Of a stretch of 32,915 nt of DNA, positions 1-32,915 are shown piece after piece (position 1 is the first letter of the stretch; the number at the start of each line of letters is the position of its first letter). The translations under genes and the position numbers were made by a program. Origin of the DNA: a virus; IMG/VR virus record IMGVR_UViG_3300021091_000242, positions 1 through 32,915 of that record. One strand, written 5' to 3'. The notes beneath the pieces were generated by a model. That model did not search any database, was not told the origin of the DNA, and was given only the letters and a program-made list of their open reading frames with translations.

Positions 1-53
1 TCTCTAATAAAAAAAAATTTCCCAGCCATCCAACCCCCTCTAAGCCTTCTCCC

Positions 54-260
54 ATGAATCCCTACAAGATCGACAAAACAAAATTATACGAAGTACCTGT
101 GAAAACCACCCCACAAAACGTGCAAGAATCCAACGAGGGACTCTTTCATGCGAAAATGACTCTCCCTGCAGCTGCAAGACACTGTGGAATGTCTCAGAAA
201 GAAATGAAACTTACATTTTTCGAATATCTCAAATATCATCCGAAGACCTATGAAAACTAA
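54..260 (+). CDS. Small protein of unknown function (68 aa)
   Basis: Not recognised. The 68-residue product is soluble-looking, with no signal peptide or membrane segment. Its N-terminal half is polar and its C-terminal half (about residues 38-62) looks helical, with a short AAARHCGMS segment followed by an aromatic stretch (TFFEYLKY). That segment could be a small helix-turn-helix-like element, but this is a guess. The ATG at 54 has no clear Shine-Dalgarno sequence. The end overlaps the next gene by 11 bases (ATG at 250, stop at 258-260), which suggests the two are translated together. Small accessory proteins of this size are common beside structural clusters in cyanophages. Reality as a gene is moderately sure; function is unknown. 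Confidence 0.65.
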   Translation: MNPYKIDKTKLYEVPVKTTPQNVQESNEGLFHAKMTLPAAARHCGMSQKEMKLTFFEYLKYHPKTYEN

Positions 261-579
261 ACTCAATTGGTTCGACTATTACATTGGTCACTGTTTTCAG
301 ACTGGATGGCGTGAGATCTGGAATAACTTCAAGATTTGGCGTGATTTTATCAGTGGAAACTATGAAAACTATGCTCTCCTTTCTACAGATGATCCATATA
401 CAGAATGCTACGAATGGTTCTGGACAAGTATCAATGAAGATGAAACCTATCCCAAAGAGTTTCTCGAATATCTAATGGAGATGTGTGATCGCATTGATCG
501 AGGTGAAGAGAAAGTTTATCCTCTTGATGAAGATTTTTTTGATAGAATGGAAGACCTTCTAAAAGATGTGGAAGTGTGA
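250..579 (+). CDS. Aromatic-rich acidic protein of unknown function (109 aa)
   Basis: Not recognised. The 109-residue product has an aromatic-rich N-terminal half with many Trp, Tyr and Phe (NWFDYYIGH, WREIWNNF, WRDFI, CYEWFW). Its C-terminal half is strongly acidic and probably helical (about residues 65-109, rich in Glu and Asp). No transmembrane segment or catalytic motif is visible. It begins inside the last codons of the preceding 68-residue gene, so the pair probably forms one translational unit. Codon use and AT content match the rest of the window. The length and consistent composition support a real gene; a role cannot be assigned from sequence alone. Confidence 0.75.
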   Translation: MKTKLNWFDYYIGHCFQTGWREIWNNFKIWRDFISGNYENYALLSTDDPYTECYEWFWTSINEDETYPKEFLEYLMEMCDRIDRGEEKVYPLDEDFFDRMEDLLKDVEV

Positions 580-611
580 TATATACTGCAGTTATATCAT
601 AATTAATACCT

Positions 612-791
612 ATGTCAAGTTTTGATTATTCAACAGAAATTACACAAGACGAAATCACAGGACAATTCTACATTGAAATTCCCTATGATTTAATAGAGGA
701 ACTCGGTTGGGGTGAAGGCGACATCGTAGAATGGGAATATCACGATTACAATGAGGAGCCTGGTCTAAGACTACATAGAGTAGGCGAATAG
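612..791 (+). CDS. AbrB/MazE-like small protein (59 aa)
   Basis: This 59-residue reading frame runs from ATG at 612 to TAG at 789-791. After about ten polar residues it shows the pattern of an AbrB/SpoVT/MazE swapped-hairpin domain: a strand (GQFYIEIPYDLIEELGW), then a Gly-Glu-Gly-Asp turn followed by a strand (GDIVEWEYHD), and a last strand (LRLHRV). In that family this short fold dimerises and binds DNA, either as a transition-state regulator or as an antitoxin. No toxin-like partner is visible beside it, so a regulatory role is more likely than a toxin-antitoxin pair. The protein is acidic overall, which is unusual for a DNA binder; it may instead bind a protein. Family assignment is fairly sure, role unsure. 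Confidence 0.72.
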   Translation: MSSFDYSTEITQDEITGQFYIEIPYDLIEELGWGEGDIVEWEYHDYNEEPGLRLHRVGE

Positions 792-815
792 ATTTGCGCG
801 TATTTCTTCTGAGTT

Positions 816-3800
816 ATGGCAAGAAAGTATAAAAAAAGAACAGGTAATTGTAAACCAATCTCTGCAGTTGATAAACTAAAGACTCTAGGGTACGTTGGTG
901 GTGGCAGCGCGACAATTTCTAATATCATTCGAAATGTATGGAATGAAGTTGGTAAGAGTGGTTATAGTACGTTTAGCGGCGTTGATCCGAATGGTGTAAA
1001 TCTTCAAGCAATCACGTATGCATCTAGAGATCCCTTGATGTTTCGTTTTGAGTATCCAAGTGCAATTGCAGATTATGATGACTCAAATCCTGATACAGTA
1101 CTAAGCAATATTTTAAGTTCTAATTATTACTACGAACAGGATACAGAGTTTAGAAAAAAAGGAAAGAAACAGATTCCTCGTTTTGAACGTTATTGTAAAC
1201 CTGATATTACATACGACGAAGAGTATTTTCAACATATCTTTAATTGGCCAACAAGTCATACATTACGTGAACGTAAGGTTGGTGGATTTATTGAGGAACG
1301 GATTGTTTGTACCACAACAACTGCAAATACTGCACCTGCTGGGCAACCATCAAATTCTACAACTACATCAACTACATCTTATGTGATGTATACTCCAACA
1401 ACGAATTATAATGGTTCGTTTACCTTATCTAAGGTTCAGAGTCAGTTGTACTATATTGATGACAAGTGGGGTTATCAACCACTCGTATTAGACTCTGCGG
1501 GTCGAATTACCGATGAAGCAGTTTCTGATCGTATTGGTGAACCTGTCATTTATCATGGCGGAACAGATGATAATAAACTGTTCTTTCATTATGTTCTTAC
1601 AGGAGAAGGTACGCCACAATCAGTAGGTACAACAAATCTGGTTGCAATTGGTGATACAATTAATGGCGCTACAGTTACAAACGTAGTAAACTATGTTGTA
1701 GATGTTGCACTAAAGAGAACAGTATCTAGACATTCTCGGAAAAATATTAATACTCAACAAGAACCTGCATTCTTAAAACTCAATAGTGCAGATGGTATTG
1801 CAGTTGGGAATGTTGTTACTGGTAAAGGTATCAAATCTGGCACCACTGTAACCAGTGTAAATGAATCAACCAATCGTGTGTTTCTGTCTCAGGCAGTTAC
1901 ACGAAAGAAAGTTAAAGTTGTTAAATTCTTTGATAATGTTGTAAATCGTGTCAGTAAAAACACTCTTTGTTATGCAGAGATTACTGGTGGATCATTTGGA
2001 ACCGATGCAACATATTCTGTTCTTCGAAATGGTCAGTCAACTGGTATTACTGTCTGTGCAAGAGCTGGTAAAGGGATTGTAAATCGTTCTGCAATTGTTG
2101 GTACATATTTTAGCAAAGGTAAGAAAGAGATTGAATATCGTCCACTATTCTATTCCACAGATGATAGTTGTGAGAAGATTTATCTAGAAGATGATAACTC
2201 AAAGTATGTTCTTGGTACACTTACATATAGTGATGGATCTAAACTAGAAGGTAAATGGATTTCTTATTATCCAAAGACTGAAATTGCATATAAAATTAAT
2301 TCAATCTTCCTCTCATTTACAAATGGTCCGGCAGATAAAGATTCTCTGGAAAGATGGATTGCATATTACAATCAAGGAAATAATTTAATTGAATTGTACA
2401 AGGCAATCAATGATGATCTCAAAACTAAGTTAAATGGTAAGAAAGTTGCAGAAGCATCTGATGATAGTTGCCGTGATGAGATTGTAGTTGAATATACTCA
2501 GGTTTATGACCCATACATGGAGATCGGTGATTTTAATAATGTACCACAAGCAGTAGAACAATCACTTATTGACTGTGTACCAAAGACAGAAGAACCTCCA
2601 GCAGAGATTGATGCAGTTAAAGAACGAATTAGTGAGTTTCTATCAAATTCTATTAATAATTCAACAGTTCTCACTGAAGACTATTATAAGTTATTAGTCA
2701 CAAATGAAGATTCATTGTTGAATAAAATTAAAAATTCTACAACTGCACTATCATCATCTATTCCAAAGAAAACTAAAATCGATAATCTGCCACCACAAAT
2801 TGAAGGTGAAGATTCATCTGGTATTATTTTTAGAGCAAAAAATTATCGAGATTTACCTCCAGGAATGGATCGAGTTAAGTTCTTTATTCATGATATTAAT
2901 ATTGGTTCTGATAAAGATCTAAATCCAGTTGTTGACCTTGATCCAGATACCACTGTAAATCAACCAAAGATTATCATTCGTTCTAAACCATGTTGGGTAT
3001 GGAACAATAATACAAGTACATCAGTTACAACTCCTCATGTTTCAGGTGGTGGTGCATTTACATCTACATTCTCTATCGGGGTGAATAACTCAGGTGGATT
3101 TGTGGATACAATAACAACTGCATCGGGAACCGTTTCTCCTGCATCAGCTACAGTAACTGTAGGTGATACTACTTGTGTTTATACACGTTATTGGGTAAGT
3201 CCAGGTCCAAAAACACAAAATGATAATATCACTTTCTGCGAACACAAAGAACCATGGGATTTTTCAAAAGTTTCTAGTAAACAGGTTGGGTATATTTCAG
3301 CAACTAATTGGAGTGTACATCCAAGTTTACGTGATTTGGACAATGTTGATATTTCTGATAATAGCGACCTAAATGCTCCAAATGGAATCATTTATCCAAA
3401 GACAATTTGGGCACCTGGTATTAACTATCAACAAGATTTTCATAAAATGTTCTACTTTAGAACAGAAGAACTTGCAGAAAATATTGCAGAAAGTGTAGAG
3501 AATGGTGGTAATCCATATCTTGACAATCCAATCACTGCTAAATTAACTCAGACACTAAAACCAGGTGATACTACTATTCGGGTACAATCTACTGAAGGAT
3601 TCTTATCATCTGGATATTTGATTATTCCAAAATATGTTAAGAAGGTAGCAATTACTGAAACTGGAAATAAAACACCAGAATTCACATATTGTGGAGAAGA
3701 AATTATTTACTATACGTCAAAGACATCAACATCCTTTACTGGTTGTGAACGAGAAAGTTTTGGTACTACATCAACATTTGAAGTCACAGTTCCGTCTGCA

Positions 3801-4082
3801 GTAATTGAAACTGGTACTAGGTATAAAATTACATCACTCGGAACTACAAATTGGCAAAGTGTTGGCGCCCCTGCTGGTGCAACTGTAGGAACAGTGTTTG
3901 TTGCCACTGGAGCCGCAGTTGGATCTGGTACTGCAACAGTTTATGGATCTACTGATGGTGAAATTACTTCCGAGAACTCGATTTATGGTGTTGCTGATCC
4001 TGCTAGAGTTCCTGTGATGACTAGCTATGAAAGAGGTTTCAGTGTAAACCAACATTGGATCTTTAGACTCAAGGAGGACTGA
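816..4082 (+). CDS. Large virion structural protein of unknown role, in the T4 gene 53/5 position (1088 aa)
   Basis: The 1088-residue product starts with a basic stretch (MARKYKKRTG) and then becomes Thr/Ser/Gly/Asn-rich and beta-looking, typical of phage virion proteins. Three small modules recur elsewhere in the window. Residues about 318-363 carry an 'sadGi.vGn.V.G..i..gttV.s' module also found in the 907-residue fibre-like protein. Residues about 907-985 carry a 'GEEIIYYTSKT..sF.GCeR' module shared with the gp7-like and DUF4815 proteins. Residues about 998-1044 carry the TGTRYKITSLGTTNW module, which I recall from other phage tail proteins. It overlaps the PAAR tip gene by one base and lies upstream of the wedge genes, where T4 has genes 53 and 5, so a baseplate hub or spike-associated role is inferred. 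No lysozyme catalytic motif or LysM domain was recognised. Virion association is likely; the exact equivalent is unknown. Confidence 0.8.
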   Translation: MARKYKKRTGNCKPISAVDKLKTLGYVGGGSATISNIIRNVWNEVGKSGYSTFSGVDPNGVNLQAITYASRDPLMFRFEYPSAIADYDDSNPDTVLSNILSSNYYYEQDTEFRKKGKKQIPRFERYCKPDITYDEEYFQHIFNWPTSHTLRERKVGGFIEERIVCTTTTANTAPAGQPSNSTTTSTTSYVMYTPTTNYNGSFTLSKVQSQLYYIDDKWGYQPLVLDSAGRITDEAVSDRIGEPVIYHGGTDDNKLFFHYVLTGEGTPQSVGTTNLVAIGDTINGATVTNVVNYVVDVALKRTVSRHSRKNINTQQEPAFLKLNSADGIAVGNVVTGKGIKSGTTVTSVNESTNRVFLSQAVTRKKVKVVKFFDNVVNRVSKNTLCYAEITGGSFGTDATYSVLRNGQSTGITVCARAGKGIVNRSAIVGTYFSKGKKEIEYRPLFYSTDDSCEKIYLEDDNSKYVLGTLTYSDGSKLEGKWISYYPKTEIAYKINSIFLSFTNGPADKDSLERWIAYYNQGNNLIELYKAINDDLKTKLNGKKVAEASDDSCRDEIVVEYTQVYDPYMEIGDFNNVPQAVEQSLIDCVPKTEEPPAEIDAVKERISEFLSNSINNSTVLTEDYYKLLVTNEDSLLNKIKNSTTALSSSIPKKTKIDNLPPQIEGEDSSGIIFRAKNYRDLPPGMDRVKFFIHDINIGSDKDLNPVVDLDPDTTVNQPKIIIRSKPCWVWNNNTSTSVTTPHVSGGGAFTSTFSIGVNNSGGFVDTITTASGTVSPASATVTVGDTTCVYTRYWVSPGPKTQNDNITFCEHKEPWDFSKVSSKQVGYISATNWSVHPSLRDLDNVDISDNSDLNAPNGIIYPKTIWAPGINYQQDFHKMFYFRTEELAENIAESVENGGNPYLDNPITAKLTQTLKPGDTTIRVQSTEGFLSSGYLIIPKYVKKVAITETGNKTPEFTYCGEEIIYYTSKTSTSFTGCERESFGTTSTFEVTVPSAVIETGTRYKITSLGTTNWQSVGAPAGATVGTVFVATGAAVGSGTATVYGSTDGEITSENSIYGVADPARVPVMTSYERGFSVNQHWIFRLKED
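4071..4077 (+). promoter_or_regulatory. Strong Shine-Dalgarno for the PAAR gene
   Basis: AAGGAGG lies four bases before the ATG at 4082, inside the last codons of the upstream gene. It is among the strongest Shine-Dalgarno sequences in this window, where most starts have weak ones. It supports the ATG at 4082 and suggests the PAAR tip protein is initiated efficiently rather than only by coupling. Confidence 0.55.
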
Positions 4083-4357
4083 TGGGAAGACCAGTACATA
4101 GACTAGGGGACTTAAATATTGGCGGTGGAGCAGTCATGTTTGCAAAAGCAGTGTCTGTAATCTCTGCAGGTCTTCCAGTAGCAACTACAGGAGATCCAGT
4201 CTCTCCTCATGGTGAACCACCACATTCATCACCTGAGACGGGTCCAGGGAGTCCTACAGTGTTGGCACAGGGAGTTCCAGTAAATAGGACGGGCGACATT
4301 GATACATGTGGACATCCTAGAGCAATTGGCAATCCAACTGTACTGATTGGGCCTTGA
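4082..4357 (+). CDS. PAAR-repeat spike tip protein (91 aa)
   Basis: This small protein matches the PAAR family, which caps the membrane-piercing spike of contractile tails (the counterpart in T4 is gp5.4). Visible family features are the repeated G-D and P-V turns (HRLGD near residue 6, GLPVATTGDP near 30, GVPVNRTGD near 64) and the 'SPTVLAQG' and 'NPTVLIGP' strands. Candidate metal ligands are His6, His43 or His48, Cys76 and His78, consistent with the three His plus one Cys site known for the family. Its length is normal. The start codon overlaps the stop of the 1088-residue gene by one base, so the two products probably act in the same spike complex. The stop codon overlaps the -35 box of the promoter that follows. 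Confidence 0.92.
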   Translation: MGRPVHRLGDLNIGGGAVMFAKAVSVISAGLPVATTGDPVSPHGEPPHSSPETGPGSPTVLAQGVPVNRTGDIDTCGHPRAIGNPTVLIGP

Positions 4358-4382
4358 CAATCATCAAAATTTTTGTTATTAT
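4354..4382 (+). promoter_or_regulatory. Sigma70-like promoter for the 48-residue basic gene
   Basis: TTGACA at 4354-4359 is a perfect -35 box. TATTAT at 4377-4382 is a -10 box with one mismatch to TATAAT, and the spacer is exactly 17 bases. The -35 box overlaps the stop codon of the PAAR gene. Transcription would start near 4389, about 16 bases before the ATG at 4405. This differs from the phage late promoters elsewhere in the window, which have only an ATAAATA box, and suggests transcription by host-type sigma factor, possibly early in infection. Confidence 0.68.
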
Positions 4383-4404
4383 TTAATTTCATCGGTTTAA
4401 GACT

Positions 4405-4551
4405 ATGGCAAAAGTAGGAAGTTTTAACAAAACTAGTTACGTTCCTGGCAATCCAAAGAAAACTCGTCAAGGGCGTAGTCAAAATACCCAGCTGGGTGCT
4501 TCTTCACGCAATGGACGTAAAAAGCGCTATCGTGGCCAAGGAAAAGGTTGA
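4405..4551 (+). CDS. Very basic 48-residue protein, probably nucleic-acid binding
   Basis: The frame runs from ATG at 4405 to TGA at 4549-4551. The 48-residue product has 13 Lys or Arg and no Asp or Glu, no hydrophobic core to speak of, and a C-terminal cluster SSRNGRKKRYRGQGKG. This composition resembles short ribosomal or RNA/DNA-binding tails, so nucleic-acid or ribosome binding is inferred; no family is firmly recognised. I believe similar short basic proteins occur in other cyanomyoviruses, but could not check. It sits alone between a sigma70-like promoter and a strong terminator, which makes it an independent unit inside the late structural cluster. The leader is short with no good Shine-Dalgarno (bases before the ATG are GACT). 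Confidence 0.8.
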   Translation: MAKVGSFNKTSYVPGNPKKTRQGRSQNTQLGASSRNGRKKRYRGQGKG

Positions 4552-4558
4552 TAATTGT

Positions 4559-4580
4559 CCTCCGCAAGGAGGGTTTTTTT
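4559..4580 (+). terminator. Intrinsic terminator after the 48-residue basic gene
   Basis: A CCTCC / GGAGG stem (4559-4563 and 4568-4572) closes a GCAA tetraloop of the stable GNRA class, and a G and seven T residues follow (4574-4580). It starts seven bases after the stop codon. This is the only strong intrinsic terminator I found in the window. Confidence 0.85.
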
Positions 4581-4592
4581 ATGAGGAAATGT

Positions 4593-4601
4593 CACTAAAT
4601 A
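4593..4601 (+). promoter_or_regulatory. Weak late-promoter-like box before the 64-residue gene
   Basis: CACTAAATA just after the terminator keeps the TAAATA half of the T4 late promoter octamer TATAAATA, with two mismatches in its first part. It lies about 60 bases before the ATG at 4662, further than the other late boxes here. It would restart late transcription after the terminator, but the match is poor. Confidence 0.25.
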
Positions 4602-4630
4602 GGACTGTGGGAGATAGCAACCTCCAAAAA

Positions 4631-4650
4631 AGTTCTGATATTTCAGAATT
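4631..4650 (+). repeat. Inverted repeat (hairpin) just before a ribosome binding site
   Basis: TTCTGA and TCAGAA pair around a TATT loop, extendable by a G-T and an A-T pair to eight pairs. The hairpin ends immediately before AGGAG (4651-4655), the Shine-Dalgarno of the gene starting at 4662. It has no T-run after it, so it is not a terminator; it may stabilise the mRNA end or affect initiation. Confidence 0.45.
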
Positions 4651-4661
4651 AGGAGTATTTT

Positions 4662-4856
4662 ATGGCTACTACTCACGTTCCAGATCATGATTATAACTAT
4701 ATGAAGCAAGAATTTGGTACATGCGTGTTAATTAGTGACCCTGCTGCAGAAAAATACCTAAAAATGATCAAAAAAGTGCCTCCAAGTAACAGAATGAATA
4801 GGTGGTGTGGTGGTAAAAATGGATTTGATGACTTCGTAGAGAGATTTGAGTCGTAA
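4662..4856 (+). CDS. Small protein of unknown function (64 aa)
   Basis: Not recognised. The 64-residue product is polar with two Cys (in FGTCVL and RWCGGKNG), a Lys-rich middle (KYLKMIKKVPPSNRMNRW) and an acidic-aromatic end (FDDFVERFES). No membrane segment or known motif is seen. The start is well supported by AGGAG at 4651-4655. The gene lies between the terminator of the 48-residue gene and gp25, 17 bases before gp25, so it is probably co-transcribed with the wedge genes. It may be a small baseplate-assembly or regulatory factor, but nothing in the sequence decides this. Confidence 0.7.
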   Translation: MATTHVPDHDYNYMKQEFGTCVLISDPAAEKYLKMIKKVPPSNRMNRWCGGKNGFDDFVERFES

Positions 4857-4873
4857 AAACTGCAAAAAAGTAA

Positions 4874-5314
4874 ATGCTAGGATCTACAACCAACAAAAGA
4901 GCACTGCAATCTGAATTTCTTGGGAAAGTTTCCAGGTCTTTTAAGGATCTTAGCTTTAATTTTACGAAAAATCCTATCACAAATGATATTGTTGTACTAA
5001 AAAATGAAGAGGCGATCAAACAATCGGTAAAAAATCTAGTTTTGACTCAAATTAACGAAAGACCATTTAGACCTTTACTGGGTACAAATACTAATTCGTT
5101 TCTTTTTGAACTAGGTCCAGAAGTTGCCGCTAACTCTTTGATTGACGAAATTGAAAAAGTTTTAAATGAGAATGAACCAAGAATTCGATTGGAGAGAATT
5201 GACGTAGATTCTGTAGATGAATCTAATGAGTTTGAAGTTATTATAGATTATCTAATTGTAGGCCTTCCTCCAGAAACACAAACGTTATCCTTTATTCTCG
5301 TTAGAGAAAGTTAA
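4874..5314 (+). CDS. gp25: Baseplate wedge protein gp25
   Basis: A member of the GPW/gp25 family, the conserved wedge component that, with gp6, contacts the tail sheath in contractile tails. The family pattern is clear: a start region with SFKDLSFNFTKNP, then 'DIVVLKNEEAIKQSVKNLVL' leading to the conserved 'INERPFRPLLGT' turn, then 'LFELGPE' and a C-terminal alternating strand region ending in LSFILVRES. Length is 146 residues, near the usual 130-150. It is followed after five bases by gp6, the neighbour expected for a partner in the same wedge. Identification is confident. Confidence 0.94.
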   Translation: MLGSTTNKRALQSEFLGKVSRSFKDLSFNFTKNPITNDIVVLKNEEAIKQSVKNLVLTQINERPFRPLLGTNTNSFLFELGPEVAANSLIDEIEKVLNENEPRIRLERIDVDSVDESNEFEVIIDYLIVGLPPETQTLSFILVRES

Positions 5315-5319
5315 TCTAA

Positions 5320-7392
5320 ATGGAATTACCCGTAGTATCTGCTCTAGAGTTTGAGCAATTAAAGAGCTCAATTAAAACTTTTATAAAAACAAAGACAGAT
5401 TTCAAAGATTACGACTTTGAAGGATCTAACCTGTCAATGTTGGTCGATGTTTTAGCGTATAATACCTTATATACGTCATACAATGTCAGTATGGCCGCTA
5501 ATGAACTAAACCTTGATACTGCAGTATTCAGAGATAATGTTGTTTCGATTGCAAAAAGACTTGGATATAATCCAAATTCGTATACTTCTTCAAAAGTATC
5601 TGTAAATATTACCGTAAATAACACTCAAAATTTTGATAGCATTAGATTGGAACCAGGTCCAATCCTTGCAGCAAGTGCTGGCGGCCAAAATTTTACATTT
5701 ATACTTAGAGATAATTTAGAAATTAATGTAAAAGGGAAACAATCAGTTACCTTTCCAAACGTAGAGTTGTTAGAAGGATCAGATTTTTCTATCAGTTATA
5801 CAGTAGATACTTCAAACGAGCACCAAAGATTTTTTATTCCAAATAGTTTTGTAGACGCAGAATCTATTCGAGTCTTTGTTGTTTCTGATCCATCGACAAA
5901 TAAAGAGGAAGAATATAAGAAAAAGACTACTATTGTCGATGTTTCTGCAACTAGTAAGATTTTCTTTGTAGAAGAAGTGCAGGATCAGAAGTATGAAGTT
6001 ATTTTTGGTGATGACGTATTTGGTAGAAAACTAAGAAACGGCGAAATAATTAGAATTCAGTACGTTATTTCTTCAGGATCTCAATCAAATAACATTAGGA
6101 TATTTGATTTTGTCGGAACTGTTCAGGGAAGAACGAATAATATTGAAAGTGTCATTGGTACAAATAATGTACAATACACAATTAAATCAGAATTTTCTGA
6201 TGGTGGATCAGAATTTGAAGATATTCGATCAATTAAGTATGCTGCACCACGTTACTATGCATCTCAGGAAAGAACAGTAACAGTTTCAGATTATGAGTCG
6301 GTCATTAAGCAAATTTATCCAAATGCAGATTTAGTTAAAGTAGTTGGTGGAGAATCGTTAACTCCTCCAAGATTTGGTAAAGTTTTTATATCAATTAAAC
6401 CATTTGTTGGTGAAACTGTAAGTACCAGTGAAAAACAAAGAATTATCAAAGAGTTGAGTAAGTATAAAGTTGGATCTGTAGACGTAGAAATTCTAGATCC
6501 GTTTGATATCACAATTATTGCTAAACCAATTGTAATATTCAACGCTTCTAAGACTAGAAATACACAGGCTGATATAATTTCATTGATTAATGGAGTCTTT
6601 ATTAAGTATACCTCAGATATTAATTTTAATTCCTTTGGCGGAAAATATTCTGACTTAGAAGTTAGATGCTTAATTAAAGATGTAGATGAAGCAATTCAAT
6701 TCACAAAAGTACCAATTTACTTACAACAGAATATAACTCTGTATCAATCTGTCGAAAATTTTTATGAAATTAATTTTTATACAAAATTGAAGAAAGATGG
6801 TAATAATGAATATTATGTTCTATCCGATCCATTTTGTGTACAAGGAATTGCATCTCCAGTAGTTCTTGGTGCAAAAAGTGGTTGCGAAGTAGAGAGTCTG
6901 ATGTACTTGTATTATCTAAATGGTACACCAGTTAAGTCTGTTGGAAAAATTGATATGAATCTGGGTAAGATAACATTTACTCTAACTGCATGTCAAAATG
7001 CACCAATAAATATTACAGTTATACCAGAAATTACAGACATCTTATTTGGACCAAACATAGTTCCTTCATTAGTTTTACTACAACCAGAGATTGCTGATTC
7101 AATTGAAGATCTTGATACTAGATCTGATTTACTAAACGATGATCAATCCATCTTACCAGTTCAAGAAATTCTTTCGAATACTGCAGAAGGAGATCCAAAC
7201 GCCTTAGTTGATCCGACAGCAACTCCAAACTTGATATCTGCTCCAGGTGGTTCCATTGTTCCTCCATCATCCGTGACTATTATTCAACCTTCAGATGGGC
7301 CGGTTATTATTGATCCAGTTATCAGTGATCCAAATAACATTGGGACTATAGACGATTACACACCAGAACAAGATCCATATTCCTGCCCATGA
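5320..7392 (+). CDS. gp6: Baseplate wedge protein gp6 (baseplate J-like)
   Basis: Gp6 forms the ring of wedge dimers that holds the baseplate together around the hub. The N-terminal region (about residues 1-90) has the expected pattern: an FEQLKSSIKTFIKT helix, then DYDFEGSNLSMLVDVLAYNT, then 'MAANELNLDTAVFRDNVVSIAKRLGY'-type helices. Central residues (about 230-330) carry the FGDDVFGRKLRNGE turn and the YASQERTVTVSDYES segment typical of baseplate J/gp6 proteins. It is 690 residues long against about 660 in T4. The extra length lies mainly in an acidic, Pro-rich, probably unstructured tail (about 580-690) ending in DPYSCP. The stop overlaps the gp7-like ATG as ATGA. Identification is confident. 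Confidence 0.93.
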   Translation: MELPVVSALEFEQLKSSIKTFIKTKTDFKDYDFEGSNLSMLVDVLAYNTLYTSYNVSMAANELNLDTAVFRDNVVSIAKRLGYNPNSYTSSKVSVNITVNNTQNFDSIRLEPGPILAASAGGQNFTFILRDNLEINVKGKQSVTFPNVELLEGSDFSISYTVDTSNEHQRFFIPNSFVDAESIRVFVVSDPSTNKEEEYKKKTTIVDVSATSKIFFVEEVQDQKYEVIFGDDVFGRKLRNGEIIRIQYVISSGSQSNNIRIFDFVGTVQGRTNNIESVIGTNNVQYTIKSEFSDGGSEFEDIRSIKYAAPRYYASQERTVTVSDYESVIKQIYPNADLVKVVGGESLTPPRFGKVFISIKPFVGETVSTSEKQRIIKELSKYKVGSVDVEILDPFDITIIAKPIVIFNASKTRNTQADIISLINGVFIKYTSDINFNSFGGKYSDLEVRCLIKDVDEAIQFTKVPIYLQQNITLYQSVENFYEINFYTKLKKDGNNEYYVLSDPFCVQGIASPVVLGAKSGCEVESLMYLYYLNGTPVKSVGKIDMNLGKITFTLTACQNAPINITVIPEITDILFGPNIVPSLVLLQPEIADSIEDLDTRSDLLNDDQSILPVQEILSNTAEGDPNALVDPTATPNLISAPGGSIVPPSSVTIIQPSDGPVIIDPVISDPNNIGTIDDYTPEQDPYSCP

Positions 7393-10300
7393 TTTACCTA
7401 GAAGAAAAGACTTCAAACGTTTCACTATTAATTGAGAATCAGTTTCCACATTATGTACAGGAAAACAACCAGAAATTCTTGCAATTTCTGGCGTCATACT
7501 ATGAATCGCAAGAAAATAAGTTTCAACCACTAGATATTGCTTCTAATTTGGTTGATTACTATAATATTTCTTATTATAGACCAAGTAAGTTAATTGAAAA
7601 GACTGAATTAAAGCAAAATTTACTTACAACTAGCACATCTATTCAGGTTACTAGTACAGATGGATTCCCAAAAACAAATGGGTATATTCAGATTGGTAGT
7701 GAAATTATTTTCTACAAATCAAAAACTGCAACTTCTTTTCTAGAGTGTGTAAGGGGTACTACTGCTCTGATTCTAGAAAGTATTCCAAAATCAGAGATTT
7801 TTTTAAGAAGTTCAAAATCAGCAGAACATAAGTCTGGATCATCGGTAAAGAATATTGCATTTTCTTATGCAAATGAGTTCTTCTCAAGAATCAAATCTGA
7901 ATTAGCTCCATTATTGCCAGAGGTTCTCGATGAATCTTTGGATGTAGCTGCATTCATTAAAAACATTAAGTCTTTTTATTCTGCAAAGGGCAGTCTAAAC
8001 AGTCATAGAATCCTCTTTAAGATTTTATTTAATGATAGAAAATTTAATATCAAATTAAAATCAAGAGGTTCTGGAGCAAAATTAAAAATTAACAATTTTA
8101 CAGGGTTTATCCCAGCAGATCCAAAACCAGAAATCGTAAGTGGTGGATCTGGGTATGATAATAGAAAGGATAATAGTAATAAACTTATTAATCCTCCAGT
8201 AGTTGATATTTTTGGTGGTGGAACTGGATCCATTTCTGTAAATGGCATAAGACCAAATACTACTGCAGTGGTAGAAGTTACTAATATCAATTCAAACGGT
8301 ACAATCACTGACATTGAAGTTCGTGATACTGGAGAAGGTTATAGGGGTCCAATTACAGCAAGAGTTAGACCAAAGAATTTTATTCAAGATCAAAAAGTAT
8401 ATAATTCTTCTAGAACTGGAGCTGGTAGGGTAGAATATTTTGATGCATTTACTAATGAACTAATTTTATATGATGTCTTAGGATATTTTAATCCAAATGA
8501 TGAAATATTGTCAGATGGTGGAGAAAAAGCAAGAGCTTATATCGCACAATCCTTTACAACTCCAATTCAAAGTAGAAGTGGACTTGAAGTTGTAAGTGAA
8601 GATCAACAGATTGAGTTTCCTAGGGAATATACATTCAAAACCTCTGATGCAAATTACACTCAAAAGAAAGTTATCAGATGCAAGTTAATTCAAGGTTTTG
8701 AATTACAGAACAATACTTTCCCACTTGCAAACACTTTAATTCAGGATGAAGATAAGTTATTTGGTCTATCTGGAGTTAAAATTGAGGTAGATAGTTTTAC
8801 ACCATTGACAAATAATATCTTTGAGTTTGAAGTTAGTTCAAACTCAGATATAGACAACATTTATTTACAACCAACTACAGCAGTTACAAAATCTGTAACT
8901 GGTATTTCATCATCAACTACTGGTCTTGTAATTACTGTTGATGATGCGAGCAGATTTCCAATCACAAATGGAATCATCTCAATTAATGGACGAGAGATTT
9001 CCTATAAAACAAGATCTATACACCAGTTTTTCAACTGCAAATATACCGGCAATCAAACCTTTAATCTTGGAATTAAAGATGAAGTTATTTCCTATGGAAG
9101 GATTAAATATGATGTAGAATGGGTTACTAACCAAACTATTAAAATTGGTGACTATCGTTTCTATGGAAATAATTTTTATATTGCAGAAACTGATGGTATT
9201 TCTGGATCAACACCTCCAACACATACAGCTGGGTCTGTATTAGATGGATCTTTTGCATTAGGAAATGCAGATCCAGTTTCTTGGAGATATGTAAGTTCCA
9301 ATCGTTACGATCATACTTTTTATCTAAATTACAATAATTCAGCAATTACAAATCCAAGATTTCAGTTATTAGCTGTTCCTGGAGATGTTGTAATTGAATC
9401 TGGTGGTTCATTGCACATCAATACAAAATTTGAATTTACTAGATTTGATAGTCCAAACATTGATAGTTACAACTTTACAACTAGTGAAATTTCCGATAGA
9501 CTATCTTTAGTACTTGGGACTAACTACAATAGAACTAGAGAGTCAGTTACGGATTCTAGATTCCCATCATACAAGTCTTTAATTGGATTCTCGAATAGTT
9601 ATGATCATGCAGACTATATTTACATTCCATCTTCTGGAATCCCAAGATGGTGGAACGATATTGTAGATTTATCTCAGCAAACACTTCCTGCGGCTGATCA
9701 GAAGAAAATTGCATTTACGAATCAAAAATTGATTTGTCGTTGGAAAAAGAGTGGATTAATTTATGATACTCAAGCAATTGGTCCTAAGAAAAAAACTAAA
9801 AAACTAATAGGATTGAATATTGATGCCATTCAAGTAAACTCGTATAAGGGTAACACTGTAGAATATGGATTTATCAACAGATTCTTCATTGGAGATGGTG
9901 GAAATTATCCAGTTCCGTATAAAGAAGTAAATGGTATTTCGACAGAAGTTGACTATGGAAAACTTCCAGAGTTTATTATTACAGATGGAACTAATACTTC
10001 GGTAATTACCAATCAAAATAATTTAACGAAAATATCTGGATCTATAACCAAAATTAATTTTTCTAAGTTACTTTCTCTATGGAGTGGCAATAGCAATCTA
10101 ACAGGATTTACATCAAAACCATCAATAGAAGTTATTAATCAAAATCCAATTACTTTAGTAGCTTTCATTAACTATGACGGAATTGATCCATCACTCAATA
10201 TTATTACTAGAACAAATCATAATTTGCAGACAACCGATAAGGTTAAATTTAGAAGTAATGATGTATATTTTAATAACTTAATATCTGGAACTGAGTATTA

Positions 10301-13300
10301 TGTAAGAAAAATTAATAATAACTCATTTACACTTCACAGAACAAAATCTGATGCTCTTTTAAATGCAAATTTAGTTCCTTTATCATTCAAAACTGTTGTA
10401 GTAAATGGACAAACAGTTCCTGCTATTTCTGCACCCCAACCAGGTTTTGCGTTTAGATTTGAAACCGATGTTCTGAATCCAGTTGGATACACTCCAACTG
10501 TGTTAGATGTCAGTTACAAAAATGGTATTATCGATAATATTTTAATCAGAGATTCTGGATCTGGTTATATACAACTTCCAAAGATTGTAATTTCTGGAGG
10601 CGGGAAGACTACAAACATAGAGATTCCATTCAGTATTGGCGGCGAAAGAATTATTGAAATGTCTGGGCCTCTAGTGTCTTTCACAAACTTCTATAAAAAT
10701 AATTACACTGAGATTGACAATTTTACAGCAATTCCAATTAATTTTGAAGTTCCGCCAAAAGTTACTGTAAATAATGGTAAAAATGCTAGAGCAGTTGCTT
10801 ATACTGCAAATGGAACTATTGTTTCCATGGTCCTTATCGATAAAGGAAGTTCTTATTCAGTTCCACCTAGAGTTGTAGTTACTGGAACTGGTAAAAACGC
10901 ACTTATTACTTCTAAGATTAATTCTGTTGGAGAAGTAACAGGATTCACTATTGTTAGTGGTGGAACTGGGTATACTGTTGCTCCTAGAATTGATATTGAG
11001 TCAGTTGGTGCTGGTGGAGTAGTTTCTGCTAGATTAAAAGAATGGACTTTTAATCTAGTGAGACAACTTAAAAAGTATAATAGAATTGATTCATATGGTG
11101 GTTATGTTTATGATGATGGAGACGCAAAACCATCAACAAATAATCCAAAACAATTCCAATTAATTAACTATGATTTAGATTTTCCAAAGGATCTTGACAA
11201 GAAACAATATTATCTATTACAAAATAGTGATAAACTCCTTGCAAAGTATACTCAAGAGAAAAATCCTATTGCAGTTGATGCATTAAAGCAATCAATTCTC
11301 CAAACAAATCCATCTAGAAATTTTGTCACAAATCCTTTGACAGAGGCAGAAATTTTTAGTATGCCAGTCCATTCACCTGCAATTGTAATTTCCTATGACG
11401 GTGTTCCAATATATAGTGGAAAGAAAGCACTAAAAGAAAGAAATAAGAGTATTGTAATTAATCCAACAGACTCTAGATTCTTGAGTCAGTGGACAGAGTT
11501 AAAATCTAGATATAAATTGAAGTATACAGAAGTTCAGTCTGGAACTCCTGGAGCAATTATATTATCCACCACAAATGGCACCAAATATGTAACATTGAGT
11601 CGTACTGACGGCCCATCAATCACAGAATATCCAATTGGAACTTTTATTGAAGACTATGAGTATATTGTTGGTGATGATAATGATTTAGATGCACATAATG
11701 GCAGATTCTCTATTACACCAGAATTTCCAAATGGTAGATATTGTTATTTTACAACTACTAGTTCATATGATCCAATCACAAATGCATTGGTAGAAGCTTC
11801 TGTTGCCAACAACAATTCAATCGGTTTTAATGGATTCCCATACTTCATTGGGGATGAGTTTGCAGCGGAATATGACACTTTCATGAATAGTAAGTGTAGA
11901 ACCAATGATAAAATTCCACAAGTATATACAAGATCATTTGAAAAAGACATCGATCCAGCACCTCTAGTTGGATTCCCTGGTCTTCCACACAATGATGAAT
12001 ATCCACAAGAGAAGATTAATACATTCAGAACTATTGCAAGTACAAAATCTGTATCTAGAGGATCTGTTGACTCTGTGATTATTGAATCCAAAGGAAATAA
12101 CTATAGAGTCGGAGATAGACTTGACGTTGATAACACACTTACATCTGGGTCTGGATTCTCTGCTTTTGTTTCTAAGGTTGGCGGAAAGACACTTACCGAA
12201 CTTACAAAATCATCTGACTATAAAACAGTTACATTTAAAACAAATCAAACAAATGGGTTGAAAATTGGAGATTATGTATATTTTGATTATTCATCTAGTA
12301 CCTCTCCAGTTCAAATTAATTTGCATGGAAATGTAGATAGTGCTCCTCTTGATACTAGAGTAAGAAGGTTAAGCGGTGTTGAAGTATCTCTTCCACAAGG
12401 ATCGTCAGTAGATATCTATAAAGATAAACAGGTATTTACAATTAACTTGAACTTTAAATATGTTTATCAACTCAATATCGTAGCAAATTCTGAATTTAAA
12501 CTTACATATGATATTGATGCAGTAAATGAATTCTTTACATTAGAAGAATCACCTGCAAATTCTGTAATTTTAACCGCTGAAAATATTCCAAACAGATTAT
12601 ATCTACATGTTTCAAAATACATATATGAATTAAATAAAACAACTGATTTTTATGGAACACATAGAGTATTCTCTGTAGACACTCAAAATAATAAATTTGT
12701 AATTAAATTTCCAGAAAGTACTCTTCTATACGAACAATCTAATTTACTGTATAATGTAAAATCATATGGTGCCACTGGTCCTATTGAAGAGATCTCTATT
12801 TCAAACCCTGGGTTTAACTATAAAAAACTTCCATCTATTCGCGGTATTATTAAACAGGGAACTAATGATGAAGTTGCTGGTGATGGAAAAGCAATTATTC
12901 AGGCTAATTCAAATACAATTGGTACAATCAGAAATATTTCATACGATTCTATCGGAGAAGCGTTTACCTCAAACAAAAACGTAAATTACTATCTAAACAT
13001 TCCATCTACAGCAAAAGTTATTAATAATTTTGAGATTTATGATGTAGAAATTGAGAATGGTGGTCAGTTGTATGACAATGTAATTCAAATACTTGTAAAT
13101 GGATCTTCTACTTTAGCAACTTTAAAAGCTACTGTCAATATCGGAACTATCACTAATGTTGAAGTCATTAATGGTGGGGCGTATTTTAGTGAAATCCCAA
13201 CCTTAACTGTAGTATCTCAACAAGGTTCTGGTGCTATTTTAAAAGCAAAGATTAGAAGAAAGAAATTATATGCTGGGGTAATTTTAAAAGGAACTAACAA

Positions 13301-16300
13301 CCCGCAACAGATTCTATCTAAATTATATCCAGTTCAAGTTGAAACATCAGTCGTTAACTTCGATGATGAAACCTCAACACTCGAATTTGATGAGAGAGTA
13401 GGTCAATTTAAAAATCAAGATGTTCTTTATACTTTAGATGGAAAACCATATGGTAAAATTGTTAGTATTAGAAGATCTAGAGCATATACAAAAGTAAATT
13501 CATATTGTAAATTACAACCAGAAAAAATTGACATCAGTGGAAATACTAGTGAATCTCTACAAAAGATAACTGATAGTAACTACTACCAAGATTGGTCATA
13601 TTCTATTGTATCATCTAGAGATACTAAGGAATGGAAGAAAGATCAAAATATCAATACTCATGCCGCCGGATTTAAACAATTTGGTAAAAAGGTAATTGAA
13701 CGTAGAAAATCATTCTTCGATAATCCAGCAGATGTATTCAGGAGTAGTGTAATTTTCACTACTAATATTGTTAATACAATAAATTTAAATGTCAAATTAT
13801 CTCCATGTAAAGTACAAAAGATTTTCTTCCAAAATCCAGCTACATTTACAATTGGTGATTATGTATATGGAACTACTAGTGGTGCAATTGGTGAAGTTAT
13901 TGATAAGAGTACATATTTTGTTTCCCTCAGAATTAGAAATAGAATTAATTTCTTGCTAAATGAAGTTGTTGTCAATATTCGACCAGAATATGCTTTTGGA
14001 CTATTAACTGGAACTTCTAAATCTCTTGCTTTCTGGAATGGTCTTTTCCAGGAACCAAAAGAAAGTTATGATATTTCTATCGCTGATCCAGCATATTCAG
14101 GTATTCCAGAAACTTTTGTTCCAAAATTTACATTAGATAATAATGATCAAGTAATTGTTTACAGATCCACAACAGATTTTGTAAATCTAGACACGCAGAC
14201 TATTCCTGCTGCATCAACTACATTTTCACTCTCGGTTAATCGAACTGGATATAACGTAACATCTAGTAATTTACAAGAGTTTATTATCTCTATTGGTGGA
14301 TCTGTACAGAATCCAAATAACCTCACAGTAACAAATAATATTATCAACATCACAGATCCACTAACCCATAGTTCAAAGATCTTTGCTGTTAGACACGAAA
14401 AACTCAGAAAATTAACTTTTACTGGTTCTGGAACAACTTATATCATTAACTATACTCCGGCAGATGACTGCAATTTAGTTATTTTCCATGAGGGTGCATT
14501 CCAAACACAATTACTCACAGATTTCACTTTAAGTGGCAATACTGTTGTATTTGATGAACCTGTAAACATTAATAATATCTTTGGATGGTATATTGACGAA
14601 ACTGTTACATGTGATTTGGTAAATGTATCTAATGTTAATAACAACAGAGCACTATCAATTATTCCTTGCGTCACTAAGAACTTTAATGAGAGCATTGAAT
14701 CGAATGCAGTGAAAACTCCAGATTCTCTATACGAAATCAGAAAGGAGACAATTGATGGAACTGTATATCCAAGTAATTCTACTACAGTTACTGGATTTGA
14801 TACTAAATTTACATATACCAGCCCAAGGTTCTCATCAAGTTATGTTGAACTCTTAGATAGAATTGAATTTAATGGTTCTTCTAAGACTTTTACACTGAAA
14901 ACTAATGGGGAGTCTTACACACCAAGTAATGGTAAAGAAAGTCTAGTTGTTTATATTAATAACTCGGTTCTGGATCAAGACCAGTACTCAGTGAGTGGTA
15001 CAAATATTACTTTTGTACAAACCTATTCATCTTCTCAATTGTGTACGGTAGTTGATTATGTAAGCAAATACTTATCTAATACAAATAATGAAAAGGGTGC
15101 ATTGTTAGATAGATTAAATGTTGTTCAGAACGGAACTAGACAGACCTTTAATCTATCTGATAAAGGTGTTCCAAAGTATGTTAACAATGTTGGAGATATT
15201 TTTACAATCAAGAATGGGTTGTTAAAGAGACCAGATTCTGTTACTCATGCTATTAATGACAACAAAATTACATTTGCTGCTGCTCCAGTATCTGGTGATA
15301 ATATTAAACTTGCATTCTTTAATAGACAATTATTACCAGAACCAACTAAAAACGTAATCTTAGATCCATTAAGATGTTTTGATGGAGTTAGAACTTCATT
15401 CCCTATTACCGTAAATGGAATTCTACTTGCACCAATCACAGTAAATCATTTATTCATCGTCAGAAATGGCGTGATGCAAAAACCTGGTGTTGATTATACT
15501 TTATCTGGTGGACACAACGTAGTATTCTCATCTGCTCCACGAGACTGGGAAATCGTCTTTTCATTCTATTCATATAATGGACTCAATCAAAATATAGTAC
15601 TGAATGTTGCAAAATACTTTGATGGTGCTCAAAAATCATTCGGATTAACTCAAAATTATCAAAGTACCACAGTAACAGCGGATCAAAATACTTTAGTGTT
15701 TAGAAATGGTGTTTATCAATATCCAACTACAGACTACGTTATTTCTGATAAACAAACTGGTCCATATATCACATTTGACTCTGCTCCTGTTTCAACTGAT
15801 AACATCTTCATTACCAATCTGAAACAGACTCTAGTAGATGCTACTAGTTACTTTAGTCAGTTAACATCAAATCAGATTCAATCGAGTGCTCCTAATGGAA
15901 CTTATGATACTACAATTTTCCTAATCTTTGTAAATGGATTGCTTCAGGTTGGCAACTCTTGGTCATATGCAAATAACATCATTACGTTCAATTCTACCGT
16001 TAGTTTAACTCTTGATAAAGTTAAAGTTTATGCATTTACTAACGCTAAGAGACCTCTAGACTCTATTTCTATTACAAATACATCCACACTTACATATAAC
16101 TTAAACTATAATTCTTCCCAAATTAATAACGTATCGAAAGCATCTGATCTGATTGTTTCTATTGAAGGTGTGGTACAAGAACCAGAAGTTGCATATACAG
16201 TCACATCTGGTACTATAACTTTCAACACAACTACTCTATATCAGACTGGAATTGATATCTACATTTATCAAGTAGGAAATACATCATCTAACTTAACTGA

Positions 16301-18665
16301 AAGAATTGACTATCTAAACGATAACTACAATAAAACTACTGAAACTGTTGGTGGAGTTTCTATTGACACTCAGACATATAAGTTGATGCAAGGATATAAG
16401 AGTTTCAATCCACCAGCTTCAGACGATCTATATCTATTGAGAAATGGAGTTGTACAAAATCCTGGTCAAGATTTTACTATCGGCAATGGATACATCACAT
16501 TTACTACAAATATAAATGCAACTGAAGACCTCTTTATTATGTACACTCATGGAACTGAGGAAAGAACCATCTCTAGTTCTGCTGCAGTAAGTTCTTCTGT
16601 TCATAGATATACTTTATCTACTGCTCTTGCATCTAATGAATATAACGATATTGTTCTTTATGCAGATGGCGCTCCTAGATTCTATCAAAGAAATGACTTC
16701 ACAGTTGAAAATAATGGCACTGAACTTCATTTGACGCACACCAATGGAATTACTCCAACACAAGTATTTGTAATGAAGTATCCATCTGTTGTTGTCGTAG
16801 ATGAGTACGAAGATTGTCCAGATGGAACAAGAACAAGATTTAAACTTCTATACAATAATCAGAATCTTGTAGTTGGTAATGTTGCAACAAATGCAGATAT
16901 CTTGATTTCTATCAATGGTGTAGTTCAACATCCAGGAACACAGTATACTTTAACGCAAAATAGGGGATTCGTGGACATGTCATATGCTCCACAATTTACC
17001 GATGAAATCTTTATGGTTAGAATGAATGGTAACTTGGTAAGAAACCTTACTCCTACTGGAGTTACCAGACAATATACATTAAATGTACCAGAATCATTGG
17101 AAAAAGAGAACATTGTCATTTTCTCTAATAACACATGGAAGTTTGCAGAACTTGGTGATTTTGCATGGAATAATGACTCAACAATTACACTCTCAACTGC
17201 ACATACTTCGGGCAATTTATTTGCAGTTAAATTCTATGGTGTGTTCAATCTCCTAGATCAAATTCATACTCCATTCAACGGTGTCATCACTAAATTTAAT
17301 TTATTTGATGGAGAGCAGAATTTTGTACCTGTTGGTACAGTTGACAATGACAATAACCCAGATGAAACTAGTTTGGTTGTAGTTAAAAATGGAAAAGTAT
17401 TAGATCCAAAAGTTGATTACACATTAACTGGTGATATTGAAAGTCAACTAGTATTTGCTACAGCTCCAGTATCCTCTGACATTATTTCAGTTAGAACTGT
17501 CGGTTCGTTTGATAAGTTGGATACCATTACAAATGGATCTGGATATAGCTTCAATATTAAAAAGAATGCTGTTGATTATTATCCAAATGCACATATCGAC
17601 AGACCAAGAGAACTTGCAAATCAACTAATGGTTATAGTTGATGGAAACATCCAAAGTCCTTTATATGATTATTTTGTTTATCAAAATTTACTGGTGTTTA
17701 ACAGCATTATTAATTTCTCTAAGATGGTCATCTTAGATTTCCGTGGAACATTTGATGATGTGAAGGTCTTCAACAGATTCAATCAAGTGTCTATTGGTGA
17801 TGAAATTAAAATTACTGGTGAAGAGAATCCTAGAAAGGTAACTCAAGTATTATCACCAAATGTTTTAAAGACTGAAGCTTATACTGGCAAAGGTCCATCT
17901 GGATTTGCCGCTACTTCAAGTATTGCAAATGGAAAGATCAGTCAAATTACAGTTACTTCGCAAGGATTAAATTATAAAGATCCAATTGTTCTCAGAACAA
18001 TTGGTACTGGAACTGGTGCAAAATCTATTGGTCTTACTAACCAATATATTGGTGGCGGATTAGAATCTGGTCAAATTCTTTACTTTGGTCATAATGTATA
18101 CACAACACATTATGTGTTCCCAACAGTATATGCATACGTCGAGAAAAAACAACCACTATCTAAATCGCAAGTTAGAAAAGGTACGAAGTTAAGTGCAAAC
18201 ATTAATGCAACTGTTGAGACAATTCCTCTCGCAAATACCTTTGAATTGCCTTCAAATACACCTATAGTTACAGTTTCTTCTTCCAGCGGCGGTGGGGCTT
18301 CATTCAAAGTCTTTATTTCTCGTGGAGAGTTGAGAAAAATTGAAATCCTAAATGGTGGTAGTGGTTATGATGACAGAGACATCAAACTTGAACTGACTGG
18401 TGGCGGAGGTACTGGATGCGTATTAGAACCCGTTCTAAACGGTTCTGGGACCATTACAGACGTGATTATCAGAAACCCTGGTGTTGGTTACGATACGTTT
18501 AGAGTTATTATTCACAACGTAGATGGTAACAATATTGTCAACGCAGAAGTAATTGAATACACCTATGTTTCTCAGTCTGGAATTGATGGTTGCACAAGGG
18601 CAGTCCTTGGTTCTGCAGCGTCACATTCCCAAAACGACATTGTATACTTTGATAGTTATCTTTAA
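7389..18665 (+). CDS. gp7: Giant gp7-like baseplate wedge protein with beta-repeat extensions (3758 aa)
   Basis: At 3758 residues this is more than three times T4 gp7 (about 1030). The segment near residues 196-232, containing FYSAKG and HRILFKILFNDRKFNIKLKS, matches in pattern the C-terminal part of T4 gp7 (FYSTKG, FLFKVLYNEEVEIEIES, from memory). The N-terminal QFPHYVQENNQKFLQFLASYYE region likewise fits gp7's 'LLQDSNFEAFCEAYIQYL'. After that come GxGY-type beta repeats (about 245-330 and 1035-1220, later about 1795-1960), two 'eIiFYks..t.sF..C' modules (about 78-130 and 508-558), 14 or so 'NGV.Q.P..DYT' repeats (about 2257-3458), and more GxGY repeats near the C-terminus. The gene lies between gp6 and gp8, exactly as in T4, and starts within gp6's stop. 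A wedge core with a long outward extension is inferred. Confidence 0.82.
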   Translation: MIYLEEKTSNVSLLIENQFPHYVQENNQKFLQFLASYYESQENKFQPLDIASNLVDYYNISYYRPSKLIEKTELKQNLLTTSTSIQVTSTDGFPKTNGYIQIGSEIIFYKSKTATSFLECVRGTTALILESIPKSEIFLRSSKSAEHKSGSSVKNIAFSYANEFFSRIKSELAPLLPEVLDESLDVAAFIKNIKSFYSAKGSLNSHRILFKILFNDRKFNIKLKSRGSGAKLKINNFTGFIPADPKPEIVSGGSGYDNRKDNSNKLINPPVVDIFGGGTGSISVNGIRPNTTAVVEVTNINSNGTITDIEVRDTGEGYRGPITARVRPKNFIQDQKVYNSSRTGAGRVEYFDAFTNELILYDVLGYFNPNDEILSDGGEKARAYIAQSFTTPIQSRSGLEVVSEDQQIEFPREYTFKTSDANYTQKKVIRCKLIQGFELQNNTFPLANTLIQDEDKLFGLSGVKIEVDSFTPLTNNIFEFEVSSNSDIDNIYLQPTTAVTKSVTGISSSTTGLVITVDDASRFPITNGIISINGREISYKTRSIHQFFNCKYTGNQTFNLGIKDEVISYGRIKYDVEWVTNQTIKIGDYRFYGNNFYIAETDGISGSTPPTHTAGSVLDGSFALGNADPVSWRYVSSNRYDHTFYLNYNNSAITNPRFQLLAVPGDVVIESGGSLHINTKFEFTRFDSPNIDSYNFTTSEISDRLSLVLGTNYNRTRESVTDSRFPSYKSLIGFSNSYDHADYIYIPSSGIPRWWNDIVDLSQQTLPAADQKKIAFTNQKLICRWKKSGLIYDTQAIGPKKKTKKLIGLNIDAIQVNSYKGNTVEYGFINRFFIGDGGNYPVPYKEVNGISTEVDYGKLPEFIITDGTNTSVITNQNNLTKISGSITKINFSKLLSLWSGNSNLTGFTSKPSIEVINQNPITLVAFINYDGIDPSLNIITRTNHNLQTTDKVKFRSNDVYFNNLISGTEYYVRKINNNSFTLHRTKSDALLNANLVPLSFKTVVVNGQTVPAISAPQPGFAFRFETDVLNPVGYTPTVLDVSYKNGIIDNILIRDSGSGYIQLPKIVISGGGKTTNIEIPFSIGGERIIEMSGPLVSFTNFYKNNYTEIDNFTAIPINFEVPPKVTVNNGKNARAVAYTANGTIVSMVLIDKGSSYSVPPRVVVTGTGKNALITSKINSVGEVTGFTIVSGGTGYTVAPRIDIESVGAGGVVSARLKEWTFNLVRQLKKYNRIDSYGGYVYDDGDAKPSTNNPKQFQLINYDLDFPKDLDKKQYYLLQNSDKLLAKYTQEKNPIAVDALKQSILQTNPSRNFVTNPLTEAEIFSMPVHSPAIVISYDGVPIYSGKKALKERNKSIVINPTDSRFLSQWTELKSRYKLKYTEVQSGTPGAIILSTTNGTKYVTLSRTDGPSITEYPIGTFIEDYEYIVGDDNDLDAHNGRFSITPEFPNGRYCYFTTTSSYDPITNALVEASVANNNSIGFNGFPYFIGDEFAAEYDTFMNSKCRTNDKIPQVYTRSFEKDIDPAPLVGFPGLPHNDEYPQEKINTFRTIASTKSVSRGSVDSVIIESKGNNYRVGDRLDVDNTLTSGSGFSAFVSKVGGKTLTELTKSSDYKTVTFKTNQTNGLKIGDYVYFDYSSSTSPVQINLHGNVDSAPLDTRVRRLSGVEVSLPQGSSVDIYKDKQVFTINLNFKYVYQLNIVANSEFKLTYDIDAVNEFFTLEESPANSVILTAENIPNRLYLHVSKYIYELNKTTDFYGTHRVFSVDTQNNKFVIKFPESTLLYEQSNLLYNVKSYGATGPIEEISISNPGFNYKKLPSIRGIIKQGTNDEVAGDGKAIIQANSNTIGTIRNISYDSIGEAFTSNKNVNYYLNIPSTAKVINNFEIYDVEIENGGQLYDNVIQILVNGSSTLATLKATVNIGTITNVEVINGGAYFSEIPTLTVVSQQGSGAILKAKIRRKKLYAGVILKGTNNPQQILSKLYPVQVETSVVNFDDETSTLEFDERVGQFKNQDVLYTLDGKPYGKIVSIRRSRAYTKVNSYCKLQPEKIDISGNTSESLQKITDSNYYQDWSYSIVSSRDTKEWKKDQNINTHAAGFKQFGKKVIERRKSFFDNPADVFRSSVIFTTNIVNTINLNVKLSPCKVQKIFFQNPATFTIGDYVYGTTSGAIGEVIDKSTYFVSLRIRNRINFLLNEVVVNIRPEYAFGLLTGTSKSLAFWNGLFQEPKESYDISIADPAYSGIPETFVPKFTLDNNDQVIVYRSTTDFVNLDTQTIPAASTTFSLSVNRTGYNVTSSNLQEFIISIGGSVQNPNNLTVTNNIINITDPLTHSSKIFAVRHEKLRKLTFTGSGTTYIINYTPADDCNLVIFHEGAFQTQLLTDFTLSGNTVVFDEPVNINNIFGWYIDETVTCDLVNVSNVNNNRALSIIPCVTKNFNESIESNAVKTPDSLYEIRKETIDGTVYPSNSTTVTGFDTKFTYTSPRFSSSYVELLDRIEFNGSSKTFTLKTNGESYTPSNGKESLVVYINNSVLDQDQYSVSGTNITFVQTYSSSQLCTVVDYVSKYLSNTNNEKGALLDRLNVVQNGTRQTFNLSDKGVPKYVNNVGDIFTIKNGLLKRPDSVTHAINDNKITFAAAPVSGDNIKLAFFNRQLLPEPTKNVILDPLRCFDGVRTSFPITVNGILLAPITVNHLFIVRNGVMQKPGVDYTLSGGHNVVFSSAPRDWEIVFSFYSYNGLNQNIVLNVAKYFDGAQKSFGLTQNYQSTTVTADQNTLVFRNGVYQYPTTDYVISDKQTGPYITFDSAPVSTDNIFITNLKQTLVDATSYFSQLTSNQIQSSAPNGTYDTTIFLIFVNGLLQVGNSWSYANNIITFNSTVSLTLDKVKVYAFTNAKRPLDSISITNTSTLTYNLNYNSSQINNVSKASDLIVSIEGVVQEPEVAYTVTSGTITFNTTTLYQTGIDIYIYQVGNTSSNLTERIDYLNDNYNKTTETVGGVSIDTQTYKLMQGYKSFNPPASDDLYLLRNGVVQNPGQDFTIGNGYITFTTNINATEDLFIMYTHGTEERTISSSAAVSSSVHRYTLSTALASNEYNDIVLYADGAPRFYQRNDFTVENNGTELHLTHTNGITPTQVFVMKYPSVVVVDEYEDCPDGTRTRFKLLYNNQNLVVGNVATNADILISINGVVQHPGTQYTLTQNRGFVDMSYAPQFTDEIFMVRMNGNLVRNLTPTGVTRQYTLNVPESLEKENIVIFSNNTWKFAELGDFAWNNDSTITLSTAHTSGNLFAVKFYGVFNLLDQIHTPFNGVITKFNLFDGEQNFVPVGTVDNDNNPDETSLVVVKNGKVLDPKVDYTLTGDIESQLVFATAPVSSDIISVRTVGSFDKLDTITNGSGYSFNIKKNAVDYYPNAHIDRPRELANQLMVIVDGNIQSPLYDYFVYQNLLVFNSIINFSKMVILDFRGTFDDVKVFNRFNQVSIGDEIKITGEENPRKVTQVLSPNVLKTEAYTGKGPSGFAATSSIANGKISQITVTSQGLNYKDPIVLRTIGTGTGAKSIGLTNQYIGGGLESGQILYFGHNVYTTHYVFPTVYAYVEKKQPLSKSQVRKGTKLSANINATVETIPLANTFELPSNTPIVTVSSSSGGGASFKVFISRGELRKIEILNGGSGYDDRDIKLELTGGGGTGCVLEPVLNGSGTITDVIIRNPGVGYDTFRVIIHNVDGNNIVNAEVIEYTYVSQSGIDGCTRAVLGSAASHSQNDIVYFDSYL
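8121..8370 (+). repeat. GxGY-type beta repeats, first set in the gp7-like protein
   Basis: Coding repeat. SGGSGYDN, then a Gly-rich FGGGTGS turn, then 'GTITDIEVRDTGEGYRGP' follow the pattern of glycine turn, strand, 'G.I..I.V...G.GY'. The same pattern recurs later in this gene and in gp14. It probably forms a small beta-solenoid or beta-prism. Confidence 0.6.
10500..11040 (+). repeat. GxGY-type beta repeats, second set in the gp7-like protein
   Basis: Coding repeat with three consecutive units: 'NGIIDNILIRDSGSGYIQLP', 'NGTIVSMVLIDKGSSYSVPP' and 'VGEVTGFTIVSGGTGYTVAP'. Each is followed by a strand ending in a Gly-rich turn (ISGGGK, VTGTGK, SVGAGG). Spacing between units is about 50-80 residues. 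Confidence 0.65.
14157..17762 (+). repeat. About 14 tandem 'NGV.Q.P..DYT' beta repeats in the gp7-like protein
   Basis: Coding tandem repeat covering residues about 2257-3458, roughly 86 residues per unit. The core pattern is strand, [IV]xxNGxxQxPxxDYT, a short hairpin, IxF, xxAPxxxDxI. Clear copies include VRNGVMQKPGVDYTLSGG, FRNGVYQYPTTDYVISD, RNGVVQNPGQDFTIGNG, INGVVQHPGTQYTLTQN and VKNGKVLDPKVDYTLTG; others are more diverged. The pattern resembles repeats I know from phage tail fibres. Unit boundaries are approximate. Confidence 0.78.
17890..18550 (+). repeat. GxGY-type beta repeats at the C-terminus of the gp7-like protein
   Basis: Coding repeat. 'NGKISQITVTSQGLNYKDP', 'RGELRKIEILNGGSGYDD' and 'SGTITDVIIRNPGVGYDT' repeat the strand and G.GY pattern, with Gly-rich turns between (IGTGTGAK, TGGGGTG). 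The set is followed by a final GCTRAVLGSAASHSQ segment that resembles the end of the 'C.RGT' module. Confidence 0.65.
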
Positions 18666-18671
18666 TAAATA
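18664..18671 (+). promoter_or_regulatory. T4-type late promoter (AATAAATA) before gp8
   Basis: AATAAATA differs from the T4 late octamer TATAAATA only in the first base. It overlaps the stop codon of the gp7-like gene and ends 26 bases before the gp8 ATG. The same box at a similar distance occurs before three other genes here. It would be read by the phage late sigma factor gp55. Confidence 0.65.
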
Positions 18672-18697
18672 AAAGTACAAATAATAAGAAGAGAATA

Positions 18698-20248
18698 ATG
18701 CCTTCACTCGTAACTGATAATTTCAGAGTTTTTGCTGCGGAACAGTTTATTGAGTCACTGGAAGAACCATATAATACTAGTGGAAATCCAGAAGCTGATA
18801 ACACAACTGCAGCATACTCTTATAGAAGTAAGATCTATTTGTTTACAGGAAGACCACAGAATTGGACTCTTGAAAGATATGCTGGTGTAACTGCTGTAAC
18901 AGAGTTTGATCCACCAGAACCATACGATTCATTCAATGACATGAATGAAACTTATGATGATATGATTGCAATGAAAAGAGTTACGAGATCTGATGTCTCT
19001 AAAGTAATTAGAAGAAATACTTGGAGATCTGGTATTAAGTATGATATGTATAAGAATGATTATACTCCAAATAAATTATCAATTAATGGTCAATCTAAAC
19101 TATATGATTCACAATTTTATGTAATCAACAGTAATTATCAAGTATATAAGTGCATTTATAACGGTGAAAGTCCAACATATCCAAATGGCAGAGCATCTAC
19201 TGTAGAACCTACTGGAAACTCTACATCAATCATTGAAAGTAATGCAGATGGATATAGATGGAAATACATGTATACCATCAATATTTCAGACTATATCAAA
19301 TTTGTTTCTAGTGATTTTATTCCAGTAAAGAGTGATTCAGCAGTTGTTTCTGCAGCGCAAGCTGGTGCAGTTGAACAACTACTTATTGAAAATAGAGGAA
19401 GTGGAATTTCTTCTGGAACATATTATTGTCCGATCATTGGTGATGGTACTACTAGTGCAATTGCTAGAATTGTTGTTCCATCAACAGGTACAAACTCTGG
19501 TAAGATCGACACTGTTGAACTTGAAAGAATTGGTGGTGGGTATACAAGAGCTAGAGTGATGCTCAACGAGGCATACAGTAACGTCAATAATGCATTGAGT
19601 AGAACTGGATCTTCAAGTTCCTTGAGTGGAACAGTAACTGCAATCATTTCACCACCTGGCGGTCATGGATTTGATCCATCTCTAGAATTGGGTGGTTATA
19701 GAGTTATGATTAATAAGAGTCTCGATTTCCTAGATGGAGATGGTGATATTCCAGTTGATTCACAATTCAGAAGATATGGTCTTGTTTCTGATCCACAGTC
19801 ACCAAATAATCAAGATCTTATACTAAACACTGCAACCGCTTGTTATGCAGTGAAATTTCCAGCAGCAACTAATGTAAACTTTGCTCCAGGCGAAGTAATT
19901 ACACAATCTACTACTGGTGCAAAAGGAAGAGTAATTCACTGGGACTCTGTAACTAAGGTTCTTAGGTACTACCAGAATGAATATGTTGATGCAACTCAAA
20001 CTGGACAAAATCAATACAAACTAGTTGATTTTGGTGGTTCAAATTCAATTACTGGTGCAACTAGTCAAGTAACAGCAACTCCAGACACTGCTACATCTGG
20101 TGTTTATTTTGGCATTAATTTTACTTCTGGATACGCTACTCCCGAAGTTAAAAAGAACAGTGGTAACATCATTTACGTAGAAAATAGAAAAGCAGTTAAC
20201 AGATCGAATGACCAGACAGAAGATATCAAACTGGTCATCGAATTTTAA
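18698..20248 (+). CDS. gp8: Baseplate wedge protein gp8
   Basis: Gp8 joins gp7 and gp10 in the T4 wedge. The N-terminal 200 residues follow gp8: a 'FRVFAAEQFIESL' start, 'IYLFTGRPQNWT', 'YDSFNDMNETYDDMIAMKRVTRSDVSKVIRRNTW', 'QVYKCIYN' and the conserved 'ADGYRWKYMYTINISDYIKF..DFIPV' segment (about 186-210). At 516 residues it is longer than T4 gp8 (about 334). The extra part includes a GxGY-type strand set (about 220-290) and a 'F.PGEVITQSTTGAKGRVIHWD' module (about 395-420) that recurs in gp14, the gp7-like and the DUF4815 proteins. Position after gp7-like and behind a late promoter supports the call. Confidence 0.9.
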   Translation: MPSLVTDNFRVFAAEQFIESLEEPYNTSGNPEADNTTAAYSYRSKIYLFTGRPQNWTLERYAGVTAVTEFDPPEPYDSFNDMNETYDDMIAMKRVTRSDVSKVIRRNTWRSGIKYDMYKNDYTPNKLSINGQSKLYDSQFYVINSNYQVYKCIYNGESPTYPNGRASTVEPTGNSTSIIESNADGYRWKYMYTINISDYIKFVSSDFIPVKSDSAVVSAAQAGAVEQLLIENRGSGISSGTYYCPIIGDGTTSAIARIVVPSTGTNSGKIDTVELERIGGGYTRARVMLNEAYSNVNNALSRTGSSSSLSGTVTAIISPPGGHGFDPSLELGGYRVMINKSLDFLDGDGDIPVDSQFRRYGLVSDPQSPNNQDLILNTATACYAVKFPAATNVNFAPGEVITQSTTGAKGRVIHWDSVTKVLRYYQNEYVDATQTGQNQYKLVDFGGSNSITGATSQVTATPDTATSGVYFGINFTSGYATPEVKKNSGNIIYVENRKAVNRSNDQTEDIKLVIEF

Positions 20249-20256
20249 AATAAATA
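20249..20256 (+). promoter_or_regulatory. T4-type late promoter (AATAAATA) before the DUF4815 gene
   Basis: AATAAATA starts one base after the gp8 stop codon and ends 30 bases before the ATG at 20287. One mismatch to the T4 late octamer, in its first base. A GAAGG Shine-Dalgarno follows at about 20273-20277. Confidence 0.65.
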
Positions 20257-20286
20257 GTCAAAAGAAATACCTGAAGGCTTTAATAA

Positions 20287-23200
20287 ATGCAGGACACCAA
20301 TCTCAGAATATCACCATACTTTGATGATTTTGATCGTTCAAAAAATTATCAAAAAGTTCTTTTTAAACCAGGTTATTCTGTACAGACCAGAGAATTAAAT
20401 TCTCTGCAATCTATCCTACAGAATCAAATTGAAAGATTTGGTCAACATGTTTTTAAAGATGGTTCTCTTGTAATTCCAGGTAACATTAACTATAATTTAA
20501 GTCTAAAAGCAGTGATGGTACAATCACTGATTAACGGTATTTCTGTAGAAAGTTATAGACAAAATTTAGTTGGAAAAACTCTAACTGGAACAACTTCGGG
20601 CGTAAAGGCCGAAGTAATTGATACTATCAGTCAATCAGAGTCTGAAAAAAACACAATCACTCTGTACGTTAAGTACACTGGTGGGGGAATCATTGAAGGA
20701 ACCACTCAGGTAAGTGAGTTTAAAAATAATGAAATTTTGTACGATGAAGATAATAATGCAGTTGCAATAACTACAGTTCAAAATTCAACAGCATATACTG
20801 CATCATCTGCTACAATTAATGCTGGAGTATATTTTATTCGAGGGTTTTTTGTTGAAGTTGCAACACAAAAAATTCTCTTAGATCAATATGGAGATAGACC
20901 ATCATATAAAGTTGGTCTTCAGGTTTCTGAAAGTATTATTGATTCTGAAGAAGATGCATCACTATTTGACAATGCACTAGGGTCAACTAACTATGCATCT
21001 CCAGGTGCAGATAGACTAAAAATTGAAGCCAAACTTGTAAAACAAAATTTACTTATTACAGAAGATTCGAACTTCATTGAACTGTTACGTATTGAAGAAG
21101 GTAAAGTTACTTTAATTAGAGAAAATTCTATTTACAGTGAGCTTGAAAAAAATCTTGCAAGAAGAACATACGATGAATCTGGTAGTTACACTATTAAACC
21201 ATACAGTGTAAAAATTAGAGAAGCTTTAAATGATGGAGAAAATGGTGGTGTATATTTACCAAATGAAGTTCTTCCTGATGGCAGAACTATCGTATCTTCA
21301 GTTGGTGCAAATTCTCCAGTAAATTCTATCAATGGCAAAAACTACTATGCTGTAGAATTATCTGAGGGTAAGGCATACGTAAAGGGTTTTGAAGTTACAA
21401 ATGAACGAAAACAATTTGAAATTGTACCAAAACCAAGAAACTATAATCAAATTAACAATCAAGGTATTCCATTAAATATTGGAACTCACTTTAAATTAGA
21501 TGGAACTCAAACTATTAGAGGAAGAGTTCAATTTAATGATACAATTTATCTAAAAGATGTCGATGGTGATATCATCGGTTCTTGTAAATCGATTGGTTTT
21601 ACAAATGGATTCCGTTTATATGTTACTGATGTTTCTGTATTTGAAACTTTAACATTAACTGGAACAAATAACATCTTAATTGGAGATTACGTTACTGGCG
21701 CAACATCTGGAGCAACTGGTTTTGTTGACAGTGTAAATGGTCAGACAATTAAACTTAAACAAATCAGTGGAACTTTTGTAACAGGTGAATCCGTAGTTGG
21801 TAGTAGATTCAGCGGTTCCACTCCTCCAACAATTAATACTATTGGAAAAAATCTTTTAGAAAATATAAGAAGTCTTGAAAAAATTGTTAATGGTAATAGT
21901 GAATTTTTTGCAAGCGTTGCATTAGAAGCAATTTCGTTGACAGGTTCTTCATTCTCTGTATCTGGAGGAACTGCTCTTACTGGAATCAATACTCTTCTTA
22001 ACTTTGAACTTTCAGCAAAATCAAAAGTTAGACTCGGAGATACAGTTGCAGAAGTAACTTCAGTTCAGACAAATGGAAGTTCTGCTACTCTCACAACATC
22101 GGTTGCTAATGGTACATACTATTCTGCTGCTAAGTTAATTTGCAAATTATATAAATCTCAAAACGGTCTTACAGTAAGAGCATCTAACAGTCCACTAAAA
22201 TCTGGTAGTGATTTTACTCATAATAGACTTATCTCAGATATCGGAATTTATACAATTAATGCAAACGGTGGTTTTACTATTGCAAAAGCTTCTTCGGAAG
22301 CAATTGATGTAACTTCAATTGTAATTACTACCAGTACTGCAAGAATTTCTGGTGCAACTTTCAATCAAACTGCTCCAAACGTAGTTGAAGTTACTGGAAC
22401 TGGTTTAACTGCAGGAACTTCAATTAATGTTTACTACAATTCAAGAATCTCAAATCCATCGTCTAGATCAAAAGAACTACAAAAATATAAAACATTATCT
22501 GTAGATAAACAGTTTAACGCAACCAATAATGTATATGGAACACGTTATTCTGATAGAGAAATTTCACTAAAATTTGCAGATGTAAGTAAAGTACACTGTG
22601 TACATCAAGCTGTCAGAGTAGAAGATTCTCCTTCTGATATGTTTGATTATTTGGTGCTAAACAACTCTGCAAATATTGTAGCGGGAGACCTAATTACTTC
22701 TGGTTTGGTTAAAGCAAGAGTAATTGGAGTAGCAACTTCTAATAAAGTTTATATTAAGTACATTTCAACTACAAAGTTCCCAAGTGCAACTAATATTGCT
22801 CTTTCTGTTGTTGTACCAACAAATCCTGCAGCAACTGGAGTTTTTATTCGTGAGTCTGCATATGGTAGATATATTGATGTGACTAATGATTTTATTTTTG
22901 TCAGAAATGACTCTGAGGATGTATACAAAATTTCTAAACTTGTAAGAAGATCTTCTGCAGCTGTACCAAATAATAAAATTGTAGTAATGTTTGATTATTT
23001 TAAACACGATAATCTATCTAATGATTTTTATTCTGTAGGGTCCTATGCAAATCTTGGTTATGAAGATATTCCACTATCATACAATTTCATCTCTCTAGCA
23101 GATTTAATTGACTTTAGATATTATTCTCAACCATCTTCTATTGGTTCAGCTACTGGTCAAATTTCATCTCCATATACAGAAACTGCATCTTCTTCTCCAT

Positions 23201-26200
23201 TTAACTTAGATTCAGCATCTTTCTTGTCTGCTACCACTCAAAAAGTACCATATCCAGCATCTGTATTCGGGTTGGATTATGAGTTCTATCTTGGACGAGA
23301 AGATAAGGTATATCTAACTATCGATGGTAATATCAGAGTTGTGCAGGGTTCTGATTCTCTAGAACCACAATCTTCAACTGATGAATCAGTTGGTCTTCTA
23401 CTAGCAACCATTAAACTTCCAGCATATCTTAAGAATGTACTGGATGCAAAACTATCCATTGAAAAGACAAGAAACTATACAATGAGAGATATTGGAAAGT
23501 TAGAAGATAGACTTTCCAATGTAGAGAAGTACACTTCTTTGTCTCTATTAGAAGTCAATACAAATAACTTGAACATTCTCGATGAAGAAGGTAGAAATAG
23601 ATTCAAGAATGGATTTGTTGTCGATAGTTTTTCGTCAACGGATGTTGCAGATCTACAAAACCCAGATTACACAGCATCGATTGATTTAGATAAAAATATT
23701 GTAAGACCATATCCATATGTAAATAATATCTCGTTTAATTTAAATGCTTCTCAAAGTGGTCTTGTAAAGAAACAATCTTATCTAACACTTCCATATACAG
23801 AAGTTTCATATGCATCTCAACTTTATTCCAGTAGAGTAGAACCAGTAACTCCGTTTGAAGTATTTTCTTGGATTGGTGAAATGGACATCTCACCAAAGAA
23901 AGATATTTGGTATGATACTGTAAGAGAATACAGAGAAGGTCAAAATATTAATTTGGTGGATGCTTACACCACATTATTTGACTTAGTTGTTCCAACAGGC
24001 CAAATATGGGGAGGATGGCAACTTGGTGCTGGGGGTAGTAGACGCGGTGGCGGTGGAACCACAATTACTGACATTAGACAAGGAACTCAGTATGAAGTTG
24101 GATCATTAAACTTTGACATTGAAACTGGTGACACCATTCAAAATATCGAAGATATTAGATTCTCAAGATCTAAAATTGTAGATATAACTACTAGAAGTTT
24201 AAAACCAAATACTAAGTTTTACTTTACCGTAAACGAAGAATCATCAAATACTATTGCATATCCAAAACTATTCAGAAATCTATCAAATACAGTTGGTAAA
24301 TTTGTTGTTGGAGAAACTATTCTTATTCGACCAATTTATGACGATAGTATTCTAAGACCACAAGTATTAGAAGGAATTAGAGCAACTGTACAAGATCCAA
24401 GAACATTTATTGCGGCGAAGTCTGTATCAACTTCAGACTTTGATAGTAATGGTTATACCACAACTACAAAAATTCTTGCATTTGACAATGTAAGATCATT
24501 GGATGGCACCGATGTTAATCCAGGGGCGATTGGTTCAAGATTTTTAATTCTTGGAGAGAAATCTGGTGCTAGAACAGAGTATATTGGGTCTACTCATCAA
24601 GATTTAATTACAAATGAAGAAGGAACTTTAGAAGCATTTGTATTGATTCCAGATCAAACATTTGAAACTGGAGATTTAACATTTGGTTTATCGGATGATG
24701 AGAATAATATCCAAGTTAAGGGATTAACAAAATCTTACGCGACTGGAACTTATTATGCTCAGGGTACAGAATTAAATGTATCTACAACAATTGTTTCGAT
24801 TGATGTACCAGAGGTAACTGCAACCTCTATCACCGAAAGTAGAAGTAGATTTATTCCAGATCCTCCTCCTCCACCACCAGCTCCTCCATGGAACGGTGGT
24901 GGAGATCCGCTTGCACAGTCATTCCTAATTGAAGAGGAAGGAGGAATTTTTGCTACATCTCTAGATTTATTCTTCCTCGCAAAAGATGCAGAAGTTCCTG
25001 TTTCAGTTGAAATTAGAACTGTGGAAAATGGTTCTCCGACAAAAACAGTAATTCCAGGATCTGTAGTAACTTTACCAGCATCATCTGTTAATATATCTAC
25101 AGATTCTACTGCACCAACTAGATTTACATTCGATAGACCCGTATATCTAAGTGATAAGAATGAATATGCATTTGTTGTCAAGAGTTTTTCTCAAAAGTAT
25201 TATGTTTGGGTATCTAGATTAGGAGAAAAAGATGCTGCAACTGGATTTGTAATTGACAAACAACCACATGTTGGTGTTCTATTTAAATCTGCAAACTTGA
25301 GTACATGGATTTCTGATCAATACGAAGATATCAAGTTTGTTCTCAACAGAGCGCAGTTTACACCTAATCAAACCTTTACAGCGGTGTTAAATAATAAGAC
25401 TATTCCATCGGCAAAATTATCTAACAATCCAATCTATTTCACAGAAAATTCTTCTGTTGTTAAAGTATTCCAACCAAACCATGGAATGCATGTAACTCAG
25501 AGTAGAGTAAAGTTAGAAAATATTATTTCTGATACGTCAAATGCAAAATTAGCTGCGAGTATCTCAACAACTAATCAATCTATTCAAATTCTAGATGTAA
25601 CTGGTGCATCATTCAACGCATCTACTATCGAAGGTTGGAGTAAAATTAATAATCTTCCAGTTTCTGGAACAAATCCTGGATACATTAAAATTGAAGATGA
25701 AATTATTTCATACACTGGAATCACTAATAATACTTTAACAAACTGTACTAGAGGTGATTTAAGCACAACAGCAAGGGCACACTCAACTGGTGCAATTGTA
25801 CAGTGTTTCCAACTCAATGGAATTCCTCTGTCGCAGTTGAATACTACACATTCTATTACTAAAGTTATCAGTCTGGATGAGTACGAAGTTACTGTTGCAA
25901 ACAGAGCAAATTCCAAGAAACAATCTGGAGGATCTCTTGTTCTTGCCACGAGAAACATTCAATATGAGATCATTCAACCAAACCTGAATATCTTTACTCC
26001 ATCTGAATGTCAATCAAACCTAACTTTTACATCTGTAACTGGAACTAGTATTGGTAATACTGTACAACAATCATTCATTACTAAACCTGCTCAATCATTA
26101 GAGAATGGTGTTGAAAACATTATGACAGAACCAAGATTAATTCTTTCAGAACCAAATAGGGTTACATATCAAAATTCTGCAGAAGGAACTTTAAATACTA

Positions 26201-26691
26201 TTGTTTCTTTCTCAACTACAACTGATAGATTGAGTCCAATTCTAGATATTGATGGCAGTTCAATTACTACTATCTCAAATAGATTAAACAAAGAACTTGA
26301 TACACAGGGTAATTTGGATTTAACTTCTGAATTACTGCCAAAAGGAGGAAAGCATTCTTCATATATTACTAAAAAAGTAGTATTAGAAACTGCCGCAACT
26401 TCAGTAAAAGTTCTCTTTGATGGAATTAGAAATCCAAGTAATGATATTAAAGTATTTGTTAAAATTAAAGGTGATTCAAATCCAAACTCATTTGATGATA
26501 TGAACTACGTTGAAATTCCAACAACTTCATATCCAACTTCATCGACAAGTACACAATTTAGAGCATTTGATTATGAAATTAGATCACTAAAAGAATTTAA
26601 AGAATTTAGTATAAAAGTGGTATTGATTGGCAATGATCAAAGTAGTGTACCTATGGTAAGAAACTTTAGAGCAATCGCTCTTGCAATTTGA
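20287..26691 (+). CDS. DUF4815-type virion structural protein (2134 aa)
   Basis: The N-terminus matches the DUF4815 family of marine T4-like phages: 'NLRISPYFDDFDRSKNYQKV', LFKPGYSVQTRELNSLQSIL, then QNQIERFGQHVFKDGSLV. Further family landmarks are a short helical segment near residues 1063-1110 (YTMRDIGKLEDRLSNVEKYT, then RFKNGFVVDSF) and 'DPLAQSFLI' near residue 1539, followed by a beta domain with VSVEIRT and FDRPVYLSDKNEYAFVV. A linker of consecutive prolines lies just before DPLAQSF (about 1524-1537). Two 'TG.tSG..g.V' modules (about 95-160 and 461-510) and an 'IKIEDEIISYT..T..NCTRG' module (about 1756-1841) are shared with neighbours. It sits where T4 has genes 9-11, so an outer baseplate or fibre-attachment role is inferred. 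The biochemical role is unknown. Confidence 0.85.
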   Translation: MQDTNLRISPYFDDFDRSKNYQKVLFKPGYSVQTRELNSLQSILQNQIERFGQHVFKDGSLVIPGNINYNLSLKAVMVQSLINGISVESYRQNLVGKTLTGTTSGVKAEVIDTISQSESEKNTITLYVKYTGGGIIEGTTQVSEFKNNEILYDEDNNAVAITTVQNSTAYTASSATINAGVYFIRGFFVEVATQKILLDQYGDRPSYKVGLQVSESIIDSEEDASLFDNALGSTNYASPGADRLKIEAKLVKQNLLITEDSNFIELLRIEEGKVTLIRENSIYSELEKNLARRTYDESGSYTIKPYSVKIREALNDGENGGVYLPNEVLPDGRTIVSSVGANSPVNSINGKNYYAVELSEGKAYVKGFEVTNERKQFEIVPKPRNYNQINNQGIPLNIGTHFKLDGTQTIRGRVQFNDTIYLKDVDGDIIGSCKSIGFTNGFRLYVTDVSVFETLTLTGTNNILIGDYVTGATSGATGFVDSVNGQTIKLKQISGTFVTGESVVGSRFSGSTPPTINTIGKNLLENIRSLEKIVNGNSEFFASVALEAISLTGSSFSVSGGTALTGINTLLNFELSAKSKVRLGDTVAEVTSVQTNGSSATLTTSVANGTYYSAAKLICKLYKSQNGLTVRASNSPLKSGSDFTHNRLISDIGIYTINANGGFTIAKASSEAIDVTSIVITTSTARISGATFNQTAPNVVEVTGTGLTAGTSINVYYNSRISNPSSRSKELQKYKTLSVDKQFNATNNVYGTRYSDREISLKFADVSKVHCVHQAVRVEDSPSDMFDYLVLNNSANIVAGDLITSGLVKARVIGVATSNKVYIKYISTTKFPSATNIALSVVVPTNPAATGVFIRESAYGRYIDVTNDFIFVRNDSEDVYKISKLVRRSSAAVPNNKIVVMFDYFKHDNLSNDFYSVGSYANLGYEDIPLSYNFISLADLIDFRYYSQPSSIGSATGQISSPYTETASSSPFNLDSASFLSATTQKVPYPASVFGLDYEFYLGREDKVYLTIDGNIRVVQGSDSLEPQSSTDESVGLLLATIKLPAYLKNVLDAKLSIEKTRNYTMRDIGKLEDRLSNVEKYTSLSLLEVNTNNLNILDEEGRNRFKNGFVVDSFSSTDVADLQNPDYTASIDLDKNIVRPYPYVNNISFNLNASQSGLVKKQSYLTLPYTEVSYASQLYSSRVEPVTPFEVFSWIGEMDISPKKDIWYDTVREYREGQNINLVDAYTTLFDLVVPTGQIWGGWQLGAGGSRRGGGGTTITDIRQGTQYEVGSLNFDIETGDTIQNIEDIRFSRSKIVDITTRSLKPNTKFYFTVNEESSNTIAYPKLFRNLSNTVGKFVVGETILIRPIYDDSILRPQVLEGIRATVQDPRTFIAAKSVSTSDFDSNGYTTTTKILAFDNVRSLDGTDVNPGAIGSRFLILGEKSGARTEYIGSTHQDLITNEEGTLEAFVLIPDQTFETGDLTFGLSDDENNIQVKGLTKSYATGTYYAQGTELNVSTTIVSIDVPEVTATSITESRSRFIPDPPPPPPAPPWNGGGDPLAQSFLIEEEGGIFATSLDLFFLAKDAEVPVSVEIRTVENGSPTKTVIPGSVVTLPASSVNISTDSTAPTRFTFDRPVYLSDKNEYAFVVKSFSQKYYVWVSRLGEKDAATGFVIDKQPHVGVLFKSANLSTWISDQYEDIKFVLNRAQFTPNQTFTAVLNNKTIPSAKLSNNPIYFTENSSVVKVFQPNHGMHVTQSRVKLENIISDTSNAKLAASISTTNQSIQILDVTGASFNASTIEGWSKINNLPVSGTNPGYIKIEDEIISYTGITNNTLTNCTRGDLSTTARAHSTGAIVQCFQLNGIPLSQLNTTHSITKVISLDEYEVTVANRANSKKQSGGSLVLATRNIQYEIIQPNLNIFTPSECQSNLTFTSVTGTSIGNTVQQSFITKPAQSLENGVENIMTEPRLILSEPNRVTYQNSAEGTLNTIVSFSTTTDRLSPILDIDGSSITTISNRLNKELDTQGNLDLTSELLPKGGKHSSYITKKVVLETAATSVKVLFDGIRNPSNDIKVFVKIKGDSNPNSFDDMNYVEIPTTSYPTSSTSTQFRAFDYEIRSLKEFKEFSIKVVLIGNDQSSVPMVRNFRAIALAI

Positions 26692-26692
26692 T

Positions 26693-26914
26693 ATGGATAA
26701 ATTAAACGTAAATGGACATCCAGATCTGGTGAGAGATCCAATGTCCAAGGCAGTGATTAATAAAAACGAATCTGAATACAAATCTTACATAGAATCATAT
26801 AAAACTAGACAGTCTGAAAAACATAGAGTGTCTAGTTTGGAAACAGATTTAAATGACCTAAAGAATGAAATTGGTGAGATTAAAGATTTGTTGACAAAAT
26901 TAATTGCCAAATAA
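26693..26914 (+). CDS. Small coiled-coil protein, likely virion-associated (73 aa)
   Basis: A 73-residue protein with a short N-terminal part (NVNGHPDLVRDPMSKAVINK) and a C-terminal heptad-like stretch (about residues 40-73: VSSLETDLNDLKNEIGEIKDL and on) that should form a coiled coil. I recall similar short proteins after the DUF4815 gene in other cyanomyoviruses. The ATG at 26693, one base after the stop of the DUF4815 gene, is preferred over an upstream TTG at 26681 that would add four residues and overlap the gene. Trimeric assembly onto the baseplate or fibre is a reasonable inference but unproven. Confidence 0.78.
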   Translation: MDKLNVNGHPDLVRDPMSKAVINKNESEYKSYIESYKTRQSEKHRVSSLETDLNDLKNEIGEIKDLLTKLIAK

Positions 26915-26927
26915 GGTTATCAATTAA

Positions 26928-26935
26928 TATAAATA
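26928..26935 (+). promoter_or_regulatory. T4-type late promoter (TATAAATA)
   Basis: An exact copy of the T4 late promoter octamer in a 41-base intergenic gap, ending 20 bases before the ATG at 26956. It is the best late promoter in the window and would drive the 108-residue, 68-residue and fibre-like genes. Confidence 0.8.
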
Positions 26936-26955
26936 AAAATAAGTGGTAAACTCTT

Positions 26956-27282
26956 ATGGCAGCAGTACACAATCTGTATATTGATCAAGGAGCTGATTTT
27001 TCCGCAGAGATTGGGATCTATGATGATTCCAATCTGCCTTGGAATTTGACTGGTTATACTGGATCTGCTAAAATCAAAAAATCATATTATAGTTCAACAT
27101 CTGTTAATTTTAGCGTAACTGTTAATGCGAATGGAACTGTTTCTTTGTCTCTACCATCTTCCACGACAATAACTTTAGAACAGGGAAGATATCTCTATGA
27201 TGTGGTAATAGCATCTAATGCCGGTGTGAAAACGAGAGTTATTGAGGGTATAGTCACAATCAACCCAGGAGTAACAATATGA
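26956..27282 (+). CDS. Small beta-domain virion protein (108 aa)
   Basis: The 108-residue product looks like a single Ig-like or BppU N-terminal-like beta domain: an IDQGADFSAEIGI strand, WNLTGYTGSAKIKKSY, 'FSVTVNANGTVSLSLP', then 'LEQGRYLYDVVI' and 'RVIEGIVTINPGV'. This pattern is shared by small phage baseplate or fibre-attachment domains. It is the first gene after an exact late promoter and its stop overlaps the next gene as ATGA. A role as an adaptor between baseplate and fibre is inferred from fold and position only. Confidence 0.75.
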   Translation: MAAVHNLYIDQGADFSAEIGIYDDSNLPWNLTGYTGSAKIKKSYYSSTSVNFSVTVNANGTVSLSLPSSTTITLEQGRYLYDVVIASNAGVKTRVIEGIVTINPGVTI

Positions 27283-27485
27283 ACACCAAAGTAACAGTAT
27301 CCAGAGTACCTCAGGTTATTACTGTCAAATCAGCAGCTGGCGGTAGGCTTTCTGGTTTGACCGATGTAAATATGAACAGTGCAAGTGATGGAGCTGTGCT
27401 TCAATATGATGCTGCTTCCCAGACATGGATTGCAGAAAATATTTTAGATAAATCTGGTTTGCAGATTAACTGCGGTAACTTCTAA
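27279..27485 (+). CDS. Small fibre-associated protein (68 aa)
   Basis: A 68-residue protein whose middle, 'LSGLTDVNMNSASDGAVLQY' followed by D-A-A-S-Q-T-W-I, is a motif seen in many phage fibre and virion proteins (pattern L.DLtDV....dG.vL.Y....W). It starts inside the preceding gene's stop (ATGA) and ends 20 bases before the fibre-like gene, whose product it probably assists or attaches. Length is short for a fibre; it may be a separate attachment domain. Confidence 0.75.
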   Translation: MNTKVTVSRVPQVITVKSAAGGRLSGLTDVNMNSASDGAVLQYDAASQTWIAENILDKSGLQINCGNF

Positions 27486-27505
27486 TCCTCATAAGGTAAA
27501 AAGAC

Positions 27506-30229
27506 ATGGCAACAATCTTAAAGATTAAAAGATCTAGTACCAACCCAACAGCAACACCTGCTGGTTTGGGACAAGGTGAACTCGCTTATGGTGAAGGTAC
27601 TAGTACATATACAGATTTCCAAGGTGCTAACGTCACCTCCTATGGTAAACTATTTGTAGGTAGGGGAACAGAAACCAATGGTATTGCAGCGAATATTGAT
27701 ATCATTGGTGGTAGATATTTTACCGACCTACTAGATCATGGTCATGGTACAATTACCGCAAACTCTGCAGCAATTGTAGACTCTTCTAAAAAGGTTAATG
27801 AGTGGAATGTTGATAACATTACCTTAGATGGTAATACAATTTCCACAACAAACTCAAATGGTAATTTGACTATTGATACAAATGGAACTGGAGATGTGGT
27901 GATCTCTGGTTCATCTACTGTTGGCAACAACCTATTTGTCATAAACGATGGTTCTACTGATAGATTTATCGTAGATTCATTTTCTGGTGCAGTAGATATT
28001 TCTTCACCAACTCTAAGTGCAGCTGATACTCTTCTCAACATTTCATCAACCTGGAACAATGCCGGTGCAACTTTCTACGGTATTGATCTTGACGTAACCA
28101 ATACTGCATCTGGAGCAAACTCAAGACTCCTTAACTTATCTGTTGGAGGATCTGATAAATTTAATGTAGATCTTTCTGGTAATGTTTACCTAACTGGAAA
28201 TATTTCATATGCAAACGCAGTAAACTTTAACATTCAAGATAATACTGCAGATGCATTTGTTATCCAAGAAGGTGCAAATAAGTACATTGATATTGACACA
28301 ACTGATAATTCAGAACTAGTAACTATTGGTAATAATATTGCATCTGTAAACATTGTTATTGAAGATAATAAATCAGATGCTTTTATCATCAAAGAAGGAA
28401 CCAATAAGTATGTAGATATTGATACTAATAATGGATCTGAACTACTCACCATTAGCACTGCGAACGTAGACATCGATAATGATCTCAATATTGATGGTGG
28501 TGATTTAACTACCAACCAAACTACATTTAATTTACTCAACACAAACGCTACAACTGTTAACTTTGCTGGTGCGGCAACTACTGTAGAGATTGGTGCTGCT
28601 ACTGGTACTACTAACGTTAATAATAATCTTGATGTTGACGGAGACGTTAATATTGACGGCGGAGATTTAACGGTTTCTACTAGCACATTTAACCTTGCAA
28701 ACACAAACGCTACTACAGTAAACTTTGCTGGTGCTGGTACTACTATAGAAATTGGTGCTGCTACTGGTACTACTAACGTTAATAACAACTTAGTAGTAGA
28801 TCTAGACTTACAAGTAAAGGGTGGTGATATCACCACTGATCAAACTTCATTTAATCTTCTAAATGGTACTGCTACCACAATTAATTTTGGTGGGGCAGCA
28901 ACCACTATCGAAATTGGTGCTGCTACTGGTACTACTAACGTTAATAATAATCTTGATGTTGACGGAGATGTTAATATCGATGGTGGCGATCTTACCGTTT
29001 CAACTAGTTCATTCAATCTTGTTAATACCAATGCAACCACAGTAAACTTTGCTGGGGCAGCAACCACTATTGAGATCGGTGCGGCGACTGGAACCACTAA
29101 CGTCAATAACAACCTTGATGTAGATGGTGATGTTAACATTGATGGGGGTGACTTAACCGTTTCCACATCTACATTCAACCTGGTAAACACAAACGCTACT
29201 ACAGTAAACTTTGCTGGTGCAGCAACTACTATAGAAATTGGTGCTGCTACTGGTACTACAAATGTAAACAATAACTTGGATGTGGATGGTGATGTTAACA
29301 TTGATGGTGGGGATCTTACTGCATCTACCACAACATTTAACCTCATCAATACAACGTCTACTACAGTAAACTTTGCTGGTGCAGCGCAAAATCTAAACAT
29401 CGGTAATGCATCGACAGAAGTTGATTTCGGTGATTTGAGAATTGTTGGTTCAACAATCTATAGTGATAATGCTGGTGCTCAGACCATTACTATTGACCCA
29501 TATCCAGCAGGTGGTGATCAGGGTGGTAACGTAGTTGTTCGTGGTAACTTACAAGTTTCTGGTACTACAACTACAGTTAACTCAACTGTAATGACAGTAA
29601 ATGATCCAGTATTTACTCTTGGTGATAGTATTTCAGAGAAGACTGTAGTATCTGCTGCTTCGAGTGGACAATCTAATGTTGTTCTTGATAGTGTAGACGG
29701 ACTAAATGTTGGTGATATTGTATCTGGTAATGCTGCAATTCCCAATGGAACTACAATTTCATCCATCAACACGGGAACTAAGACAATTACTCTTAGTGCA
29801 AACCTTACTGCTGGTATTGCAGCAAGTACTAATACTTCTCCAAAGATTCTAACCTTTACTCAAGGTGCTGACGACAACAAAGATCGTGGTATTGAGTTTA
29901 AGTATTTTAATGGATCACTAAAGACTGGATTCTTTGGTTATGATGAGTCTGGTATTGCGGAAGATGTAACTACTTACTACTTCACATATATCCCAGACGC
30001 AACCAATACTTCACAAGTATTTACTGGAACTGTTGGTAGTGCATACTTCAATACCACCAAACTAGAAATTGGTATCAACAAAGGTATTCCATTCTTTGAT
30101 CAATATAAGAGACTCACCACAACTGCAGCTGCTGGAACTTCGGATGCAACAACTTCATATCAAATTTTGACTGTTAATGCATCTGGTGTTCCACTTTGGA
30201 CAACTACAATTGACGGTGGCACTTACTGA
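27506..30229 (+). CDS. Fibre-like virion protein with 54-residue repeats (907 aa)
   Basis: The N-terminus (MATILKIKRSSTNPTATPAG, then LGQGELAYGE) is the start pattern of many cyanophage tail fibre and virion proteins. Residues about 240-320 hold two copies of a 36-residue unit (DAFVIQEGANKYIDID and DAFIIKEGTNKYVDID). Residues 331-600 hold five near-identical 54-residue repeats, with a sixth diverged copy to about 648. Residues about 724-771 carry an 'sVDGLNVGDIVSG' module also present in the 1088-residue protein. A C-terminal domain with DDNKDRGIEFKYFNGSLK and GFFGYDESG follows (from about 789). The protein probably forms a trimeric beta fibre. Its receptor is unknown and no chaperone or peptidase motif was recognised. 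Confidence 0.85.
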   Translation: MATILKIKRSSTNPTATPAGLGQGELAYGEGTSTYTDFQGANVTSYGKLFVGRGTETNGIAANIDIIGGRYFTDLLDHGHGTITANSAAIVDSSKKVNEWNVDNITLDGNTISTTNSNGNLTIDTNGTGDVVISGSSTVGNNLFVINDGSTDRFIVDSFSGAVDISSPTLSAADTLLNISSTWNNAGATFYGIDLDVTNTASGANSRLLNLSVGGSDKFNVDLSGNVYLTGNISYANAVNFNIQDNTADAFVIQEGANKYIDIDTTDNSELVTIGNNIASVNIVIEDNKSDAFIIKEGTNKYVDIDTNNGSELLTISTANVDIDNDLNIDGGDLTTNQTTFNLLNTNATTVNFAGAATTVEIGAATGTTNVNNNLDVDGDVNIDGGDLTVSTSTFNLANTNATTVNFAGAGTTIEIGAATGTTNVNNNLVVDLDLQVKGGDITTDQTSFNLLNGTATTINFGGAATTIEIGAATGTTNVNNNLDVDGDVNIDGGDLTVSTSSFNLVNTNATTVNFAGAATTIEIGAATGTTNVNNNLDVDGDVNIDGGDLTVSTSTFNLVNTNATTVNFAGAATTIEIGAATGTTNVNNNLDVDGDVNIDGGDLTASTTTFNLINTTSTTVNFAGAAQNLNIGNASTEVDFGDLRIVGSTIYSDNAGAQTITIDPYPAGGDQGGNVVVRGNLQVSGTTTTVNSTVMTVNDPVFTLGDSISEKTVVSAASSGQSNVVLDSVDGLNVGDIVSGNAAIPNGTTISSINTGTKTITLSANLTAGIAASTNTSPKILTFTQGADDNKDRGIEFKYFNGSLKTGFFGYDESGIAEDVTTYYFTYIPDATNTSQVFTGTVGSAYFNTTKLEIGINKGIPFFDQYKRLTTTAAAGTSDATTSYQILTVNASGVPLWTTTIDGGTY
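28225..28460 (+). repeat. Two-copy 36-residue repeat in the fibre-like protein
   Basis: Coding repeat. The first unit contains NIQDNTADAFVIQEGANKYI and the second VIEDNKSDAFIIKEGTNKYV, each followed by a D-I-D-T and SEL[VL]TI segment. It precedes the 54-residue repeats directly. Boundaries are approximate. Confidence 0.65.
28496..29449 (+). repeat. Five full and one diverged 162-base tandem repeats in the fibre-like gene
   Basis: Units start at 28496, 28658, 28820, 28982 and 29144, each exactly 162 bases (54 residues), and a diverged sixth starts at 29306. Each begins GGDLT or GGDIT and contains TVNFAGAATT or a variant, and EIGAATGTTNVNNNL. Copies are nearly identical in protein but differ widely in synonymous positions. 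Confidence 0.9.
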
Positions 30230-30235
30230 TAAATA
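30228..30235 (+). promoter_or_regulatory. T4-type late promoter (GATAAATA) before the gp13 cluster
   Basis: GATAAATA, one mismatch to the T4 late octamer in its first base, overlaps the stop codon of the fibre-like gene and ends 19 bases before the ATG at 30255. It would drive the small coiled-coil gene and gp13, gp14, gp15. Confidence 0.65.
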
Positions 30236-30254
30236 ATTAAAAACTGAGGTAATT

Positions 30255-30476
30255 ATGAGTCCTGATGAAGCAAACACTTTGATGCAAGTAATGAGTAACA
30301 AGATTAATCAACTTACTCAACAAAATATTATGCTAGAATCAAAGGTAATGTATTTGAACTCTGTGGTGCAACAACTGCAGAGTTCTCCTGAAAAAGTTAA
30401 TGATGGCGGAACATTTGATGAAACTCCACCAGTAAAGCAAAATAATGGCAAAACCAAGCAGCAGGTCGCAACTTAA
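30255..30476 (+). CDS. Small coiled-coil protein upstream of gp13 (73 aa)
   Basis: The 73-residue product has a helical, heptad-like N-terminal half (about residues 4-44, MQVMSNKINQLTQQNIMLES and on to VVQQLQ) followed by a polar, Pro- and Lys-containing tail. No known domain is recognised. A GAGG Shine-Dalgarno precedes the ATG, and a late promoter lies 19 bases upstream. Its end overlaps gp13 by 32 bases. A structural or assembly role next to the neck genes is inferred from position only. Confidence 0.72.
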   Translation: MSPDEANTLMQVMSNKINQLTQQNIMLESKVMYLNSVVQQLQSSPEKVNDGGTFDETPPVKQNNGKTKQQVAT

Positions 30477-31266
30477 AGAATACTGCTTACGAAAGTTAGG
30501 TAAGCCTGTAATTGAAATCAACGTTGACGACGATCAAATAGAAGATCTAATTGATGACACCATTCAACTCTACAATGAGAGAGTTTATAATGGTGTTGAA
30601 AGAGTTATGTTGAAGTATAAATTTACCGAAGAAGATATTGAAAACGGTAGAAAAAGAAATACTTCAACTATAGTAACCGATCAAAATAATTCAACACCTC
30701 CTAGGTCTCTTTCGTTTGAAGAGGGTAGGGGTTATTTTACTTTGCCAGATCATATTATTGGTGTAGAAAATATCATGCCTATTGCCAACACATACGTAAA
30801 CAGTATGTTTGGTTTTAGATATCAGTTCTTCCTGAATGATTTTTATAATTTTTATGCGTATGACATTTTAAATTTGACAATGACGTTGACATATTTGGAA
30901 ACTTTGCAATTCCTTCTTGAAGGTAAGAAAGTAATCAGATATAACAAAGTTCAGAATAGAATATATGTTGACGTTGACTGGCAGAGAGTTGCTGCAAATG
31001 ATTACTTGGTTATTGAATGTTACAGGGCATTGGATCCAGTAACCTGGCCAAAAATTTACAATGAAATTTTTGTTAAGAAGCATTTAACATCTTCCATTAA
31101 AAAACAGTGGGGACAAAACTTGATGAAGTTCCAAGGTATTAAATTACCTGGAGGTGTAGAGTTTAATGGTAGACAAATTTATGATGATGCCGTTCAAGAA
31201 CTGGATAAATTACTCGAAGAAATGTCTACTACGTATGAACTCCCACCATTAGACTGTGTAGGTTGA
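30445..31266 (+). CDS. gp13: Neck protein gp13
   Basis: Gp13 closes the filled head and, with gp14, forms the neck to which the tail attaches. The N-terminal region has the family's landmarks: SQLKEYCLRKLGKPVIEINV, DDDQIEDLIDDTIQLYNERV, then a polar segment. Later come GRGYFTLPDHIIGVENI (about 92-108), NSMFGFRYQFFLNDFYNF (about 117-134) and a C-terminal 'YKALDP'-like region (CYRALDPVTWPKIYNEIFVK) with KKQWGQNLMKFQGIKLPGGV. It is 273 residues long against about 309 in T4. The gene starts inside the preceding small gene and is followed directly by gp14. Confidence 0.93.
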   Translation: MAKPSSRSQLKEYCLRKLGKPVIEINVDDDQIEDLIDDTIQLYNERVYNGVERVMLKYKFTEEDIENGRKRNTSTIVTDQNNSTPPRSLSFEEGRGYFTLPDHIIGVENIMPIANTYVNSMFGFRYQFFLNDFYNFYAYDILNLTMTLTYLETLQFLLEGKKVIRYNKVQNRIYVDVDWQRVAANDYLVIECYRALDPVTWPKIYNEIFVKKHLTSSIKKQWGQNLMKFQGIKLPGGVEFNGRQIYDDAVQELDKLLEEMSTTYELPPLDCVG

Positions 31267-31267
31267 T

Positions 31268-32596
31268 ATGGCTAAGAATGTCTATTTCACAAATGGTACT
31301 TTGCCAGAACAAAGACTTTATGAAGATCTAATCATAGAGTCTTTGAGGATCTATGGTCATGACGTATATTATCTACCAAGAGAAATAGTTAAAAAAGATA
31401 GAATCTTCAGAGAAGATATACTTTCAAAATTTGATGAGAATTACCTCATTGAAATGTATCTTTCTAACTTCGAAGGATTTGAGGGAGATGGGACTCTTCT
31501 ATCTAAGTTTGGTGTAAGAATTTCTGATGAAGCAACTTTTATAATTTCAAAGAGAAGATGGCAAGATCTTGTATCATCCTCAAATAATCTTGTGTCTTCT
31601 AAAAGACCAAATGAAGGAGATGTAATTTATTTTCCTCTCACTCAACAATTTTTCCAAATCAAGTTTGTTGAACACGAAAAACCATTTAGACAACTTGATG
31701 CCATTCAAACATATCAACTCATTGCAGAGACCATGGAGTTCTCTGATGAGAGATTTGATACTGGTGTCAAAGAAATTGATGACGTTACTAGAGACTCTGG
31801 ATATTCAGTTGTATTCAAACTCATTGATGGTATTAAATTTGTATACCTAACGAACGCAGGAACTGGTTACGGAAGAAATACTATAGTTACAATTGGTGGT
31901 CCTGGTGCAGGAGCTAAAGCAACTGTTAGTGTTACAACTAATGGATCAATTAGTTCAATTAATCTAACTGAACCAGGAGCTGGTTATCTTACTGCTCCTA
32001 TTGTGTCATTCACTGGCACTGGTTCTAATGCGGCAGCAATTGCAACTATTGCAAATAGACAATCTTTTAAAACTGGAGAACTTGTATACGGGTCATCAAA
32101 ATCTGCAGTTGCTACAACATCAATAACTCTGGGATCAGTAACTGGTATTCAAGTTAGAAGACTTGGAGAAGGATATACAACTGTCCCGACTGTAACTATA
32201 TCTGCTCCAACTTCAGGTGTAAGAGCAACTGGAACTGCAGTTCTTACTGGTGGCAAGGTAACTTCTATAAATATTACGAATCCAGGTTCTGGTTATACTA
32301 CAGCACCAACTATTACAATACAAAGATCTCCATCTGAACCAAAAGGTGAAGTTACTAGATATGATGGTACTAACAAAGAACTAGAATTAATTAATATTGT
32401 GGGAACTTTCGTTGATAACGATACGTTAGTTGGCGCAAAAACTGGTGCTGAATGGACTGTCACCTCATTCAGTACTATACAAAAAGAAAATGATCCTGAT
32501 GCTGAAAACGAATGGTTTGAGCAACAAGGTGACAAAATCATTGATTGGAATGAAAAAAATCCATTCGGTGAATATGGAAATATGGGAGTATTCTGA
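31268..32596 (+). CDS. gp14: Neck protein gp14 with an inserted beta-repeat region
   Basis: Gp14 partners gp13 in the neck. The first 185 residues match the family (NVYFTNGTLPEQRLYEDLII, YGHDVYYLPRE, FDENYLIEMYLSNFEGFEGD, FGVRISDEATFIISKRRW, EGDVIYFPLTQQFFQIKFVE). The C-terminus, with IIDWNEKNPFGEYGN, is also typical. It is 442 residues, against about 256 in T4. The surplus is a region at about 187-357 made of GxGY-type repeats (NAGTGYGRN, EPGAGYLTAP, RLGEGYTTVP, NPGSGYTTAP) with Gly-rich turns. A 'KTGAEWTVTSF' module follows. Similar repeats occur in the gp7-like protein. The start is one base after the gp13 stop, and the stop overlaps the next gene. Confidence 0.93.
   Translation: MAKNVYFTNGTLPEQRLYEDLIIESLRIYGHDVYYLPREIVKKDRIFREDILSKFDENYLIEMYLSNFEGFEGDGTLLSKFGVRISDEATFIISKRRWQDLVSSSNNLVSSKRPNEGDVIYFPLTQQFFQIKFVEHEKPFRQLDAIQTYQLIAETMEFSDERFDTGVKEIDDVTRDSGYSVVFKLIDGIKFVYLTNAGTGYGRNTIVTIGGPGAGAKATVSVTTNGSISSINLTEPGAGYLTAPIVSFTGTGSNAAAIATIANRQSFKTGELVYGSSKSAVATTSITLGSVTGIQVRRLGEGYTTVPTVTISAPTSGVRATGTAVLTGGKVTSINITNPGSGYTTAPTITIQRSPSEPKGEVTRYDGTNKELELINIVGTFVDNDTLVGAKTGAEWTVTSFSTIQKENDPDAENEWFEQQGDKIIDWNEKNPFGEYGNMGVF
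31829..32340 (+). repeat. GxGY beta-repeat insertion inside gp14
   Basis: Coding repeat. Four copies of [NREP]xGxGY (residues about 197, 237, 300 and 342) are separated by strands and Gly-rich turns. The ends fall between the conserved N-terminal and C-terminal parts of gp14, so the region appears inserted into the family core. Confidence 0.75.
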
Positions 32597-32915
32597 TGTT
32601 AGGTAAACATTTCTATCACGAAATTATTCGTAAAACTATTGTTGGGTTTGGAACTCTATTCAATAATATTGAATTAAGAAGAGTTGACAACAATGGAAAC
32701 ATTGTTCAAACTATTAAAGTACCTCTTGCATATGGACCAAGAGAAAAATTTCTTGCAAGAATTGAAGCAGAACCGCAATTAGATGGAAAATCTGAGATTC
32801 AGATTCAATTGCCAAGAATTGCATTTGAAATGAAAGGAATTAATTATGATTCTACTAGAAAGTTAGCACCAATTAATATTTGCAAAACTCCAAAGTCTGG
32901 TGATACCAAAGAAGT
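32596..32915 (+). CDS. gp15: Tail completion/sheath stabiliser gp15, N-terminal part (cut by window end)
   Basis: About 106 codons are present before the window ends. The start MLGKHFYHEIIRKTIVGFGT, then LFNNIELRR, then IKVPLAYGPREKFLARIEAE, then LPRIAFEMKGINYDSTRKL follow the T4 gp15 pattern as I recall it (FGYFYNSSFRR, LFSNI, VPITYASKEHF, LPRI...FSY). Gp15 caps the tail and joins it to the neck. The ATG overlaps the gp14 stop by one base, and gp13-gp14-gp15 is the T4 order. Confidence 0.85.
   Translation, partial: MLGKHFYHEIIRKTIVGFGTLFNNIELRRVDNNGNIVQTIKVPLAYGPREKFLARIEAEPQLDGKSEIQIQLPRIAFEMKGINYDSTRKLAPINICKTPKSGDTKE

Follow-up and report, generated by a model that had tools for sequence, protein, structure and literature searches.

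phrog_516, a small basic cyanophage protein encoded in a putative early-class transcription unit directly ahead of the gp25 baseplate genes

The genes alt, mod, motA and asiA are missing from cyanomyoviruses, whose early transcription is thought to rely on the unmodified host polymerase, with NATAAATA as the late box (PMC2984593). Because the known take-over proteins of T4 are lacking, the take-over of host expression by T4-like cyanophages is an open question (PMC2984593). The closest described systems are the T4-GC394 genes of S-PM2 (S-PM2p076), P-SSM4 (PSSM4_075) and Syn33 (Syn33_089), which belong to the family phrog_516 and have the same place 5' of gp25 as the gene described here, with neighbours that in S-PM2 and P-SSM4 differ from those in the present DNA. 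No function is recorded for phrog_516 in PHROGs or in cyanomyovirus entries, no mention of T4-GC394, S-PM2p076 or PSSM4_075 was found in the literature searched, and the promoter and terminator arrangement around the gene is absent from the annotations and literature searched. The T4-type early take-over proteins Alc, AsiA and Mod are likewise small, phage-specific and under host-sigma70 promoters; however, phrog_516 has no sequence relation to any Pfam family.

The window analysed here is a virus record of 32,915 bases, and the part of the genome covered is that stretch. Directly 5' of its gp25-gp6 module (gp25 at 4874), in the layout of T4-like cyanophages, it has a 48-aa ORF with the following elements:

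4354..4382, + strand: sigma70-type promoter, with TTGACA at 4354-4359, a 17-nt spacer and TGt-TATTAT at 4374-4382 (extended -10 TG at 4374-4375, TATTAT at 4377-4382)
about 4389, + strand: predicted transcription start of the unit, from the promoter position
4405..4551, + strand: ORF of the 48-aa basic protein, phrog_516 / T4-GC394, with its ATG at 4405
4558..4580, + strand: Rho-independent terminator, TCCTCC-GCAA-GGAGGG and then T7
4594..4601, + strand: late box ACTAAATA, which starts the next unit (64-aa ORF, gp25, gp6)

The promoter, the 48-residue ORF and the GCAA-loop terminator with seven T had all been described by a sequence-only reading of this DNA, and all are there; the TG of the extended -10 comes in addition to what that reading listed. 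The terminator hairpin at 4558-4580 (GTCCTCC-GCAA-GGAGGGT followed by T7, folding energy -9.4 kcal/mol) has the GC-rich stem, short loop and T-run of Rho-independent terminators. The promoter, with its -35 and -10 hexamers, a spacer within 16-18 nt and a position kept in relatives, has the sequence features of a host-sigma70 promoter and is the sole 11/12 hexamer match within the first 10 kb of the window. In shuffles of the 33-kb window, counting both strands, a perfect -35 with at least 5/6 of the -10 occurs 0.92 times, and 0.105 times if the TG is also required; taken alone, the promoter is weak evidence, since about one such site is expected by chance in 33 kb, and it is credible because it stands in the 47 nt that separate PAAR from the ATG and, still more, because it recurs in relatives. 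The late box expected of a T4-type late unit was sought directly upstream as NATAAATA or CTAAATA, and the 47 nt from PAAR to the 48-aa ORF contain none. The late boxes at 4594, 18664, 20249, 26928 and 30228 are each placed ahead of the next ORF, and two more, at 7005 and 32266, lie inside genes. The earlier statement that all else with a recognisable promoter uses the late box holds in essence. For the small ORFs at 54-791, 5' of the baseplate genes, no late box and no strong sigma70 site is present.

The protein search that had been suggested for the 48-residue product placed it in the existing family phrog_516 (E 3.7e-18, with residues 6-47 aligned to profile positions 7-48, both of 48, and so covering the conserved C-terminal half), whose profile matches all 57 aligned relatives. 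By tblastn the gene is present in 450 phage records (358 Synechococcus, 63 Cyanophage, 24 Prochlorococcus and 5 Marine), and since these counts come close to those of gp25 (about 458 cyanophage records, with 373, 61 and 24 in the Synechococcus, Cyanophage and Prochlorococcus groups), it is nearly universal among cyanomyoviruses. None was found outside cyanomyovirus records in the collections searched, and no copy was seen in the inspected region of S-SSM7. The 14 control genomes, Synechococcus elongatus among them, had no match, and a cellular origin of the gene was rejected, as the five genome-collection matches look like phage DNA; in the bacterial-genome matches L084 and L086, gp25/gp6 adjoin the phrog_516 gene. 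L086 (NZ_RMVE01000006) and L172 are both in the assembly of Nonlabens xiamenensis 1Q3, whose RefSeq genome includes a 188-kb contig with cyanophage-type gp25, gp6 and phrog_516 and which also has psbA; the contig is apparently cyanophage DNA filed under a flavobacterium.

The window protein has 13 Lys/Arg (7 K and 6 R) and no Asp/Glu, as previously noted, for a charge of +13 over 48 residues, although the description 'all-basic' was wrong, K/R being 27% of the residues. All 57 members carry a net charge between +11 and +14, and M1, P17, K18, Q22, G23, N36, K40, Y42, G44, Q45 and G46 are invariant across these 57 divergent sequences. The pN/pS of 0.04-0.10 (unsaturated pairs) indicates strong purifying selection on a conserved ORF with synonymous-site bias, as had been anticipated, and rules out a leader or small-RNA-only transcript. 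AlphaFold returned a pLDDT of 61 and a pTM of 0.13 with secondary structure absent, from the weak input of 48 residues and a 57-sequence alignment, and the protein is predicted to be unstructured. Searches of Pfam, NCBIfam and PDB gave no ribosomal, DNA-binding, transcription or enzyme homology, with matches at noise level only (glutamine synthetase, E 0.015 in 2/57 members; StpA, about 0.1 in 3/57). The ribosomal proteins bTHX and bL27 resemble phrog_516 in being short, very basic and extended, with a K-T-R-x-G-type motif; however, the 57-member profile found nothing at E<=10 among all PDB chains, ribosomal proteins included.

Two gene contexts dominate among the relatives. In context A, as in the window and S-PM2, the phrog_516 gene is directly 3' of PAAR, and in context B it is the last gene of an operon headed by a T4-GC102-like gene of about 250 aa, usually with a small acidic ORF between the two. 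Strong sigma70 sites, defined as TG plus at least 5/6 of the -10, or as at least 11/12 of the hexamers with at least 5/6 of the -10, were searched 15-50 nt 5' of the ATG. Such a site is present in 29 of the 54 distinct upstream sequences of context A (dinucleotide shuffles: mean 1.05, maximum 4), including 15 of the 19 loci with a PAAR gap of at least 20 nt. The -10 is within the PAAR gap in 14 of the 29 promoter-bearing loci and overlaps or is inside PAAR codons in the other 15, mostly as TTGACA-17-TACAAT within the conserved LTGP..YPTI peptide, so PAAR coding constraint may contribute to the promoter counts, which are also not independent events because the sequences share descent. The distance from the end of the -10 to the ATG is 22 nt in the window and similar in most relatives (20-28 nt if the -10 is in the PAAR gap), and the S-PM2 gene has TGCTATAAT located 25 nt upstream. 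By the same sigma70 criterion, sites were found for 0/54 gp25, 2/55 gp6 and 1/53 PAAR genes. A late box is near the phrog_516 gene in 4/54 context-A loci, and at most 100 nt 5' of gp25 in 43/54. About half of the context-A loci are without a strong site, including S-RIM8 and Syn33 (gap of 2-3 nt), so that the gene may be transcribed there together with the late PAAR gene.

In context B, no sigma70 site was found 15-50 nt 5' of the phrog_516 gene itself (0/77), but of 67 distinct loci 65 have a near-consensus sigma70 promoter in front of the head gene of the operon, at most loci 22-25 nt from the head-gene ATG and usually with a perfect TTGACA; the promoters of the two contexts are separate and stand ahead of different genes. 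From these sequence comparisons, the recurrence of a host-type promoter ahead of the phrog_516 gene is the new result, the family itself already existing. The T4-GC102-like gene, for example at 6954-7712 in L174, has homologs in 92 loci and no Pfam match.

A terminator hairpin with a T-run is found at most 80 nt 3' of the gene in 13/55 loci of context A and 34/72 of context B (47/127 together), with stems unrelated in sequence among relatives, and L124 and L170 run from the stop codon through the terminator and TATAAATA to gp25. The promoter, the ORF and the terminator, whose conservation in related phages the sequence-only reading had proposed to check, recur at the values given above. Within 2.6 kb downstream of the phrog_516 gene there is a late box in 140/143 loci. 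In P-SSM4 the gene comes after T4-GC393, which is one of the small genes in the block preceding gp25; the Syn33 gene is separated from T4-GC393 by the wedge and PAAR genes, and the window likewise has a large wedge-type ORF and PAAR placed 5' of the gene. The phrog_516 gene would then be where the upstream block of small genes ends, split off by the late structural pair. From the sigma70 sites in contexts A and B, the rare late boxes and the unrelated, recurrent terminators, it is probably an early-class unit closing the early block just ahead of the late baseplate block, and comparative genomics gives good support to the earlier suggestion that the protein would be produced early or without depending on the late programme.

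The explanation preferred here, and judged reasonably probable, is that 4354-4580 is a self-contained host-sigma70 (early-class) unit of promoter, one gene and terminator, with a product that folds on RNA or the ribosome and acts in host take-over. Transcription of the infecting genome by host RNA polymerase would begin near 4389 and end at the terminator, giving an mRNA of about 190 nt, and the late baseplate unit would start separately at its own late box (phage sigma gp55). The ancestral place of the gene would be the small-gene block before gp25, as in P-SSM4 after T4-GC393; here and in Syn33 the late wedge and PAAR pair would have come between block and gene, with the sigma70 promoter kept or regained. 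The product is probably an unstructured protein that folds on its target, the invariant Q, G, N and Y giving specific contacts, and would help to redirect the translation or transcription of the host shortly after infection. A product that is small, basic, unstructured and strongly conserved, and whose gene has a host-type promoter, is in keeping with an early factor binding RNA, the ribosome or RNA polymerase; binding is suggested by the charge, the invariant residues and the predicted disorder, and RNA or the ribosome is the best guess for the partner, a guess from composition because the searches gave no homology to ribosomal, DNA-binding or transcription proteins. A wider proposal, put forward tentatively, is that phrog_516 is a near-universal, cyanomyovirus-specific early take-over factor (acting on the ribosome, rRNA or RNA polymerase) in place of the AsiA/Alc/Mod-type functions missing from these phages, and that the unit is a conserved early/late border. 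With its near-universal presence, strong selection and host-type promoter in two contexts, phrog_516 is a compact candidate that is directly testable in S-PM2 or another cultured phage.

Downstream of the terminator, at window 4609-4636, there is an RNA-like element of the conserved form NGRG-AUAGYAAC-CYCN-(6 nt)-GUUCU, placed 22-29 nt 5' of the ATG of the small ORF preceding gp25, with copies in L001, L002, L007, L010-L017, L019-L049 and others. It can form an H-type pseudoknot in which stem 1 is 97% paired (46 distinct copies) and stem 2 is invariant; stem 1 has compensatory changes at two of its four pairs (28 cells vs 9.7 in shuffles, 0/500). No Rfam family matches the element, and no description was found in the literature searched. 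In seven copies 3' of the phrog_516 gene (L012, L023, L027, L039, L048, L049 and L077), the 3' arm of the stem, CCTCTCTAAA, can alternatively pair with TTTAGAGAGG, which is followed by a T-run just ahead of the ATG; with this alternative pairing the leader resembles an attenuator with two exclusive folds.

Other explanations of the unit have to be weighed. A nucleoid-type protein, a polycation that would coat the DNA of host or phage early or reorganise it, agrees with the +13 charge in 48 residues, the absence of acidic residues and the predicted disorder, but the invariant Q, G, N and Y exceed the needs of pure charge neutralisation and therefore favour a defined partner, and the only nucleoid-protein match is that of StpA at noise level; this explanation is considered unlikely. 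Somewhat less likely still is a late virion or baseplate-assembly protein, co-transcribed with PAAR and acting as a basic peptide in the spike or baseplate or on virion DNA, with the sigma70 site incidental. The gene is always near gp25 (25-2477 nt, with one outlier) and often directly 3' of PAAR with a gap of 0-6 nt, as such a protein would have it; however, host-type promoters recur (29/54, and 65/67 at the operon head) against late boxes in 4/54, terminators split the gene from gp25, and the upstream neighbour is non-structural in many genomes.

The promoter could also be a chance match in AT-rich DNA, with the gene read through from upstream, and the shuffle rate of 0.92 per 33 kb and the relatives that have no site speak for this; yet the site is in a 47-nt gap and has the TG, and divergent relatives repeat it at the same distance far more often than shuffles do, which makes chance improbable. 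Least probable of all is an RNA-binding regulator, an early protein whose binding to the leader pseudoknot at 4609-4636 would delay the translation of the late baseplate operon. The element adjoins the gene in both contexts, mostly with the SRNG subtype of the protein, and its structure is backed by covariation, but many members of the other subtype, and some SRNG members, are without the element nearby, and shared ancestry explains the association of element and subtype.

Two further ORFs of the window were observed. The 59-aa ORF at 612-791 (phrog_661) has a weak match of MazE/AbrB antitoxin type, which at E 2e-4 falls short of the Pfam cut-off; in Syn33 a gene of the AbrB/MazE family (T4-GC390) stands ahead of the wedge gene. 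The 907-aa ORF at 27506-30229 contains several near-identical internal repeats of the form DGDVNIDGGDLTVSTSTFNLxNTNATTVNFAGAATTIEIGAATGTTNVNNNL.
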